Assembly: GCA_017477505.1 (NCBI GenBank)
Contig: JAFUVQ010000044.1
Span: 1 to 64,000, forward strand
Direction: 5' to 3'
DNA length: 64,000 bases
DNA from: Eubacterium sp.
Lineage (GTDB): Bacteria > Bacillota > Clostridia > Lachnospirales > Lachnospiraceae
Shown: positions 1-64,000 of the stretch, piece by piece
How the letters are laid out: every line of letters starts with the position of its first letter
Position numbering within the stretch: the stretch's first letter is position 1
Made by a program: the position numbers and the translations under genes
Notes under the pieces: generated by a model
The model's database searches: none
Seen by the model: the letters and a program-made list of their open reading frames with translations, nothing else
Told to the model about the DNA's origin: nothing

Positions 1-156
1 AGAAATGATGATCCGGAGTTGCTTGCGGTAGAACTTACAGCACCGGCTGTTCTGCAGATTGCAAAGTCAGACAGACAGCCACAGTGTGAAGAAGAATGTC
101 TGGAGTGCATCGAAAGGCATCTTCAGCATTTCTGCGATACATACATGAAAAAGTGA
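1..156 (+). CDS. C-terminal fragment of an unidentified protein, possibly a TetR-type regulator
   Basis: The window opens inside a reading frame (frame 1) that runs 51 codons to a TGA at 154-156. The tail is amphipathic and Cys-rich (CEEECLECIERH) and ends in YMKK. The helical pattern ending in a His/Phe-rich helix recalls the ligand-binding C terminus of TetR/AcrR regulators, but that is a weak impression. The upstream part, including any DNA-binding domain, is outside the window, so the function cannot be assigned. Confidence 0.45.
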   Translation, partial: RNDDPELLAVELTAPAVLQIAKSDRQPQCEEECLECIERHLQHFCDTYMKK

Positions 157-256
157 GCAAAGTGGCGGTCGTGCCTGCGATGCGAAGCTATTCTTTAGGG
201 CATGAGCTGACATTTTGCAAACGAAAACTCGGAGCCGTCAGGCGAGGCAAAAAATG

Positions 257-1069
257 CAGGGCAGAGATGAAAAAAACAATTATACGATAAACAGATTGTC
301 GGAAGATGAAAGACAATCTGCACTGGAACTGGCATGGAGAGTTTTTTCAGAATATGAATCACCGGATTATATCCCGGAGGGGACGGAAGAGTTCCGAAAA
401 TGTCTTCATGATGAAGAATATCTGGCCGGGATAGAGTATTACGGAGCGTTTGACGGAGAGAAGCTGATCGGAACAATCGGCATCAGACCAGATAAGAATC
501 ATATCTGCTTCTTCTTTGTTGACGGAGACTACCACAGGAAGGGTATTGGAACAGGAATGTTCCACTATCTGCTTAAAAGTTATTCCGGTAAAACGATCAC
601 GCTGAATGCTTCACCATATGGCTTACCGTTTTATAAGGCGATTGGTTTCGTGCCTACTGACAAGGAAAAGACAGTCAATGGAATACGCTTTACGCCAATG
701 AAATATAGGCAGGAGGCTTTGGTTATGGATGATTATATTGCATATTGCGGGCTAGACTGTGAGACCTGTGAAGCTCGTCTGGCAACGGTTAATAACGACA
801 ATGAACTGCGGATAAAGGTGTCGAAAGAATGGTCAGAGCTTAATGGAGTGGAGATCACGCCGGAGATGATCAACTGCTCAGGCTGTCGGATTCCGGGAGT
901 TAAGACACCGTATTGCGATATGCTATGTCCGATCAGGCAGTGCGCAAGAGAAAAACAGATGGAAACCTGCGGCGGCTGTCCGGAAATGAAGTATTGCGAA
1001 AAGGTTGGAGCAATTATCGGAAACAATCCTGATGCACGGGACAGGCTCGAAATAGCTGGGAGTGAATGA
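257..1069 (+). CDS. GNAT N-acetyltransferase fused to a Cys-rich DUF3795 domain
   Basis: The N-terminal half (about residues 8-155) is a GNAT fold: LAWRVFSEYESPDY, then a core strand ending in the acetyl-CoA loop region YHRKGIGTGMF, then FYKAIGF. A linker leads to a second Met (VMDDYIAYCGLDCETCEAR) and a Cys-rich domain with CxxC-like pairs (CGLDCETC, NCSGCR, CDMLCPIRQC, CGGCPEMKYC), typical of DUF3795, probably metal-binding. GNAT enzymes acetylate small molecules or proteins; the substrate here is unknown. I start at 257 because AGGCGAGG lies just upstream; an upstream in-frame ATG at 215 lacks a good ribosome binding site. The next gene begins close to the stop. The second domain has its own plausible start at 724, so the two parts may once have been separate genes. 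Confidence 0.8.
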   Translation, partial: QGRDEKNNYTINRLSEDERQSALELAWRVFSEYESPDYIPEGTEEFRKCLHDEEYLAGIEYYGAFDGEKLIGTIGIRPDKNHICFFFVDGDYHRKGIGTGMFHYLLKSYSGKTITLNASPYGLPFYKAIGFVPTDKEKTVNGIRFTPMKYRQEALVMDDYIAYCGLDCETCEARLATVNNDNELRIKVSKEWSELNGVEITPEMINCSGCRIPGVKTPYCDMLCPIRQCAREKQMETCGGCPEMKYCEKVGAIIGNNPDARDRLEIAGSE

Positions 1070-1107
1070 AGATAGAATATGTAAGGTATCGTGTGAGGAA
1101 GGCAAAA

Positions 1108-1899
1108 ATGGAAACGAAGATAAAGAAGTATGTAGTTTTAAGTTATCTTGTGTTCTGGTTTATGGTTTTGGGGATCTGTGGGACGGCAAGTATGGTATTT
1201 CACTGTCCGCCCGTTGTGATGCGTATTTTATCAAATGTATGCGCATGGGCACCGACAATCGTTCTCCTTGTAGGATTTAAGTTTTTCTGCCCGGAAGAGA
1301 CCGTTAAGGATTTCTATAAAAGAGCATTCGGAGGAAAGATTTCCTTCTTTTCACTAGGAGCATCTGCAATTATCACGGTTTTTGCAACTGTATTTACAGT
1401 GCTTGTTCTGGGATTGATCCAAGGGAAAGGATTTGAATCTTATTGGAGTATGGGGACATATCCTTTTTGGGCATCATTTTTATTTTCGGTTACCACTGGT
1501 CCGACCGGAGAAGAATCCGGGTGGCGCGGATATTTAAGACCATATCTAAACGGAAAATACAGTTTTTTTAAGGCATCGGTAATACAGGGAGTAATATGGG
1601 CATTCTGGCACACGGTACTTTGGTTTGTTGATTCGGATTTTATGGGAATTCAGATGATCCCATATGTCGTATCTAATGTTGTTGTCATGACGGGGCTTTG
1701 TTTTATCATGAACTTTTTTATGGAGAAGAATGACAATCTGATCTACGGCATCGTCATACATTTTTGCTTTAATTTCTTGTATTGTTTTTTGCAAGTGGAT
1801 ATATGGTTCTATGTAATCCTGTCAGCAGTATATGTGATGATAATTGCTATGCTATGTCTGGCAAGAAAGATGATGGGAAGCAGCGTATTTGACAGGTGA
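1108..1899 (+). CDS. CPBP-family intramembrane metalloprotease (CAAX protease/bacteriocin-processing type)
   Basis: A polytopic membrane protein of about 263 residues. It contains the family motifs: EExxxR (GEESGWRGYL), an F/W-rich helix with His (AFWHTVLWF) and a C-terminal HxxxN (HFCFNF). These residues form the intramembrane metal site of CPBP (Abi/Rce1-like) proteases. Known members cleave prenylated proteins, process bacteriocins or regulate sigma factors; the substrate here is unknown. The start at 1108 is preferred because GAGGAAGG precedes it. The ATG at 1066 overlaps the stop of the preceding GNAT gene and would add 14 residues. The close spacing suggests co-transcription with the GNAT-DUF3795 gene. 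Confidence 0.85.
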   Translation: METKIKKYVVLSYLVFWFMVLGICGTASMVFHCPPVVMRILSNVCAWAPTIVLLVGFKFFCPEETVKDFYKRAFGGKISFFSLGASAIITVFATVFTVLVLGLIQGKGFESYWSMGTYPFWASFLFSVTTGPTGEESGWRGYLRPYLNGKYSFFKASVIQGVIWAFWHTVLWFVDSDFMGIQMIPYVVSNVVVMTGLCFIMNFFMEKNDNLIYGIVIHFCFNFLYCFLQVDIWFYVILSAVYVMIIAMLCLARKMMGSSVFDR

Positions 1900-1963
1900 T
1901 TTAGTTAATATTTTTATTTTTTGGAAGATTGTTCTTCCAATAAAAAATAGGTTTGGTGGAAAA

Positions 1964-2614
1964 ATGATTATTATACTTGGAATTATAGGTATCATTGGTG
2001 GTTTATTATGTGCTGTGGCGGATCTGCTGCTGGATCTTAAAGGACCACAAAACAGGAAACTTGGGAAAATGGGCATAATCGACAGTGAGTGGGAGAGAAT
2101 GGCTCATTGGAGGTTTGTATGGTCAGACATAATTGCAATGCTCGCGGTTCCAATGTACTCATGCGGTTTTATTGCACTTATGATGGCTTTATACAATGAA
2201 CATCCTATGATGGCAACCTGGCTCTCTGTCATTTTCCTAATCGGTGCTATGGGTGGCTTTATGATTCATACTTTCCTATGTCTGCAGCCAACAATATACG
2301 GGAAAATCATTGGAAAAGCCGGGCAGGATCTTGCTGTGGATGTGATCCAGTCTGTTTTTAGACAAATATATGTGCCTTTCTTCACACTTTATTCAATGCT
2401 GGTTATCATTCCCGCAATGGCGGTTATGGGTTTGATAATCGGAGGATTTATTCAGGCTCCTTTATGGTGCGTAATACTTAATCCGGTTGTATTTCAGCTT
2501 ATAGGATTGATTTTCCGGGCAACGAAACTGGATATCTTCATTGATGCACCAAGCTGCTGTGCGGCAAGTTTGGGACTTGCAGCATATGGATTACTGGCAG
2601 TCATTTGTTTGTGA
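1964..2614 (+). CDS. DUF6796-family polytopic membrane protein
   Basis: About 216 residues with roughly six to seven hydrophobic segments. It starts with a glycine-rich helix (GIIGIIGGLLCAVADLLLD), a feature of the family known to me as DUF6796; the biochemical role is unknown. I chose the ATG at 1964 because GGTGG lies five bases upstream; an earlier ATG at 1889 would place about 25 non-family residues in front. It follows the CPBP protease gene after a short gap and may be co-transcribed. A degenerate second copy of the C-terminal region of such a protein is seen at 4309-4563, so the family was probably duplicated locally. Confidence 0.7.
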   Translation: MIIILGIIGIIGGLLCAVADLLLDLKGPQNRKLGKMGIIDSEWERMAHWRFVWSDIIAMLAVPMYSCGFIALMMALYNEHPMMATWLSVIFLIGAMGGFMIHTFLCLQPTIYGKIIGKAGQDLAVDVIQSVFRQIYVPFFTLYSMLVIIPAMAVMGLIIGGFIQAPLWCVILNPVVFQLIGLIFRATKLDIFIDAPSCCAASLGLAAYGLLAVICL

Positions 2615-2706
2615 GATTTATCTGGTCATTATTGGATTGATCTGTATCTGCACATATGGAAACGTTAACATCTGTCTGTTAGGGATAATTGGAAGTGGTA
2701 TGCAGT

Positions 2707-3135
2707 ATGGAGGAGCAATTAGAAAGAGTAAGCAGCAAACTGACGGTGTTTTTTGAAGATCCGTTCTGGGTAGGGGTTTTTGAGAGAGTGAGCTGCGGAA
2801 AGCTGTCCGCTGCGAAGGTGACATTTGGCGCAGAGCCGAAGGATTATGATGTTTTGGAGTTTATCAACAGGAATTATTATAAACTGCAGTTCAGCCCTGA
2901 AATTGAAACAGTTGTTAAGGATACCAGAAAAAATCCAAAGAGGGAACAGCGTGATGCGAAAAAACAGACATTGGAGACGGGCATAGGCACTAAATCGCAG
3001 CAGGCACTCAAATTACAACAAGAACAGAATAAGCAGGAACAGAAAGTCAGAAGCCGTGAACAAAGGGAAGCGGAGAGCCAGCGAATATTTGAATTGAAGA
3101 AAATTAAGAAAAGAGAAAAGCATAGGGGACATTGA
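2707..3135 (+). CDS. YjdF-like protein (DUF2992)
   Basis: About 142 residues. The N-terminal half carries the DUF2992 signature (SKLTVFFEDPFWVGVFE, then FGAEPKDYDVLEF), and the C-terminal half is a Lys/Gln/Glu-rich helix ending in KKREKHRGH. Relatives such as Bacillus YjdF are small cytoplasmic proteins whose genes are often preceded by the yjdF riboswitch, which senses azaaromatic compounds. I looked at the roughly 90 bp upstream and could not recognise that riboswitch. Start at 2707, with GGAAGTGG upstream; an ATG at 2689 is an alternative. The next gene begins 3 bp after the stop, so it is probably translated from the same mRNA. Confidence 0.8.
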   Translation: MEEQLERVSSKLTVFFEDPFWVGVFERVSCGKLSAAKVTFGAEPKDYDVLEFINRNYYKLQFSPEIETVVKDTRKNPKREQRDAKKQTLETGIGTKSQQALKLQQEQNKQEQKVRSREQREAESQRIFELKKIKKREKHRGH

Positions 3136-3138
3136 GGG

Positions 3139-3672
3139 ATGGAAATAAGAATAGAGAGACTAACTGAAGATAACTTCACTTCCCATTCACTGGATAACTT
3201 TATCAGGCATCAGGTTGTCACAGAGTGTTGGAGAAATGTGGATGGAAATTGGCTTCTTCTGCCTATTTCGTTTGTAGAAGAATGGAGTCTTGATAAGTGC
3301 AGAGAGGAAGCGTCAGCAATAGCAAATAATCTATATGGGGACATGATAGATTATGGGGCATTTGAAGAGACGGATTTGATAGGATATATCACAGTTGGTA
3401 CAAAAAGGTTAGGAACAAAAGGACAGTATGTCCAGCTTGTTGCATTTCAGGTATCAGAACCATTCAGGGGTATGGGAGTTGGAAGAAAGCTTTTTGAGAA
3501 AGCAGCGGGGGCGGCAAAGGAACATGGTGCAAAAAAGCTATACATTTCCGCTCATTCATCAAAAGAATCTCAGGCTGCGTATAAGGCATTGGGATGTGTG
3601 CATGCTGAGGAGATAATACCCTGGATTGCAGATGAGGAGCCATTTGATGTACAGATGGAATATGTGTTATAA
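3139..3672 (+). CDS. GNAT-family N-acetyltransferase
   Basis: 177 residues with a standard GNAT core: a substrate-facing strand (YVQLVAFQVSEPFRG), the acetyl-CoA pyrophosphate loop (RGMGVGRKLFEKA), and the C-terminal helix-strand containing SQAAYKALGC. The N-terminal ~60 residues (WRNVDGNWLLLPISFVEEWSL) are longer than in minimal GNATs and probably shape the acceptor pocket. The substrate is unknown. It begins 3 bp after the yjdF-like gene and is probably translationally coupled to it. The following 125 bp up to the next gene contain no gene I can support. Confidence 0.85.
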   Translation: MEIRIERLTEDNFTSHSLDNFIRHQVVTECWRNVDGNWLLLPISFVEEWSLDKCREEASAIANNLYGDMIDYGAFEETDLIGYITVGTKRLGTKGQYVQLVAFQVSEPFRGMGVGRKLFEKAAGAAKEHGAKKLYISAHSSKESQAAYKALGCVHAEEIIPWIADEEPFDVQMEYVL

Positions 3673-3796
3673 AACTGTTTTACTAAAACTGGAGGAGAGA
3701 AAACCGGAAAGGAGCTTTGCTGATTATGGTCTGTGGTTTCGTTATATGAAAATGAACTAAGGCGCGACCCGTATGGGCTATGGGGGATGATCAGAC

Positions 3797-4219
3797 ATGA
3801 GGATGGAGAAACTGACTGATAATATGATTCGCTTTGCTGAAAGCAAACTTGGCAGCACAGAATATGCAGGCTGGTGCCTTGCGTTTATAGAGGATGCACT
3901 TGAAATCAGCAATCATATCGAAATATATGGTGGAGATTCCGCGAAGGAATCCTGTGAGATGTATAAGGACGCACTGCGGTGTGGAATTCCGGAACGAGGC
4001 GCTTTCGTATTCTATGATTGCCTGTGTCCTAGCGGAAATGGCCCAGTCAACTGGGGACACTGCGGCATTAGTCTAGGGAATGGCCGAGTGATCCATGCGT
4101 GGGATATAGTCCGAATCGATGACTATCTGGCAATCGAAAAGCTGACAGCACTGACCGGAGATCATCCGAAATATTTGGGCTGGGTGGCGCTTGAACGCGT
4201 ATTAAATCAAAAACCGTAA
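3797..4219 (+). CDS. NlpC/P60-like cysteine hydrolase, cytoplasmic form
   Basis: 140 residues. The arrangement fits a papain-like NlpC/P60 fold: a catalytic-type Cys in AGWCLAF (Cys27), a His in NWGHCGI (His88), and a polar third position near IHAWD (His100). Known relatives cleave peptidoglycan stem peptides or other amide bonds. No signal peptide or wall-binding domain is present, so secretion is not supported and the protein may act in the cytoplasm. The start is ATG 3797 or 3803, after a GGGGG stretch. It stands alone, with poor intergenic sequence on both sides. The family call rests on motif order only. Confidence 0.6.
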   Translation: MRMEKLTDNMIRFAESKLGSTEYAGWCLAFIEDALEISNHIEIYGGDSAKESCEMYKDALRCGIPERGAFVFYDCLCPSGNGPVNWGHCGISLGNGRVIHAWDIVRIDDYLAIEKLTALTGDHPKYLGWVALERVLNQKP

Positions 4220-4308
4220 GCATGATTTGAAAGAATGCATTATATAACGACTAAGTGAGGAATGGACTATGAGTTTACAGCTGTTAAAGGCAGGGACTTC
4301 TGTATAAA

Positions 4309-4563
4309 TTGACAGATGATGCGCTTAACGTGATCATGGATTTCTTTAAGAGAACATCTCCTGCAGCAATAGCGTATGCAGGACTCCTGGTTTTTGATAT
4401 CTTGCTGTTTGTCATGGTTGTAACAGGTAAAACAGTTCTTCCAGGATGGGCATGCGTATTCAATACACTCCCCGCTTTTTTGATACTGGCGCCTACAAAG
4501 ATTCCGGCTAAGGGAAATATTGCAAATGCATTTATGTTTCTGGGATTAGCTGTACTGTTGTAA
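4309..4563 (+). pseudogene. Decayed C-terminal remnant of a DUF6796 membrane protein
   Basis: An 84-codon frame opening at a TTG with no ribosome binding site, coding for two to three hydrophobic segments. Its middle (VLPGWACVFNTLPAF) and end (FMFLGLAVL) have the spacing seen in the C-terminal third of DUF6796 proteins, such as the intact one at 1964-2614 (LWCVILNPVVFQ, LGLAAYGLLA). The N-terminal two thirds are missing, and an unrelated 12-codon frame (ATG 4269 to TAA 4305-4307) sits where the rest should be. I interpret it as a truncated duplicate. It could instead be a real small membrane protein using TTG. Confidence 0.45.
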
Positions 4564-4615
4564 GAAATAACACATTAATTAACCGCGATTGAAGTATACG
4601 ATGAACGATATAGAA

Positions 4616-4650
4616 AATAGCCGAGGTTACGATTCGTAACCTCGGCTATT
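4616..4650 (+). terminator. Strong stem-loop, probable terminator
   Basis: A near-perfect inverted repeat: AAATAGCCGAGGTTACG pairs with CGTAACCTCGGCTATT around a tiny loop. It is followed by GATTTTTAG, a weak T-run, and preceded on the other strand by A-rich sequence. It lies between the decayed DUF6796 fragment and the Lrp gene, so it separates two transcription units. Confidence 0.7.
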
Positions 4651-4716
4651 GATTTTTAGAACCGGGTGGAATTATAATCATTTCATCAGAGTCGACGCTG
4701 ATCAGGAGAGGTGCTT

Positions 4717-5193
4717 ATGGATGAAACTAATAAGGAAATACTCAGGTTGCTGAGGCGCGATGGCCGCATGAGCTTCACCGACATAGGTAAGGAACTGGGA
4801 ATATCCCGTGTTGCTGTGCAGAAAAGAGTAAAGAAACTGGAAGAAGAAGGCATTATCAAAGGATATATGGCAGTTCTTTATCGAAAGGAAAATGTAAAGA
4901 TGCTGATGGAGATCACCACGTTTGATGCTGATTACGAGGATCTTCTGGAGTATCTTAACAGAACAGGCTATGTGACCGAGTTATATCTCATGACGGGAAC
5001 AAACCGAATACATGCAACTGCTGTTGCACCTGATGTATCTGAACTTAAGTATCTCACAAAAATGGTAAGGAAGACCTTTGACGGTATGATTAAGAAGATT
5101 GAGTGTCATGCCGTGAAGGAGATTGTAAAGGATACATTTGGAGGTGTCGACTATGACAGAACTGAACGAGAACGTAGTAAGAGAGATGGATAA
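4717..5193 (+). CDS. Lrp/AsnC-family transcriptional regulator
   Basis: 158 residues. The N-terminal winged helix reads ILRLLRRDGRMSFTDIGKEL followed by GISRVAVQKRVKKLEEEGII, a classic AsnC-type helix-turn-helix. The C-terminal part (residues ~65-140) is a shortened RAM-like ligand/oligomerisation domain (ITTFDADYEDLLEYLNRTGYV). Such regulators respond to amino acids and control transport and metabolism. The ATG at 4717 is chosen because AGGAG sits eight bases upstream; a GTG at 4711 overlaps that site. Its last 41 bases overlap the next gene, whose GGAGGTG ribosome binding site lies inside this coding region, so the two are translationally linked. Confidence 0.88.
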   Translation: MDETNKEILRLLRRDGRMSFTDIGKELGISRVAVQKRVKKLEEEGIIKGYMAVLYRKENVKMLMEITTFDADYEDLLEYLNRTGYVTELYLMTGTNRIHATAVAPDVSELKYLTKMVRKTFDGMIKKIECHAVKEIVKDTFGGVDYDRTERERSKRDG

Positions 5194-5545
5194 ATATCTG
5201 GAAGAAACAAGTATATTTGAAATACTTCTGAAGAGTAGAAAGAATTTTCATTTTCAGGTAATGTTTAGCAAGGAGCAGATGAGGCAGGATGTTGAAGTGC
5301 TTGATCTCAAGCCCCGGGCATTTAACTGCCTTAAGAGAAATGGATTCAATACGATTCATGATCTGGTATATGGAGTATCTACCAAGGAAGATGAGTCAAG
5401 CAAGAGGCAGCTGCTCAGAATAAGAAATCTTGGCAGGAACACTGCCGAAGAGATACTTCTGAAACTGTTCAGCTATCAGTTTATGGTTCTGCCGGACAAC
5501 AAAAAGAAATCATATATGCAGCGAATTGTAGAACTAAATATGTGA
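5153..5545 (+). CDS. Stand-alone RNA polymerase alpha C-terminal-like helix-hairpin-helix protein
   Basis: 130 residues. Residues ~47-112 match the alpha-CTD pattern: LDLKPRAFNCLKRNGFNTIHDL, a variable loop, then LLRIRNLGRNTAEEILLKL. In RNA polymerase this domain contacts UP-element DNA and regulators. Here it is not attached to an alpha N-terminal domain, and a ~45-residue N-terminal extension replaces it. It overlaps the Lrp regulator gene by 41 bp and starts at ATG 5153 with GGAGGTG upstream. The two proteins may act together at promoters, but that is inference. Some Clostridia carry several such lone alpha-CTD-like proteins of unknown role. Confidence 0.75.
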   Translation: MTELNENVVREMDKYLEETSIFEILLKSRKNFHFQVMFSKEQMRQDVEVLDLKPRAFNCLKRNGFNTIHDLVYGVSTKEDESSKRQLLRIRNLGRNTAEEILLKLFSYQFMVLPDNKKKSYMQRIVELNM

Positions 5546-5554
5546 TGGGATAAT

Positions 5555-5586
5555 GGGGACAGTCCCCGGTGCCAACATTGATGTTG
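5555..5586. repeat. Pair of short palindromes, REP-like
   Basis: Two perfect palindromes occur back to back in the 150-bp gap: GGGGAC-A-GTCCCC (5555-5567) and CAACAT-TG-ATGTTG (5573-5586). This composition is unlike the AT-rich surroundings and resembles REP-type dispersed repeats. No second copy was seen in the window. Confidence 0.4.
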
Positions 5587-5624
5587 ACAAATTTTAATAT
5601 TATGATAGATTTACTAATAGAAAC

Positions 5625-5662
5625 AAAGGCGTTTCATCGTAAAAGATGGAGCGCCTTTTTTT
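5625..5662 (+). terminator. Rho-independent terminator
   Basis: AAAGGCGTTTCATC pairs with GATGGAGCGCCTTT (two G-T pairs) around a GTAAAA loop and is followed directly by a run of Ts. It ends the Lrp/alpha-CTD transcription unit, before the RelA/SpoT-type gene. Confidence 0.8.
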
Positions 5663-5724
5663 CATTGATTTCTGTTAACTTCAATTAAGTCATGGTTAAA
5701 AATACAAGTAATAATGAGGTAAAT

Positions 5725-6723
5725 ATGATTAAATTAAACGATTATTTATTTTCCGGAGATACTGTTCTGAAGATATTGCTTCAGTATTCTGCAGATTTAA
5801 AAAATGAAGCGATAAAACAACATAATTCAATAGATATGGCACACAGCAATTTTTTAATTCAGATCATTGAGATTCTTGAACATACAGAATTTCTTACCTC
5901 ACAGTCTCAGAGGATAAATGAGTTCTATATGTATATGGCAAAAAAATATCCATTTCTGGCATTTACATTTAAGGGGAGAATTAAATCACTTATACGTGCT
6001 GAGGAAAAGTTCAATGGCTATATACTGGAATATATTCATGATTATTATATAGCGAACGGAAAGTATCCGAATGAAACAGAGATTAAAAATAATCTCAATT
6101 GTTTCAGGGATTTGATTGCGTATAGAATAGTTATTTCACTTCCTCAATGTCATTTGTCTGAACAGGATGATCGTGAAGAACAGGAACTTAAGCTTCTTTA
6201 TGAGATAGCAAATGTAATCCCGGAGTTTCTCGAAGAAAGAGGCTTTACTGCTGAATCATCAGGTCTTCCTGATAGAAATGTTTCCGGATATCTTTCTGAG
6301 AATATTCAGCCATATTATAGAGATTATGTTCAGACTCCACGTACATCGGGATATAGATCTCTTCATATAACATTCTATGATAATTTTGCAAGATGCTATA
6401 CGGAGCTACAGCTTAGAACCAAGGATATGGATGATCTTGCGGAGATAGGAAGAGCAAATCATATAGGATATGAAAAACAACAGGAGGAAAATCGTGCTAA
6501 GAGAGATATGATTCCGGAAGGTGAATGTAAAATCTTTGACGAAGCATATGAGAGACTGATCAGGCTTCAGAAACTTGATCTGTCATCGGTTAATGTAAAT
6601 ATGTTTATGGCATATAATAATCAGCTGATCAATGATGGATGTGGACTTTTCAGAGGAAGACAGATTCTTCCTTTTGAGCATTTATCCAGGTTTCAGGATG
6701 ATAGAATAGGCAATTCATTATAG
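5725..6723 (+). CDS. RelA/SpoT-domain alarmone synthetase-like protein
   Basis: 332 residues. The C-terminal half carries the (p)ppGpp synthetase signature in order: FKGRIKSLIRAEEKF, DLIAYRIVI, TSGYRSLHITFY (GYRSLH at about 209-214), ELQLRTKDMDDLAEIG with the catalytic-type Glu at about 227, and NHIGYEK. No HD hydrolase, TGS or ACT domain is present, so it resembles small alarmone synthetases but has a ~110-residue N-terminal helical extension. If active it would transfer pyrophosphate from ATP to a guanine nucleotide. The start at 5725 has GAGGT four bases upstream; the ATG at 5692 has none. The KaiC/PPDK-like gene starts 24 bp after its stop, which suggests a shared operon and function. Confidence 0.8.
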   Translation: MIKLNDYLFSGDTVLKILLQYSADLKNEAIKQHNSIDMAHSNFLIQIIEILEHTEFLTSQSQRINEFYMYMAKKYPFLAFTFKGRIKSLIRAEEKFNGYILEYIHDYYIANGKYPNETEIKNNLNCFRDLIAYRIVISLPQCHLSEQDDREEQELKLLYEIANVIPEFLEERGFTAESSGLPDRNVSGYLSENIQPYYRDYVQTPRTSGYRSLHITFYDNFARCYTELQLRTKDMDDLAEIGRANHIGYEKQQEENRAKRDMIPEGECKIFDEAYERLIRLQKLDLSSVNVNMFMAYNNQLINDGCGLFRGRQILPFEHLSRFQDDRIGNSL

Positions 6724-6747
6724 TTTTTGATATTGAAGGAGGTTACT

Positions 6748-9318
6748 ATGGCAGCGTTTGACAGAATTAAAAGTGGTATACCGGAAATGGATACTGCTCT
6801 TGATAGCATTAGACTGGGGGATAATGTTGTTTGGAGGGTATCTGATCTCTCGGAGTTTAAGCTCTTTATGGAGCCATATATTAAGCAGGCAATAGATGAT
6901 AAAAGAAATATCATCTATTTCAGGTTTGCAAGTCATGAACCTTTACTCGAAGAAAATCCACATATTAAACGGATTGATGTGCCTTTATCACATCGATTTG
7001 AGACCTTTACGGTAGATATTCATAATGAGATAGAGAAAGCGGGGAGAGATGCTTTTTATGTTTTTGACTGCCTGTCCGAACTTCAGGCGGCCTGGGCAAC
7101 GGATCTTATGATGGGCAATTTCTTCCGTGTCACTTGTCCATTTCTGTTTATACTGGATACAGTTGCCTTTTTCCCGATAATAAGAGGTAAACATTCAGTT
7201 CAGGCAATTAATAAAATACTTGATACTACACAACTCTTTTTTGATGTCTACTCAGATAAGAAAAATATTTATGTACGGCCTGAAAAGGTATGGAACAGAA
7301 ACTCTGATACTATGTTCCTGCCTCATACATATGAACCTGAAACAGGTGCATTCAGGCCTATTCTGGATGGTGTCAAGTCCAGTAGATTTTATCAGGCTTT
7401 AGGCAAGGCGCAGCGTTCCTCGGAGGAGCAGTATTCTGATTCATGGGACAGATTTTTCAATCGTGCCAAGTCCCTTGGTGAAAATGGCATCGATATCTCC
7501 GAAGAGTGTAGTAGGATGTGTAACATCATGATGACTCGAGATAAAAAAATGAGGGAGATGGTAAAGAAACATTTCACGGCTGAAGATTATTTTACCGTAA
7601 GGGATCACATGATAGGAACCGGTATGATAGGAGGTAAGTCATGCGGAATGCTTCTTGCCAGGGCAATCATCAGGAATAAGGAGCCGGATATAAGTGATGT
7701 ACTTGAACCTCATGATTCTTTTTATGTGGGTTCAGATATGTATTATACATATATTGTAGACAATAATCTGTGGGATATAAGGATAAAGCAGAGAACTGAC
7801 GAAGGCTACTTTGCCTTGGCCAGGGAGTTTGCAGCCAAACTTATGGAAGGCAGATTCTCCGATGCGATGAGAGAGCAGTTTGTCAGAATTATAGAGTACT
7901 ATGGCCAGGATCCTTATATAATCCGTTCCAGCAGTATTCTTGAGGATGGTTTTGGAAATGCATTTGCCGGAAAATATGAATCTGTATTCTGTGCCAATAG
8001 AGGCAGCCTTGATGAAAGGCTGACTGAGTTTGAGCATGCTATAAAAGTTGTATATGCAAGCAGTATGAGTCTTTCGGCACTGGATTACAGGAAGCGGCGT
8101 GGCCTTGCCGGAAGAGATGAGCAGATGGCTCTTTTGATTCAGCGAGTATCCGGTTCCTATTATGGATCGTGTTATATGCCTTGTGCAGCCGGTGTGGGAT
8201 ACTCATATAGCCCGTATAGAATTATGAAGGATACGGATCCTACGGCGGGGATGCTTAGACTTGTTATGGGGCTGGGAACATCTGCTGTAGATAGAACTGA
8301 GGGCTCTTATCCAAGAATAGTTAATCTTGATAAACCTGAAAAATCATCATATTCTTCGTCAGCGGATAAACACAGGTTTTCTCAGGGAAAAGCTGAAGTG
8401 ATCAACATGACAGATCGGCACCTGGAGAAGTTGTCATATGAAAAAATGGAACAGGATATACCAAAGTATCTTGAGAAGATTCTGTTGGAACATGATACTG
8501 AAGCAGAGTCAAGACTTAGAGAGATGGGACAGCGTAGAGAGGTTAAATTCATTTCCTGTAAGGGGCTGGTTGCAAATGCTCCGCTTATGGATCAAATGCG
8601 AAGGATGCTTCAATGTATTCAGGAAGAGTATGAATATCCGGTAGATACGGAATTTACTATCAATATTTCGGAAAATGGAGAATACTCCATAGACCTGTTG
8701 CAGTGCAGACCGCTTCAGGTTCAAAAGGGAAAATCAGGAAGTATAGTTCCTGATGATATCCCGGAAGAAAGAATACTGCTTGAAAGTTTTGGCGCATCCA
8801 TGGGTATTTCTAAGACTTCTACTTTAGATTTAATTGTATATGTTGATCCGATAAAATACTACGAACTGCCCTACAAGGAAAAGGATCTTGTTGCAAAGCT
8901 TATTGGAAAGATTAATTGGCATTATCGGGATATGGATAAGCATATGATGCTGATAGTTCCAGGGAGAGTAGGAACAACTTCTCCGGAACTGGGGGTTCCG
9001 ACTTCATTTGCAGATATAAGTGCTTATGACATCATATGTGAGACTGAAGAATCACGAGCCGGATACAATCCTGAGCTTTCCTATGGCAGTCATATTTTTC
9101 AGGATCTTGTTGAAGCAGAGATTCTGTATACTGCAATTTTCCAGGGGGAGAAAACCAAACATTATTCACCTGAAAAACTGGAGAATTCCAAGGATGTTAT
9201 AGATGAGTTTGATTATTCGAAAGTGCTGGACGGCGTAGTTCATGTATATGATGTTTCGAATCAAAAATGTGAAGTATATAATGATATTGCAGGAGAGCAT
9301 TTGCTCATAACCTGTTAG
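6748..9318 (+). CDS. KaiC-like domain fused to PEP synthase/PPDK N-terminal ATP-grasp domain
   Basis: 856 residues. Residues ~5-230 look like a degenerate KaiC/RecA-type domain (SGIPEMDTALDSIRLGDNVVW, NIIYFRFASHEPLL, FYVFDCLSEL) without a clear P-loop lysine. Residues ~290-690 resemble the nucleotide-binding part of pyruvate phosphate dikinase/PEP synthase: GGKSCGMLLARAI, then YIIRSSSILEDG (Arg393) with GNAFAGKYESVFC, and LLQCRPLQ near the end. The phosphohistidine domain and the PEP-binding barrel of full-length enzymes are not evident, so it is not a standard PPDK. Start 6748 follows GAAGGAGGTT. It sits 24 bp after the RelA/SpoT gene and 28 bp before a PucR regulator gene. The substrate is unknown. 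Confidence 0.75.
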   Translation: MAAFDRIKSGIPEMDTALDSIRLGDNVVWRVSDLSEFKLFMEPYIKQAIDDKRNIIYFRFASHEPLLEENPHIKRIDVPLSHRFETFTVDIHNEIEKAGRDAFYVFDCLSELQAAWATDLMMGNFFRVTCPFLFILDTVAFFPIIRGKHSVQAINKILDTTQLFFDVYSDKKNIYVRPEKVWNRNSDTMFLPHTYEPETGAFRPILDGVKSSRFYQALGKAQRSSEEQYSDSWDRFFNRAKSLGENGIDISEECSRMCNIMMTRDKKMREMVKKHFTAEDYFTVRDHMIGTGMIGGKSCGMLLARAIIRNKEPDISDVLEPHDSFYVGSDMYYTYIVDNNLWDIRIKQRTDEGYFALAREFAAKLMEGRFSDAMREQFVRIIEYYGQDPYIIRSSSILEDGFGNAFAGKYESVFCANRGSLDERLTEFEHAIKVVYASSMSLSALDYRKRRGLAGRDEQMALLIQRVSGSYYGSCYMPCAAGVGYSYSPYRIMKDTDPTAGMLRLVMGLGTSAVDRTEGSYPRIVNLDKPEKSSYSSSADKHRFSQGKAEVINMTDRHLEKLSYEKMEQDIPKYLEKILLEHDTEAESRLREMGQRREVKFISCKGLVANAPLMDQMRRMLQCIQEEYEYPVDTEFTINISENGEYSIDLLQCRPLQVQKGKSGSIVPDDIPEERILLESFGASMGISKTSTLDLIVYVDPIKYYELPYKEKDLVAKLIGKINWHYRDMDKHMMLIVPGRVGTTSPELGVPTSFADISAYDIICETEESRAGYNPELSYGSHIFQDLVEAEILYTAIFQGEKTKHYSPEKLENSKDVIDEFDYSKVLDGVVHVYDVSNQKCEVYNDIAGEHLLITC

Positions 9319-9346
9319 ATTATAAGGAAGATTTAAGGAGTATATT

Positions 9347-10543
9347 GTGGTTACATGCAGGGATGTATTAAATCTTAACATGGATGGTGTTGATCTTGTC
9401 GCAGGTGAAGCCGGACTAAACAGGATGGTGTCTTGGGTTTATCTTGTACAGACAAAACCCTATAAGGATCATATGAACCAGGGGAATTTTGCTCTTATAG
9501 TAGTGGATTATGTCCGTTTTGATTTTACTGAGGTTGAGAGAGACATAGATGAACTGGTGGAACTTGGTATTTCCGGACTTGGACTGTCTGTCATTGATGA
9601 TAAAGAGGAAATACCAAAGAGTATTATTGATAAAGCAAATGAGCTAAAACTCCCTCTTTTTTATGTAAGATGGGAAGGTGCTTCATTTGTAGACATATCT
9701 CAGAGTATAGGCAATCTGATCACAGAAACAGATATTATTAACAAGAGAACCGGGGATTTTCTATATAATCTTCTGTTTGGATATGATGTAAATGATAGAT
9801 ATGTTGAAAAGATATCCGGACAGTTCGGAGTCGATTTCAACAAACCTTACAGAGTGGGTATTATTGCAGTTGATAGAACATATGGGATGAATCTGGAACA
9901 GGATGAACATATATATGAGTACTATGCGAACTGCCTGAATCGGGAAGTGCTTAAGATGGAAGGACACCCGATGTTCATGCGATTTCTCAACAAATTCGTC
10001 CTTCTATTTGAAGCAAGACCTGATAAAGGAATCGAACATGCGTTAGAGAAAATATTAAGGAAACTGGACCATAATCCATCCTTTAAAGGCATAATTGAGA
10101 GTACCTGCATACTTGGTTCTGCTTATACTGATCCAAGAAAATATGGTCAGAGCTACCAGGAAGCCAAAAGTCTTATTCCTAAAAAAGATCAACTGCCTAA
10201 CCCATCTCATAAGAAAGTTTTAAGTGTAAGTACTATGGGGATATATAAATATATGTTTCATGGTGACAATCAGAGAGAAATACTGGATTATTGTAACGGG
10301 AAGCTTGATAAACTGGAAAAATATGATAATGCAAATGGAGCTTTTCTTGAAGAGACTCTGCTTTCTTATTATATGAATGGTTTCAATACAGTAAGGACTG
10401 CTGAAGCTTTATTTATACACAGGAATACACTTCTAAACAGGCTGGATAAGATTGAAGAATTATTGGAAACAGAACTAAATGATTATATGGAATACCTTGA
10501 TCTGGTTAATTGTATACTTGTTAAAAGATTTATGTTTATATAA
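9347..10543 (+). CDS. PucR-family transcriptional regulator
   Basis: 398 residues. The N-terminal PucR domain (~1-120) begins VTCRDVLNL and includes ALIVVDYVRFDF and KLPLFYVRWEG. The middle is a GGDEF-like region typical of CdaR/PucR regulators. The C terminus is the PucR helix-turn-helix: LLSYYMNGFNTVRTAEALFIHRNTLLNRLDKIEELL. PucR proteins usually activate catabolic genes in response to purines, amines, proline or GABA. It starts at a GTG (9347) five bases after AAGGAG. It lies just upstream of, and in the same direction as, an ABC-transporter/aminotransferase operon. The paired TGTGCAWATTGTA repeats directly after its stop are its likely binding sites. Confidence 0.87.
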   Translation: MVTCRDVLNLNMDGVDLVAGEAGLNRMVSWVYLVQTKPYKDHMNQGNFALIVVDYVRFDFTEVERDIDELVELGISGLGLSVIDDKEEIPKSIIDKANELKLPLFYVRWEGASFVDISQSIGNLITETDIINKRTGDFLYNLLFGYDVNDRYVEKISGQFGVDFNKPYRVGIIAVDRTYGMNLEQDEHIYEYYANCLNREVLKMEGHPMFMRFLNKFVLLFEARPDKGIEHALEKILRKLDHNPSFKGIIESTCILGSAYTDPRKYGQSYQEAKSLIPKKDQLPNPSHKKVLSVSTMGIYKYMFHGDNQREILDYCNGKLDKLEKYDNANGAFLEETLLSYYMNGFNTVRTAEALFIHRNTLLNRLDKIEELLETELNDYMEYLDLVNCILVKRFMFI

Positions 10544-10548
10544 GGTAC

Positions 10549-10583
10549 TGTGCAAATTGTATAACAAGAATGTGCATATTGTA
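10549..10583. promoter_or_regulatory. Paired direct repeats, candidate PucR operator
   Basis: TGTGCAAATTGTA (10549-10561) and TGTGCATATTGTA (10571-10583) differ at one base and are 22 bp apart start to start, about two helical turns. They lie immediately upstream of a good -35/-10 pair, where an activator would bind. Binding by the adjacent PucR-type regulator is inference. Confidence 0.6.
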
Positions 10584-10585
10584 CG

Positions 10586-10614
10586 TTGTAAAATCATGCC
10601 GATGTGATTAAAAT
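10586..10614 (+). promoter_or_regulatory. Sigma-A type promoter of the transporter/aminotransferase operon
   Basis: TTGTAA (10586-10591) and TAAAAT (10609-10614) are separated by exactly 17 bp. The predicted start near 10621 places the following 10622-10670 hairpin at the very 5' end of the mRNA. Confidence 0.6.
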
Positions 10615-10621
10615 GCAGACT

Positions 10622-10670
10622 ATGCAAAGGCGCTGGTGAAACAAAAAGTTTCAACCGGCGCCTTTTGCAT
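10622..10670 (+). terminator. Long stem-loop between pucR and the transporter operon (terminator or 5' leader hairpin)
   Basis: ATGCAAAGGCGCTGGTGAAAC pairs, with one bulge or mismatch, with GTTTCAACCGGCGCCTTTTGCAT around AAAAA. The stem includes a CGCC-TTTT terminator-like edge, so it may end the pucR transcript. Because it lies downstream of the predicted promoter it may also be a stabilising or attenuating leader hairpin. Confidence 0.6.
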
Positions 10671-10714
10671 TAACAATAAGCCATCTACAGGATGGAGTAA
10701 GGGAGGAAATAATT

Positions 10715-11638
10715 ATGAAGAAAAGGAATTTGATAGTTTTATCACTGGTAACAGCTATGACATTAACAATGTTCAGTGGATGCGGTTCGGCAGAGACTGC
10801 AGAAGGTAAGGTTACAGAATCAAAGGTGACTGAGGCAACTGATGAAGGCACTGATACAGGTGCTGAGGGAGGAATCTTACGAGTTGGTATGGAATGTGCA
10901 TATCCTCCATTTAACTGGACACAGGACGAAGCAACTACCCCGGATGGAAGCAAGGCAGTTAAGATTTACGGCTCGGATTATTACACATATGGTTATGATG
11001 TGGCAGTGGCACAGAAACTGGCAGATGAGCTGGGAATGGAACTTGAGATTCATAAGGTAGAGTGGTCATCAATTGGTATTTCAATGGATGCCGGTGATTA
11101 TGACTGTATCATTGCCGGTATGGGACGTACAGCAGAAAGAGAAATGTCTTATTCATTTACCGAACCCTATTATTATAGAGATAATTGTATCGTGGTTAAG
11201 AAAGATGGACCTTATGCAGATGTAAAGGGCCTCTCAGAACTGAATGGAACCGGATGCAAGCTTACAACACAGCTTGGTACAGGATGGATTCCACTTCTTG
11301 ATCAGATTGAAGGTGCAGAAACAGGTAACAACTATGAGACAACTTCTGAATGCTTTATGGCAGTTTCTAACGGAGTTGCAGATGTATGTATCATCGATCT
11401 TCCAACTGCAAAGTCAGCACTACTTACAAATGATGACTTGATTATAATCACATTTGATGAGAATGATACATTTACGGGTGATGAAGAGATGGTAAATGTA
11501 TGCATCGCTACTAAGAAGGATGATACAGAACTCAGAGATAAACTGCAGGGCGCTATGGATGCAATCGGCTGGAATGATAAGGCAGCTATGGATGAACTCA
11601 TGAGCACAGTTATCGAACAGCAGCCGGCAGCAAAATAA
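10715..11638 (+). CDS. Amino-acid ABC transporter substrate-binding lipoprotein
   Basis: 307 residues. The signal peptide MKKRNLIVLSLVTAMTLTMF is followed by lipobox FSGC with the lipid-anchored Cys at about 23, then a Thr/Glu/Gly-rich linker. The mature domain is a family-3 periplasmic-binding-type fold (LRVGMECAYPPFNW, YGYDVAVAQKLADELG, DYDCIIAGMGRTAEREMSYSF), normally specific for polar amino acids or related compounds. It is the first gene of an operon with permease, ATPase, cytidylate-kinase-like protein, class III aminotransferase and iron alcohol dehydrogenase. The ligand is therefore probably an amino acid or amine that is catabolised by the last two enzymes. GGGAGG lies upstream of the ATG. 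Expression is probably driven by the promoter at 10586 and by PucR. Confidence 0.92.
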   Translation: MKKRNLIVLSLVTAMTLTMFSGCGSAETAEGKVTESKVTEATDEGTDTGAEGGILRVGMECAYPPFNWTQDEATTPDGSKAVKIYGSDYYTYGYDVAVAQKLADELGMELEIHKVEWSSIGISMDAGDYDCIIAGMGRTAEREMSYSFTEPYYYRDNCIVVKKDGPYADVKGLSELNGTGCKLTTQLGTGWIPLLDQIEGAETGNNYETTSECFMAVSNGVADVCIIDLPTAKSALLTNDDLIIITFDENDTFTGDEEMVNVCIATKKDDTELRDKLQGAMDAIGWNDKAAMDELMSTVIEQQPAAK

Positions 11639-11684
11639 GAGTTCCTGAATTGTAGATTATTTATAGAAAAGGCTGGGATGGGAA

Positions 11685-12455
11685 ATGGGATACGGATTTT
11701 TGTCAATTACAGATCCGACTAATTCATTTGAATGGATGATATTCCTGACTAAAAAGTATTTTGGCATGTTTCTGGAAGGTACCTGGCTTACCTTATATAT
11801 TGCAGTGACAGGTACTCTTCTGGGATTCGTGCTTGGATACATTATAGGAATCATTCAGGATTTAAAAATTAATAAGGGTGATCTGTTTGTAAAGAAAATA
11901 ATCATAAGAATAATTAAACTGATTTCAACTGTATATGTGGAAATCTTTCGTGATACACCGATGATCGTTCAGGCTATGATCATTTATTACGGAATCAGAC
12001 AGACGGGTATTAATCTTACACCGGTTATTGCAGGTATCCTGGTAACAGTACTGAATACCGGAGCATACATGGCAGAAACAGTAAGAGGTGGTATTGGTTC
12101 CATAGATTTAGGCCAGCGGGAAGGCGCCTGGGCTATGGGCATGTCACCGATGAAGACTATGTTCTATATCGTCCTTCCACAGGCCTTTCAGAATATTATT
12201 CCTGAGATGGCAAATACATTTCTTACTAACCTTAAGATGACATCGGTGCTAAATGTTATTGCAGTTCAGGAGCTGTTTATGGCAGCCAAGACTGTAGGTG
12301 GTAATTATTATAAATACTTTGAGAGTTATCTTGTAATCGCAGTGATTTACTTTGTTCTTTGCTTTGTATTTAATAAGATTTTTGGTCTGATTGAGAAGAA
12401 GATGAAGGGAAAAGATGATTATGCTCTCGCTGTCGAGTATCTGGACAATGAGTAA
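11685..12455 (+). CDS. Amino-acid ABC transporter permease (HisM/GlnP type)
   Basis: 256 residues with about five to six transmembrane helices. The N terminus is cytoplasmic-like, followed by [17 protein letters not shown]. The permease/ATPase coupling loop is present ([22 protein letters not shown]), with the EAA-type Gly and the conserved LPQAF. Family-3 permeases form homo- or heterodimers with the ATPase encoded just downstream and take up polar amino acids. There is one permease gene in this unit, so a homodimer is likely. It lies 46 bp after the lipoprotein gene and 11 bp before the ATPase gene. Confidence 0.92.
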
Positions 12456-12466
12456 GGAGGCGCACT

Positions 12467-13207
12467 ATGGGAGATACGGTTATATCTATACGTGATCTTA
12501 GTAAATCATTTGGTGATCACGAGGTGCTTCGAAAGATAGATATTGAGGTTAGTGCCGGAGAGATAATATGCATAGTTGGGTCATCCGGTTCAGGAAAATC
12601 AACACTTCTCAGGTGTATTAACAAACTTGAACGTCAAACTACGGGAAAGGTAATGTACCATGGCAAAGAAGTTAGAGATGTGCAGCGTGAAATAAATGAT
12701 TACCGTGCAAAGGTAGGCATGGTTTTCCAGTCATTTAATCTGTTCAACAATATGACGGTTTTACAGAACTGTATGATATGTACAAGAAAGGTTCTTCATA
12801 TATCAAAATCAGAAGCCTTTGACAGAGCAATTACTCATTTGAAGCAGGTCGGTATGGCGCCATATATTAATGCAAAACCTTCGCAGCTTTCCGGTGGACA
12901 GAAGCAGAGGGTTGCTATCGCCAGGTCACTATGCATGAATCCTGAGGTTCTGCTATTTGATGAACCCACATCTGCACTGGATCCAGAAATGGTAGGAGAA
13001 GTGTTAAATGTAATGAAACAGCTGGCAACTACAGGGCTTACTATGATAATCGTTACACATGAGATGGCATTTGCAAGAGATGTCTCAACCAGAACAATCT
13101 TCATGGATAGAGGATATGTTGCTGAGGATGCACCACCTTCAGAACTGTTCAGTAATCCGAAAAATCCAAGAACAAGAGAATTCTTAAGCAGATATCTTGC
13201 AGGGTAA
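12467..13207 (+). CDS. Amino-acid ABC transporter ATP-binding protein
   Basis: 246 residues with a full set of ABC motifs: Walker [10 protein letters not shown] (~38-46), Q-loop MVFQSFNLF, signature LSGGQKQR, Walker [14 protein letters not shown] and the switch His in IIVTHEM. The sequence is of the GlnQ/HisP class that powers polar amino-acid uptake. It follows the permease by 11 bp and is preceded by AAGGAGG. The next gene starts shortly after the stop, in an apparent single operon with the catabolic enzymes. Confidence 0.93.
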
Positions 13208-13233
13208 ATGCGAAGCATATGGAGGCGGATAGG

Positions 13234-13890
13234 ATGAAAAGATTTGTTGTAACATTTGCCAGAGGGTTTGGTTCGGGCGGAAAAGAGATAGCGTCGATTC
13301 TGGCAAAGGATTTAGGGATACATTGCTACGAAAACCGGATACTTACACTTGCAAGCCAGATGAGTGGATTGGATGAAAAGTTATTTCAGGAAGTAAATGA
13401 GAAAGTAAGGACCAATGGTGGGTTTGCTAATCTTATGAAGGGACTTCCAAGGACTAGAAATTTTCTGGCAAGAAATGAAAAGTTTGTATCTGATGATAAA
13501 CTTTTTGAATATCAGAGTGATATTATTCGTAATCTGGCAGAACAGGAATCCTGCGTGATAGTTGGAAAATGCGCAGATTATGTTCTGAGAGATAAACACA
13601 ATGTTGTCAGTATATATATAGAAGCGCCAAGAACATTTTGCGTCCAAAGAATTATGGAAAATCTTGGCGTTACGGAAGAGGTTGCACATGCAACTATTAA
13701 GAAAACAGATAAGTATAGAGCGGATTACTATGCTTATTATACACACGGCAATTACTGGACCAATCCGGTTAACTACGATATGACACTTAACAGTGAAAAG
13801 GTTGGAATCAGTGACTGCGTGAAACTGATAGAAGAGTATCTGCTGATCAAAGGATTTATAAGTGAAGAAGATATTGTTATCAGTGAATGA
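13234..13890 (+). CDS. Cytidylate-kinase-like family protein
   Basis: 218 residues. The N terminus (RFVVTFARGFGSGGKEIASILAKDLG) has the glycine-rich loop of the cytidylate kinase-like family PF13189, a P-loop kinase fold. It also contains the nucleotide-binding segment CVIVGKCADYVLRD and a C-terminal HGNYW-containing region. These proteins are not the housekeeping Cmk; their substrates are mostly unknown. Start 13234 is preferred over the ATG at 13219 because GGAGG ends eight bases upstream. Its position between an amino-acid ABC transporter and an aminotransferase is unusual and suggests a metabolic or regulatory role in that pathway. Confidence 0.78.
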   Translation: MKRFVVTFARGFGSGGKEIASILAKDLGIHCYENRILTLASQMSGLDEKLFQEVNEKVRTNGGFANLMKGLPRTRNFLARNEKFVSDDKLFEYQSDIIRNLAEQESCVIVGKCADYVLRDKHNVVSIYIEAPRTFCVQRIMENLGVTEEVAHATIKKTDKYRADYYAYYTHGNYWTNPVNYDMTLNSEKVGISDCVKLIEEYLLIKGFISEEDIVISE

Positions 13891-13925
13891 TGTTTGATTA
13901 TATGGAAGAAAGAAGGATGATGAAA

Positions 13926-15140
13926 ATGAAGTTATCAGATACAGGCCTTACAGCACAGGATATTAAAGATAAAGTAAATAAATATATGATTGAAACATAT
14001 GAGAGATTTGATTTTCTTGCAGAGACAGCAAAGGATCAGTATATCTATGATGAAAAGGGTGAGAAATATCTGGATTTTTATGCCGGAATCGCAGTTAATT
14101 CTGCCGGAAGTTGTAATGAAAAGGTTGTTGCAGCGGTTGTTGAACAGACCAGGGAATTGATGCACACATTTAACTATCCATATACTATTCCACAGGCCCT
14201 GCTTGCAGAGAAGGTTTGTACAACGATTGGAATGGATAAGATATTCTTCCAGAATTCTGGTACAGAAGCAAATGAAGCTATGATAAAGATGGCCAGGAAA
14301 TATGGTATAGAGAAATATGGTCCGAACAGATACCATATCGTAACTGCTAAGATGGGATTTCACGGAAGAACTTTTGGAGCAATGTCAGCTACAGGTCAGC
14401 CCGGAAATGGATGCCAGGTTGGATTTGGTCCTATGACCTACGGTTTTTCCTATGCACCTTATAATGACCTTCAGGCCTTTAAAGATGCGTGTACTGAGAA
14501 TACTATAGCTATAATGATTGAACCTGTTCAGGGTGAAGGTGGTGTTCATCCCGCAACCTATGAGTTTATGACCGGACTCAGAAAGTTCTGCGATGAAAAT
14601 GATATGCTGCTTCTTATTGATGAGGTTCAGACCGGATGGTGTAGAACCGGAAATATAATGAGTTACATGAATTACGGTATTAAACCTGACATAGTTTCAA
14701 TGGCGAAGGCATTAGGTGGAGGTATGCCTATAGGTGCTATCTGTGCTAACGAGGAGGTTGCAAAGGCATTTTCAGCCGGATCGCATGGAACGACATTCGG
14801 AGGGCATCCTGTAAGCTGTGCAGCAGCGCTCGCTCAGGTAAATGAACTTCTTGACAGAGATCTTGCAGGAAATGCAAAAAAGATGGGAGGATACTTTGCT
14901 GAACGATTGAAGGCTCTTCCACACGTAAAAGAGGTAAGAGGTCAGGGACTTCTGGTAGGCGTGGAATTTGATGAGGATATAAACAGCGTAGATGTAAAAC
15001 ATGAGTGCCTGCATAGACATTTACTGCTGACAGCTATTGGTGACCATGTTATACGTATGGTTCCGCCACTCATCATTGATGAGAAGGACTGTGATGATGC
15101 AGTAGAAATCATAAAAGCATCAATTGAAGCTTTGGTTTAG
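13926..15140 (+). CDS. Class III PLP-dependent aminotransferase (acetylornithine/GABA aminotransferase type)
   Basis: About 404 residues from this start. Fold-type I features are clear: FFQNSGTEANEAMIKMAR (cofactor phosphate region), GFHGRTFGAMSATG, IEPVQGEGGV, LLIDEVQTGWCRTG with the PLP-pyridine Asp, and SMAKALGGGMPIGA with the Schiff-base Lys at about 261. It resembles ArgD more than taurine transaminases. It transfers the terminal amino group of an omega-amino acid or ornithine-like substrate, giving an aldehyde that the next enzyme could reduce. Several in-frame ATGs occur (13887, 13890, 13902, 13917, 13920, 13926); 13926 has AGAAGG at the right distance, while 13887 overlaps the stop of the preceding gene. 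Confidence 0.87.
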   Translation: MKLSDTGLTAQDIKDKVNKYMIETYERFDFLAETAKDQYIYDEKGEKYLDFYAGIAVNSAGSCNEKVVAAVVEQTRELMHTFNYPYTIPQALLAEKVCTTIGMDKIFFQNSGTEANEAMIKMARKYGIEKYGPNRYHIVTAKMGFHGRTFGAMSATGQPGNGCQVGFGPMTYGFSYAPYNDLQAFKDACTENTIAIMIEPVQGEGGVHPATYEFMTGLRKFCDENDMLLLIDEVQTGWCRTGNIMSYMNYGIKPDIVSMAKALGGGMPIGAICANEEVAKAFSAGSHGTTFGGHPVSCAAALAQVNELLDRDLAGNAKKMGGYFAERLKALPHVKEVRGQGLLVGVEFDEDINSVDVKHECLHRHLLLTAIGDHVIRMVPPLIIDEKDCDDAVEIIKASIEALV

Positions 15141-15204
15141 TTGTGTAGATTCCTGGTATGAGGATTGAATCGGGGAATCCCGAGAATAGGAGAAATATTT
15201 GTTG

Positions 15205-16353
15205 ATGGATACATTTTCATTTTCAATACCACAGAATGTTATTTTTGGATGGGGAGCTATGGAAAAGCTTTCAGAAGCCGCTAAGGCTATCGGCGGTAAT
15301 AAAGGATTTATTATATCCGGCCCCCACCTAAAAAAAATAGGAAAGGTTGATAAATGTATAGAAGCTTTAGAAAAAAATGGAATAGCATGCGATTCCTTTA
15401 CGGATACCGAAGGAAATCCAAGTACAGATACAGTAGATAAAGCTACTGAGAAATTCATTAAAAGCAGGGCTGATTTTATAATAGCTTTTGGAGGGGGCTC
15501 TCCACTGGATACAGCTAAAGCTGTTGCGGTATTAGCGGCCTATGGTGGTGTTATTACTGATTATGAAGGCATTGGGAAAGTGCCGGGACAAGTTATTCCG
15601 ATGATTGCTATCCCTACAACAGCAGGCACAGGTTCAGAAGTGACTTCATTTTCGGTAATAACTGATCACAGCAGGAATTATAAGCTTACAGTAGGAAGTG
15701 AATATCTACTCCCCAAAACAGCAATACTTGATCCTGAACTTATTACAACTGTCCCGGAGAGCGTTGCGGCTTCTTGTGGGGTGGATGCTTTTGTTCACGC
15801 TCTTGAAGCATATCTGTCGTTGGCGGCATCACCTTTTCCTGATATGATGGCATTCAGAGCAATGGAATTAATAGGAAAAAATCTTTTGGTATATATTAAG
15901 GACCGTAGCGATAAAAATGCATCGGAAGCGATGCTGATGGGATCTCTATTCGCAGGTGTTGCTTTTTCACATGCCCGACTCGGAAATGTTCATGCCATGA
16001 GTCATCCGGTAAGCGCTTTCTTTGATGTCCCTCACGGACTTGCAAATGCTGTATTACTTCCCACAGTTGTCGAATATAACGAGAATACTAAACCTGATAA
16101 ATACTATGACATATACAGATGTATCTCTCAAAATCCTATTTCAAAGGATGGATTTACACCGCATATGCTTGTAGAAGAAATAAGAGCAATGAATAGTAAG
16201 ATTGGTATTCCTGAAAATCTAAGGAGTGTTGGAGTAACGTCTGATAAGTTTGAAGCAATGACTGATGATGCGATAAAAAGTGGAAATATAAAAGTGAATC
16301 CGCGTCATACATCCAGAGAAGATATATTGAACCTTTATAAGAAGGCATACTGA
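15205..16353 (+). CDS. Iron-containing alcohol dehydrogenase
   Basis: About 382 residues. NAD-binding GGGSPLDTAKAVA (near residue 95), TTAGTGSEVTSFSV, and the metal ligands Asp and His in CGVDAFVHALE, MSHPVSAFFDVPHG identify a group III (Fe-dependent) alcohol dehydrogenase. In operons with a class III aminotransferase such enzymes reduce the resulting semialdehyde, as 4-hydroxybutyrate dehydrogenase does in GABA fermentation or sulfoacetaldehyde reductase in taurine use. The true substrate here is not known. The start is uncertain: AGGAG is 12 bases before this ATG but only six before a TTG at 15199. It closes the operon that begins at 10715. Confidence 0.87.
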   Translation: MDTFSFSIPQNVIFGWGAMEKLSEAAKAIGGNKGFIISGPHLKKIGKVDKCIEALEKNGIACDSFTDTEGNPSTDTVDKATEKFIKSRADFIIAFGGGSPLDTAKAVAVLAAYGGVITDYEGIGKVPGQVIPMIAIPTTAGTGSEVTSFSVITDHSRNYKLTVGSEYLLPKTAILDPELITTVPESVAASCGVDAFVHALEAYLSLAASPFPDMMAFRAMELIGKNLLVYIKDRSDKNASEAMLMGSLFAGVAFSHARLGNVHAMSHPVSAFFDVPHGLANAVLLPTVVEYNENTKPDKYYDIYRCISQNPISKDGFTPHMLVEEIRAMNSKIGIPENLRSVGVTSDKFEAMTDDAIKSGNIKVNPRHTSREDILNLYKKAY

Positions 16354-16444
16354 CAGTTACCTATTGATCCTGCATATATTGATTTCTTTCTAATTCCTTC
16401 TGGTATAAATGTCATTTTTGTTATTATGATTTTGTTAGATAATA

Positions 16445-16453
16445 TGTTATACT
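16445..16453 (+). promoter_or_regulatory. Extended -10 promoter for the DUF4317 gene
   Basis: TG-T-TATACT in an AT-rich stretch matches an extended -10 element; no good -35 is seen. A GC-rich hairpin follows (GCCGGATGGCAG pairing with CTGCTCCGCCGGC, about 16461-16492) in the leader before the ATG at 16518. Confidence 0.45.
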
Positions 16454-16517
16454 AACGGGATGCCGGATGGCAGGTAAGCTGCTCCGCCGGCTACTAAACT
16501 GGAAAAGGATTAATAAC

Positions 16518-17660
16518 ATGATCAAGAAAGAAATTAACGAGATAAAATCATTATTCGACACAATACAGGATTGCGGGATAACCCGTCTTGCAGGTTGCTA
16601 TGTGGATGGCGAGAAAGTGAAGGTAAAGACTTTCAGCGGTCCCTTCTATAACCTTCCCGAAGAAGAGATGCATAAATATCTGGAAATATTCAGAAAGACT
16701 CTGTCCGGGACTCCGGGAAAGAATCTCCTGGATATGGAATTCAAGAATCCGGAAAATGAAACTGAATATGGAAGGAACATGCTTATCAGTCTGAAGAAGT
16801 CTGAACTGAAAGATGATTCTCTTCTTGATCAGTTTTACGACAAGGTGATCGAGACCTATGAGTATACAGGTAATTATCTGATACTTCTCATACATCAGGC
16901 CTATGATGTTCCGGGAGTAACGACGGACGGAATCGAGATGGAAGATGCCTCCGACGAGGTGTACAGCTATATACTATGCAGCATTTGTCCTATGAAGCTG
17001 ACGAAGCCGGGACTTGGATTTGATGATGCTTTGGGAGAAATCCATACACTTCCACAGATTTTTGCGGTGGAACTGCCGTATGACGGATTCCTCTTCCCTG
17101 CATTTAATGAAAGAAGTTCTGATGACAACGCTCTGCTTTATTCAAGTAAGAGGTCGGATATGCTACAGGATTCATTTCTTGAAAATGTACTTGATGTGAC
17201 TACAGCGCTTCCACCGAAGCAGCAGAAGGAAGGTTTTACCGAGTTCGTTTCGGAAGTGCTGGGTGATGAGAGAAACTTCGAGACAGTGCTCTCTATTCAG
17301 GAGAATCTGAAGGATACCGTGCAGAACAAGAAGACAGAGAATGCAGGAGAAACCATTTTCTTTGATAAGGATACAGTGAGAAATGTATTTGAAAAGAGCG
17401 GTGTGTCCCGAGAAAAGCTGGAAACTTTCGATAAGAAGTTTGATGAACGCTTTGAATCCGAGGGAGTGACTGAGAGAAAGCTTTTTGCGGAAAATGTGGC
17501 GCCGGTCAGAAACTTCGAAGTAAGAAATAAGAATATGGTGCTCCGTGTCAGCAGTAAGCACACAGATATAATAGATACAAGAGTGATCGATGGTAAGAAG
17601 TGCCTTGTAATAGAGCTGACAGATGACCTCACGGTAAACGGAATCCCTGTTGAGGGATAG
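16518..17660 (+). CDS. DUF4317 family protein
   Basis: 380 residues. The N-terminal region is a clear match in pattern to DUF4317: MIKKEINEIKSLFDTIQDCGITRLAGCYVDGEKVKVKTF-type start, then LPEEEMHKYLEIFRKTLSGTPGKNLLDMEF and DSLLDQFYDKVIETYEY. The function of the family is unknown; it is widespread in Clostridia, and the protein is soluble with no signal peptide. The C-terminal ~100 residues are charged and partly coiled-coil-like. AAAGGAT lies eight bases before the ATG. A strong terminator follows at 17735, and the gene has its own apparent promoter, so it is monocistronic. Confidence 0.85.
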   Translation: MIKKEINEIKSLFDTIQDCGITRLAGCYVDGEKVKVKTFSGPFYNLPEEEMHKYLEIFRKTLSGTPGKNLLDMEFKNPENETEYGRNMLISLKKSELKDDSLLDQFYDKVIETYEYTGNYLILLIHQAYDVPGVTTDGIEMEDASDEVYSYILCSICPMKLTKPGLGFDDALGEIHTLPQIFAVELPYDGFLFPAFNERSSDDNALLYSSKRSDMLQDSFLENVLDVTTALPPKQQKEGFTEFVSEVLGDERNFETVLSIQENLKDTVQNKKTENAGETIFFDKDTVRNVFEKSGVSREKLETFDKKFDERFESEGVTERKLFAENVAPVRNFEVRNKNMVLRVSSKHTDIIDTRVIDGKKCLVIELTDDLTVNGIPVEG

Positions 17661-17734
17661 ATTGATCCTTTTTATGCCGTTGTATTTGCAATATTCTGGA
17701 TTGTCTGGATTATAGTCAGGAATGTAAACAAGAG

Positions 17735-17772
17735 AGCCGTTATGGATTGAGAATGATCCGTAACGGCTTTTT
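17735..17772 (+). terminator. Rho-independent terminator
   Basis: AGCCGTTATGGAT pairs with ATCCGTAACGGCT around GAGAATG and is followed by TTTTTG. It ends the DUF4317 transcript. Confidence 0.88.
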
Positions 17773-17788
17773 GTTATCAAAAAACATC

Positions 17789-17847
17789 TTGACAAAAAAT
17801 AAAAGCCGGACCATAATATATCAAAATGATATATATCAAACCGATAT
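17789..17847 (+). promoter_or_regulatory. PadR gene promoter with overlapping palindromic operators
   Basis: TTGACA (17789-17794) and CATAAT (17812-17817) are 17 bp apart. Overlapping the transcription start are TATATCA-AAA-TGATATA (17817-17833) and ATATC-AAACC-GATAT (17833-17847). PadR regulators usually repress their own operon through such AT-rich palindromes near the start site, so autoregulation is likely. Confidence 0.65.
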
Positions 17848-17875
17848 GATTAAAATATGAAGCAGGAGGGGTATC

Positions 17876-18418
17876 ATGGCGAAAGACAGGAAAATTGATT
17901 TGGTCATACTCGGACTTCTGGCACACGAAGACCTTACAGGATATGATATCAAAAAGGCAATAGACGGTAGCATAAGTTTCTTCTGGAAGGGAAGCTTCGG
18001 AAGCATTTATCCGGCACTCAGTGATATGGAGAAACAGGGACTGGTAAAGCGTAAGAAATCTGATAACTCAGGTGGCAGAGAAAAGATAGCTTACCATTTG
18101 ACAAAAAAAGGTGAGGACGCTCTGAAGGTCTGGCTGAAAAAGGAAAGTGCCAGTAATGAGTTGAAGTATGAAACATTACTAAAGTTATATTTCGGTGGTG
18201 TGGAAGACAGGAGCGTGACAATCAGAAATATTGAAGTGTTTGAGGAAAGTATCCGACATGATCTTGATGTTCTGAAATTATATAAATCTAATCTCGAGAA
18301 GATTTTAGATGAAGAAGATCATTTGTATTATTACCTTACAGTCACATTTGGGATTGATACATATGAAGCATATCTCAAGTGGTGCACGAAATCTAAGAAG
18401 CTCCTAAGAAAAAGTTAG
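17876..18418 (+). CDS. PadR-family transcriptional regulator
   Basis: 180 residues. The winged helix is typical of PadR: LVILGLLAHEDLTGYDIKKAI, then FWKGSFGSIYPALSDMEKQGLV and the wing GGREKIAYHLTKKGEDAL. The C-terminal half (about 95-180) is the helical dimerisation/ligand arm of the longer (PadR-C, VirR-like) subclass. PadR repressors respond to phenolics, drugs or stress. AGGAGG lies just before the ATG. The gene starts a unit with a flavodoxin (18 bp later) and glycerate kinase, which may be its targets. Confidence 0.9.
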   Translation: MAKDRKIDLVILGLLAHEDLTGYDIKKAIDGSISFFWKGSFGSIYPALSDMEKQGLVKRKKSDNSGGREKIAYHLTKKGEDALKVWLKKESASNELKYETLLKLYFGGVEDRSVTIRNIEVFEESIRHDLDVLKLYKSNLEKILDEEDHLYYYLTVTFGIDTYEAYLKWCTKSKKLLRKS

Positions 18419-18436
18419 GACAGAAAGGATAAACAG

Positions 18437-18922
18437 ATGAAAACAGTTATAGTATATTATTCAATGCTGGGAAATTCAGAACTTACGGCCGGAAAGATAG
18501 CTGAAAAGCTGGGTGCGGATATAATCAGAATCGAGCCTGACAAAGCATATCCTGATAAGGGCGCCAGGAAATTTCTCTGGGGAGGAAAGAGTGCTGTGAT
18601 GGGGGAAATGCCCCGTCTGAAGCCTTATGAGTTTGATCCGGATAAGTATGATGTGATAATTCTGGGATTTCCTATATGGGCGAGTCGTCCGGCACCGCCT
18701 ATCAAGACATTTGTCGAAGAGTATAAGAGAAAGCTGAAGGGAAAGAAGCTGGCAGCTTTTGCGTGCCAGAGCGGGAACGGAGCTGAGAAGGCATTTGCCA
18801 AATTGAAAGAACAGATTGGGATAGACAGTTTTACGGCAGAGCTGATCCTGATCGACCCGAAAACCAGAGTGAATAGTTCCAATGAAGATAAGATAAATGC
18901 ATTTTGTGAGAAAGTGGGGTAA
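18437..18922 (+). CDS. Flavodoxin
   Basis: 161 residues, flavodoxin-like throughout. The first strand and FMN-phosphate loop read VIVYYSMLGNSELTA, then ILGFPIWASRPAPPIKTF for the isoalloxazine-stacking loop and FACQSGNGAEKAF. It resembles the Flavodoxin_4/NAD(P)H-quinone type rather than a long-chain electron-transfer flavodoxin. It probably carries FMN and acts in redox reactions in the cytoplasm. It lies 18 bp after the PadR gene and 3 bp before glycerate kinase, so the three are probably co-transcribed and PadR-controlled. Confidence 0.88.
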   Translation: MKTVIVYYSMLGNSELTAGKIAEKLGADIIRIEPDKAYPDKGARKFLWGGKSAVMGEMPRLKPYEFDPDKYDVIILGFPIWASRPAPPIKTFVEEYKRKLKGKKLAAFACQSGNGAEKAFAKLKEQIGIDSFTAELILIDPKTRVNSSNEDKINAFCEKVG

Positions 18923-18924
18923 AT

Positions 18925-20151
18925 ATGTCCTTGAAGATGATCAAATCCATCTCTCCCAAAAACTATCTGATAGCGATGGACTCTTTCAAAGGCAGCCTTT
19001 CCTCGATTGATGCAGCAAATGCTGTGAAAGCCGGAATTCTCAATGCTAATCCGGATGCTGAAGTGGTGGTCAGTCCTCTTGCAGACGGCGGCGAAGGCAC
19101 GGTGAATGCCCTGACTTATGGGATGAACGGAAATCTTCAATCCGCAGTGGTGACCGATCCTTACGGAAACAGCATTTCCTGCGAATATGGAATTGCAGAG
19201 ATTAGTATTTCAAATGAAAGTAAGGTGGCAAAAGCCAGACTCTGCGCTATCATTGAAGTGGCAGGCGCCTGTGGGCTCTACCTCGTACCGGAGGCCGGGA
19301 GGAATCCTCTTTATACTTCAACCTACGGAGTCGGAGAGGTGATAACTGATGCGCTGAATAAAGGCTGCAGGAGCTTTATCATCGGAATCGGTGGGACTTC
19401 GACAAATGATGGCGGCATTGGCATGCTGTCAGCACTTGGCATCCGTTTTCTTGACAATGATGGAAATGAAGTGCCTCGGGGTGCCATCGGTCTTAAAAAC
19501 CTGCATAATATAGATTTATCAGGAATGGACTCACGACTTAAAGACTGCACCATTATGGTAGCATGTGACGTCGATAATCCGCTCTGCGGTGCCAGGGGAT
19601 GCAGCAGAGTATTTGCACCTCAAAAAGGAGCGGATTCTGGTTCTGTAGAACAGATGGACCGGTGGCTTTCCCGTTACGGAGATATGACTGAAGATTTACT
19701 TGGACGATCAACTGAAGGTACAGCATTAAAGGACAGTCCGGGAACCGGCGCTGCCGGAGGACTGGGATTCGCATTTAAAACATATCTCAGCGCAGAACTA
19801 AAATCCGGAATAGATATCGTGATAAACGAAACCGGCCTTAAGGATAAGATAAAGAATGCCGATGTAATAATCACCGGCGAAGGCTGCCTCGACTTCCAGA
19901 CCGCCATGGGCAAAGCACCGATAGGAGTTGCAAAGGCGGTCAAAAGTATAGACCCGGCAAAGCGAATAGTTGCATTTGCCGGAAGAATCGGTGACGGAGC
20001 CGGAGAGTGCCTGAAACACGGAATAGATGAGTATTACGGAGTGACAGATATAGTAAGTTACAATGATCCTGCCGATTACATGAAACATGAAAATGCATTT
20101 CGTAATCTGACAAAACTGGCAGAAAGATTCGTCAGAGAACAAGGTCATTAA
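18925..20151 (+). CDS. glxK: Glycerate kinase (GlxK/GarK type)
   Basis: 408 residues. The N terminus (AMDSFKGSLSSIDAANAVKAGI) and PLADGGEGTVNAL are the signature of class I glycerate kinases; GIGGTSTNDGGIGMLSALG and TGEGCLDFQTAMGKAP are further core motifs. The enzyme phosphorylates D-glycerate (to 2- or 3-phosphoglycerate, depending on subtype), feeding glyoxylate or galactarate-type catabolism into glycolysis. The length is normal for the family, with a short insert (SISNESKVAKARL). It begins 3 bp after the flavodoxin gene stop. No glyoxylate-pathway partner genes are visible nearby. Confidence 0.92.
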   Translation: MSLKMIKSISPKNYLIAMDSFKGSLSSIDAANAVKAGILNANPDAEVVVSPLADGGEGTVNALTYGMNGNLQSAVVTDPYGNSISCEYGIAEISISNESKVAKARLCAIIEVAGACGLYLVPEAGRNPLYTSTYGVGEVITDALNKGCRSFIIGIGGTSTNDGGIGMLSALGIRFLDNDGNEVPRGAIGLKNLHNIDLSGMDSRLKDCTIMVACDVDNPLCGARGCSRVFAPQKGADSGSVEQMDRWLSRYGDMTEDLLGRSTEGTALKDSPGTGAAGGLGFAFKTYLSAELKSGIDIVINETGLKDKIKNADVIITGEGCLDFQTAMGKAPIGVAKAVKSIDPAKRIVAFAGRIGDGAGECLKHGIDEYYGVTDIVSYNDPADYMKHENAFRNLTKLAERFVREQGH

Positions 20152-20159
20152 TATACTGA

Positions 20160-20312
20160 ACAGGAGATATTAACGGCTCCTGCGATGGCTGCGCTTCCGG
20201 ACTCATAGAGATGTACCAGGACTATATAGACGGCAAAAAAGAAATCCGGGAGATAAACATGGAGTTCCGTGCCTATTACGAATCCGGCATCGACGGCCCG
20301 GAAAAGAGCTAG
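20160..20312 (+). pseudogene. Coding remnant, 50 codons, no valid start
   Basis: After glycerate kinase a frame is open from a TGA at 20157 to TAG at 20310-20312. It reads like the end of a real soluble protein (GSCDGCASGLIEMYQDYIDG, then INMEFRAYYESG). The only ATG of interest is at 20211, which would give 33 residues without a good ribosome binding site. The Cys pair CDGC suggests a metal site. I do not recognise the family. It is probably the stump of a deleted gene. Confidence 0.3.
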
Positions 20313-20339
20313 TGCGGATATGTGAAGAGGTGAAAGCAG

Positions 20340-20915
20340 ATGGATAATTCACGCTATATAGAGTTTGTAGAAGAAAATACAGATAAGATTGCAGAGTATG
20401 TAAATAGTTGCTTTGAACAGTCCAAAGAATTTATCAAGGCGAAGATTGTTAGAGAACTAAGAGGGTATCTCGATCCCATCCCCGTACATTACAAGAAGGT
20501 AGATAGTTATAACACTTATGACAATTACGGGGAGTTGAGAGAAGATGGCTATGTATCCCTCAATCAGATCGTAGCAGATTTTTTACAGAATGAATACAGC
20601 GGTAATAAAGTGGCGACGTTTACAAGTGGTATGGGATGGCATTATAACTCCTATGAGGACGAGCTTCATTACCTGACTATTGAGATTGCTGCGGAAATAA
20701 TGTTTCCTGCTATACAGAGATATATCGAAAAAGAACTTGCCACGAAGCTATCGGAGAATGAATTTGAAATAATACAGAATGCGTGCGGTGAGTTTGACGA
20801 TATATACGATAACTGTGTTGCAACCGATTTTTTTAATGCCATAGCTGCTGCTGAATTTGTCGGTATCAGAGATACAAAACTTAAAGATGTAAAGAAACAT
20901 CATAATAGTAAATAA
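20340..20915 (+). CDS. Hypothetical protein
   Basis: 191 residues, unrecognised. It is acidic, Tyr-rich (YIEFVEENTDKIAEYVNSC, VDSYNTYDNYGELREDGYVS) and predominantly helical with no signal peptide or membrane segment. A conserved-looking core reads LHYLTIEIAAEIMFPAIQRYIEKEL, and it ends in a basic tail KKHHNSK. AGAGGTGAAAGC precedes the ATG, which supports translation. It is followed by a good terminator, and the remnant upstream (20160-20312) hints at local gene loss. It could belong to an accessory or defence-type cassette, but nothing in the sequence shows that. Confidence 0.65.
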   Translation: MDNSRYIEFVEENTDKIAEYVNSCFEQSKEFIKAKIVRELRGYLDPIPVHYKKVDSYNTYDNYGELREDGYVSLNQIVADFLQNEYSGNKVATFTSGMGWHYNSYEDELHYLTIEIAAEIMFPAIQRYIEKELATKLSENEFEIIQNACGEFDDIYDNCVATDFFNAIAAAEFVGIRDTKLKDVKKHHNSK

Positions 20916-20926
20916 CAAGATAAAAC

Positions 20927-20963
20927 CAGAGAAATCCCTTTTAGGATTAACTCTGTTTTTTTT
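20927..20963 (+). terminator. Rho-independent terminator
   Basis: CAGAG..ATCC pairs with GGAT..CTCTG, with small internal loops, followed by eight Ts. It ends the unit containing the hypothetical gene at 20340. Confidence 0.75.
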
Positions 20964-21107
20964 AATGGATCCTGTGTCCGCCAGTGCACGTAGCAGGTTA
21001 ATGGTTTCGTTGAAATATTTAGGAATACAAATATGGTGGTTTAAATGTACGATTATATCGAACATTTGAAACCTTAGTACCTTCCCTCTGTACTGCCAAA
21101 TATTATA

Positions 21108-21136
21108 TTTACAATTATTATAATTTGAAATATAAT
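21108..21136 (+). promoter_or_regulatory. Consensus sigma-A promoter for the DUF234 ATPase
   Basis: TTTACA (21108-21113) and TATAAT (21131-21136) are exactly 17 bp apart, and a strong AAAGGAGGG site precedes the ATG at 21168. The gene therefore appears to be an independent unit. Confidence 0.7.
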
Positions 21137-21167
21137 AAATGATAATCTGAAAAGGAGGGTATTGTAA

Positions 21168-22553
21168 ATGAAGCGGTTCATAGACAGAGTAAATGAGTTT
21201 CAGACATTAACTAATGAATATAACAGAAAAGGCAGTTCGTTTGTGGTTATATATGGAAGACGTCGGCTGGGAAAAACCACTTTGATAAATGAATTCTGTA
21301 AAGATAAGAGATGTATAAACTTTTTAGCTACGGAAGAAGAAGAAAGTAATAACATCAGAAGTTTTAAGGATGTTGTCGCAGAGGAATTAGGCAACAAATT
21401 ATTGAAAGAAGCAAATATAAATAACTGGAATACGATATTTGAGCTCATTGCTGATAGTACAAAAGAGGAAGAAAAACTGATTATAGTTATAGATGAGTTT
21501 CAGTATCTGGGAAAATCAAACCCCGCGTTTCCGTCCATATTACAGAAAATATGGGACGATACACTTTCAAAGAAAAATATAATGTTTATAATATGCGGTT
21601 CATTGATAAGAATGATGCAATCACAGGTTCTGGATTATAGCAGCCCCTTATACGGAAGAAGAACGGCTCAGATAAAAATGAGACAGATACCGTTTGCATA
21701 TTACAAAGATTTTTATGACGGAATATCACAAGAAGACCTGATACTAAGATATTCTGTAACAGGTGGCGTACCTAAATACATAGAGTTGTTTGAGGGAGAA
21801 GGATCAATAGAGGAGCTTATAAGACAGAATATCCTTAATACGGGCTCATTTCTTTATGAAGAACCGGAATTTCTTTTGAGAAATGAGATCAATGAGGTCG
21901 GAAGATATTTCACAATACTGAAGACGATAGCTCTAGGGAAAAGAAAACTCGGAGATATATCTGCAGCTGTAGAACTTCCACAGACGCAGATCTCAAGCTA
22001 TCTGAAGACACTTATAGACCTTGATATACTGACCAGGGATGTTCCTGTAACAGAAGATAACCCGGAAAAGAGTAAATCCGGGCTGTACCGGATATGTGAT
22101 AATTATATATATTTCTGGTTTAGATTTATATATCCTTATCGCGCAAATATAGAAAGAGGAGATACAGAATGGGTATTGGAAAAAATAAATCTGTCATTGA
22201 AAAGTAATCACGCATCTTTTGTTTATGAAGATGTCTGCAGGGAAGATGCTTACCAGAGATTTAAAGAGGAAATGGGGATAACAAGAATAGGCAAATGGTG
22301 GCACAAAAAAGAAGGGGAGATTGAAATTGTAGCGTTAGGTGAAAATAAAGAGGTGCTTTTTGGCGAGTGTAAGTATTCAGTTAATCCTAAAGGGATGGGA
22401 GACCTGGATAAACTGTTAAGGCAATCGGAAAAAGTGGTCTGGAATAACGCTGACAGAAGAAGCAGATATATAATATATAGCCATAGTGGGTTCGATGAGG
22501 CTCTGACAGAATATGCAGAACATCGTGATGATATTTTCCTTATTCAACTTTGA
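21168..22553 (+). CDS. AAA ATPase with C-terminal DUF234 nuclease-like domain
   Basis: 461 residues. N-terminal ATPase: FVVIYGRRRLGKTTLINEF (Walker A ~29-36), IIVIDEFQYLG (Walker B), IICGS (sensor 1). A winged helix follows (KTIALGKRKLGDISAAVELPQTQISSYLKTL). The C terminus has a DUF234 PD-(D/E)xK-like core, GEIEIVALGENKEVLFGECKYS, with a plausible E..ECK metal site. The architecture is common in archaea and Clostridia and is suspected to act on DNA or in stress or defence, but the role is unproven. It stands alone with its own promoter, in AT-rich DNA next to mobile-element debris, which suggests horizontal acquisition. Confidence 0.87.
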   Translation: MKRFIDRVNEFQTLTNEYNRKGSSFVVIYGRRRLGKTTLINEFCKDKRCINFLATEEEESNNIRSFKDVVAEELGNKLLKEANINNWNTIFELIADSTKEEEKLIIVIDEFQYLGKSNPAFPSILQKIWDDTLSKKNIMFIICGSLIRMMQSQVLDYSSPLYGRRTAQIKMRQIPFAYYKDFYDGISQEDLILRYSVTGGVPKYIELFEGEGSIEELIRQNILNTGSFLYEEPEFLLRNEINEVGRYFTILKTIALGKRKLGDISAAVELPQTQISSYLKTLIDLDILTRDVPVTEDNPEKSKSGLYRICDNYIYFWFRFIYPYRANIERGDTEWVLEKINLSLKSNHASFVYEDVCREDAYQRFKEEMGITRIGKWWHKKEGEIEIVALGENKEVLFGECKYSVNPKGMGDLDKLLRQSEKVVWNNADRRSRYIIYSHSGFDEALTEYAEHRDDIFLIQL

Positions 22554-22559
22554 CATACT

Positions 22560-22740
22560 CCCACGACTAAAGTCGTGGGCTTTCTCGCCCTTAAGTTTTC
22601 TTTGTAAATCCACATACATATCGTAATACATAAAGCCTTTGTAAACGTCAGAAAGTAGTCGGAATTGTAAGAGTTGACAGCATTACTGTTCCGGTAAAAA
22701 GGATTGAACTTAGACCAGTGAATAATAGATAAAAATGATG
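22560..22740 (-). mobile_element. Right-end remnant of an IS200/IS605-type (tnpB-associated) element
   Basis: Seven bases after the DUF234 ATPase stop lies the hairpin CCCACGACTAAAGTCGTGGG (22560-22579), overlapped by GGGC-TTTCTC-GCCC. This hairpin plus the adjoining sequence to about 22740 is what I associate with the 3' end of IS605-family tnpB transposons read on the - strand. No tnpA or tnpB reading frame remains; the - strand frame through it (MYYDMYVDLQRKLKGEKAHD) is a short read-through, not a gene. The assignment is from memory of such ends and not verified. Confidence 0.45.
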
Positions 22741-22827
22741 GGAATTGATAGATAAAATGAGAGAAAAATGAGGATGGTAATAAAAAAATCTTGCTGTATA
22801 AGATTTATTACGATTTTTTGAAAGACT

Positions 22828-23012
22828 ATGAAAAAACCTAAACTTATTCCAATATTATTATTTTTTTGGTATTCATCGCATTATTTGTCCTGATTATTTT
22901 TCATGACGTGATCTTTGATATGTCATTCAGAAAGAGGTTTGTCAAAACATATGACTCTGAATGGGAGCATATCATGGAAGCTCACATAAGCTATATAAAA
23001 TTAAACTTGTAG
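22828..23012 (+). pseudogene. Small membrane protein gene with a frameshift at a T7 run
   Basis: ATG 22828 opens MKKPKLIPILLFF and reaches a stop after 21 codons. One base back at the seven-T run (22861-22867), the frame continues as LVFIALFVLIIFHD, then FRKRFVKTYDSEWEHIMEAH, to TAG 23010-23012. Joined, this is a coherent 61-residue protein: short basic N terminus, one transmembrane helix, charged tail. Either a T was inserted in the homopolymer (mutation or sequencing error), or a -1 shift or polymerase slippage restores the frame. There is no strong ribosome binding site. The family is not recognised. Confidence 0.5.
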
Positions 23013-23133
23013 TTGTTTGCTTTGTGATTACGAGCAGTGGTAGAATAGGGTATTAGTAATGATACCAAAGCATCAGAAATCTGATTCTGGCTTTGAAATG
23101 GCAAAGTATGAATAAATAATAAATGGAGTTGAA

Positions 23134-23733
23134 ATGAAAGGTAAAAGCATTTACTTCACCAGACATGGTGAGACATTTTGGAATGTTGCGAACAAAATCT
23201 GTGGGGCAACGGATATCGGGCTTACCGGGAAGGGGCATGAGCAGGCTGAGGAGCTCGGCAGGATGATCAAAGGGAGGATTGACAGTGGAGAGATTGTTAT
23301 CGACGAGATTATAGCTTCTCCGCTTTCCAGGGCTTATGATACGGCTAAGCATATAGCTGATATGACGGGGCTGCCGCTCCGGGCGGATGAGAGGCTGACT
23401 GAACAGAACTTCGGAAAGTACGAGGGAACGCCGCGTAACGGAGAAGTGTTCCGGCAGGATAAGAGGAATTTCATACAGTCATACGATGGCGGTGAGTCGA
23501 TGTTCCGACTTGCCCAGCGCATCTACAACCTGCTGGATGACCTTTCAAAAGATGACAGGATTTATCTTCTGGTAGCCCACAACGGCATCGCAAGATGCGT
23601 AAATTCTTACTTTTTTGATATGACAAATGAGGAGTATGGCGACTTCGGTATCAAAAACTGCGAGCTGAGAGAATTTTCCGTTGAGTGCCAAAGTAAATGC
23701 AATCGGGACAAAATCCTGAAAATGCCAGATTAA
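23134..23733 (+). CDS. Histidine phosphatase family protein (phosphoglycerate-mutase-like)
   Basis: 199 residues. The catalytic RHG motif is near the start (YFTRHGETFWN, His11) with the companion Glu/His positions in IIASPLSRAYDTAKHIA and LLVAHNGIARCVNSYF. The family includes cofactor-dependent phosphoglycerate mutase, alpha-ribazole phosphatase (CobC) and broad phosphatases. The small size argues for a phosphatase rather than GpmA; the substrate is unknown. The ATG is preceded by a weak GGAG site. It is flanked by mobile-element debris upstream and the IS30 island downstream. Part of its C-terminal tail (SKCNRDKILKMPD) looks non-conserved. Confidence 0.85.
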   Translation: MKGKSIYFTRHGETFWNVANKICGATDIGLTGKGHEQAEELGRMIKGRIDSGEIVIDEIIASPLSRAYDTAKHIADMTGLPLRADERLTEQNFGKYEGTPRNGEVFRQDKRNFIQSYDGGESMFRLAQRIYNLLDDLSKDDRIYLLVAHNGIARCVNSYFFDMTNEEYGDFGIKNCELREFSVECQSKCNRDKILKMPD

Positions 23734-23828
23734 ATGCCACTCTACGAGAGGTTTTCAGGGTTAAAAATAAAGGTCACAGACCTTAAAAAGTCCTTGAAAT
23801 CTCTGTATTTCGTACATGAAAACATGAC

Positions 23829-23878
23829 AAGAAGGCAGATTTGCTTATACTCGACAGAGTAAATGCAACTGCCTTCTT
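23829..23878 (+). terminator. Stem-loop with embedded 25-bp repeat
   Basis: AAGAAGGCAG (23829-23838) pairs with CTGCCTTCTT (23869-23878), followed by TATCTTTATT. The loop contains a motif (ATACTCGACAGAGTAAATGC, continuing AACTG) that recurs almost exactly at 27034-27058. It may terminate transcripts from the phosphatase gene. Confidence 0.5.
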
Positions 23879-23908
23879 TATCTTTATTGTGGCGTTTACC
23901 TCGGCAAA

Positions 23909-25294
23909 TTACTTTTTCTTCTTCAGGAGATCGGGCTTTAGATTTATCTCGTCAGCCTTTATCCTGGTAAGCCCTAGCTTATTAAGTACGTCTTCCCCAA
24001 AGTAGAGCTTCGCTACTTCATAAGGTGTACATCCACAGTATTTAGGTCTGCTGAGGCTGTTTATATGGCTCATCATAAGGTCTATGTCTTCCTGAATAAG
24101 ATTATCCATTGAGGTTCCTTTGGGTATCACATATCTTATAAATTCATGGTTCTTCTCACATTCTGCTTTTTGATAAGAAGAGTATGGATCACAGTAATAG
24201 ATACTTGTACGCTTTTCACCATGTATAGATGATTCAAGAAATACCGGATCAGCGAACTCTACTCCATTATCTGTCTTGATGATAAAAAATAACTTTCTGA
24301 ACGTATCCAGACCGAGCAATTCTTCAAGATAATCAAATACTTCCCCTACAGCCTCTTCAGTATGCCTGTCAAGAAGGAAGGCAAGCTGAAGGCTGCTGTT
24401 TACGAAATACAGAGTAAGAAGGGATTTCCTGGATTCCTGACATCCCATGACTGTATCCATTTCTACAATCTGACAGGCAAGCTCCGGATTATCTGCTATG
24501 AGGTTACGGAGGTCGTCATATGTTCTCCCTATCTTGGCCTTACGTACTTCTTTAAGCTCCTTAGAAGAGCTGTTATTACTGTAACGCTTCTTGTATCTTA
24601 CCCTTCTCGGAAGGTCTATGTTCTTTGCTTCAAACATTCCCATATCGAGATATCTATAGATAGAACGCTGGCTGCATGGCATGGAATCCTTATTGTTAGT
24701 ATAAATATGGAACAATGGCTGCCCTTTCTTAAGAAGAGGGCTTATAAGTTCATCTAACTTCTTGTGCTCATCTATGGTTAGATTTACACCTGAACGGCTT
24801 TCAACAAGCCTTTCCTTATACTTTCCATCTGCTGTTGTTGCTTTGTAAAACTGCTTAACCTTTTTACACCTCCTGGTATTAGGACATCCATTACATACAT
24901 ACGGAGCTGAATTAAGTCTCTTATAACAGTCGTTAGGCTCAAACTTCTCGCATATACGATTACAACGGTTGCATGAGGCACATCTCTTTATAGAACTACA
25001 GGTAGATTCAGGACAGAGTTTTGTTATTTTACATCCCGATTGATGTTTGCAGTAGTTAGTAGGACAATCAAGACCTCTGCCAAAGGTTAATCTTTCCTTT
25101 GGCGCGGCCTTCTCAAGCCTGCTCCTGACTTCTCTTGAGATGGTTGATGGGGATTTTTGGAGATGACTGGCTATTGTTTTGAAATCATCCCCGGCATCGA
25201 GAGACTTCTCGATAAAGATGCGGTCATCAAGGGTGAGATGTTTATTGTTCCCCTTAACGGTCTCATTTGGTGGTTTCTTTGTCTTTTTACTCAT
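23909..25294 (-). mobile_element. IS30-family transposase
   Basis: 461 residues read on the - strand from the ATG at 25294, which follows GAGGAGGGC. The N terminus has the IS30 helix-turn-helix (LTLDDRIFIEKSLDAGDDFKTIASHL, SPSTISREVRSR), followed by a Cys-rich zinc-binding segment (CPTNYCKHQSGC, CNRCNRIC, CNGCPNTRRC). The DDE catalytic core includes EMDTVMG, IKTDNGVEF and YQKAECEKNHEFIR. It is intact, so it could be active. Flanking terminal inverted repeats could not be defined with confidence: left GCGTTTACC and right GGTAAACTCAACGC share only a short match. Nearby hairpins (25388-25406, 25416-25462) may insulate it. Confidence 0.85.
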
Positions 25295-25415
25295 AATAAA
25301 AAGCCCTCCTCTTTGATTATTTTTGACATCAACGAAGAAAGCCTTGATTTTGACCTTTATTTTTGGTAAACTCAACGCAGATAGGACTTAAGGAAGACTT
25401 CCTTAGTTGATGTGA

Positions 25416-25462
25416 TAGTACCAGTGAGATCGCCAAATCTTTAGCACTGGTGCTATTTTTTT
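25416..25462 (+). terminator. Rho-independent terminator downstream of a perfect palindrome
   Basis: TAGTACCAGTG pairs with CACTGGTGCTA and is followed by seven Ts. Just upstream (25388-25406) is TAAGGAAG-A-CTTCCTTA. They lie between the transposase promoter side and the XRE gene and would stop rightward transcription entering the XRE gene. Confidence 0.7.
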
Positions 25463-25580
25463 GCCCTATTATAGCGGATTTATGATACCATTTGAAGAGT
25501 CGTAAAGACTTTTCGGCAGATGTATTATAAAAGGTTACATATATAACCTGTATTGTTAAGAATGTATAAGGAAGTAAAAA

Positions 25581-26105
25581 ATGTATTTCAGCAAAAAACT
25601 ATCTTTTAAAGAAAAACAACATATAGGGCGTACAAGAATAGGTAAGCGGTTAAGAAATCTGCGTAGAAAACATAATGAAAAGCAAAAAGAGGTAGCCGAA
25701 CTTATCGGTGTATCACGGTCACAGATAACACGGATAGAAAATGGCAGTGCTGATTTAAAAGGCAGTGTAATCCCTATTCTGGCAGATAAATATGGAACAT
25801 ACGCAGAAACCTTTTTCACTGAGAACGGTTCGGTTCCTTGTGATATGCTGGCTAGATTGCTCAATTCTGTTTCCCTCTCATGTGATGATGATGCAGCACG
25901 GGAATATCTCGAAGAAATGGTTGACCGAGTTATTACTCAGGGTAGATCAGAAGAGCTATTGCTTATGTTTTATACATCTATTAGGACTTGTTATAATTAT
26001 AAAAACCCGTTAGAGCACATATCAGAGGAAATGTCGAAAATAGATAAGGTTTATTCATCTAAGGAACTGGAAATGTATGTAAATAACTGGAAAATTGAAC
26101 ATTGA
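25581..26105 (+). CDS. XRE-family helix-turn-helix regulator
   Basis: 174 residues. Residues ~18-78 are a Cro/CI-type HTH: RIGKRLRNLRRKHNEKQKEVAELIGVSRSQITRIENGSADLKG. The C-terminal ~100 residues (LARLLNSVSLSCDDDAAREYLEEMV..., LLLMFYTSIRTCYNYKN) are helical, with no recognised ligand domain. GAAGG-type sequence precedes the ATG. It sits inside the IS30/toxin-antitoxin island and may regulate mobile or defence genes nearby. It is not clearly paired with a partner gene. Confidence 0.85.
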   Translation: MYFSKKLSFKEKQHIGRTRIGKRLRNLRRKHNEKQKEVAELIGVSRSQITRIENGSADLKGSVIPILADKYGTYAETFFTENGSVPCDMLARLLNSVSLSCDDDAAREYLEEMVDRVITQGRSEELLLMFYTSIRTCYNYKNPLEHISEEMSKIDKVYSSKELEMYVNNWKIEH

Positions 26106-26136
26106 TTTCTTTTCCGTATAAACGGACATAATTATT

Positions 26137-26434
26137 ATGAGTACCGCAAACAAGATGAAAAGAAATGGTGAAATATGGTTATATTTGCTTGATTTTAAAT
26201 ATAGGAGCATTATAATAAGGGTAAGAGATTTAATTTCCCCATAGGAGGAATATAAAAGCCTTAGAGAAGGCTTTTAAGGAGGAAACTAAGGAACTAAATA
26301 GGCTTTGTGCCTACACGATTCTTTATTACGTAGGTACGAAGCAGGAAGAGACAATCAGTCTCTATCCTTTCTTTATACCTGCTTTATATATAGTTATTCG
26401 TAGATATAGTAGAAAGGTAGAAGAAAGGAGATGA
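26137..26434 (+). other. Gap of ~300 bp holding two short open frames without good start signals
   Basis: A 35-codon frame (ATG 26137 to TAG 26242-26244, KMKRNGEIWLYLLDFK) is followed in another frame by 60 stop-free codons ending TGA 26432-26434. These have amphipathic and hydrophobic character (EKAFKEETKELNRL, ISLYPFFIPALYIVIRRYS) but no ATG, GTG or TTG. AGGAGG (26243-26248) lies three bases before an ATA at 26252. The two frames could be one frameshifted gene or a small protein whose start was lost. Several small hairpins also occur (AGCCTTAGAGAAGGCT; AAGCAGG...CCTGCTT). Confidence 0.3.
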
Positions 26435-26441
26435 ATAACTT

Positions 26442-26705
26442 ATGGAGATACGTTATTCAAAGGATTCCCAAAAAGTATTAAAGGGAATGAATCCCCAGTT
26501 AAAAGCGAGGATTCGAGTTGCCATAAACAAGCTCACATTAAGTCCTCCAGAAGGAGATATAAAGCCTATGAAGGGGACTATTTATGAGGGATGTTATCGA
26601 GTTAGAGTAGGTCAATATCGGATTATATACAGGTATGATGTCGAAAACACCATAGAAATACTGTATATTATCAAAATAGGACCTCGTGGCGACATATATA
26701 AATAG
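26442..26705 (+). CDS. RelE/ParE-family toxin
   Basis: 87 residues, matching RelE/StbE: MEIRYSKDSQKVLKGMNPQL, then LTLSPPEGDIKPMKGTIYEGCYRVRVGQYRIIYRYD and a final strand IEILYIIKIGPRGDIYK. The basic and Tyr residues (RVRVGQYRIIYRY) fit the catalytic surface of ribosome-dependent mRNA interferases. AAAGGAG is upstream. The toxin gene comes before its partner, the reverse of the classical relBE order but common in HigBA-like or RelE/phage-type modules. The small 60-codon frame ends 7 bp upstream. Confidence 0.88.
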   Translation: MEIRYSKDSQKVLKGMNPQLKARIRVAINKLTLSPPEGDIKPMKGTIYEGCYRVRVGQYRIIYRYDVENTIEILYIIKIGPRGDIYK

Positions 26706-26718
26706 GAGGTGAGGTAAA

Positions 26719-26928
26719 ATGACTAATACAAGAGCTGAAACCATATCATTATTGGAAATGCTTCCAGAAGATGATATTAGTTTAATAAATATCATGATAA
26801 AAAAACTAATAAAGGCATGGGATCCAGACTTCACAAAACTCACACCTACTGAAGCTACGGAACTAGAAAAGATAATAGCTGAAATGGATGCCGGCGAATA
26901 TGTAACCGATGACGACATTGAATGGTAA
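26719..26928 (+). CDS. Cognate antitoxin of the RelE-type toxin
   Basis: 69 residues with AGGAGGTG just before the ATG, 13 bp after the toxin gene. The helical N terminus (TRAETISLLEMLPEDDISLINIMIKKLIKAW) and acidic tail (LEKIIAEMDAGEYVTDDDIEW) match short RelB-like antitoxins whose C terminus wraps the toxin. No obvious DNA-binding fold is visible in the first 20 residues, so autoregulation by this protein is uncertain. A terminator follows immediately, so the pair is a compact two-gene module. Confidence 0.8.
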   Translation: MTNTRAETISLLEMLPEDDISLINIMIKKLIKAWDPDFTKLTPTEATELEKIIAEMDAGEYVTDDDIEW

Positions 26929-26934
26929 ACAATT

Positions 26935-26974
26935 AAGGGAAGTTGTATTTTTGAAATACTATTTCCCTTTTTTT
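26935..26974 (+). terminator. Rho-independent terminator of the toxin-antitoxin module
   Basis: AAGGGAA..GTATTT pairs with AAATAC..TTTCCCTT and is followed by seven Ts, directly after the antitoxin gene. Confidence 0.85.
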
Positions 26975-27046
26975 GTGGAGAGATTTATTTATGTTAGAAT
27001 TGCCATATTAAATGCAATTATAAGAATAACAGCATACTTGCGAGAC

Positions 27047-27079
27047 TAAATGCAACTGAGCCGCTTTCAGTTGCATTTA
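27047..27079. repeat. Perfect 12-bp inverted repeat upstream of dnaG
   Basis: TAAATGCAACTG (27047-27058) and CAGTTGCATTTA (27068-27079) flank a 9-base spacer. The left arm with the preceding ATACTTGCGAGAC repeats the 23848-23872 element. It could be a terminator, an operator or an island boundary. Confidence 0.6.
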
Positions 27080-27186
27080 CTTTATCAAATAACAAAGAGA
27101 ATTTTCATTCAATCAAAAAAAATAGTTTTTTCATTCCAGGAAGTATAATGTAATTGTGAGGACTTTATTAGAAGAGGCATACGGAC

Positions 27187-28950
27187 ATGTACTATCCTGA
27201 CGAAATTATTGAAGAAATCAGGTCTAAAGTGAATATTGTCGATATTATAGGGGAACGTGTCGGTCTTAAGAGAAAGGGCAGGGAGTATTGGTGCAACTGC
27301 CCTTTCCATAACGAGAAAACCCCTTCTTTTCATGTCCTGCCCGACCGTCAGATGTATCACTGCTTCGGTTGTCATGCAGGGGGAAATGTATATACTTTCC
27401 TTATGCAGTATGAGAATTACTCTTTCAACGAGGCGGTAAAGTATCTGGCAGAGAGGACGGGTGTGAGTCTTCCGGAAGGTAAATATAACGGAGAAGATTC
27501 CGGTCTCAGAGATAAAAAATACAGACTTTATGAAGTAAATAAAACGGCGGCGGCCTTCTATCATTACATTTTAACCAAAACCCAGCAGGGGGAACTTGGA
27601 AGAGAGTATTTTGAAGGAAGAGGCCTTTCAGCTGAAACCATGGGAAAGTTTGCGCTGGGTTACGCAAGCCAGGGCGGAAATATACTCTATAACTATCTGA
27701 AGGGTAAGGGCTTTGATGATCAGACCATGATGGATGCGGGGCTCATAAGCTTCAGTGAGAAGTACGGTATCAAGGATTTCTTCTGGAACAGAGTCATCAT
27801 TCCCATTGTCGATAAGAATAATAAGGTCATAGGCTTTGGCGGCAGAGTCATGGGCGATGCACTGCCAAAGTATATAAATACAAAAGAAACGGAAATATAT
27901 GAGAAACGTCATAATCTTTTTGCACTTAATCTGGCAAGAAGATCGAGGCGGAACGGTTTTATACTTTGTGAGGGCTACATGGATGTCATTTCCATGCATC
28001 AGGCGGGATTTGACAATGCAGTGGCTTCCCTGGGAACGGCATTTACCGAGGATCAGGCGAACCTCCTGAAAAGATTTACCGATATTGCATATCTGGCCTA
28101 TGACAGTGACGGGGCGGGAACCATGGCAACTCTGAAGGCTATCGCAATCCTGAGGGAATACGGTATAACCCAGAGAGTCATCGATATGAAACCGTACAAG
28201 GATCCCGACGAGTTCATCAAGGGACTCGGCAGCGATGCATTTGAAGAAAGAATAAGAAATGCAATTCCGGGAAGGATGTTTGAGATAGATTCAATAGCAA
28301 AGGAGAAGAATCTGAACGATCCTGAAGAAAAGACCGCAGTGATGCACTCCATAGGAAGAGTCATCGCCGGTATAGATGACAGCGCAAAGAGAATTAATTA
28401 TCTTGAGACTGTCTGCCGCAAATATAATTTCGATACAGATGCCATGAGGAGTGTGATCTCCAGATATTACGGTTCCGTGCGGGATGCTGAGGCTTATAAG
28501 GAACGTGAGATGGAACTCCGCCGCGAACATAAGAAGCAGGACGCGGGAGATATACCTGAATATGAGGCTATGCTGCTCACATGGTTTATAGATGATAAAA
28601 CACTTCTGGATAAACTTGAAATCGAAGAAAAGGATTTCACTGAAGGACTCTGCAGAGTTGCATTTCATGAAATGAAAGAGCAGTACGAGCAGACGGGAGA
28701 GATTAACCCTGCTGCCATAGTCGACCGGTATACCGAGGTCGAGGACCAGCAGAAGATGGCAAAGGTACTGAATACCGTACCGAAATTTGAATCAGATGAC
28801 AAAAAAAGTCATATGATAACCGATGTAATTAAAAAGATTAAGCTCGCCAGAATAGAAGATGAAATGAAAAAAGTCACGGACAATGAACAGCTTCTTAAAC
28901 TGATGGATGAGCTTAAAAAATATAAAAACTTTACTTTTAGTAATCTATGA
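27187..28950 (+). CDS. dnaG: DNA primase
   Basis: 587 residues. The N-terminal CHC2 zinc site is intact ([11 protein letters not shown] with Cys38 and His41, [10 protein letters not shown] with Cys59 and Cys62). The TOPRIM core follows: [18 protein letters not shown], then [16 protein letters not shown]. The C-terminal part is less conserved and would contact the replicative helicase. It makes RNA primers for lagging-strand synthesis. The order dnaG-rpoD-trmK is standard in Firmicutes. The next gene starts 14 bp after its stop. The ATG has only a weak AGAGG site upstream. Confidence 0.96.
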
Positions 28951-28964
28951 AAAGGAGTAACAAG

Positions 28965-30224
28965 ATGGCAAAGAGTAAGAAGACAGCTGCAGAGGAAGAA
29001 TCAAAGGCAGTGGATATGACCATTGATCCGAAGGTTCATGAGACCATGGAGGAAATCTTCGATGATGAGGACGGTCTTGAGAAACCGGAACTTACACCTG
29101 AAGATGAAGCGCTTCTCCTTAAGAAACTTGACAATCTGGTTTCAATGGCGAAGAAGAAGAGGAACGTTATAGAAGATGACGATATCATCAAAGAATTTAA
29201 AGATGCAAGCCACCTTCTTACACCTGACATCATGGCCAGGATACTTGACTATCTTGAGAAGAAGAAGGTAGACGTTCTTACTATCACAGAAGACGATGAT
29301 GATCTGGAACCGGACGACGATATACTGCCGGATATAGATGAAGAGGATATCGATATAGAGAAGATAGACCTCACTCTTCCGGATGGAATAAGCATTGACG
29401 ATCCGGTCAGGATGTACCTCAAGGAGATAGGTAAGGTACCGCTTCTCTCTGCAGACGAAGAGATAGAACTGGCACAGAGAATGGAGGAAGGCGATGAATA
29501 CGCCAAGAAGAAGCTGGCAGAGGCCAACCTCAGACTGGTTGTAAGTATCGCAAAGAAATATGTGGGCAGGGGAATGCTTTTCCTTGACCTTATACAGGAA
29601 GGTAACCTCGGACTTATCAAGGCCGTTGAGAAGTTCGATTATCGTAAGGGATATAAGTTCAGTACATATGCTACATGGTGGATCAGACAGGCTATTACAA
29701 GAGCCATAGCCGATCAGGCCAGAACCATAAGAATTCCTGTTCATATGGTTGAGACCATCAACAAGCTGAAGAGAGTCCAGAGACAGCTCGTACAGGATCT
29801 GGGACGTGATCCGAGCCCGGAAGAGATTGCCGACAATATGGACATTCCTGTTGAGAGAGTAAGAGAAATCCTTAAGATTTCACAGGAGCCTGTATCACTT
29901 GAAACACCTATCGGTGAGGAAGAGGATTCACATCTTGGAGATTTCATTCAGGATGAAAATGTGCCGGTTCCTGCCGAAGCAGCAGCATTTACACTTCTTA
30001 AAGAACAGCTTTATGAAGTGCTCACGACACTTACCGACAGAGAACAGATGGTACTCCGTCTTCGTTTCGGACTTGATGACGGAAGAGGCAGAACTCTTGA
30101 AGAAGTAGGTAAGGAGTTCAATGTAACGAGAGAGCGTATAAGACAGATAGAAGCAAAAGCACTGCGTAAGCTGAGGCATCCGAACAGAAGCCGCAAGCTT
30201 AAGGAATTCTTGGAAACAAACTGA
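28965..30224 (+). CDS. rpoD: RNA polymerase primary sigma factor (sigma 70/sigma A)
   Basis: About 419 residues. An acidic region 1.1 ([12 protein letters not shown]..., [17 protein letters not shown]) is followed by regions 1.2-2 ([25 protein letters not shown]), 2.3-2.4 ([20 protein letters not shown]), 3 and 4.2 ([29 protein letters not shown]). It confers housekeeping promoter recognition. The start at 28965 is used because AAAGGAGTAACAAG precedes it; the ATG at 28947 overlaps dnaG. The acidic N-terminal stretch is long, which is normal for Clostridia. Confidence 0.97.
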
Positions 30225-31006
30225 TGAGAAATATAGCTGATAAAATGTCCGAAAGGATGAAAGCTATAGCCGGGCTTGTTACTAAAGGTAAGAAAGTTGC
30301 TGATATAGGCTGCGATCATGCCTATATCAGCATTTTTCTTATAGAGAAATGTATAGCAGACCGTGTTATAGCCGCCGATATACGTAAAGGACCGCTGGAA
30401 ATAGCCGGGACGAACATCCGCCAGTATTTTGAATCCCGATATGATGATGAATACATCCGAAAGGCGTATTTAGATGGAACGAAGATAGAAACACGTTTAT
30501 CTAACGGTTTCGAAAAGATACTTCCGGGGGAGACGGATGCGGCCGTGATAGCCGGAATGGGAGGACTCCTCATAGTTGACATTCTGAAGCATGGAGAGCG
30601 CCTTTTTGATGAAGGCTATGAACTGGTGCTTTCACCACAGAGTGAAATATATGAAGTACGTAAGTATCTCCTGGAAAACGGTTTTTTGATAATAGCCGAG
30701 AAGATGCTCCGTGAAGAAGGGAAGTATTATAATATCATTAAGGCTGTGAAATGTCCGGAAAAGGCGAGCCTTCAGAATATGAGTAAAGACTGCTCTGAGG
30801 CGGAACTCACCTATGGAAAGCTTCTGATCGAGGCAAAAGATCCGGTATTATATGAGAAACTGTCGGCAGAGCTGGAAACGAATATGAAACTTGTCAGAAC
30901 GCTGGAAGGTATTGAAGGGGAAGGCGCACAAAAGAGACGCACCGAGCTGATGAACGGTATTGAAATGATCAAAAGTGTATATGAGAAGATTCGGCATGAT
31001 TCATAA
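30224..31006 (+). CDS. trmK: tRNA (adenine(22)-N(1))-methyltransferase
   Basis: 260 residues. The SAM-binding fold is of the TrmK class: KKVADIGCDHAYISIFLIEK (motif I), VIAADIRKGPLEIA, DAAVIAGMGGLLIVDIL, and LVLSPQSEIYEVRKYLLENGF. It methylates A22 of tRNA. Its gene follows rpoD in many Firmicutes; here the ATG overlaps the rpoD stop by one base. The last codons lie inside a 35-bp tandem repeat, so the C terminus (IRHDS) may be evolving by repeat expansion. Confidence 0.92.
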   Translation: MRNIADKMSERMKAIAGLVTKGKKVADIGCDHAYISIFLIEKCIADRVIAADIRKGPLEIAGTNIRQYFESRYDDEYIRKAYLDGTKIETRLSNGFEKILPGETDAAVIAGMGGLLIVDILKHGERLFDEGYELVLSPQSEIYEVRKYLLENGFLIIAEKMLREEGKYYNIIKAVKCPEKASLQNMSKDCSEAELTYGKLLIEAKDPVLYEKLSAELETNMKLVRTLEGIEGEGAQKRRTELMNGIEMIKSVYEKIRHDS

Positions 31007-31089
31007 AGGAAGTATACGGGAAGATGCAGCATGATTCATAAAGAAAGTATACGGGAAAATGCATCATGATTTATAATGGGTACTATACT
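30977..31089 (+). repeat. 35-bp tandem repeat spanning the trmK 3' end
   Basis: Unit ATGATTCATAAAGGAAGTAT plus ACGGGAAGATGCAGC occurs at 30996-31030 and 31031-31065, with a decayed third copy from 31066. A partial copy (GTATATGAGAAGATTCGGC) precedes it inside trmK. The first copy carries the trmK stop codon. TATACT at 31084 in the last portion may serve as a -10 element for the next gene. Confidence 0.8.
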
Positions 31090-31109
31090 CATTAAGGAGG
31101 GGTTAGCAA

Positions 31110-32774
31110 ATGAGTGATATAAGAATAAAAATCGGGGATACATATAAATTCATTCAGAGAGGAAGCAGGATCGGTGAGCTTTTTGAAGTACCGGCATATG
31201 GCGAGATGACAAAGGATACTCCGGTTGCTGCCCTTGTATTTGATAAACTGAAGGAACTGAATCATAAGCTCAAGGGAAATGCCACTATAACTCCTGTAAC
31301 GGTAAACAGCGTTATTGGATTTGATATGTATAAGAGAAGTCTGCTGCTTCTTCTGTTCAAGGCATTTCATGATGTGCTGGGCGAAGTTGAATATACTACG
31401 AATATCAGATATTCCCTTGGAAGCGGGTATTTCGGAACAGTAAGCGGTAAAGACGTTGAACTTGATGAAGAACTTATAGAAAAGGTTAAAGCCAGAATGA
31501 CGGAGATAGTGAAGGCTGATCTCCCTATCACGAAGAAAACCATGCAGAGCAGTGCCGCAAAGATTTATTTTGAAATGAGGGACCTGCCTCTCAAAGCAGA
31601 ACTGCTGAAGTTCAGAAGAGTATCTACCATAAATGTATATGGAATAGAAGACCATATTGACTATTTCTATGGGTACATGGTACCGTCGACAGGTTTTCTT
31701 CAGAAGTTTGATCTGATAAAACTTGATGATGGCTTTGTACTCGTAATTCCGGTCAGAAAGACATTTGATATTGATTTCAAATACCAGGCACCGAAGAAAC
31801 TCTATACTGTTTTCCGTGAATCCGAGACCTGGGCGGAGATGCAGGGCATCACTAGCGTAAGTGAACTGAACAATCTTATAGTGGACAGCAACCAGAATTA
31901 CCTTGTCCTCGTTCAGGAAGCTATCATGGAGAAGCAGATAGCAAATATTGCAGAAAAGATCATCGAGGACGGCAAGAAGATAGCTCTTATCGCAGGACCA
32001 TCCTCATCGGGAAAAACTACATTTTCAAGAAGACTATCCATAGAACTTAAGGCGCATGGTTACACACCGCATCCTGTATCACTGGATAATTATTTCCTTG
32101 AGAGAAATGAGACGCCGAAGGATGAGAACGGCAATTATGACTTTGAGTCTCTTGCCGCCATGGACTTAAAACTTTTTAATTCACAAATGGAAAGCCTGCT
32201 GGCCGGTGAAACCGTGGAGATGCCGCGGTTCGACTTCACTGTGGGAGAGAAGAAATATAAGGGAGACTTCCTTACCCTTAAGGAAGGAGATGTACTTGTA
32301 GCTGAAGGCATTCATGCCCTGAATCCGCGTATGACAGAGAGCCTTCCGGATGCCAGCAAGTTTAAGATATATATCAGTGCGCTTACCCAGCTTAACATTG
32401 ATGAACATAACAGAATATCTACCACGGACGGCCGTCTTCTCAGACGTATAGTTCGTGATAACAGAACAAGAGGCAATGATGCTCAGCGGACCATCAGTAT
32501 GTGGGAGTCAGTCCGTCATGGTGAGGAGAATAATATCTTCCCGTTCCAGGAAGAGGCTGACGTAATGTTCAATTCTTCACTCATCTATGAACTTGCAGCC
32601 ATTAAGCAGTACGCAGAGCCGCTTCTCTTCAAAGTTCCGGAGGATTCACGCGAGTACTATGAGGCTAAACGACTTCTTAAGTTTCTGGATTATTTCCTTG
32701 GTATGGATGTGTCACTGGTTCCTCAGAACTCGATCCTCAGGGAATTCATAGGCGGCGGATGTTTTGATGTATAA
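31110..32774 (+). CDS. Nucleoside (uridine) kinase-like protein with N-terminal TGS/SAD-like domains
   Basis: 554 residues. Residues ~1-220 resemble TGS plus a threonyl-tRNA-synthetase second-additional-domain-like fold. Residues ~275-540 form a P-loop phosphoribulokinase/uridine kinase domain: IALIAGPSSSGKTTFSRRL, then HPVSLDNYFLERNETPKDENG, GDVLVAEGIHALNP, ISALTQLNIDEHNRIS and RIVRDNRTRGNDAQRT. Such fused proteins are common in Firmicutes and are annotated as nucleoside kinase; the role of the tRNA-synthetase-like half is unclear. AAGGAGGGG is upstream. The tandem repeats lie immediately upstream. Confidence 0.88.
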   Translation: MSDIRIKIGDTYKFIQRGSRIGELFEVPAYGEMTKDTPVAALVFDKLKELNHKLKGNATITPVTVNSVIGFDMYKRSLLLLLFKAFHDVLGEVEYTTNIRYSLGSGYFGTVSGKDVELDEELIEKVKARMTEIVKADLPITKKTMQSSAAKIYFEMRDLPLKAELLKFRRVSTINVYGIEDHIDYFYGYMVPSTGFLQKFDLIKLDDGFVLVIPVRKTFDIDFKYQAPKKLYTVFRESETWAEMQGITSVSELNNLIVDSNQNYLVLVQEAIMEKQIANIAEKIIEDGKKIALIAGPSSSGKTTFSRRLSIELKAHGYTPHPVSLDNYFLERNETPKDENGNYDFESLAAMDLKLFNSQMESLLAGETVEMPRFDFTVGEKKYKGDFLTLKEGDVLVAEGIHALNPRMTESLPDASKFKIYISALTQLNIDEHNRISTTDGRLLRRIVRDNRTRGNDAQRTISMWESVRHGEENNIFPFQEEADVMFNSSLIYELAAIKQYAEPLLFKVPEDSREYYEAKRLLKFLDYFLGMDVSLVPQNSILREFIGGGCFDV

Positions 32775-32871
32775 AACTCTTTTAATAGTTTTAATAAAAG
32801 CTTAAACGGAAAGAATAAAGGGACTATGATAGAATGGTTCATGGAATCAGGAAGAATTCCGGGCATAAAAA

Positions 32872-33213
32872 AACGAGCAGAACTATAAGCCGGGTTATGT
32901 CGTGGGTAATCATCTATCTAGATCAGACGTTACCGCCTGATTCAAGCAACCTACCTGAGGCATGACGGGCAGCCATATTGCCTCGACTTGGTCTTGCTTC
33001 GGATGGGGTTTACACAGCCTTACATGTTACCATGGAAGCGGTGAGCTCTTACCTCGCCTTTTCACCCTTACCACCCTGAGGTGGCGGTTATTCTCTGTTG
33101 CACTGGCCTGAGAGTCGCCTCTACCGGACGTTATCCGGCATCCTGCCCTGTGAAGCCCGGACTTTCCTCACCCGGGGATAATCCCCGGCCGCGATTACCT
33201 GTTCTGCTCGCAA
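32872..33213 (-). ncRNA. rnpB: RNase P RNA, bacterial class A
   Basis: Read on the - strand, the segment begins CGAGCAGAACAGGTAATCGC and contains the invariant GAGGAAAGTCCGGGC (complement at 33155-33169). It ends with ACATAACCCGGCTTATAG (complement at 32883-32900) and a terminal CTGCTCG that pairs with the 5' CGAGCAG, then a T-run (32865-32873 complement). The P4-type elements are all there. It is the catalytic RNA that processes the 5' end of pre-tRNAs. A -10-like TAGAAT lies near 33223-33228 on the - strand. It is divergent from the gene at 33243. Confidence 0.95.
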
Positions 33214-33242
33214 GGAACGATTCTAACATAAAAAGCATAAAA

Positions 33243-35183
33243 ATGAAAGAGGTTAATAAAAGAAGAATGAAGTATAAGATACGAAATCTGATAGGTATCC
33301 TGGTTGTGATAGCCGTACTGCTTATCCCGGTTCAGTCTTTTGCTGACAGATACAAAGGCGATGATGTGGGGGCTCCCGGACAGTTTAATATCAGCGTAAC
33401 ATTGTCTGATAATGAGGAAGAAGGCTATAAGAACGCCATCATTTCCGTGAAGAACAACGGAAATGATTTCAGTGGGAAGGTCAGGATTACTTTTTATGCG
33501 GATTATTCTGTGTCATTTTCAGCAGAGAAAACAGCCTCTATATCCAGCGGTCAGACAGAAAATGTGGTTATACCGGTTTTAGTACCTGTTAATTTCAGAC
33601 CGAATAATGCAAAAGCCAAAGTTGAGATGGTTAATTCTTCGGGTAAAACCATAGCTTTTGATTTTGTTAATGACATCATGGAACAAATGGGTTATAAAGC
33701 GGGAATTCTTTCGGATAGACCCGGGGATCTTATTTCTCTGAACGGTACATCCATCTATCCTCCATATGGTGATGAAGTAACTGTAGTAACAGAAACGATG
33801 ACTGATGCAAAGGATAAGGACAAGCTTTCTGAGTTTTCATATATTATTATAAATGACTACGATTCTTCAGTACTTTCTAAAGAAGAAATAAATAATATCC
33901 AGAACTGGGTAAAAAACGGCGGGATGCTGATAATAGGAACAGGAAATAACGAAAAAACTCTCGCGGGTTTCGATAAGGATTTCATTGATATAGAAGTGCT
34001 CGTGGATAACTATGATAAGCCTGTAACAGCCGAAATCGACTACGCTCAGTTCGCAATAGATTCAGAAGATACGATCACATATCTTCAGCTGGTTCCCGGA
34101 GATTCATATCTAAATACAACATACTATTCTTCCAGCGCCTCCGTCCCTATGAAGACTGAAGGAAAAGGAGTAGTAGAAGTCGCTCAATTCAGTTTGTCTG
34201 ATGATAACTTCGATCAGACCTGGGGAATGAATCAATTACTTACGGACCCTGTCAGTGCAACAAGTAAAGGTAATCAGTTGAATGGAGGCTTTCCGGGGCA
34301 TAATTTCGAAGATCTCTTCGGTATCATGCAGGGAAAAGGCAAAGTTAATACCGTACTGCTCAGAATAATCATAGTAATCTATGTTGCCCTTGTAGGTCCG
34401 GGACTTTATCTGGTACTTAAGGCTCTGAAAAAGCGTGAGTTTATATGGCTTGCCATTCCGGCACTTTCAATTTTCTTTACATTGATAATCTTTCTCGTTG
34501 GAAGAGGATTCTCCATAAAGACCAAGCAGTTCAGCAATATTACTGTTTCCGAAGCTTCAGGTAAAGGAAATACAAAGTCGCTTATGATGGGCTTTAATGC
34601 CCAGAACAAGAGATGGGGCGCAGATCTTTCAGAAGATATCAAGACAGCAGGTCTTATATATGGCGAACAATATGGCTCAAACGGGTTAGTAATGACACTT
34701 GTGTCATACACCCCTCAGGGAGTCAGCATAAGCTATAAGCCTGACGCGGCATTTGATGCTGTATACTTTACAGGAATTTCGGATAATACTGCTAAAGGTG
34801 GAATCGAAGCAGATATTACTTTGAATGATTCCATCAGTCGGATTTCCGGGAAAGTGACCAATAACACCGGAGTCAGGTTTGACTATATACTGGTTGTAAG
34901 TGACGGATATTATAAAGTTATTGATACAAAAGGCAAAACAACAGTTGATTTCGATGAGATAGCCGAACAATATACATCTTTTGATGATGTATTCGGTTAT
35001 GCCAAGAATGAGTATTTAAATGATAATTTCGCTAAGGCAGCTCCTTTGGCAGCACTTGCTTATGCCGCTTCTGACATCAAATCTGATTCTTTCGTTGTCG
35101 GTGTCACCGGAAATGGAATGGACTGTATCAAGGGGAACGTAAGCGAAAAGACCTATAGCTGTTACTATACGGTTGTAAACTAG
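33243..35183 (+). CDS. Exported/membrane protein of unknown function, first gene of a MoxR/VWA operon
   Basis: About 646 residues from ATG 33243; an internal ATG at 33267 would start directly at the signal peptide (MKYKIRNLIGILVVIAVLLI). Residues ~40-370 are predicted extracytoplasmic, with a beta-rich N-terminal Ig-like domain and a DxF/GATase-like stretch (YIIINDYDSSVLSKEEINNI, GGMLIIGTGNNEKTL). Two transmembrane helices follow (IIIVIYVALVGPGLYLV, IWLAIPALSIFFTLIIFLVG), then another outer beta domain. It resembles the large membrane proteins found beside MoxR-DUF58-VWA genes. Reading the frame farther upstream would run into rnpB, so longer starts are artefacts. The ABC ATPase gene begins 17 bp later. 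Confidence 0.75.
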   Translation: MKEVNKRRMKYKIRNLIGILVVIAVLLIPVQSFADRYKGDDVGAPGQFNISVTLSDNEEEGYKNAIISVKNNGNDFSGKVRITFYADYSVSFSAEKTASISSGQTENVVIPVLVPVNFRPNNAKAKVEMVNSSGKTIAFDFVNDIMEQMGYKAGILSDRPGDLISLNGTSIYPPYGDEVTVVTETMTDAKDKDKLSEFSYIIINDYDSSVLSKEEINNIQNWVKNGGMLIIGTGNNEKTLAGFDKDFIDIEVLVDNYDKPVTAEIDYAQFAIDSEDTITYLQLVPGDSYLNTTYYSSSASVPMKTEGKGVVEVAQFSLSDDNFDQTWGMNQLLTDPVSATSKGNQLNGGFPGHNFEDLFGIMQGKGKVNTVLLRIIIVIYVALVGPGLYLVLKALKKREFIWLAIPALSIFFTLIIFLVGRGFSIKTKQFSNITVSEASGKGNTKSLMMGFNAQNKRWGADLSEDIKTAGLIYGEQYGSNGLVMTLVSYTPQGVSISYKPDAAFDAVYFTGISDNTAKGGIEADITLNDSISRISGKVTNNTGVRFDYILVVSDGYYKVIDTKGKTTVDFDEIAEQYTSFDDVFGYAKNEYLNDNFAKAAPLAALAYAASDIKSDSFVVGVTGNGMDCIKGNVSEKTYSCYYTVVN

Positions 35184-35200
35184 AAAGGAGAGCCGGCAAA

Positions 35201-36136
35201 ATGATATATATAAATAATCTGACAAAAAAATACGGCACTTTCCTTGCGGTGAACAACCTTTCTCTTCATGTTCCGAGAGGTGACCTTTTCGGATTTGTCG
35301 GTCCGAACGGTGCGGGAAAGACAACGACCATACGTATGGCCTGTGGACTCCTTAAGCCGAATGCGGGAGATATAACCATCAACGGGGTCAGTCAGAAAAC
35401 AAATACGGATGAAGTAAAGAAATGTATAGGATACGTTCCGGATTTCTTCGGAGTTTATGATAACTTCAAGGTCTGGGAATATATGGAATTCTATGGTTCC
35501 ATGTACGGTATCAATGCAAGTGACATGACCAGGATAACCGACGATCTTCTTCAGCTCGTCAACCTCAGCGATAAAAGGGATTTCTATGTTGATACATTAT
35601 CACGAGGTATGAAGCAGAGGCTCTGCGTTGCAAGAGCGCTTATTCATAATCCGTCGCTTTTGATCCTTGATGAACCATCATCAGGACTCGACCCCAGAGC
35701 CAGAGTTGAGATGAAGGAATTGCTCATGAACCTTAATTCCATGGGCAAGACCATAATTATAAGTTCACATATCCTGGCTGATATAGCGGAGATGTGTACC
35801 AGTATAGGAATAATGAATCACGGACAGCTGATAACGGCCGGCCGAATGGAGGACATAATCAATATGGGCTCCAACAGGCATCATGTGATCATAAATGTAA
35901 ACAATGATATGCAGTATGCAGTTACAGTACTTCAGCAGATTCCGAATATAAGACTTGAAAATGTAATGCAGAACGAAGTAGTCATAAGCTGCAGTGGAAT
36001 GGATGAAGAAATCAATAATATCATTCTTACACTTATTCAGAGCGGAGTTATGCTCGGAGGCTTCAGAAGAGAAGAAGTAAGCCTTGAAACTCTGTTTATG
36101 CAGCTTACAGGAGGAGGTATGGCAAATGCAGGTTAA
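35201..36136 (+). CDS. ABC transporter ATP-binding protein (CcmA/NatA type)
   Basis: 311 residues. ABC motifs: Walker A GPNGAGKTT, Q-loop YVPDFFGVYDN, signature LSRGMKQRLCVARA, Walker B LLILDEPSSGLDP, switch IIISSHI. The signature Arg instead of Gln is usual in the ABC-2 exporter branch. The C-terminal ~80 residues are an accessory domain. It partners with the permease encoded immediately after (overlap of 11 bp) and may export a component for the MoxR/VWA system. GAAAGGAGAG precedes the start. Confidence 0.92.
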   Translation: MIYINNLTKKYGTFLAVNNLSLHVPRGDLFGFVGPNGAGKTTTIRMACGLLKPNAGDITINGVSQKTNTDEVKKCIGYVPDFFGVYDNFKVWEYMEFYGSMYGINASDMTRITDDLLQLVNLSDKRDFYVDTLSRGMKQRLCVARALIHNPSLLILDEPSSGLDPRARVEMKELLMNLNSMGKTIIISSHILADIAEMCTSIGIMNHGQLITAGRMEDIINMGSNRHHVIINVNNDMQYAVTVLQQIPNIRLENVMQNEVVISCSGMDEEINNIILTLIQSGVMLGGFRREEVSLETLFMQLTGGGMANAG

Positions 36137-37013
36137 TCCTATAGTGAAGAAGGATCTTAAGGTCCTTTCAAGAAGCATGAAGATAGCATGGGCTGTATTT
36201 GCTTATGAGGCAGTGCTGGGAGTTGTTTTCCTTTTTGCGCTTTCAATACTTACCCTTTCCTACCGTTACAGATACGGATATCTGCAGAGCTACAGTGAAC
36301 TGCAGTTTCTCTTCCCGATAATCGGCGGAACCGAGGTGGGAATCGTGGCGCTTATCATGCCGATCATGACAGCGTCAGCCATATCCGGCGAGAAAGAAAG
36401 ACAGACATTTGACATACTTCTTACTACACCGATGAAAACCTTTAATATCATTCTGGGTAAGAACCTTTCGGCATTACTCAGGGTGATGGTATTTATAGTA
36501 GCAAGTATACCGATAATGGCAGTGTCATTCACACTTGGCGGACTTAACTGGATATATCTTTTCATTTATCTTATAGGCATTATGGTTTTTGCATTTTTTG
36601 CCGGAGCCATCGGAATTTTTGCATCTACATTTACAAGAAAAAGTATAGTAGCGATCATAATTTCTTACGTTATGTACAGCGGCTTCTATGGTATCACCTA
36701 TGTCCCGCTCATGATCGCAGCTATTCTTGACAGCGTTACCGGCGGCATTACTTCGGATGCGCTTATCATAGTTGCGGGAATAGCACTGCTCATCAATCCG
36801 GTAATGTTCTTTATTGAGCTTTTCTGGGTGATGCTTAATGAAGGCGAGGGCATGGTAGCAACAATATTTGATTCATTTTCTGTTAATATCTTTATTAATG
36901 ATATTGTATGGCTCATAGCATCTGCAATCATCATCATAGGAATTGCAATTCTGATAATGTATTTTTCAAGCAGGATCATCGATCCTATTAAGGGTAAGAA
37001 TACAAGGAAATAA
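36126..37013 (+). CDS. ABC-2 type transporter permease
   Basis: About 295 residues with roughly six transmembrane helices (AVFAYEAVLGVVFLFALSIL, IGIVALIMPIMTASAISGEKERQTFDILLTTPM, etc.). The motif SGEKERQTFDILLTTPMK is typical of the coupling region of ABC-2/NatB-like exporters. Start 36126 (MQVNPIVKKDLKV) is used because GGAGGAGG lies eight bases upstream; an upstream ATG at 36084 lies inside the ATPase gene. The pair probably exports or flips a substrate for the envelope system of this operon. Confidence 0.88.
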   Translation: MQVNPIVKKDLKVLSRSMKIAWAVFAYEAVLGVVFLFALSILTLSYRYRYGYLQSYSELQFLFPIIGGTEVGIVALIMPIMTASAISGEKERQTFDILLTTPMKTFNIILGKNLSALLRVMVFIVASIPIMAVSFTLGGLNWIYLFIYLIGIMVFAFFAGAIGIFASTFTRKSIVAIIISYVMYSGFYGITYVPLMIAAILDSVTGGITSDALIIVAGIALLINPVMFFIELFWVMLNEGEGMVATIFDSFSVNIFINDIVWLIASAIIIIGIAILIMYFSSRIIDPIKGKNTRK

Positions 37014-37015
37014 AA

Positions 37016-38452
37016 ATGAACGAAAGACTCTTTATAAAGAAATCCGTCCGCAGGTTTTACGGAAGGATGAAGAGAAATTTTATATGGAAATGGGTCATAC
37101 TTCTGCTTACTGCAGGCTTTCTTGTTGCGGCGGGAATAGCGGGAGCATCTCTGACATGGCCCATCTATCATGCCGTACTGTTTGAAGGGATAGCAGTCGG
37201 TGTGAGCCTCATAGCCGGAATAATTCTGGGAATCATAAAGGCTCCATCGGAACGTGATGCAACCATCCATATGGACAGCTTCGGGCTTAAGGAAAAGGTC
37301 ACCACGGCTTATTTTAATGATAAGGCTGAAGAGGATTTAGGTGAGGTTGAGAAGCTGCAGCTTACCGATGCGGCGGAGAATCTCAGGGTTAAGGAGAAAG
37401 AACTTAAGACTCCGAAGTATATAAGACGGAGGATGATCCTTATACTGCTTCTCACTGTGGCTGCGGCAGTATTCATGACCCTGGCGCCGGCTCCTTCCAA
37501 GGAAATGGCCAAAGAAAGACATGATACTAAGAAAGAAGCAAATGAGCAGATCAAGGAGATAGAAGAGGCAAAGAAAGCTCTCGAAAAAATAGATGAGACT
37601 AAGCTTACCGAGGCAGAGAAGCAGGAGCTTGCTCATATGATGGAGCAGCTTAATTCATCCTACAAGGAAATGAAAAATGTTTCGAACACTGGTGAACTGA
37701 TGAGTGCCAAGGAAAAGCTTCAGTACAGATACGAAGATATGGTAAATACTCTTCAGAATATGGCTGAGAATCAGACTGAGAATGCCAGCACAGGTGATGC
37801 CCAGATGGCAGGAGCCATGCAGCAGGCGGCTCAGACCATAAGCCAGAATATGAATTCATCGACGACAACTACCGCCCAGAATAACCAGAATGGACAGCAG
37901 GGCCAGAACGGTCAGAATGGACAAAACGGTCAGAACGGTCAGAACGGTCAGAACGGACAAAACGGACAGCAAGGTCAACAGGGGCAGCAGGGCCAGGGTC
38001 AGAACGGTCAGGGCAATGGCGACGGAAACGGCAATGGCGACGGTAACGGAAACGGCGAAGGTGAAGGAAACGGAAACGGCAATGGCGAGGGCGACGGAAA
38101 CGGCGAAGGCGAAGGAAACGGAAACGGCGAAGGCAAAGGTGACGGTAACGGCAGCGGTGATGGCGGCGGAAAAGGCAGAAGTGCTACCGGCGGTGGCGGC
38201 AATACTCATGACTATGTAAGTCTGCCGAATGCTACCGGCGATGACGCAAACCTTACCGGACAGGATACAGGTGATAATTCCCAGTACGCTAAATATGAGA
38301 ACGGAATAGGATGGGAAGGTAACAAGACTGACTACGGTTCAGTCATGAAAGAATATGAGAAGAAAGCATACCAGGGACTCGAGCAGGGAAGCTACCCCAG
38401 TGGTATGGAGGAAGTGATCAAGAACTATTTTGGAAACTTCGATGAAGAATAA
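37016..38452 (+). CDS. Membrane-anchored coiled-coil protein with Gly/Asn/Gln/Glu repeat tail
   Basis: 478 residues. N-terminal: two helices (ILLLTAGFLVAAGIAGASLT, VLFEGIAVGVSLIAGIILGI), then a third (MILILLLTVAAAVFMTLAPA) and a coiled-coil (IKEIEEAKKALEKIDETKLTEAEKQELAHMMEQL). Residues ~290-395 are a low-complexity tail made of GQN, then GNGD/GNGE units. A C-terminal globular stretch follows (YVSLPNATGDDANLTG, YEKKAYQGLEQGSYPSGMEEVIKNYF). It resembles DUF4175-like proteins next to MoxR/DUF58 genes. The repeats probably make it extracytoplasmic and flexible. It starts 3 bp after the permease stop. Confidence 0.75.
   Translation: MNERLFIKKSVRRFYGRMKRNFIWKWVILLLTAGFLVAAGIAGASLTWPIYHAVLFEGIAVGVSLIAGIILGIIKAPSERDATIHMDSFGLKEKVTTAYFNDKAEEDLGEVEKLQLTDAAENLRVKEKELKTPKYIRRRMILILLLTVAAAVFMTLAPAPSKEMAKERHDTKKEANEQIKEIEEAKKALEKIDETKLTEAEKQELAHMMEQLNSSYKEMKNVSNTGELMSAKEKLQYRYEDMVNTLQNMAENQTENASTGDAQMAGAMQQAAQTISQNMNSSTTTTAQNNQNGQQGQNGQNGQNGQNGQNGQNGQNGQQGQQGQQGQGQNGQGNGDGNGNGDGNGNGEGEGNGNGNGEGDGNGEGEGNGNGEGKGDGNGSGDGGGKGRSATGGGGNTHDYVSLPNATGDDANLTGQDTGDNSQYAKYENGIGWEGNKTDYGSVMKEYEKKAYQGLEQGSYPSGMEEVIKNYFGNFDEE
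37885..38200 (+). repeat. Coding low-complexity tandem repeats (GQN then GNGD/GNGE)
   Basis: Short units (CAGAACGGT-like 9-mers, then GGCAATGGCGAC-like 6- and 12-mers) repeat across about 315 bp inside the gene at 37016. Copy number is likely variable. The repeats create several spurious long reading frames on both strands. Confidence 0.9.
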
Positions 38453-38573
38453 TACATATGAAATTAGAGATGTATGTGACAAATATATGTGTGATATGCG
38501 ACATATGTGATACTTGATGTGTATGGCATATTGTGAATGATAGATGTGATGTGTGATTTGAGGAGGTCAGGAA

Positions 38574-39521
38574 TTGAGCAGCTACGAAGAAATCCAGGCG
38601 AGGGTGATCGCCTGCGAGCAGGAGATCGGTAAAGAGATAATAGGACAGAGGGACGTCGTAAGAAGTGTTATGCTTGCGATACTTACGGGCGGAAATGTAC
38701 TTCTTGAAGGTATGCCGGGACTCGGCAAGACCAGGCTGGTAAATACCATAAGCCACGTCCTCAGCCTTTCATTTAAAAGAATACAGTTTACACCTGACCT
38801 TATGCCGGGTGATATTACAGGTACAAATATCATGCTCCGCGGCGAAGAAGGCAGTAGCTTCAAGTTTGAGCCGGGTCCTATCTTCGCAAATATAATACTT
38901 GCGGACGAAATCAACCGTGCCACTCCAAAGACTCAGTCGGCACTTCTCGAAGCCATGCAGGAGCATATGGTAACCGTCGGAAATACGAGCTATCTCGTAC
39001 CGGCACCCTTCTTCGTGCTTGCAACTCAGAACCCGATAGAACAGGAAGGTACTTATCCGCTTCCGGAGGCGCAGCTTGACCGTTTCATGCTTAAGGTAAT
39101 GGTCAAGTTCCCATCGAAGGAAGAACTGAAAGGTATAGTCGGACTTACCGAAGGCACGGGAGCTGCTCAGGCAGCTGCTATCCTTACTCAGGATGAACTG
39201 ATGGAAGCTTCGGAACTGGTAAAGCAGATTCCGATAGCCGAAGCGGTTATGGATTTCATACTGGATCTCGTTATGGCTACTCATGCCGAAAATAAGTATA
39301 TAAGAGAGGGCGCAAGCCCGAGAGCAGCTCAGGCACTTATCCGTGCCGGACGTGCGAGAGCATTTATGGAAGGAAGATATAACGTTTCATTTGATGATAT
39401 AAAGGCTGTGGCTTATCCGGTACTCAGACACAGGATAATCCTTTCATTTGACGCTGTATCCGAAGATGTTACGGAAGATATGGTCATAAGCGAACTGATC
39501 AAGGGAGTTACACATGGATAG
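38574..39521 (+). CDS. MoxR-type AAA+ ATPase
   Basis: 315 residues. Walker A GMPGLGKTR (~47-55), Walker B IILADEINRATPKTQSALLEAMQE, sensor 1 LATQNPIEQEGTYPLPEAQLDRF and the C-terminal lid (REGASPRAAQALIRAGRARA) are all MoxR. MoxR ATPases act as chaperones that assemble protein complexes, usually with VWA-domain partners encoded alongside, as here. The start is a TTG at 38574, supported by GAGGAGG upstream; this is an alternative start codon. The following DUF58 gene overlaps by 8 bp. The 120-bp gap before it holds an imperfect ATGTGA repeat. Confidence 0.93.
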   Translation: MSSYEEIQARVIACEQEIGKEIIGQRDVVRSVMLAILTGGNVLLEGMPGLGKTRLVNTISHVLSLSFKRIQFTPDLMPGDITGTNIMLRGEEGSSFKFEPGPIFANIILADEINRATPKTQSALLEAMQEHMVTVGNTSYLVPAPFFVLATQNPIEQEGTYPLPEAQLDRFMLKVMVKFPSKEELKGIVGLTEGTGAAQAAAILTQDELMEASELVKQIPIAEAVMDFILDLVMATHAENKYIREGASPRAAQALIRAGRARAFMEGRYNVSFDDIKAVAYPVLRHRIILSFDAVSEDVTEDMVISELIKGVTHG

Positions 39522-40389
39522 AAGCCTTTATGACAGGCTCGGAAGACTCAAGCTTGCTATAGACAAGAAGTCAAATGCAAGCATGATAGGAAGCAGGAAG
39601 TCCACGAGGAAAGGAAGCTCGGCGGAGTTTTCCGACTTCAGGGAATATATGCCGGGTGACGATATCAGGGGCATAGACTGGAATGCTTATGCGAGGCTGG
39701 ACAGACTCTATATAAAAGAATATATGGAAGAGAAGGAAAGTCATGTTTCAATCTTTATGGACACGAGCAGTTCCATGGATTATGGCGAGAACAGCAAGTT
39801 TACACTGATGACTGAACTGGCGGCAGGGCTTTCATACATTTCTCTTGTAAATATGGATCATGTGACTCTGTACGATATGGCCGAAGCCGGCAGACCTTAC
39901 TCAGCATCGGGCGGAAAGGCAGGGATAAAGAATCTGACTACCGTTCTGGAGCGGAAGAAGGCGGATGGTTCCGTGGATATCTATAAGGCTGTCCGTCGGG
40001 CAGATCATATGTATCCGGGACTTACGATAATATGCTCGGACTTTCTTTCGGAGGAATTTCTTCCCGGAAATGATACTTTTGCCGAGCTTTTGAAGTATCT
40101 CGCATATATGAAGCAGAAGGTTGCGATACTTCATATCATGGCCGAAGAGGAACTGGATGTAAAACTTCAGGGAACCTGCAATCTCATTGATATGGAGGAC
40201 GGTGAAAACCGTATCAAGGTCACGATGGATGACGCGTCCATTAGGGAGTATAACAGGAACCGTGATGAGTTTCTGGAAGCATTCAGGAAGACTGCCAGGA
40301 GATTCGGTGCGGCTTATTTCCTCTGTAATACCCGTGACAGTTTTGACAAGATTATATTTGAACAGCTGAGACCTTTATACGAATGGTAG
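39514..40389 (+). CDS. DUF58 domain protein
   Basis: 291 residues. The DUF58 core reads GSRKSTRKGSSAEFSDFREYMPGDDIRGIDWNAYARLDRLYIKEYMEEKE, followed by a VWA-like half with MIDAS-type HVSIFMDTSSSMDYGENSKF. DUF58 proteins accompany MoxR ATPases and are thought to take part in envelope or protein-complex assembly. It overlaps the MoxR gene and ends 4 bp before the VWA protein gene, so translation is coupled. There is no signal peptide, so it is cytoplasmic. Confidence 0.92.
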   Translation: MDRSLYDRLGRLKLAIDKKSNASMIGSRKSTRKGSSAEFSDFREYMPGDDIRGIDWNAYARLDRLYIKEYMEEKESHVSIFMDTSSSMDYGENSKFTLMTELAAGLSYISLVNMDHVTLYDMAEAGRPYSASGGKAGIKNLTTVLERKKADGSVDIYKAVRRADHMYPGLTIICSDFLSEEFLPGNDTFAELLKYLAYMKQKVAILHIMAEEELDVKLQGTCNLIDMEDGENRIKVTMDDASIREYNRNRDEFLEAFRKTARRFGAAYFLCNTRDSFDKIIFEQLRPLYEW

Positions 40390-40393
40390 TATC

Positions 40394-43300
40394 ATGGCAT
40401 TTAGTAATCTCTGGCCGCTTGCTTTTCTGGTGGCCATACCCATTATCATAATTTTATACATTTTAAAGCCAAAGGGACAGGATGTGGAGATTTCCTCAAA
40501 TGTGCTCTGGAAGAGGCTTTTCAGAAATAACAGGAGCAAGACTATCTTCGAAAAGTTTGTGCATGAAATACTCATGTACCTCGAGATAGTTGCAGCTCTT
40601 CTTCTGGTGCTCGGACTCATGTCACCTTACTTTAAGTCCGGGAATGCTCATGACGGAAATGTGCTTTTCATCATCGATAACACTCTAAGCATGCAGCATA
40701 AGGATAAAAACGGAAGGACCAGGCTTGAGCTTGCCAAGGACAGTGCCATGGCTTATGCCGAGTCTACGGATGGAACAGTTACAGTCATTTCCTGCAGTGA
40801 CAGACCTGAGATACTTATTGCGAGAAGTACTGAGAAGGGTAAGATAAAGTCTGCAATCGCGTCGGTAGAAGCTACGGATAAGGAAGGAGACCTTGCTGAG
40901 GCTCAGAATGTGATCTCCACATTTGACGCCGACAGTGTTATCGTTTTTTCAGATGGTAACGGAGCAGAAGGCGCCGATACCCTTCATAAGGCATATGGTG
41001 CGGAGGAGAGATTCTTCGGCGGACCTTCCGGAAATGTGTCTCTTGATTTTGTAGCCGTGCAGGAAAAGGATGGTGTGGCTGATGTATCTGCAAGGTTTAC
41101 AAACTTCTCGGATTCGGCAGTAACTGTTGATGTTACTCTATATGACAATAATGACAAGGTTCTTGGAATTATTTCGAAGCCGGCGGAAGCCGGAAGGTCG
41201 GCATCTGTACTCTTCGAAGGTATAAGAGCCGATATGCCTTATGTTAAGGCTGAGATCAGCAATATTATTTTCACTTCCGGTATATCCGACGGCCTTATCA
41301 CTGATAATACAAGTTATTCGGTAAGGAAGGAAGCCGGAGATATGTCCGGTATATTGATAGGCGACGGCAATGCATTTCTCGAAAAAGCCTATAAGGCGGT
41401 TACGGGAAATGACATAGTTAAGGCTGCAAATGCGGGAGGAATCGCTTCCGGCAATTTTGAATATGCCATATTTGATGCAGGTTTCGAACCGGACACTCCT
41501 GCCACTGATAGCATGATTTTCGGAATCGGCAAGGACGGTAACGAAGAACTGTCAAATGTAGTTATTGACGTTAAGGAATGTGAGCTCACCGAAGGACTCG
41601 GTGAATTCAATATAGGCGCCAATAAGGTGAAATGTTTCGATGTTCCGGAAAATGCGAAGTCCTTTATGGAGGCAGGTGGAAAATGCGTCGGTTACTATGG
41701 CGTGGTTGACGGCGTTAAGATTATCCGTATCGGATTCGATATAAGAGAGACGGACTTTGCGGTGCAGGCCCAGTTTCCGGTATTCATGGCTTATTCCATG
41801 AGATACATGTCTGAAATGGGTGTTCTGGTTCAGAATGATTACACTGCAGGTGAAGCAGTAAGGATTTCTCCGGGTACTGATGTTGACTATGGAAGTCTTA
41901 AGCTTTCTACCGAAAAGGCCGGTATTTTCGAAGTCGGAAAAGGCGAATACTATGCGGTTCATCCGAATGCTGACGGGTTTGACGGACGTGCTGTGGCAGA
42001 TAATGTTGAAGGAAGCGGCGGCAGCGGCAGTATGGTTGCAAGGAAGGGTATAAGAAGAGCAATACTGCTTATAGCGATACTTCTCCTTATAGCTGAATTC
42101 CTTATATTTGCAAAGAAAATGAATTACAGGGGCGTATTTTATACTGTGCTCCGGGTTGTAATAACCCTGCTTGTTATACTTTCATTGATAGAGCTTCATA
42201 TACCGAAGCGTTCCAGAAATGTTACAACCGTATTCCTCGTTGATGTGAGTAAGAGTAATGAGATAAACAGGGAGGATATGGAGGCATATCTCAGAAAGAA
42301 TCTGAATGAGATGCCTAAGCGTAACAGTTATGCCATAGTTACATTTGGAAGAAAGGCTGTAATCGACCAGTTCGTTACCGATGAAAATATGTTTATGGGT
42401 ATCGGGGCAGAGCCTGATATAAGCGCTACTGATTTTGAGGATGCCATAGGAAGAGCGGTTTCTCTGATCCCGGATGATTCCAACGGACGGATAGTGATAC
42501 TGACAGACGGTCGTGAGACTTCGGGTGATATACAGAACGCGGCAGCCATGGTGACTGCGTCTTCAGTCAGTGTGGAGGCTTATGGATATGAGGCACTATC
42601 AGGTCAGGATTCATTTGTCAAAAATGTTGATATGCCAAGCGTGCTCCATCCCGGTGACAAATACTATATGGATGTTGCCGTTGAGAGTAATTATGAAACG
42701 AATGCAACCATCATTATCCGTTCCGGTGAAAAACTTGTCAGCAAAGAGACGGTGCATCTTGCAAAGGGTGATAACAGGTTTGTCTTCGAGGAAAATGTAT
42801 CCAGTGAAAATGTTGAAAGTTTCAATGTGAGCGTTGAAGCTCCGGGTGACACGGTTTCCGAGAATAATATGTACAGCATATTTGCTGAGGTTGAATCTTC
42901 ACCTAAGGTTCTCGTTCTTTACGGAAAGAGAGAGGACTATACTCCGTATGAACAGCTTCTTTCCGACATTAATGCCAATGCAGTCTTTAAGGATGCATCT
43001 TCAGCTCCCGGGGACCTGATGGGTATGCTGGAGTATAAAGCAATCATTCTTGAAAATGTATATATTTCCGAACTTCCTCAGGGCTTTTTGGATAATATTT
43101 CGGCTTATGTTAAGGATTACGGCGGAGGCTTCGCAGCCTTCGGCGGCGAGGACAGCTTCATGCTGGGCGGATACAACGATACGGTGATTGAAGAAGTGCT
43201 TCCTACCAATATGGAACTTAGAGGAACTGCTGAGATACCTTCAACCGCAATCATTATGGTAATCGACCATTCCGGCTCCATGTCGAGCCCTGCAGGTAAG

Positions 43301-44743
43301 GGCGCAACATACCTCGATGTAGCTGTTGAATCAGCGAAGAGAGGTGCGGACAATCTTAGAGCAGAGGACTATCTTGGAGTACTTGCGTTTGACGACAGGT
43401 ATGACTGGTATGTAAAGCCGCAGAATGTGACGGATAAGGAAGAAATAAAGAAGAAGATAAACCGCATCACTGAGGGCGGTGGAACAACTATAGAACCTGC
43501 AATAATCGAGGCATATAACAAAGTGATAGGTCTTGATGCAGATGTTAAACATATAATACTTCTGACGGACGGGTACGGCGAATCATCAAATTATGACAAT
43601 ACCGTAAAGAAACTGAAAGGTTCCGGAGTTACGCTTTCTACGGTTGCGGTAGGACCGGATTCCGACAAGCAGCTGATGAAGAGGCTTGCTACCCAGTGTA
43701 ACGGAAGATTCTACTACGCTGATGCCAATACTGATCTTCCGAGAATCTTTGCGGAAGAAGTTTTTCTCGGAGGCGATACCTATATTAAGAATGGTGACTA
43801 TCCGCTCAGTGTGGCGTCGTCCCACGACATTACCAAAAATCTTTTTACAGATGGCTGGTACAATATAGGCGGTTATATTGCTGCGTCAGAAAAATCAGGT
43901 GCCACCGGCGTCATAACAACAGAGGAAGGGGACCCGATACTTACAGTATGGCAGTATGGACTTGGAAGAACTCTGTCATACAATACGGATGTTGATAATG
44001 GCTGGACCGCGGCATATGCAGGTACGAGTGACTATGCCCAGTTGCATAAGAGAATCATAGATTATCTTTCGGGAAGTCCGAGCATAGGTGATGATAAGGT
44101 TGATGTCAGGACAGTTGACGGAAAGACCGAAGTTACATATACAACCGGAACTTATGCCGATACTACTGATATAACGGCACTTTATACGGCACCGGACGGA
44201 ACCACGGGTGAAGTCAAACTTACTGCCAGAAAGCCGGGCGTATATACCGCAACACTTCCATCGGAAGAGATGGGTATCTATCATATAAATGTAAGGCGTG
44301 AGGACGAAGGAACTGTCAGCGGCAGCTTTACCACAGCAACCGCGGTACAGTATTCCGATGAATATCGTTTTGACGTCACAGACGAAGCCTTCAGGACATT
44401 CATTGATACTTATGGTAAATGGCTTGATAAAGACGAATATCTATGGACTAAGATAGATAATAATATAAAGGGAAGTTATAACCTTACTGATGTGCTTCTT
44501 GCTATAGCCATAGTCCTGTTCATACTTGATATCGCGGGAAGAAGATTTGGTTTTGAACCGGTTCTTCCGAAGAGAAGAAAGAAGGAAGCAGTTCCTGCAG
44601 GCGGCATGATCAAAGTAACAGATGGCGCAGCAGCAGACGTTAAGCCGGTTAAGAAAAAGAAGTCAAAAACAGAGAAAAAACCGGCTCCGGAGCAGCTTGA
44701 TACGGCGGCACTTCTGCAGAAGAAGAGGGACAGGAACCTGTAA
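40394..44743 (+). CDS. Very large BatA-type protein with three VWA-like domains
   Basis: 1449 residues. Residues 1-75 are the aerotolerance-regulator (BatA) N-terminal helix pair (LWPLAFLVAIPIIIILYILKPKG). A VWA-like domain starts at ~90 (FIIDNTLSMQ, weak MIDAS). Two transmembrane helices lie at ~550-600 (ILLIAILLLIAEFLIFAKKM, VLRVVITLLVILSLIELHI). A second VWA domain starts at ~613 (FLVDVSKSNE). A glutamine-amidotransferase-like segment at ~870-935 (YGGGFAAFGGEDSFMLGGY) precedes a third VWA domain with a perfect MIDAS (DHSGSMSS, ~957) and a C-terminal membrane helix. It looks like a fusion of two proteins usually encoded separately. It is the last gene of the MoxR operon. Confidence 0.88.
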   Translation: MAFSNLWPLAFLVAIPIIIILYILKPKGQDVEISSNVLWKRLFRNNRSKTIFEKFVHEILMYLEIVAALLLVLGLMSPYFKSGNAHDGNVLFIIDNTLSMQHKDKNGRTRLELAKDSAMAYAESTDGTVTVISCSDRPEILIARSTEKGKIKSAIASVEATDKEGDLAEAQNVISTFDADSVIVFSDGNGAEGADTLHKAYGAEERFFGGPSGNVSLDFVAVQEKDGVADVSARFTNFSDSAVTVDVTLYDNNDKVLGIISKPAEAGRSASVLFEGIRADMPYVKAEISNIIFTSGISDGLITDNTSYSVRKEAGDMSGILIGDGNAFLEKAYKAVTGNDIVKAANAGGIASGNFEYAIFDAGFEPDTPATDSMIFGIGKDGNEELSNVVIDVKECELTEGLGEFNIGANKVKCFDVPENAKSFMEAGGKCVGYYGVVDGVKIIRIGFDIRETDFAVQAQFPVFMAYSMRYMSEMGVLVQNDYTAGEAVRISPGTDVDYGSLKLSTEKAGIFEVGKGEYYAVHPNADGFDGRAVADNVEGSGGSGSMVARKGIRRAILLIAILLLIAEFLIFAKKMNYRGVFYTVLRVVITLLVILSLIELHIPKRSRNVTTVFLVDVSKSNEINREDMEAYLRKNLNEMPKRNSYAIVTFGRKAVIDQFVTDENMFMGIGAEPDISATDFEDAIGRAVSLIPDDSNGRIVILTDGRETSGDIQNAAAMVTASSVSVEAYGYEALSGQDSFVKNVDMPSVLHPGDKYYMDVAVESNYETNATIIIRSGEKLVSKETVHLAKGDNRFVFEENVSSENVESFNVSVEAPGDTVSENNMYSIFAEVESSPKVLVLYGKREDYTPYEQLLSDINANAVFKDASSAPGDLMGMLEYKAIILENVYISELPQGFLDNISAYVKDYGGGFAAFGGEDSFMLGGYNDTVIEEVLPTNMELRGTAEIPSTAIIMVIDHSGSMSSPAGKGATYLDVAVESAKRGADNLRAEDYLGVLAFDDRYDWYVKPQNVTDKEEIKKKINRITEGGGTTIEPAIIEAYNKVIGLDADVKHIILLTDGYGESSNYDNTVKKLKGSGVTLSTVAVGPDSDKQLMKRLATQCNGRFYYADANTDLPRIFAEEVFLGGDTYIKNGDYPLSVASSHDITKNLFTDGWYNIGGYIAASEKSGATGVITTEEGDPILTVWQYGLGRTLSYNTDVDNGWTAAYAGTSDYAQLHKRIIDYLSGSPSIGDDKVDVRTVDGKTEVTYTTGTYADTTDITALYTAPDGTTGEVKLTARKPGVYTATLPSEEMGIYHINVRREDEGTVSGSFTTATAVQYSDEYRFDVTDEAFRTFIDTYGKWLDKDEYLWTKIDNNIKGSYNLTDVLLAIAIVLFILDIAGRRFGFEPVLPKRRKKEAVPAGGMIKVTDGAAADVKPVKKKKSKTEKKPAPEQLDTAALLQKKRDRNL

Positions 44744-44944
44744 TACGGACTTTACATCCAAAGCCCGAAAACGGGTGCAAAGTATGTTGTTTTATGTTAC
44801 AATACATGTTGGATGTGTGCATTTCATATCCTGTCATACCCGGATGAAAGCCGATTCTTTGGGCAGGTTCCTTAGGGAAGCTGAACATAACTTAGACGGG
44901 TTTTAAATTTGTGGAAAGATATAAGGAGAACAGGAGGAGTTACC

Positions 44945-45487
44945 ATGGAATTAACAGAAGGTATTAAGGGAAGAAGAAGTATAAGAAAATTTACTGACGA
45001 AGCTATCAGTCATGAAACTTTAGAGAAGATAGTAGATACAGCTCGTTTTGCTCCTACATGGAAGAATACTCAGACGCCACGTTATGTGGTTGTTGAGGAT
45101 AAGGCTGTTCTCGGAAAGATTGCCGAAGAAGCGGTTCTCGGCTTTGAACATAACAAAGATATCATTCTCGGCGCGGCAGCCCTCGTAGTTATCACAAGTA
45201 TCGCAAAGAGAAGCGGTTATGAGAGAGACGGTTCATTTTCCACAAGTAAAGGAAATGAGTGGCAGATGTTTGACGCAGGCGCAGCTGCTGAGGCTTTCTG
45301 TCTTTCAGCATATAATGAGGGCGTCGGAAGCGTTATCCTTGGAATCTTTGATGATGCAAAGGTTGCCGAAATCATAGGGCTTGGCGAAGACAGAGTGGTT
45401 TCCTGCCTCATACCTGTAGGTATTCCTGCAGAATCACCTAATCCGGTTCCGAGAAAGGATATCGCCGATTACATTACATTTATCTGA
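44945..45487 (+). CDS. Nitroreductase-family oxidoreductase
   Basis: 180 residues. The FMN-binding N terminus (IKGRRSIRKFTDEAISHETLEKI, then ARFAPTWKNTQTPRYVVVED) and C-terminal GSVILGIFDDAKVAEIIGL with VSCLIPVGIPAE are typical. Enzymes of this family reduce nitro compounds, quinones or flavins using NAD(P)H; the natural substrate is unknown. An excellent AGGAGG precedes the ATG at 44945, so I reject the longer frame from 44909. The 200-bp gap upstream contains a possible TACAAT promoter box near 44800. Confidence 0.9.
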   Translation: MELTEGIKGRRSIRKFTDEAISHETLEKIVDTARFAPTWKNTQTPRYVVVEDKAVLGKIAEEAVLGFEHNKDIILGAAALVVITSIAKRSGYERDGSFSTSKGNEWQMFDAGAAAEAFCLSAYNEGVGSVILGIFDDAKVAEIIGLGEDRVVSCLIPVGIPAESPNPVPRKDIADYITFI

Positions 45488-45507
45488 TATACCGGAGGCT
45501 TATATAC

Positions 45508-47589
45508 TTGAAGAAGCTTTTTATTGCCGAGAAACCTTCAGTGGCCGAGCAGTTTGCCCGGGCACTGAAAGTGACGGCGAAGAGGAAGGACGGCTATATA
45601 GAGCAGGATGATTACGTCATCACATGGTGCGTAGGTCACCTTGTTACCATGAGCTATCCTGACGCTTATGATATTAAATATAAAAAATGGTCACTGGACA
45701 CGATTCCATTTGTTCCCGATGATTATAAGTATGAGATTATTCCGGCTGCTTCGAAGCAGTTTTCTGTAGTTAAGAGATTACTATCCAGAGATGATGTCGG
45801 AATTATTTATGTGTGCACGGACTCGGGACGTGAAGGAGAATATATTTACAGACTTGTGGATCTTATGGCCGAGGTCGGCGATAAGAAGGAGAAGAGGAGA
45901 GTCTGGATCGATTCACAGACCGACGAGGAGATTCTCAGGGGAATCCGTGAGGCAAAACCGCTTTCCGAATATGATAATTTAAGTGATGCAGCTTACCTCA
46001 GAGCCCAGGAGGATTATCTCATGGGTATCAATTTCTCCAGAGCACTGACCTTGAAGTATGCTTATACTGTTAAGAATTATCTCGGACTTGATAAGTGCGT
46101 TATCGCCGTGGGCAGGGTTATGACCTGTGTACTCGGAATGATAGTAAAGCGTGAGAGGGAGATAAGGGATTTCGTACCTACTCCTTTCTTCAGAGTCGTC
46201 GGTCTTTTCGGACCGGGAGCTGCAAACGCGGCTCTTGATAAGGCGGCAGATAAAATGGCAGAAAAAAGCGATGAGGAAAGTGAAGAATCATCCTCATCTG
46301 CAGGACCTAAGGATTATCTCGAAGCCGAATGGCGTGCCGTTAAGGGAAGTAAGTACTTCGAGCATCCATGCCTTTATAAGGAAAATGGTTTTAAGGAGAA
46401 GAAGGATGCGGAAGCTCTGATTGATTATCTCTCTGCACCGCCTCCGAAGGAGATGAAGGTTGAGTCCATCACGAAGAAGACGGAGAAGAAGAATCCTCCT
46501 CTTCTGTATAACCTCGCAGAGCTGCAGAATGACTGCTCGAGGATATTCAAAATTAGTCCTGCAGATACATTGGCCATAGTCCAGGAACTCTACGAGAAAA
46601 AACTTGTAACTTATCCGAGAACTGATGCGAGAGTCCTCTCATCAGCGGTCGCAAAGGAGATAGACAAGAATCTCCGCGGGCTTTCATCCTATGACAGGGC
46701 AGGAGAGTTCGCAGAGCCTATAGTAAGGCTTGAAGGTTACAAGAATATTACCAAGTCCAAATATGTGGACGATAAGCAGATTACGGACCACTATGCCATA
46801 ATCCCTACGGGACAGGGGCTTTCAGCACTGAACAGCCTTCCTGCTCTGAAGCAGAATGTTTATGAACTCATAGTGAGAAGGTTCATCGCCATCTTCTATG
46901 CTCCTGCAGAATATGAAAAGCAGAGCATTACATTTGAAAGAAATGAAGAGAAGCTTTTCGCAAGCACGAGACGACTCGTGAAGCCGGGTTATCTCAAGGT
47001 GATGGAGAATTCCTTTGGTAAGAAGAAGCAGGAAGCAGGAGCTTATACTGAGGAGCTGATGGAATTCCTAGGGAAGCTTAAGAAGGGTGATATGGTTCCG
47101 GTTTCCGACTTTGTCATCAGAGAGGGTGAGACTTCAGCTCCTAAACGATACAGCTCGGGTACTCTTATCCTTGCGATGGAGAATGCCGGACAGCTGATTG
47201 AAGATGATGAACTCAGAGAGACCATCAAGGGCAGCGGTATAGGTACTTCCGCGACGAGAGATTCGATAATTACGAAACTTGTCACGAACAAGTATATCGC
47301 ACTCAATAAGAAGACGCAGATAGTCACTCCTACATTTTTGGGAGAGATAATATATGATACGGTGCTTTATTCCATCAACGGACTACTCCGGGCAGACCTT
47401 ACGGCCAGCTGGGAGAAGGGACTCGCAGGAGTTGCCGACGGCAGTATCTCGAAGGATGAATACAGCTCAAAGATGAATGATTATGTCATAAAGTATACGG
47501 ACTTCGTCAAGGGGCTGAACAATCAGAACGGTCTCAGGGCAGTTTATGACAGGTCGGCACCGTTCTACTCCAGGAAGAAAGCAAGGTAA
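45508..47589 (+). CDS. topB: DNA topoisomerase III
   Basis: 693 residues. The TOPRIM-containing N terminus reads KKLFIAEKPSVAEQFARAL and VCTDSGREGEYIYRLV; the type IA catalytic region LVTYPRTDARVLS contains the active Tyr (about 369). TopB relaxes and decatenates DNA. No Cys-rich zinc fingers follow, and the C terminus is short and basic (YSRKKAR), a compact form. It starts at TTG 45508 with GGAGG nine bases upstream, a well-supported alternative start. Residues ~235-270 carry a Lys/Glu/Ser-rich insertion (DKAADKMAEKSDEESEESSS). Confidence 0.93.
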   Translation: MKKLFIAEKPSVAEQFARALKVTAKRKDGYIEQDDYVITWCVGHLVTMSYPDAYDIKYKKWSLDTIPFVPDDYKYEIIPAASKQFSVVKRLLSRDDVGIIYVCTDSGREGEYIYRLVDLMAEVGDKKEKRRVWIDSQTDEEILRGIREAKPLSEYDNLSDAAYLRAQEDYLMGINFSRALTLKYAYTVKNYLGLDKCVIAVGRVMTCVLGMIVKREREIRDFVPTPFFRVVGLFGPGAANAALDKAADKMAEKSDEESEESSSSAGPKDYLEAEWRAVKGSKYFEHPCLYKENGFKEKKDAEALIDYLSAPPPKEMKVESITKKTEKKNPPLLYNLAELQNDCSRIFKISPADTLAIVQELYEKKLVTYPRTDARVLSSAVAKEIDKNLRGLSSYDRAGEFAEPIVRLEGYKNITKSKYVDDKQITDHYAIIPTGQGLSALNSLPALKQNVYELIVRRFIAIFYAPAEYEKQSITFERNEEKLFASTRRLVKPGYLKVMENSFGKKKQEAGAYTEELMEFLGKLKKGDMVPVSDFVIREGETSAPKRYSSGTLILAMENAGQLIEDDELRETIKGSGIGTSATRDSIITKLVTNKYIALNKKTQIVTPTFLGEIIYDTVLYSINGLLRADLTASWEKGLAGVADGSISKDEYSSKMNDYVIKYTDFVKGLNNQNGLRAVYDRSAPFYSRKKAR

Positions 47590-47651
47590 TACGGAATTAA
47601 CAATTCTGTAATACTGAATGAACGGAGAAATAAAAAAGTGAGGAGAATAAA

Positions 47652-48347
47652 ATGAAAAACGCAAGGATGCTACAGATAGTGAATATGTATGACCTGAATC
47701 ATACAGCAGCAGCAGAGTATCTGCAGGAATATGAATATCCATGGCAGGTGCTTCCTTATATCAAGGATATCATACTTAAAATAGGTGCAAAGATTGATGC
47801 TGAGTGCCCTGACGAATACGAGAAGAGAGGGGAGAATGTCTGGATTCATAAAACAGCTTCGGTTTTTGACTCGGCATATATAAACGGACCGGCCATCATC
47901 GGTGCCGGTACTGAAGTAAGACAGTGCGCATTTATAAGAGGCAATGCTCTCGTAGGTGAAAATGCAGTTGTGGGTAATTCCACAGAGCTTAAGAACGTGA
48001 TCATCTTTGATAATGTTCAGGTTCCTCATTACAATTATGTCGGCGATTCAATTCTTGGTTACAAGTCGCATATGGGCGCCGGTTCGATCACATCAAATGT
48101 AAAATCAGACAAGACACTTGTAGTTGTAAAGGGTTATGAAGAATATGATGATATCCGTATCGAGACAGGTCTTAAGAAGTTCGGAGCTATGCTCGGTGAC
48201 TTCGTTGAGGTAGGCTGCAACAGTGTCCTTAATCCGGGAACCGTCATCGGCAGACATACAAATATCTATCCGCTTTCACCTGTAAGAGGATTCGTTCCTG
48301 AGAACAGTATAGTAAAGACCGGTAATGTTATTGTTTCTAAACGATAA
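47652..48347 (+). CDS. Left-handed beta-helix (hexapeptide) acyltransferase, GlmU-C-terminal-like
   Basis: 231 residues. After an N-terminal helical region (MYDLNHTAAAEYLQEYEYPW) there are hexapeptide turns: VWIHKTASVFDSAYINGPAIIGAGTEVRQCAFIRGNALVGENAVVGNSTELKNVIIFDN, later HMGAGSITSNVKSD and VEVGCNSVLNPGTVIGRHTNIYPLSPVRGFVPENSIV. It resembles the acetyltransferase half of GlmU without the uridyltransferase half; UDP-sugar acetylation or nucleotide-sugar binding is likely. The N-terminal ~60 residues differ from GlmU. It lies between topB and the citrate synthase gene without clear functional link. Confidence 0.85.
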   Translation: MKNARMLQIVNMYDLNHTAAAEYLQEYEYPWQVLPYIKDIILKIGAKIDAECPDEYEKRGENVWIHKTASVFDSAYINGPAIIGAGTEVRQCAFIRGNALVGENAVVGNSTELKNVIIFDNVQVPHYNYVGDSILGYKSHMGAGSITSNVKSDKTLVVVKGYEEYDDIRIETGLKKFGAMLGDFVEVGCNSVLNPGTVIGRHTNIYPLSPVRGFVPENSIVKTGNVIVSKR

Positions 48348-48492
48348 AACAAAGAAGTAGTGATTCCGCAGCCGGATTTATAGACGGTGGTTATCGGAAT
48401 AATGGTTCTGTGAGTGCTGTCTGTTCGAAGTTGAACGGCATGTGGGATATGATAGAAGTGGGGTTTGAAGTAGTAAAAGAGGGGGACGCAAG

Positions 48493-49833
48493 ATGACATT
48501 TCAGAAGAAAACAGCAGAATATGCTGAACTTATGAAAGACAGAATAATTGCAAATGATATGATATCCGATGAGCTCTATACCAAGTACGGTGTTAACCGT
48601 GGGCTCAGAGATCTTAATGGTAAGGGTGTTCTTACCGGGCTTACGAATATTTCGAAGATCATATCTTTCGACGATTCCGAAGGCAAGCATGAGCCATGTG
48701 ATGGTCAGCTCTGGTATAGGGGCTACAATGCACAGAGGCTTGTTGAAGAATATGCAGAGCTGGGGTTCGGATTTGAGAGGACTGCTTTCCTTCTAATGTT
48801 CGGTGAAAAACCTGATGAAGAGGAAACTGCGGAATTTGTAAGTACTCTTGCAAAGAACCGTAACCTTCCGAGAAACTTTGTGCGTGATGTCATTATGAAG
48901 GCTCCGGGCAGGGATGTCATGAACAGCATGACCAGAAGTATACTTACTCTGGCATCCTATGACCCAATGGCTTTGAATCATGACCTTGCGAATAATATAA
49001 GACAGTGCATCATGCTCATCGCTACATTTCCAATGCTTGCTGTATACGGCTACCATGCATATAACCATTACGATAATCTCGGAAGTATGTATATACATCG
49101 TCCGAATCCGAAAAAGTCAACGGCAGAGAATATACTTATGATGCTCCGCCCTGACAAGAAATATACCGATGTTGAGGCAAGGGTTCTGGATGTTGCGCTT
49201 ATGCTTCATATGGAGCACGGCGGCGGTAACAACTCCACATTTACTACCAGAGTTGTAACCTCGACAGGTTCGGATGCTTATTCCACCGCGGCAGCCGGCA
49301 TGTGTTCTCTTAAGGGACCTCGTCACGGCGGCGCCAATATCAAAGTTATGGAAATGATGGAGGATGTAAGGGAAAAGATCAGGGACTGGCAGGACGACGA
49401 TGAGATAAGAGCTTATCTGACAAGACTTCTGGATGGTCAGGAATTTGACCATAAGGGACTTATCTATGGTATGGGACATGCTATTTACTCTGTATCCGAT
49501 CCGAGAGAGAGAGTCTTCAAACAGTTCGTGCTGAAGCTCGCTGAAGAGAAAGAGAGATACGAGGATCTGGACCTCTACGAGAGAATCGAGAGGATAGCAC
49601 CTGAGGTTATAGCCGCGAAGAGGCATATCTATAAAGGCGTAAGCCCGAATGTCGACTTCTACAGTGGCTTCGTATATGAGATGCTGGGTATTCCTCAGGA
49701 ACTTTACACACCGCTCTTTGCCATAGCAAGAATCGCCGGCTGGAGTGCACACCGCCTTGAAGAGATGGTGGGACAGGGCAAGATCATCCGTCCAGCATAC
49801 CTCAGTGTTATGGAGGAAAAGGAAGAGTTATAG
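48493..49833 (+). CDS. gltA: Citrate synthase
   Basis: 446 residues. Catalytic pattern of citrate synthases: MLHMEHGGGNNSTF (first His region), LKGPRHGGANIKVMEMMED, GMGHAIYSVSDPRERVF (second His) and SPNVDFYSGFVYEMLGIP (Asp), with substrate-binding Args. The long N terminus (FQKKTAEYAELMKDRIIAND...) is typical of the Si-type enzymes in Clostridia. It condenses acetyl-CoA with oxaloacetate for glutamate synthesis in an incomplete cycle; no aconitase or isocitrate dehydrogenase gene is adjacent. GGGGGACGCAAG precedes the ATG. Confidence 0.95.
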   Translation: MTFQKKTAEYAELMKDRIIANDMISDELYTKYGVNRGLRDLNGKGVLTGLTNISKIISFDDSEGKHEPCDGQLWYRGYNAQRLVEEYAELGFGFERTAFLLMFGEKPDEEETAEFVSTLAKNRNLPRNFVRDVIMKAPGRDVMNSMTRSILTLASYDPMALNHDLANNIRQCIMLIATFPMLAVYGYHAYNHYDNLGSMYIHRPNPKKSTAENILMMLRPDKKYTDVEARVLDVALMLHMEHGGGNNSTFTTRVVTSTGSDAYSTAAAGMCSLKGPRHGGANIKVMEMMEDVREKIRDWQDDDEIRAYLTRLLDGQEFDHKGLIYGMGHAIYSVSDPRERVFKQFVLKLAEEKERYEDLDLYERIERIAPEVIAAKRHIYKGVSPNVDFYSGFVYEMLGIPQELYTPLFAIARIAGWSAHRLEEMVGQGKIIRPAYLSVMEEKEEL

Positions 49834-49867
49834 GCTGAAATTTAAAAAGTCTTAAAGGTTTTCCATC

Positions 49868-49923
49868 TTGGAAGTTAATATTGTTTATTATATACTAGGG
49901 GTCGTAAAGTATTTTACGATCCC
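49868..49923 (+). promoter_or_regulatory. Promoter of the two-component operon with palindrome at the start site
   Basis: TTGGAA (49868-49873) and TATACT (49891-49896) are 17 bp apart. Right after the -10 lies GGGTCGTAAAGTATTTTACGATCCC (49898-49923 with its outer bases), centred on the expected start. It has no T-run, so it reads better as an operator or 5' leader hairpin than as a terminator. Confidence 0.6.
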
Positions 49924-50030
49924 TATAGATTTCCGGAGCCGAAGATGAGCGGGTTCTTCATCCTGCTACTACGCTTATTTACGGCCCGGAATCAGGGGCT
50001 GATCTGCAGATTAAATGAGGAGATTTAAAA

Positions 50031-50720
50031 ATGTATAAGATTCTGGTATGTGATGACGAAAAAGACATAGTTTCGGCGCTTCGTATCTATCTTAACGGTG
50101 ATGGATATGAGGTTGTTGAATCCTACAGCGGTAAGGAAGCTCTTGAGAAGCTCTCTGATGATATCAATCTTGTTCTTATGGATATAATGATGCCTGAGAT
50201 GGATGGTATCGAGACAATGGTAAAGATAAGAGAGAGGAGCAACGTTCCGGTTATACTTCTTACGGCAAAATCAGAAGATACCGACAAGGTGCTCGGACTG
50301 AATGTGGGTGCTGACGATTATATTACCAAGCCATTCAACCCACTGGAGCTCGCGGCAAGGGTGAAGTCACAGCTCCGCCGTTATATGACTCTCGGAAGCA
50401 ATACAGTGCTCAGAGACGAAAAGGATATCATTTCCGAAAACGGAATTGAGATCAATGATAAGTTCAAGGAAGTCCGTATAGACGGAGAACTGGTTACTCT
50501 TACTCGTACAGAGTACGACATACTGAAGTTTCTTATGCAGAATAAAGGTGTTGTATATTCTCCGGAGGACATATATGTAAATGTATGGAAGGATTCTCCT
50601 TACGGAAGTGAGAATACCGTTGCAGTTCATATAAGGCATCTCAGGGAGAAGATAGAGATCGACCCCGCAAATCCAAGATATATAACTGTTGTCTGGGGAC
50701 GTGGTTATAAGTTTAATTAA
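50031..50720 (+). CDS. OmpR/PhoB-family response regulator
   Basis: 229 residues. Receiver domain with acidic pocket CDDEKD, phospho-acceptor Asp51 (LVLMDIMMPEMDG), switch TAKSE and KPF. The winged-helix effector domain follows (ELVTLTRTEYDILKFLMQNKGVVYSPEDIYVNVW, then VAVHIRHLREKIEIDP, YITVVWGRGYKF). It is the VanR-like subclass that works with the adjacent sensor kinase. TGAGGAG precedes the ATG. The promoter at 49868 carries a palindrome that this regulator could bind, as inference. Confidence 0.95.
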   Translation: MYKILVCDDEKDIVSALRIYLNGDGYEVVESYSGKEALEKLSDDINLVLMDIMMPEMDGIETMVKIRERSNVPVILLTAKSEDTDKVLGLNVGADDYITKPFNPLELAARVKSQLRRYMTLGSNTVLRDEKDIISENGIEINDKFKEVRIDGELVTLTRTEYDILKFLMQNKGVVYSPEDIYVNVWKDSPYGSENTVAVHIRHLREKIEIDPANPRYITVVWGRGYKFN

Positions 50721-50747
50721 GGGGCAGATCGGAAAACGGAGAGCATT

Positions 50748-53102
50748 ATGATGAATGAAATCAGAAAACATCCAGCTGCCAAATTCCTTGCGGTGCTGCT
50801 TACTATAGTATTCATGACATTGGGAATTCTCAGCATTATCGGTATCTACATGTCATATGAGTATGGATGCTATAACGGAAAGCCAAAGGAAGAACTGCTT
50901 AAGGATGAATATGAAATGGTGCTGGACAGATACTCCATTCAGGCACTTTCTGAATATGGCGGTGACTTTAACCGTCAGAAGCTGGACAAGACCAATTTCA
51001 GGTATGGAGTCATCGAAGGTGATGAGAGCAGACTGAAGGAAATCGATCTTAATGATCCGGCTTCCTATGTAACCAGAAATTTTGATAAAAATGTGAGTAT
51101 TGAAGATCTTCACATTTTCTCATATACCATAGAACCGGGAACATGGTTCAGGGTATCCGATAATTATTTCAACAGAGAGAATTATATTTATACAAATGAT
51201 TATTATATCGACCCTACCGCCAACTATGAATGGATAAACGGTATGTATTTCATACAGGACAGCTCAGTGCTTATAATGACCTGTTACAACAGTACATATC
51301 AGACTCAGGCTACTGTTGGAGAAAATGGCGAAGATATCATTTACGTAAAGAACGGAAGCAACAGCGATATAGAGATTCCATGTGACTGCGTTTCTGTCTT
51401 TAAGGATGAAGAAACCTTTGAAAAGCAGACAGGAATGAATCTGGATAATGTGACCGGAATAGTTCCTCAGTTTGATTATGCTGATTTCTTCGACGACGGA
51501 TCCTTTGATGCCTGCCTCATAGTTTCCAAAAATGAGGACGAGGAGGCTAAAACCAGAACATATACCATAGTTTCATATATGAATCAGCCTCTTGCAAGAA
51601 AGAACAGCTTTGTTGAAAATGATATGTTCGTCTGGGCCGAGGATTCGGTAGGATTTCTCTTCCGGGTAAGATACTGGCTTTTTGTCACACTTCCGCTGTC
51701 ATTTGCAGTCGCAGCATATCTGGTTTATTTCCTTATAACCGCAGCAGGACACAGAAGAGGAACGGATGAGATAAGTCGTTCTGTAGTAGACAATATACCA
51801 CAGGATTTATTTGCTCTGGGACTTGCGGCATACGGGCTTGGTTTCGTTATTCTGCTGAAAAATCTGATTCCGATGCTGGACCTTTCAAATATACGTATCA
51901 TAGCATATGTACTCGGACTTGCCACAGTATGCGGAGCCATACTCTTTATGCTATTCGTGATGAATTTTTCGTCAAATGTAAAGATGGGCAAGTGGTGGGA
52001 ACATCTTTTCATCTTCAGAATCTGTGTTCTTATAGTAAAGGGAATAAAGAAGCTTTACGGCGGAATAGCTGAAGGTGCCAGGGGGACGGTTAATGCAGCG
52101 ATAATCTGGGTGCTTTTCGCACTAGTCACAGCATTGGAATTTGGACTCCTTTGTACGTTTAATTATATGGATGACTGGCTGCTTGCATTCTTCATACTTG
52201 AAAGACTGTGCCTTGCTGCATTGATAGTAATTTTCCTGATTCAGGTTTCAAGGCTTAAGAAGGGCTGCCGGACTATCCGTGAAGGCAATATCGAGACCAA
52301 AATCGAGACAAAGGGTTTCATACCTGATTTTAAGGATGTTGCCCGGGATGTAAACAGTATAGGTGATGGTCTGAATGAAGCAGTTGCAGAGAGACTTAAG
52401 AGTGAACGCTTCAGAACCGAGCTTATAACCAATGTTTCGCACGACATAAAGACACCTCTTACATCCATTATCAATTACACAGATCTCCTCAGCAGGGAGA
52501 ATATTGAAAATGAAAATGCAAAGGAATACCTTGAGGTTCTGTCCAGACAGTCGGCAAAGCTGAAGAAGCTGATAGAGGATCTCATCGAGGCATCCAAGGC
52601 TTCAACCGGAAATCTTAAGATGAATATAGAAAAGCTGAATGCGGGAACCATGCTTACCCAGGCGTCCGCCGAATACGAGAGGAGGCTTGCGGACAGAAAC
52701 GTAACCATGATAACCTCCATAGCTGATGAGGATGTTACTATTGAAGCCGATTCCAGACACCTCTGGAGAGTATTTGACAATTTCCTGAACAATATCAATA
52801 AATACTCCATGCCCGGGACCCGTGCCTATCTCGATGTTTCAAGAGATCACACAACGGATGAAGTGGTCATTACTTTTAAAAATACATCCAAAGAGCCTCT
52901 CAACATAAGTGAAGAAGAGCTGATGGAAAGATTCGTAAGAGGAGACAGTTCCAGAAATACAGAGGGAAGCGGACTCGGGCTTTCCATAGCAAGAAGCTTG
53001 ACCGAACTTATGAATGGTGGTATGTATATAAAGATTGACGGAGACCTTTTTAAAGCAGAAATCCGTTTTCCGCACACAGAGAAAAAAACTGATAACAAGT
53101 GA
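50748..53102 (+). CDS. Multi-spanning sensor histidine kinase
   Basis: 784 residues. One membrane helix (~12-32), a large outer sensing domain (~35-305), then several helices (~308-330, 352-405, 445-500) and a short linker (IREGNIETKIETKGFIPDF). The kinase core: NVSHDIKTPLTSIINYTDLL with phospho-His at about 565, N-box VFDNFLNNINKYS, and G-box GSGLGLSIARSLTELMNGG. The sensed signal is unknown. It resembles VanS-type kinases but with more membrane helices. It starts 27 bp after the regulator gene; ATG 50748 or 50751 are both possible. Confidence 0.93.
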   Translation: MMNEIRKHPAAKFLAVLLTIVFMTLGILSIIGIYMSYEYGCYNGKPKEELLKDEYEMVLDRYSIQALSEYGGDFNRQKLDKTNFRYGVIEGDESRLKEIDLNDPASYVTRNFDKNVSIEDLHIFSYTIEPGTWFRVSDNYFNRENYIYTNDYYIDPTANYEWINGMYFIQDSSVLIMTCYNSTYQTQATVGENGEDIIYVKNGSNSDIEIPCDCVSVFKDEETFEKQTGMNLDNVTGIVPQFDYADFFDDGSFDACLIVSKNEDEEAKTRTYTIVSYMNQPLARKNSFVENDMFVWAEDSVGFLFRVRYWLFVTLPLSFAVAAYLVYFLITAAGHRRGTDEISRSVVDNIPQDLFALGLAAYGLGFVILLKNLIPMLDLSNIRIIAYVLGLATVCGAILFMLFVMNFSSNVKMGKWWEHLFIFRICVLIVKGIKKLYGGIAEGARGTVNAAIIWVLFALVTALEFGLLCTFNYMDDWLLAFFILERLCLAALIVIFLIQVSRLKKGCRTIREGNIETKIETKGFIPDFKDVARDVNSIGDGLNEAVAERLKSERFRTELITNVSHDIKTPLTSIINYTDLLSRENIENENAKEYLEVLSRQSAKLKKLIEDLIEASKASTGNLKMNIEKLNAGTMLTQASAEYERRLADRNVTMITSIADEDVTIEADSRHLWRVFDNFLNNINKYSMPGTRAYLDVSRDHTTDEVVITFKNTSKEPLNISEEELMERFVRGDSSRNTEGSGLGLSIARSLTELMNGGMYIKIDGDLFKAEIRFPHTEKKTDNK

Positions 53103-53152
53103 CAGTTCTGTTAAGGTACAAGGTGCTTTGTTGCAGATAAAGGATAGCATAT

Positions 53153-53479
53153 ATGTGGGCACGTATTAAGGAGAAAATCATACAATTTTTTAAATGGATA
53201 AAGAAGGAGTGCAAAGACACACAGACACTTATTCTCTTTGGAATCATTGTAGTTATAATGTATTCACCTGTGTGGCTCGGATATCTGCTCTTTGGAATTT
53301 TCAAATGGACCTGGTGTTCGATAGTGGCATCTGCTTATCTTGCTTTCTGGGCAGGCCCATTCACTCCGTTTTTCCCCTGCTGCATAGCGGCGACGCTGGC
53401 GATAAAAAGAATAATGGAAAAGCTGAAAGAGCCACGCAAACCGGAAAAGGATGGAGCTGAAGCTACTATAAATACTTGA
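53153..53479 (+). CDS. Small membrane protein following the sensor kinase
   Basis: 108 residues with two hydrophobic segments (TLILFGIIVVIMYSPVWLGYLLFGIF and IVASAYLAFWAGPFTPFFPCCIAATLAI) and charged, Lys-rich cytoplasmic ends. I do not recognise the family. It begins 50 bp after the kinase gene and is closed by a terminator at 53482, so it is probably the third gene of the two-component operon. A role as accessory sensor or target of the regulator is possible but not shown. Confidence 0.7.
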   Translation: MWARIKEKIIQFFKWIKKECKDTQTLILFGIIVVIMYSPVWLGYLLFGIFKWTWCSIVASAYLAFWAGPFTPFFPCCIAATLAIKRIMEKLKEPRKPEKDGAEATINT

Positions 53480-53481
53480 CT

Positions 53482-53521
53482 AAGAGCAACCTTTATTTAT
53501 ATAATAAGGGTTGCTCTTTTT
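53482..53521 (+). terminator. Rho-independent terminator
   Basis: AAGAGCAACC pairs with GGTTGCTCTT around TTTATTTATATAATAAG, followed by TTTTTA. It ends the two-component operon. Confidence 0.85.
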
Positions 53522-53530
53522 ATTCTAAAA

Positions 53531-53543
53531 TAGACACTGTCTA
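53531..53543. promoter_or_regulatory. 13-bp perfect palindrome upstream of the second amino-acid ABC operon
   Basis: TAGACA-C-TGTCTA lies 24 bp before the start of the permease gene, right after a terminator. Its symmetry suggests a regulator binding site, but no matching regulator is identified. Confidence 0.4.
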
Positions 53544-53566
53544 AAAAGTTAGGTAGGGATAGATTT

Positions 53567-54256
53567 ATGTCCGCGTGGTGGAATTCTGTTGTAGATGATT
53601 TTTATAAGTGTTTTATAAGAGAAGACAGATGGAAACTCCTTCTTGGAGGAATCGGGGTTACTATAAAGATTGCCCTGGTTGCGGCTCTTCTGGGGCTTGT
53701 TATCGGATTTCTTATAGCACTTTGTAATCTTTCTAAGAAGAAATATCTGAATATTATTGGCAAGGTATATACAGACATAATCCGTGGTACGCCTTCGGTT
53801 ACCCAGCTTATGATCATTTATTTCGTTATATTTGCATCCATAAACTGGCCGAAGTGGCTTATAGCCGCAATCGCATTTTCTATCAATTCCGGCGCATACG
53901 TTTCCGAGATTATCAGGGCAGGTATTCTTTCTATAGATAAAGGACAGAAGGAAGCCGGCAGATCTCTCGGACTCAGCCGTGCACAGACCATGATGTATAT
54001 TATCGTTCCGCAGGCCGTGAAGAATATCTTTCCTGCCATGTGTAACGAGTTTATAACTCTGATCAAAGAAACAGCTATAGTAGGTTATGTTGGCCTTGTG
54101 GATATACAGAAGGCCGGTGACTTTATAAAGAGTGCGACCTATAAGCCTTTTATGCCGCTTATAGCTACAGCAATTATTTATTTTGTCCTTATCAAACTGC
54201 TTACATTGGCACTTGGAAAAGTCGAGCAAAGACTGAGAGTATCGGATAAACGTTAG
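53567..54256 (+). CDS. Amino-acid ABC transporter permease
   Basis: 229 residues with about five transmembrane helices. It has the family-3 permease features GIGVTIKIALVAALLGLVIGF, RGTPSVTQLMIIYF and the EAA loop EAGRSLGLSRAQTMMYIIVPQAVKN. It probably forms a homodimer with the ATPase encoded 10 bp downstream. Together with the lipoprotein gene it makes a complete uptake system for a polar amino acid. It starts at ATG 53567 after AGGTAGGG. Confidence 0.93.
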   Translation: MSAWWNSVVDDFYKCFIREDRWKLLLGGIGVTIKIALVAALLGLVIGFLIALCNLSKKKYLNIIGKVYTDIIRGTPSVTQLMIIYFVIFASINWPKWLIAAIAFSINSGAYVSEIIRAGILSIDKGQKEAGRSLGLSRAQTMMYIIVPQAVKNIFPAMCNEFITLIKETAIVGYVGLVDIQKAGDFIKSATYKPFMPLIATAIIYFVLIKLLTLALGKVEQRLRVSDKR

Positions 54257-54265
54257 GAGGCTGTT

Positions 54266-54988
54266 ATGATAAAGGTGGTTGATCTTCATAAGAGCTTCAA
54301 CGGCAAAGAAGTTCTTAAGGGATTAAATGAAGAAGTAAATGAAGGCGAAGTTGTAGTTGTTATAGGACCTTCGGGTTCGGGCAAGAGTACATTTTTAAGA
54401 TGTCTTAACCTGCTTGAAAAGCCTGACAGCGGTGAGGTATGGCTGGATGATATCCAGGTCAACGGACATGGAGTTGATACCAATAATGTAAGACAGAGAA
54501 TGGGAATGGTTTTTCAGCATTTCAATCTTTTTCCGCATCTTACGGTTAAGAAGAATATTACACTTGCTCCGGTTAAGCTTAAGAAGATGACTCAGGAGCA
54601 GGCTGATAAAAAAGCTATGGAACTGCTTAAGATCGTCGGACTTGAAGAAAAGGCCGATGTATTTCCGAAGCAGCTTTCGGGCGGACAGCAGCAGCGAATA
54701 GCCATTGCACGAAGTCTTGCCATGGAACCTGAGATAATGCTTTTTGACGAGCCGACATCCGCACTGGATCCCGAAATGGTAGGGGAGGTTCTCGAGGTAA
54801 TGAAGAATCTCGCCAAGAGCGGTATGACCATGGTTGTTGTAACCCACGAGATGGGATTTGCCCGGGAAGTGGGAAGCAGGATACTCTTTATGGATGAAGG
54901 GGTGATCGTTGAACAGGGATCACCGCAGGAGATATTCACTGCACCGAAGAGCGAACGTACTAAGAGTTTCCTTAGTAAGGTGTTGTAA
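54266..54988 (+). CDS. Amino-acid ABC transporter ATP-binding protein
   Basis: 240 residues with all ABC motifs: GPSGSGKST (Walker A), MVFQHFNLF (Q-loop), [14 protein letters not shown] (signature), [13 protein letters not shown] (Walker B), VVVTHEM (switch). It is a GlnQ-class ATPase and pairs with the permease upstream; AGGAGG precedes the ATG. It is distinct from, but clearly related to, the ATPase at 12467-13207, so the window has two independent systems of the same family. Confidence 0.94.
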
Positions 54989-55058
54989 GAATGGTTTCTA
55001 GTGACGATTACATGTCAAGCCATAATATATAAATATAATTTAGAAGGAGATTTTAACT

Positions 55059-55823
55059 ATGAAAATGATTAAGAAAATGTTAGTTGCAGGTATTGCGGCA
55101 GCGATGATGCTCACATCACTTGTTGGCTGCGGCGGTGGTGCGGCAGCAAGTAAGACTATCACTTTTGGTACCAATGCCGAGTTCCCTCCGTTTGAGTATG
55201 TTACAAGCGGCGGAACAATTGGAGATTATGACGGTATCGACATTGCCATTGCTCAGAAGATCGGACAGGATATCGGCAAGGAAGCTACTATCAATAATAT
55301 GGAATTTGATTCACTTCTCATAGCTCTTCAGAATGGTCAGGTTGATGCTGTTATCGCAGGCATGACTGTTACTGATGAGAGAAAGGAATCCGTTGATTTC
55401 TCAGTTCCATATTACACAGCTACACAGGTTATGATAGTTAAAGAAGATTCTGATATCAAGACTGCAGCTGATATGGCTGACAAGAAGATCGTTGTTATTC
55501 AGGGATACACCGGCGAGACAGTTGTTCAGGACATGGGATATAGTTATGAATCTTTCAAGAAAGGTACCGAAGCTGTTCTTGAACTTGTAAACGGAAAATG
55601 TGATGTCGTAGTTATCGACTCAGCAACTGCTTCCAAGTATGTTAAGGACAATGAAGGTATCAAGATAGTTGAGGATCCAAGCGCTTTTGAAGCTGAGGAA
55701 TATGCTATCGCAGTTAAGAAGGGTAACACTGAGCTTCTTAATCAGATTAATACATCAATTCAGAAGATGCTTGATGACGGAACAATTTCTGAGCTTTCAG
55801 CCAAGTATCTGGATGCAGAATAA
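55059..55823 (+). CDS. Amino-acid ABC transporter substrate-binding lipoprotein
   Basis: 254 residues. Signal peptide MKMIKKMLVAGIAAAMMLTS with lipobox LVGC, then the family-3 fold (TFGTNAEFPPFEYV, DYDGIDIAIAQKIG, VDAVIAGMTVTDERKESVDFSVPYY, KIVVIQGYTGETVVQDMG). It delivers a polar amino acid to the permease. Gene order here is permease-ATPase-lipoprotein, with a 70-bp gap before it that contains a possible TATAAT (55034). An extra promoter might raise lipoprotein levels. A strong terminator follows. Confidence 0.93.
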   Translation: MKMIKKMLVAGIAAAMMLTSLVGCGGGAAASKTITFGTNAEFPPFEYVTSGGTIGDYDGIDIAIAQKIGQDIGKEATINNMEFDSLLIALQNGQVDAVIAGMTVTDERKESVDFSVPYYTATQVMIVKEDSDIKTAADMADKKIVVIQGYTGETVVQDMGYSYESFKKGTEAVLELVNGKCDVVVIDSATASKYVKDNEGIKIVEDPSAFEAEEYAIAVKKGNTELLNQINTSIQKMLDDGTISELSAKYLDAE

Positions 55824-55831
55824 GATATGAT

Positions 55832-55862
55832 AAAAATGGGCCGTGAAAATGGCCCATTTTTA
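55832..55862 (+). terminator. Rho-independent terminator
   Basis: AAAAATGGGCC pairs with GGCCCATTTTT around GTGAAAAT, with a T-run in the arm. It ends the amino-acid ABC operon and separates it from the acylation cluster downstream. Confidence 0.9.
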
Positions 55863-55944
55863 TTGCTTTACTTGCCACTGCATTTGCGATAGAATTATTA
55901 TCTGGGTATTATTGACAAAACGAAAGGAAACAAACTCAATTATT

Positions 55945-57114
55945 ATGGAAACCGCAACCGAAGTTAATGCTAAGAAAAAACCATTGACACGATTTGGTGA
56001 GTTTGAACTGCTGAAGGCCATAGCTATCCTGGGACTCCCGGCTGTTCATCTTTTAGAGGAGGCAGTTGAAGGAGGATTTGCCGATCCTTCTCTTATGAAA
56101 TTCGGTACTTTTGTCATAGGACTCTGTGCCTTCGGACCATCTGTATTTATGATATGCATGGGATTCGGCATAGGTGGTGGAAGGAATAAACCGGACGGCA
56201 TTATGAGAAACGGAATCCAGTTTCTTCTTATCGGAGCCATACTTAATATTTTCAGGTGGCTTATTCCGGGAATTATTCAGTCTGTAGTCGTTGATAAGAA
56301 TATCTGGGATGACGTGGAATTCTGTCTGGAGTCGGACATATATTATTTTGTTGGATTATTCTATATATTTTATTCGATACTGCTCAGGTTGAAAATTCAG
56401 ACTCCGGGTCTTCTGCTTACGAGTATTGTCACTCTTTCTCTGAATACACTTTTAACACCGCTTACGAGTGCACATATCACGAATCCGATAGTTGCTGCTC
56501 TTGTAGGTAATATCGTATACGTAAATGAAACAAGCTGCTTCCCGCTTCTGTCATGGGCAGTATTCCCTACAGTAGGTATCATTCTGGGAGAAGTTCTTAA
56601 AAAGACAAATGAAGAGCAGCGGGAGAATATCATGAAGAGGGTTCTCGATATATCAGGAGTGCTTTTCTTCTCATTTATAGTATTTCTCTGGACATATCAC
56701 ATTGATATAGAGAAGGCTCTGGTATCACCTGCAAATGACTATATTACGGATCTTCCGAATGTCGTACTTCTTATCAGTCTTGCATTATTTACTATAAGTA
56801 TTGCATATCATCTCTGTAAGCACATCGGAGCTTCTAAATTCATGGGATTCATGCTCCGTATATCGGCATTCATTATTCCGTTTTATCTTGCACAGTGGAT
56901 TATCATTGCATGGATTTTCTACATTATGGAAATTGTGGATGTTCCGGTTGAATGTTATACACCTTTATGGTATTTCGGGTGTGTAGTAGTAGTTACTCTG
57001 ATCTGTATTTTTATAGCTATTAAGCATGGAATGAAACTGATGAAGGTGCTGCTTAAGATTACCACTATCAAAACTAAGAAAAAGAAGAAGGATAAGAAAA
57101 ATGAGAAAAAATAA
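55945..57114 (+). CDS. Polytopic acyltransferase-like membrane protein, first gene of an ACP cluster
   Basis: About 389 residues with around ten transmembrane helices. The first helix reads FGEFELLKAIAILGLPAVHLLEEA, with a conserved-looking membrane His typical of acyltransferase-3/DUF1624-type enzymes. Later loops contain FGPSVFMICMGFGIGGGRN and FLLIGAILNIFRWLIPGI. The C terminus is a basic Lys-rich tail. I start at 55945 because the preceding 34 codons from an ATG at 55843 overlap the terminator and look non-coding; the ribosome binding site is weak. Its stop overlaps the AMP-ligase gene by 14 bp, so it is translationally coupled. It probably moves an acyl group across or onto the outer face of the membrane. 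Confidence 0.72.
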   Translation: METATEVNAKKKPLTRFGEFELLKAIAILGLPAVHLLEEAVEGGFADPSLMKFGTFVIGLCAFGPSVFMICMGFGIGGGRNKPDGIMRNGIQFLLIGAILNIFRWLIPGIIQSVVVDKNIWDDVEFCLESDIYYFVGLFYIFYSILLRLKIQTPGLLLTSIVTLSLNTLLTPLTSAHITNPIVAALVGNIVYVNETSCFPLLSWAVFPTVGIILGEVLKKTNEEQRENIMKRVLDISGVLFFSFIVFLWTYHIDIEKALVSPANDYITDLPNVVLLISLALFTISIAYHLCKHIGASKFMGFMLRISAFIIPFYLAQWIIIAWIFYIMEIVDVPVECYTPLWYFGCVVVVTLICIFIAIKHGMKLMKVLLKITTIKTKKKKKDKKNEKK

Positions 57115-58690
57115 AGACTATCCATTGTATGAAATTGCACCTAAGATCGGCAGTATAGCTGAAATGCTGAAGATTAAGGATGAAGTAATGCCGAACGACA
57201 TTGCCTTCAGATACAGAAAAGGACGCGAAGGTATCGAAGAGAAGACTTACGCCCAGGTTTACAAGGAAGTGAAGAAGGCTGCTTCCTGGATAGATTCAAA
57301 TTACGGACATAACAATCATATCGCTATAATAGGTGAAAACTCCTATGAATGGCTGGTTGCTTTTCTTGCAACCGTAACGACAGGAAATGTTGCGGTTCCT
57401 ATAGATAAGGAACTCCCGGCTGATGAGGTTGAGTGGCTTGTCAGGAAGGCTGATGTTACTAAAGTATTCATCTCCAAAACCTATAAGGATCTTGTAGAGA
57501 ATATTACGGATATACAGGCCATGACTCTAAAGGAACTCCAGACTGCATCAGAATCCGGAAATGAAGATTTTGAACTTATGACTCCGGATGACAGCGAGAC
57601 AGTAAGTATCTTCTTTACATCCGGTACTTCAGGAAAGAGCAAGGGCGTAATTCTCAGTCACAAGAATATTGTTTCCGAGATTAATGAGGCATCAGCGATG
57701 TTTGATCCGGAAGGAAGATCGACACTTGTGGTACTTCCTTTCCACCATACATTCGGACTTAATGTTGCCACGCTTATGGCATTTAATTATGGTGTAACTG
57801 TATTCCTTAACAAGAGCCTTAAGAGAGTTAAGGAAGATATAGCAGAGGCTAAGCCTGATGTAATCATGCTCGTACCTCTTTTCATAGAGACATTCTATAA
57901 GCGTATCATGGAAGGTATCAGGAAGAGCGGTCAGGAGAAGAAGGTGGAGAAGGGCGTCAAGATCAGTCAGGCTCTCCTTAAGGTCGGTATTGACAGAAGA
58001 AGGACTATGTTCAAGGCCATTCTTGATTTCTTTGGAGGTAATCTGAAGTATATCATCAGCGGCGGAGCACCTCTCAATTCATTTTACGTACAGGAATTCA
58101 GAAAGTTCGGTATTGAGATACTGAACGGATACGGAACAACCGAGTGTTCTCCATGTGTTGCCATCAACCGTAATTATTTCAAGAAGGACGGCAGCGTAGG
58201 GCAGGTTATTCATGGTACTGATGTGAAGATTTCCGACGATGGCGAGGTAATGTTCAAAGGTACAGTTATGATGCAGGGTTATTACAATGATCCTGAAAAG
58301 ACTGACGAAGTGATCAGAGATGGCTGGTACTGTACCGGCGATATCGGTTATATAGATGAAGACGGATTCCTCTTCCTTACAGGAAGAAAGAAGAATCTCA
58401 TAATTCTCAGCAACGGAGAGAATATTTCTCCTGAAGAAATTGAGAATGAACTCGGTACCGATCCGGGTGTATGTGAGGTTCTGGTATATGACAAGGATTC
58501 CAAGATTATTGCCGAGATATTCCCTGAGGAGGAATATAGAGGCAACCAGGAGCATTTCAATGAGCTTATGGCTAAGGTAAACGAAGGACGTCCTGTTTAT
58601 AAGCAGATTGCATCAGTGAAGCTCCGTGATGAGGAATTTATCAAGAATACCAGCAAGAAAATAATAAGATATAAAAACATACCACAATAA
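57101..58690 (+). CDS. AMP-forming acyl ligase (acyl-CoA/acyl-ACP synthetase type)
   Basis: 529 residues. Adenylation motifs: IFFTSGTSGKSKGVILSHKN (P-loop, ~170-190), LNGYGTTECSPCVAINR (A5), GWYCTGDIGYIDEDGFLFLTGRKKNLIILSNGENISPEEIE (A7-A8), and FIKNTSKKIIRYK with the catalytic Lys near the end. It activates a carboxylic acid as acyl-AMP and could load it onto the ACP encoded 38 bp downstream, as DltA does with D-alanine, or a fatty acid. No NRPS domains are attached. It overlaps the upstream acyltransferase gene by 14 bp. The acyl specificity cannot be read from the sequence by eye. Confidence 0.88.
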   Translation: MRKNKDYPLYEIAPKIGSIAEMLKIKDEVMPNDIAFRYRKGREGIEEKTYAQVYKEVKKAASWIDSNYGHNNHIAIIGENSYEWLVAFLATVTTGNVAVPIDKELPADEVEWLVRKADVTKVFISKTYKDLVENITDIQAMTLKELQTASESGNEDFELMTPDDSETVSIFFTSGTSGKSKGVILSHKNIVSEINEASAMFDPEGRSTLVVLPFHHTFGLNVATLMAFNYGVTVFLNKSLKRVKEDIAEAKPDVIMLVPLFIETFYKRIMEGIRKSGQEKKVEKGVKISQALLKVGIDRRRTMFKAILDFFGGNLKYIISGGAPLNSFYVQEFRKFGIEILNGYGTTECSPCVAINRNYFKKDGSVGQVIHGTDVKISDDGEVMFKGTVMMQGYYNDPEKTDEVIRDGWYCTGDIGYIDEDGFLFLTGRKKNLIILSNGENISPEEIENELGTDPGVCEVLVYDKDSKIIAEIFPEEEYRGNQEHFNELMAKVNEGRPVYKQIASVKLRDEEFIKNTSKKIIRYKNIPQ

Positions 58691-58728
58691 AAAATTAAAA
58701 ATATTATATTATATGGAGGTAACTTATA

Positions 58729-58956
58729 ATGTTTGAAAAGACAGTAGAAATCCTTGGAGAGTTTATTGACAACGATGGTGAAGAAATCACTATGGACAGC
58801 GCTCTTATCGATGATCTCGGACTCAGCTCACTTGACGTTATCAATGTGGTAGCTGCTTTTGAGGATGAATTCGATATCGATGTTCCTGATCGTGTGCTTC
58901 CAACACTTCGTACTGTTGGAGATATAGTAAATTATTTGGAAGAAAATGCAGAGTAA
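58729..58956 (+). CDS. Acyl carrier protein
   Basis: 75 residues, acidic, with the carrier motif DDLGLSSLDVINVVAAFEDEF; Ser34 is the likely phosphopantetheine site. It matches the length and helix pattern of ACP/DltC-type carriers. AGGAGG-like sequence (TGGAGGT) precedes the ATG. The following gene starts inside its last codons (58946), so the two are co-translated. Its position between an AMP ligase and a membrane nitrilase-fold enzyme makes it a dedicated carrier for this cluster rather than the fatty-acid-synthesis ACP. Confidence 0.92.
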   Translation: MFEKTVEILGEFIDNDGEEITMDSALIDDLGLSSLDVINVVAAFEDEFDIDVPDRVLPTLRTVGDIVNYLEENAE

Positions 58957-60463
58957 AACAAAACAATTTTACAGATATGCGTTATTTCTGATCGGAGTGA
59001 TATATTATATACTTCCGACATTTAACACGGAGAATGATATTCGTTATGTCATTTCTCCGTGGATATATATTACCTGCTTTCTTTATTATACCAGAACGAT
59101 AGAGAAGAAACGTGAATGGGGAATATTCAGTTTTGTCTTTTTAACGGCACATGAGTTTAGATATTCCGGTTTTCTGGGGGATACTGCGGCTTATTTTGAT
59201 TTTATTTCAATGCTTCTTATCATATTGATTGCAGCAGCTACCATTATCCCCTATTTTGTTGACCTCTTTTATTTGAAAAGAGGAAACGGATTCCTGAAAG
59301 TCTTTGCGTTTCCGTTTACCAGGGTTCTGGTAGAACGATTTATCGTGGGTCAGCAGTTCAATCTTTCGCTTTCCCAGTTTGGTAACAAATACCTGCTTCA
59401 GACTGTGTCCATATTCGGTGATGTTATCATTTCATTTATGGTAACATTTATCCCGTCTGTCATAGTATATATGATAGTAAAAAAAGATAATAAGAAGATG
59501 ATCCGTTATGGCTGTATCGCCCTTACGGTATTTGCTCTTCTGCTGGGGTACGGAGCGGCAAGATATCATCTTTCCGGAAGAGCGGCTGACAGAATAAGGA
59601 TGGCATATGCAACAGGTCCCAGAAAGACTTATTACGAAGAACCGTCTGAGGTTGATCCGACTTATGATGAATCACTTGAATATATGAAACGGACTGCCAC
59701 AGAGGCCGCGGCAAACGGGGCAGAACTGATCGCATATGCAGAAGAGGCTTTTATCATAGACAATGATGAAAGGCAGAGTTTCCTTGATGAAGTTTCAAAG
59801 GTTGCGAAAGAAAATAATATTTTCATGCTTGTATGCCTGGATATTGATGGCGGCGAGGACGTGTTTTATAACACGGCGGTTTTTATAGATAATAAGGGTG
59901 AGTTTCTTTCTGATTACACCAAATATTATCTTATACCTGTTATCGAAACATCGGAATATGTCGGAGGAAAAGGCGAGATTCCTTCGAATCATGTTATAAT
60001 AGGCGGTAAGGAGCATGTGATATCCTATTCGATATGCTATGATGCGACTTATACATCATATCTGGCATCCATGGACAAGAAGACTGATATATATATCAAT
60101 CCGTCCTGGGACTGGGAGGAGATTGATGATCTGAATTATCGTATGCAGGGAATGAGTGCGGTTGCTGCGGGTGTAGAACTGTTTAAACCTACCGTAGACG
60201 GATGGAGCATGGTCACTAATCCATATGGAAGAGTGACATATAAGGAGAGTACTCTACGTGGTGATTATGACAAAGTATATTATGCAGAGGTATCTCCGTG
60301 CAGAACATTTACACTTTATAAATTCCATACACCATTCTTTTTGGTTATTTGGACCCTGCTGGTTGGATTTATGCTTTTCGACATGTGCAGGATTATGATT
60401 AAATCCATCAAGGCAATGAGAAAAAAGAAGGCAGAAGCAAAGGCGGAAGCTAAGACAGAATAA
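58946..60463 (+). CDS. Lnt-like membrane protein with carbon-nitrogen hydrolase domain
   Basis: 505 residues. Six or so N-terminal transmembrane helices (LFLIGVIYYILPTF, PWIYITCFLYYT, FISMLLIILIAAATIIPYFV, etc.), then a nitrilase-fold outer domain (~215-460) and a final helix (FFLVIWTLLVGFMLFDMC), the layout of apolipoprotein N-acyltransferase. The expected triad is present: Glu266 (AYAEEAFII), Lys326 (SDYTKYYLIP) and Cys364 (SYSICYDATY). Classical Lnt acylates lipoprotein N termini using phospholipid in Gram-negatives; low-GC Gram-positives usually lack it. Here the gene overlaps an ACP gene, so the donor may be acyl-ACP or a product of the cluster. The acceptor is unknown. Confidence 0.85.
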   Translation: MQSKTKQFYRYALFLIGVIYYILPTFNTENDIRYVISPWIYITCFLYYTRTIEKKREWGIFSFVFLTAHEFRYSGFLGDTAAYFDFISMLLIILIAAATIIPYFVDLFYLKRGNGFLKVFAFPFTRVLVERFIVGQQFNLSLSQFGNKYLLQTVSIFGDVIISFMVTFIPSVIVYMIVKKDNKKMIRYGCIALTVFALLLGYGAARYHLSGRAADRIRMAYATGPRKTYYEEPSEVDPTYDESLEYMKRTATEAAANGAELIAYAEEAFIIDNDERQSFLDEVSKVAKENNIFMLVCLDIDGGEDVFYNTAVFIDNKGEFLSDYTKYYLIPVIETSEYVGGKGEIPSNHVIIGGKEHVISYSICYDATYTSYLASMDKKTDIYINPSWDWEEIDDLNYRMQGMSAVAAGVELFKPTVDGWSMVTNPYGRVTYKESTLRGDYDKVYYAEVSPCRTFTLYKFHTPFFLVIWTLLVGFMLFDMCRIMIKSIKAMRKKKAEAKAEAKTE

Positions 60464-60477
60464 GATTTGAGGTTTAT

Positions 60478-62607
60478 ATGGACGTTCTTTCGATTCTATA
60501 TCTTTTGGGCGGAGTAGGTCTTTTCCTATTCGGCATGAGTTTTATGGGTTCTTCTCTTGAAAAACTGGCGGGCGGAAGCCTTGAAAAGGTTCTGGAGAGA
60601 CTTACTACAAGTAAAAATAAAGCAGTAGGAAATGTCAAAGGCTGGGGACTCGGTACCGCAGTTACCGGTATCATCCAGAGCTCAGCTGCAACTACAATAA
60701 TGCTCATTGGTTTTGTAAATGCCGGTATCATGGGACTGGGTCAGTCCATTCCGGTTGTTTTCGGATCAAATGTGGGTAGTACTGTTACTGCACAGATACT
60801 CCGTCTCGGAGATCTCGGTGGCGGAAGTCTCATACTTAAGCTGCTGAAGCCTTCAAGTTTTGCACCTATGCTTGCATGTGTAGGCGCTTTTGTATATCTC
60901 TTTACGAAGAAGAGCAGGGTTAAGAATATTTCGGGTATCTTTATAGGACTCGGAATTCTTTTCTATGGAATGACTGCTATGGAGGAGGTTTTCCTTCCTC
61001 TCAGAGAATCAGAAAAGTTCCAGAGCTTCTTCACTTCATTCAGTAATCCTGTTGTCGGTATCCTGACCGGACTTGCCATAACGGCTCTGATTCAGAGCTC
61101 AAGTGCTTCGGTAGGTATTCTTCAGGCACTTTCTGCTACGGGGTCGGTCCGTTTTTCAACAGCTTTCCCTATAATCATAGGTCAGAACCTGGGAAAATGT
61201 ATGACTATAATTCTTGGTTCCATTGGTGCAAGCAAGAAGGCAAAGAGGGTTGCTCTTTCATATCTTCTCTTTAATATCTTTGGAGCCCTGCTTTTTGTGG
61301 CAGTAGTCTACGGACTTCAGTACACAATAGGACTTCCGTTTTTCCATAACATTATGAACCGTGGTAATATTGCAAATATCCACCTTGGATTCAATCTGAT
61401 AACGAGTATTGTACTGCTTCCTTTCACGGATGCCATGGAGAAACTGACAGGAAAGATCATCGGTGAGGAGAAGGTTTCAGAGGATGATAAGGAATTTGCG
61501 GCACTTGATGACAGATTGCTCCAGACTCCTACCATAGCTCTTCGTGAGTGTCGTAATCTCATTCACAGCATGATCGGCAGGATAAATGAGAATTATGACA
61601 TAAGTACCGGACTTATAAAAGCCTATGATGAAAAAATGTTTGAAAAGCTTCAGAAAAATGAAGCGTTTATCGACCGTTGTGAGACGGTTCTTTCCTCATA
61701 TATCGTAAGAATCGAGAGAAAGAGACTGTCAGCTGACCAGAGGCTGGTTGTTTCCGAAATCCTTAATTCCATAAGTGACTTTGAACGTATGGGAGATTAT
61801 TCCATTAATATAGCTTATGTGGCAAAGGAAATGCATGAGAAGGGCATAGGCTTTTCCCAGATCGGAAGCTACGAAGTAAATACAATGATTGATGCGGCAA
61901 AGTATTCTCTGGATACTCTTGAGAAAGCTTTCCTGGATGTGAACGAGAAAATGGCTTCGCGTGTCGAACCTCTCGAGGATACCATTAAGAAGCTTACTGC
62001 TATCATAAAGGGACACCATGTTGACAGACTTCAGGACGGTCGCTGCAGCGTAGAGAGCGGTGTTGCACTTTTTGACCTTATAACCTGTTTTGAAAGAATA
62101 TCGGCTCATGCAACAAATGTATCCCTTCATGTTCTCAAGAGAATCAGGGGAGAGAAGGATTTCGACGAGATGCACGGACATTCCGCGGACAGATCCGGTA
62201 TCGAATATCAGTCACTTATTAATTTCTATGAAAATAAATATCTGAGACCTGTTGTTAATCCGCCTGAGGATCTTCTGGTGGTTGAGGAAGCAAGAGTTAC
62301 AGCTCCGGAAGAAGAAAGTGATGTAATGTCTGAAGCTGCAACCGAAAAGACTGAGAAAGATAAGGTCGATAAAACTGAAAAGACCAAGTTAGATAAGGCC
62401 AGGGCAGAGAAAGCCAAGTCCGAAAAAGATAAGGCAGATAAGAACAAATCTGACAAGAAGGCCAAGTCTGATAAGAAGGATGCAGGTAAGGAAATCAGAG
62501 ATAAGATAAAGGATAAGGCGAAAGATAAAGTAAAGGTAAAAGAAAAAGTAAAAGAAAAGGTTAAAGAGAAGGCTAAGGACAGAGAGAAGGATAAGGATAG
62601 CAAATAA
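60478..62607 (+). CDS. Na/Pi-cotransporter family protein with PhoU-like domain and charged tail
   Basis: 709 residues. Helices with the duplicated QSS motif (GTAVTGIIQSSAATTIMLIGF, ALIQSSSASVGILQALSATG) identify the NptA/YjbB family. Residues ~340-590 form a PhoU-like helical domain (LLQTPTIALRECRNLIHSMI..., ILNSISDFERMGDYSINIA). The last ~90 residues are an unusual Lys/Asp/Glu-rich repeat (DKVDKTEKTKLDKARAEKAK-type, then KVKVKEKVKEKVKEK). It starts 15 bp after the Lnt-like gene and overlaps the next by one base, so it belongs to the same operon. The transported ion is inferred to be phosphate. Confidence 0.88.
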   Translation: MDVLSILYLLGGVGLFLFGMSFMGSSLEKLAGGSLEKVLERLTTSKNKAVGNVKGWGLGTAVTGIIQSSAATTIMLIGFVNAGIMGLGQSIPVVFGSNVGSTVTAQILRLGDLGGGSLILKLLKPSSFAPMLACVGAFVYLFTKKSRVKNISGIFIGLGILFYGMTAMEEVFLPLRESEKFQSFFTSFSNPVVGILTGLAITALIQSSSASVGILQALSATGSVRFSTAFPIIIGQNLGKCMTIILGSIGASKKAKRVALSYLLFNIFGALLFVAVVYGLQYTIGLPFFHNIMNRGNIANIHLGFNLITSIVLLPFTDAMEKLTGKIIGEEKVSEDDKEFAALDDRLLQTPTIALRECRNLIHSMIGRINENYDISTGLIKAYDEKMFEKLQKNEAFIDRCETVLSSYIVRIERKRLSADQRLVVSEILNSISDFERMGDYSINIAYVAKEMHEKGIGFSQIGSYEVNTMIDAAKYSLDTLEKAFLDVNEKMASRVEPLEDTIKKLTAIIKGHHVDRLQDGRCSVESGVALFDLITCFERISAHATNVSLHVLKRIRGEKDFDEMHGHSADRSGIEYQSLINFYENKYLRPVVNPPEDLLVVEEARVTAPEEESDVMSEAATEKTEKDKVDKTEKTKLDKARAEKAKSEKDKADKNKSDKKAKSDKKDAGKEIRDKIKDKAKDKVKVKEKVKEKVKEKAKDREKDKDSK

Positions 62608-63122
62608 TGGTTAGCAGAAAGTTTGATATAGGCATCTTAATAACGGACTTATTGGCAATCATTATAATATCGGCACTTTTTATGCCTAAGGCAGAGTCGG
62701 TGTCGGTCGTTCCGATTTTTGTGATGCTGTACTTTCCGACGCTATTCTTTACATTTTTCACCGAACTGCTCTTTGTCATTTACAGAGATTTGAAATTCAT
62801 GGTACTTGTGGGATTTATACTTAACATTGCAGGTACTGTGATGATGGCAGCCTATTGGGCTTTAATGATACTTGTGGGCGGAAGCAGGAATATGCCTTTA
62901 GGCATTGCGGTAGTCGGAGTCAATATGCTTATGGCTGTCCTTATGGGCTTTAACAGAAAACGCATCAAGGTTTATGAAAATGGTGGAGATCCGGGGGAAG
63001 AGACCTGGAGAGACAGACTGATAAACAAACTGACCGGGAAAAAGCCGGAAGAGAAGAAGAAAACCGTATATGGCAGAAGTGCGACCAAAAAGAAGAGAAG
63101 AAAGAATAAGAAGAAAAAGTAA
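62607..63122 (+). CDS. Small membrane protein with basic tail
   Basis: 171 residues, unrecognised. Four hydrophobic segments (IGILITDLLAIIIISALF, PIFVMLYFPTLFFTFFTELLF, FMVLVGFILNIAGTVMMAAYW, GIAVVGVNMLMAVLMGF) are followed by a cytoplasmic, strongly basic tail (KKTVYGRSATKKKRRKNKKKK). Its ATG overlaps the upstream stop (TAATG). The tail may contact nucleic acid or lipid head groups. It is probably the penultimate gene seen of the acylation-linked operon; its role is unknown. Confidence 0.7.
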   Translation: MVSRKFDIGILITDLLAIIIISALFMPKAESVSVVPIFVMLYFPTLFFTFFTELLFVIYRDLKFMVLVGFILNIAGTVMMAAYWALMILVGGSRNMPLGIAVVGVNMLMAVLMGFNRKRIKVYENGGDPGEETWRDRLINKLTGKKPEEKKKTVYGRSATKKKRRKNKKKK

Positions 63123-63142
63123 GAGGAAAAGCAGGTAGAGGA

Positions 63143-64000
63143 ATGCCGGACATTTTAAAAGAAAATATAAGCAGTGCGGTTCTTACTCTCCGTAAGGGTG
63201 AGGGCAGAACCATTAAAGCCGGCGGAAGCTGGATTTATGACAATGAGATAGATAGTATAGAAGGGGACTTTAATGACGGAAACGTTCTTAAAGTCCTTGA
63301 TTTTGATGGTTATCCCATGGGATGGGGTTTCATCAATACAAAATCCAAAATAAGAGTGAGAATGCTTACCAGGGATGCCGGGGCTGTATTGGATGATGAG
63401 TTTCTGTATGACAGGGTGAAAGCTGCCTGGGAATATAGAAAGGCTGTAACAGATACTTCTTCATGCAGAGTTATATTCGGCGAGGCGGATTTCCTTCCGG
63501 GACTTGTCATTGATAAGTATGAGGATGTTCTGGTTGTTGAGTCTCTGGCACTTGGAATCGATATACTTAAGGAACGTATCGTGGAGATATTAAAAGAGCT
63601 TCTGGAAAAGGACGGGATACATATCCGTGGTGTGTATGAGAGAAGCGACGCCAAGGTAAGACTTAAAGAGGGTATGGAACGCCGCAAAGGTTTTATCGGT
63701 GATGAATTTGATACGGCTGTTACGATAACCGAGAATGGTGTTAAATTTAATGTGGATATAGTCGAAGGTCAGAAGACCGGATTTTTCCTGGATCAGAAGG
63801 GTAACAGGAAGGCAATGCAGGATCTTGTAAGAAGGCTCAGTGCCGATAGAGAGGTTTCTGTTCTGGACTGCTTTACCCATACCGGCTCATTTGCATTAAA
63901 TGCCGCGGCAGGCGGTGCGGCAAGAGTAGAGGCGGTGGATGTTTCCGAACTTGCCATAGAAGAGGCAAAGAGAAATGCCGGGCTGAACGGCCTGACTGAC
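63143..64000 (+). CDS. Class I SAM-dependent rRNA methyltransferase (RlmI/RlmK-like), cut by window end
   Basis: 286 codons are present and open to the window edge. The N-terminal PUA-like domain (LTLRKGEGRTIKAGGSWIYDNEID) and central RNA-binding part (SSCRVIFGEADFLPGLVIDKYED) lead to the methyltransferase core. Motif I is FTHTGSFALNAAAGGA, preceded by VEGQKTGFFLDQKGNR (characteristic of RlmI/YccW) and followed by VEAVDVSELAIEEAKRNA. It would methylate a cytosine (C5) of 23S rRNA. ATG 63143 follows GTAGAGGA. The end of the protein lies beyond the window, so it is partial. Confidence 0.9.
   Translation, partial: MPDILKENISSAVLTLRKGEGRTIKAGGSWIYDNEIDSIEGDFNDGNVLKVLDFDGYPMGWGFINTKSKIRVRMLTRDAGAVLDDEFLYDRVKAAWEYRKAVTDTSSCRVIFGEADFLPGLVIDKYEDVLVVESLALGIDILKERIVEILKELLEKDGIHIRGVYERSDAKVRLKEGMERRKGFIGDEFDTAVTITENGVKFNVDIVEGQKTGFFLDQKGNRKAMQDLVRRLSADREVSVLDCFTHTGSFALNAAAGGAARVEAVDVSELAIEEAKRNAGLNGLTD

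Follow-up and report, generated by a model that had tools for sequence, protein, structure and literature searches.

Four tightly linked genes in a window of 64,000 nucleotides from Eubacterium sp. (the window being the whole stretch of DNA that was analysed) form a real conserved unit, which encodes a polytopic membrane protein of the AT3/TmAT type, an AMP-forming acyl ligase, a dedicated acyl carrier protein (ACP) and an Lnt-like membrane protein with a nitrilase-fold domain. The reading that we tentatively favour, and judge to fall a little short of probable, is that the four proteins act as one envelope-acylation relay, in which an acyl group would pass from the ligase to the ACP, the AT3-like protein and the Lnt-like protein in turn, and from there to an amine on the outer side.

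Layout and recurrence of the four-gene unit

The unit and the signals preceding it are as follows.

55828..55865, + strand: intrinsic terminator-like stem of 17 pairs, 3' of an upstream ABC transporter substrate-binding gene (consensus scan only)
55872..55901, + strand: promoter-like site TTGCCA-18-TATTAT, 10/12, 5' of the first gene (consensus scan)
55945..57114, + strand: acyltransferase of the AT3/TmAT type, a polytopic membrane protein of 389 aa (ORF, alignment, profile relatives)
57101..58690, + strand: AMP-forming acyl ligase, 529 aa, proposed ACP loader (PF00501, alignment of 8, tree)
58729..58956, + strand: dedicated ACP, 75 aa (PF00550, alignment of 9)
58946..60463, + strand: Lnt-like membrane protein of 505 aa containing a nitrilase-fold domain, candidate for the last N-acyl transfer (PF00795)

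The AT3-like and ligase genes overlap by 14 bp, a 38-bp gap separates the ligase and ACP genes, and the ACP and Lnt-like genes overlap by 11 bp; in all of this, as in the coordinates and common + strand, the open reading frames agree with an earlier note on this DNA. The terminator-like stem may set the unit apart from upstream transcription. The promoter-like site is weak, since the scan found 22 such sites against 15.1 expected from shuffles.

The order AT3-like, ligase, ACP, Lnt-like is found in six genomes of one genus, namely the source genome and five other species (the copy in G059, of this genus, straddles a contig break), and the identical order is found in G100, which belongs to a second genus. 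Because the same order recurs in other genomes, the linkage is not due to chance. The proteins flanking the unit are unrelated between loci, with only three weak cross-locus matches of 31–34% identity, and no constant flanking gene was found beside it in the loci compared. In all eight units measured, the Lnt-like gene starts within the end of the ACP gene (by 11 bp in six and 14 bp in two), which ties it to the carrier gene. The ligase-ACP-Lnt-like end also occurs on a contig of another family; a racemase-like gene on this contig has its nearest match in that family (f8).

Partial arrangements occur as well. In a remote relative, G482, a membrane protein of the cassette clade adjoins an ACP and a ligase that falls outside the group of cassette ligases in the tree, and the Lnt-like gene is unlinked; G006 has the ligase and ACP without AT3-like and Lnt-like genes beside them, and lone remote Lnt-like genes are present in G298 and G453. 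The co-occurrence in several genera that the earlier note named as support extends to two genera for the full unit; G006 and G482 lack full linkage. A scan of genome_contigs gave one locus, and a search with the membrane protein across 398 genomes of the phylum (E <= 1e-25) returned the source genome and three remote AT3-type proteins, near which no ligase or ACP match was found in the stretches read. No relatives of the Lnt-like and membrane protein alignments were found in viral contigs. Pairwise identity correlations among the four genes carry no weight, being uneven: over 10 pairs that are not independent, r ranged from 0.24 to 0.89. Elsewhere, ligase-ACP pairs adjoin PlsC-like acyltransferases (L089 and L104, the Pfam test covering L089's neighbour only), and the source genome has a condensation-domain-like gene with an ACP and a ligase at L102, away from the unit, as read by eye.

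Sequence features of the four proteins

The ligase contains an AMP-binding domain (PF00501, 206.8 bits against a cut-off of 29.9) and the ACP matches PF00550 with 46.1 bits (cut-off 20.8). The codons of all marked residues in the ACP, the membrane protein and the Lnt-like protein were checked against the DNA:

56014..56016, + strand: Lys24 of the membrane protein, TM1 (R/K)-x10-H motif (Lys in 8/8 ACP-linked proteins; in the other 23, Lys 18 and Arg 5)
56047..56049, + strand: His35 of the membrane protein, TM1 motif (His in 8/8 ACP-linked proteins and 23/23 others)
56209..56211, + strand: Asn89 of the membrane protein, in the alignment column where related AT3-type proteins have their TM3 Arg
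58828..58830, + strand: Ser34 of the ACP, phosphopantetheine attachment site
59741..59743, + strand: Glu266 of the Lnt-like protein, catalytic Glu position (invariant 9/9)
59921..59923, + strand: Lys326 of the Lnt-like protein, catalytic Lys position (invariant 9/9)
59945..59947, + strand: Glu334 of the Lnt-like protein, position of Lnt E343 (invariant 9/9)
60035..60037, + strand: Cys364 of the Lnt-like protein, catalytic Cys position (invariant 9/9)

Ser34, already picked out in the earlier note, is invariant in the nine aligned cassette ACPs. The ACP was rejected as a housekeeping carrier of fatty acid synthesis, since it scores below the cut-off of the corresponding model (TIGR00517, 63.6 bits against 70.45) and a separate ACP (C2) of the source genome lies near fab-like genes, as read by eye; no fab gene adjoins the ACP of the unit. 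The unit is therefore probably distinct from fatty acid synthesis.

The membrane protein of the window has no Pfam match, but its family profile (A4) picks up relatives at 47–113 bits, two of which (L097 and L098) score above the PF01757 cut-off and one (L132) above that of PF07786. Scans within the cassette clade itself stayed below cut-off, with DUF418 at 18.0 bits against 23.6 for L018 and nothing for L129 or the window protein, and the profile gave no solved-structure matches. Judged from the profile search and the Pfam assignments of its relatives, the protein belongs to the AT3/TmAT superfamily, which bears out its earlier description as a polytopic acyltransferase-like protein. In the alignment it keeps superfamily motifs whose roles are described in PMC12423673, namely E21/K24/H35 in TM1 ((D/E)xx(R/K) and x10-His), F68/G73 in TM2 (FxxxxG) and Y314, equated with the TM9 Tyr by alignment only.

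The exception is TM3. At residue 89, which our own alignment equates with the TMH3-Arg of the literature, all eight ACP-linked proteins have Asn, Ser or Gln (N6 S1 Q1), whereas Arg is present in 23/23 compared relatives, which have no ACP match within about 1.5 kb. All eight ACP-linked proteins retain K24, H35 and G73. The change represents a single event in one clade of the tree; four further well-conserved columns (65, 78, 136 and 223) are also fully split by class, and in 7/8 ACP-linked proteins an Arg or Lys stands one position before the TM3 column. In simulations of OafB the contact with the CoA 3'-phosphate is described for the second Arg of RXXR (Arg74), and the superfamily-wide contact for the first. 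Known AT3 enzymes use acyl-CoA, and PMC9558356 judges an ACP donor unlikely. The TM3 Arg is part of the acyl-CoA site and is conserved in most of the superfamily; its apparent loss here fits a carrier-bound donor, but could instead reflect another donor or altered activity.

The Lnt-like protein matches PF00795 (42.8 bits, cut-off 23.2) and stays below the Lnt family cut-offs (LNT_N, 17.5 against 27.1; TIGR00546, 67.1 against 132.9 bits); on the TIGR00546 score it was rejected as a classical Lnt. As far as residues can be equated by motif and order, E266, K326, E334 and C364 preserve the four catalytic residues of Lnt, consistent with the Lnt-like, nitrilase-fold assignment made in the earlier note. 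A crude hydropathy analysis of five Lnt-like proteins gave four to six segments before the nitrilase domain and one after it. In a search of solved structures the best match of the nine-sequence profile was an Lnt (5n6m, 7.4e-12); the seven cassette sequences by themselves matched a single structure, that of the soluble carbon-nitrogen hydrolase 3p8k (1.7e-4).

A candidate relay and its alternatives

In the favoured relay, the ligase, as its family suggests, would use ATP to activate a carboxylic acid, which is probably a fatty acid, and would load it onto the phosphopantetheine of the dedicated ACP. The AT3/TmAT-type protein would then dock acyl-ACP in place of acyl-CoA and carry the acyl group across to the outer face, a step that both the linkage and the altered acyl-CoA site support. 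The Lnt-like enzyme, presumably facing outward, may form a thioester at Cys364, as Lnt does, and could transfer the acyl group from it to an amine such as the N-terminus of diacyl lipoproteins; its role would parallel that of the SGNH domain in OatA, or of PatB for PatA. Of the ACP-dependent extracytoplasmic acylation proposed earlier, the conserved unit, the AT3/TmAT relationship and the Lnt residues stand; the loading, the direction, the acid, the donor and the acceptor are what we infer. The two unrelated transferases of that proposal are indeed of AT3/TmAT-type and Lnt-like families, and we prefer a relay from one to the other over separate transferases.

Separate action is nonetheless the strongest rival, although we consider it unlikely. 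Here one acyl-ACP supply would serve two envelope modifications, the AT3-like protein alone acylating a glycan or lipid head group and the Lnt-like protein being a co-transcribed, phospholipid-dependent lipoprotein N-acyltransferase. Many AT3-only proteins are thought to act alone (PMC9558356), Lnt uses phospholipid as its donor (PMC5500890), and G482 retains the ACP, AT3-type and ligase genes with the Lnt-like gene unlinked. Against this stand the gene overlap of ACP and Lnt-like in every unit measured and the distribution within the source genus, where the Lnt-like and a close AT3-like gene occur together in six genomes, the AT3-like gene alone in one (G051, at a contig end) and the Lnt-like gene alone in none.

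The unit could also work inward, with the nitrilase-fold protein as an outward amidase cleaving N-acyl compounds, the membrane protein importing the acid or acyl group, and the ligase and ACP recapturing it for lipid synthesis. The soluble nitrilase relatives among the solved-structure matches are mostly named hydrolases or amidases, and the PlsC-like neighbours of ligase-ACP pairs at L089 and L104 point the same way; however, the Glu at the Lnt E343 position is invariant, the nine-sequence profile matched an Lnt best, and the literature describes an outward movement of acyl groups by AT3 proteins, with doubts for some antibiotic-modifying members, so that such salvage appears quite improbable. 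Least probable is a small-molecule pathway that would make an N-acyl amino acid or a short lipopeptide and export it, the Lnt-like protein joining acid and amine outside: as in specialised metabolism, the unit is patchily distributed and seems to have crossed a family border once, but it has no constant flanking gene in the loci compared and the condensation-domain-like gene sits elsewhere, at L102.

Relation to known systems

The unit resembles dltABCD in combining an AMP-forming ligase, a dedicated carrier, a membrane transferase and a second transferase, and in the scheme of charging inside and attaching outside. It differs in that its membrane transferase is of the AT3/TmAT type and its last protein is nitrilase-fold and Lnt-like, whereas those of dlt are an MBOAT and DltD. 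The membrane protein gave no MBOAT (DltB) match, its scanned relatives being PF01757/PF07786 proteins; the ACP scores 19.2 bits against the DltC model NF003464 (cut-off 68); and DltD (PF04914) had no matches in the source genome and was positive in 2/14 controls (B. subtilis and L. lactis). On these three tests a dlt operon was rejected. Anti-phage defence was likewise set aside, PADLOC giving no matches for the four proteins.

Relays from AT3 to SGNH (OatA, OafB) and from MBOAT to SGNH (PatA/PatB) are described (PMC12148441; PMC9558356), and share with the proposed relay a membrane acyltransferase that is proposed to supply a hydrolase-fold transferase on the outer side. The known AT3 donor, however, is acyl-CoA, whereas the unit has a linked dedicated ACP and ligase and lacks the TM3 Arg, and a nitrilase-fold Cys enzyme takes the place of the outer partner. 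With Lnt the last protein shares the catalytic positions and, going by crude hydropathy, may share membrane segments on both sides of the nitrilase domain, but its gene is embedded in a ligase-ACP-AT3 unit, its score lies under the family cut-off, and its host family is low-GC Gram-positive, a group said to lack Lnt (PMC7530257). AatD, for which the same four catalytic residues are described, is similar in using them in a dedicated non-classical role, the acylation of an N-terminal glycine (PMC7943197); AatD, however, is reported to suffice alone for substrate acylation in E. coli, and is accompanied by an ABC/type-I-like exporter rather than by a ligase, ACP and AT3 protein.

Among the literature matches listed, in titles and the starts of abstracts, no described system had a linked Lnt or nitrilase, ACP and acyltransferase, nor was the unit's combination of parts found described there. 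It is possible, though doubtful, that the unit represents a carrier-fed AT3/TmAT protein, drawing on a dedicated ACP and not on CoA, that hands its acyl group to an outward-facing, amide-forming Cys transferase of the nitrilase fold. If so, it would add a third type of trans-membrane acyl relay to the MBOAT-SGNH and AT3-SGNH ones, its Lnt-type enzyme would have a cytoplasmic acyl supply, and carrier-fed AT3 proteins could be recognised in sequence by the missing TM3 Arg. Whether a partner, 'SGNH or otherwise', is required by AT3 proteins that have no fused SGNH domain is left open in PMC9558356, which holds acyl-CoA to be their donor; the unit offers a natural case in which the partner is of another kind and a carrier is linked, together with one residue that can be tested. 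It is relevant, too, to how low-GC Gram-positive bacteria, said to be without Lnt (PMC7530257), may N-acylate molecules of their envelope.

Organization and recurrence of the four-gene unit

The four tightly linked open reading frames described in the earlier note were borne out at their positions, and the 14-bp overlap, 38-bp gap and 11-bp overlap that separate them all match. The features of the locus are:

55945-57114, + strand, AT3-like membrane protein (389 aa)
57101-58690, + strand, ligase
58729-58956, + strand, acyl carrier protein (ACP)
58946-60463, + strand, Lnt-like nitrilase-fold membrane protein (505 aa)
60478-62607, Na/Pi cotransporter, starting 14 bp past the end of the Lnt-like gene

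The upstream ABC-transporter gene ends in a terminator-like stem of 17 pairs, and a promoter-like site lies downstream of this stem and before the unit; from these two features, both of them consensus matches only, the unit probably has its own transcript starting in this region. At the other unit loci read, nothing beside the unit matched the Na/Pi cotransporter. A common ligase paralogue precedes a Na/Pi cotransporter 56% identical to that of the window in two compared loci (L086:7497-11299 and L088:7851-11593), as the cassette does in the window.

The search for the Lnt-like protein covered 99 related genomes, of which 61 belong to the genus of the window. Close copies (47–100% identity) occur in six of the 61, and G031 and G088 gave only weak matches, to shorter nitrilase-type genes. 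All six genomes carry the four genes in one order, that of G059 being pieced together over a contig break within its ligase gene, and a seventh unit is found in G100, from a different genus of the same family. The overlap between the ACP gene and the Lnt-like gene measures 11 bp in six of eight units and 14 bp in two; the spacing of the other genes, measured in five units, runs from -14 to 38 bp. A stop breaks the membrane gene of G023 (L021:6405-7559), which may reflect decay or an assembly error, and the reading frames of its ligase, ACP and Lnt-like protein stay open.

A close membrane protein (at least 57% identity) is present in seven genomes of the genus, all within the 61, plus G100. 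Six of the 61 have both this protein and the Lnt-like protein, one has the membrane protein only, none the Lnt-like protein only and 54 neither (Fisher p = 1.3e-7, a value that ignores kinship and assumes that both searches took in the same 61 genomes). When flanking proteins were compared across nine loci (the window, L018-L022, L091, L095 and L161), only three pairs matched at E <= 1e-10 and at least 30% identity, all at 31–34%, so the linkage is not that of an inherited neighbourhood.

The linkage claimed in the earlier note is upheld by the same order in the six genomes and G100, and is not fully general. In G051 a 3.1-kb contig ends after the membrane gene, ligase and ACP, and G006 (L090:981-2881) has the cassette ligase and ACP only, without the membrane and Lnt-like genes, next to neighbours resembling rpoC and rpsL. 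In G482, from a different genus, the ACP (39%), membrane protein (39%) and ligase (32%) are consecutive in an order unlike that of the cassette, and the Lnt-like protein (28%) sits on a separate contig. The G482 membrane protein falls in the cassette clade and its ligase outside the cassette ligases, on a long branch of unsure placement, so that an AT3-like protein of this clade is tied to an ACP even with a ligase seemingly of a different line. Taken together, the four genes almost certainly form a functional unit.

Spread beyond the genus

Among 397 genomes of the family, close Lnt-like copies were limited to G000 and G100 and remote full-length proteins to G482, G453 and G298, seven of the 12 matches being short nitrilase-type ORFs. 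A phylum search of 398 genomes with the membrane-protein profile gave no close copy outside the genus. An order-level search of 146 genomes with the Lnt model brought up G979, from another family (f8), in which the contig starts within the ligase (81% identity over 219 aa) and continues with the ACP (83%) and the Lnt-like protein (50%). The G+C content of this cassette (0.487) is close to that of its own flank (0.497) and differs from that of the measured cassettes of the window's genus (0.39–0.40). This contig also has a racemase-like gene, of which the opening 225 residues share 53%, 46% and 47% identity with the best copies from three f8 genomes, as against 33–41% for G375, G312 and G100 and 35–36% for two genomes of the window's genus. 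The unit thus seems to have crossed a family border. Its presence in G979 could still, less probably, be a binning error, since this genome is 77% complete, is alone among 19 f8 genomes in having the Lnt-like gene, and had the family origin of its contig tested with one flanking gene.

The membrane protein and its third transmembrane segment

The membrane protein of the window itself has no Pfam match, and its profile retrieves proteins of ~25% identity, many from the same genomes. Among the relatives scanned, two score above the cut-off of PF01757 (Acyl_transf_3) and one above that of PF07786 (HGSNAT_cat), which places the protein, by sequence, in the AT3/TmAT superfamily. An alignment of 32 distinct candidates and the window's own protein, less L025, which duplicates the window sequence, and the fragmentary L042, comprised eight proteins encoded with an ACP gene and 23 others, L035, L036 and L038 among the latter being near-copies. 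The eight ACP-linked proteins, G482 included, form a single clade (100/99). No ACP match lies within ~1.5 kb of the 23 others, and a ligase lies within that distance of L128 only, whose protein retains Arg at position 89.

The ACP-linked proteins keep a Glu/Asp-x-x-Lys motif in TM1, His35, F-x4-G in TM2, a Gly in the TM6 region and Tyr314. Position 89 is Arg in all 23 others and Asn (six), Ser (one) or Gln (one) in the ACP-linked proteins; membrane-protein fragments from G488 and G023 also have Asn. There are 21 columns in which at least 90% of the 23 others share one residue, and this residue is missing from all eight ACP-linked proteins at positions 65, 78, 89, 136 and 223. Excerpts on TmAT proteins describe the first Arg of the TMH3 motif as conserved in most members and conserved residues as lining the acyl-CoA site (PMC12423673), and excerpts on OafB simulations describe the second Arg as contacting the CoA 3'-phosphate (PMC9833829). 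From the alignment, we read position 89 as the conserved TM3 Arg position of the superfamily. Because the phosphopantetheine of an ACP is without 3'-phosphoadenosine, loss of this Arg fits a carrier-bound donor; against this, the loss is a single evolutionary change, and seven of the eight ACP-linked proteins have Arg or Lys at position 88. A passage of a review also argues against ACP as the AT3 donor (PMC9558356). On balance, we lean towards the AT3-like protein taking its acyl group from acyl-ACP.

In G156 (L132:5484-8609), an HGSNAT_cat-type membrane protein that retains the TM3 Arg adjoins a fusion of an AMP-binding ligase with a STAS domain. A separate STAS gene stands alongside, and this is possibly a ligase-AT3 pair under STAS control. 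In the window's own genome, an ACP at L105:7038-11815 lies close to genes that by eye look MBOAT-like and HAD-like, perhaps a case of carrier-fed envelope O-acylation.

Ligase, Lnt-like protein and a possible acyl relay

Of the 61 genomes of the genus, 56 carry one or more ligases at E <= 1e-80, and eight of the 56 have the cassette type (at least 70% identity); a paralogue of ~50% identity also exists. No ACP matching that of the window at E <= 1e-5 was found among the ORFs neighbouring this paralogue in six loci (L082-L084 and L086-L088, a count without L085, whose ligase escaped gene calling). The eight cassette ligases do not form a single clade in the best tree of 39 ligases, yet stand together in 62% of bootstrap trees. 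Family scores are scattered over fatty-acyl, malonyl and succinylbenzoate ligases. That the ligase loads the ACP of the unit is likely. Ligase-ACP clusters with PlsC-like acyltransferases (L104:6500-11351 and L089:6821-10171, PF01553 being tested in L089 only) are a further setting in which these bacteria use a carrier with a ligase. A condensation-domain-like protein (judged by eye), an ACP and an AMP-forming ligase are consecutive in the window's genome (L102:5511-8968) and in G100 (L146:3807-6994).

Four residues of the Lnt-like protein, E266, K326, E334 and C364, are the same in all nine proteins aligned, two remote ones among them. They correspond to the four positions that the excerpt of PMC7943197 gives as catalytic in Lnt and AatD. 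The top solved structure for a profile of the nine sequences is Lnt (5n6m, 7.4e-12), and the sole structure match for the seven cassette sequences alone is a soluble carbon-nitrogen hydrolase (3p8k, 1.7e-4). The protein falls below the cut-off of TIGR00546, a model that matches 32 of 146 genomes of the order at E <= 1e-6 and is above cut-off in one, G312, from this low-GC Gram-positive family. The G312 protein (L157:7372-9000, 266 bits) is lone, with CN_hydrolase and LNT_N domains, and the 16 kb read there is free of ligase, ACP and AT3 matches. Lnt is described as absent from low-GC Gram-positive bacteria in excerpts of PMC7530257 and PMC3850990.

Acyl relays are described from AT3 to SGNH in OatA and from MBOAT to SGNH in PatA/PatB (PMC12148441, in part). 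Modelling each transfer on these systems and starting from the parts and linkage observed, we infer that the ligase would load an acyl group on the dedicated ACP, which would hand it to the AT3-like protein, from which it would pass to Cys364 of the Lnt-like protein and on to an outer amine. The full relay, with the Lnt-like protein as its final step, is put forward tentatively, at slightly under even chances. Among the matches listed in the literature searched, as far as their excerpts go, no ACP-fed AT3 protein or ACP-linked Lnt is described. Every part of the unit comes from a known family, and its working plan resembles that of dlt. The acceptor may, by analogy, be diacyl lipoproteins, which are the acceptor of Lnt itself.
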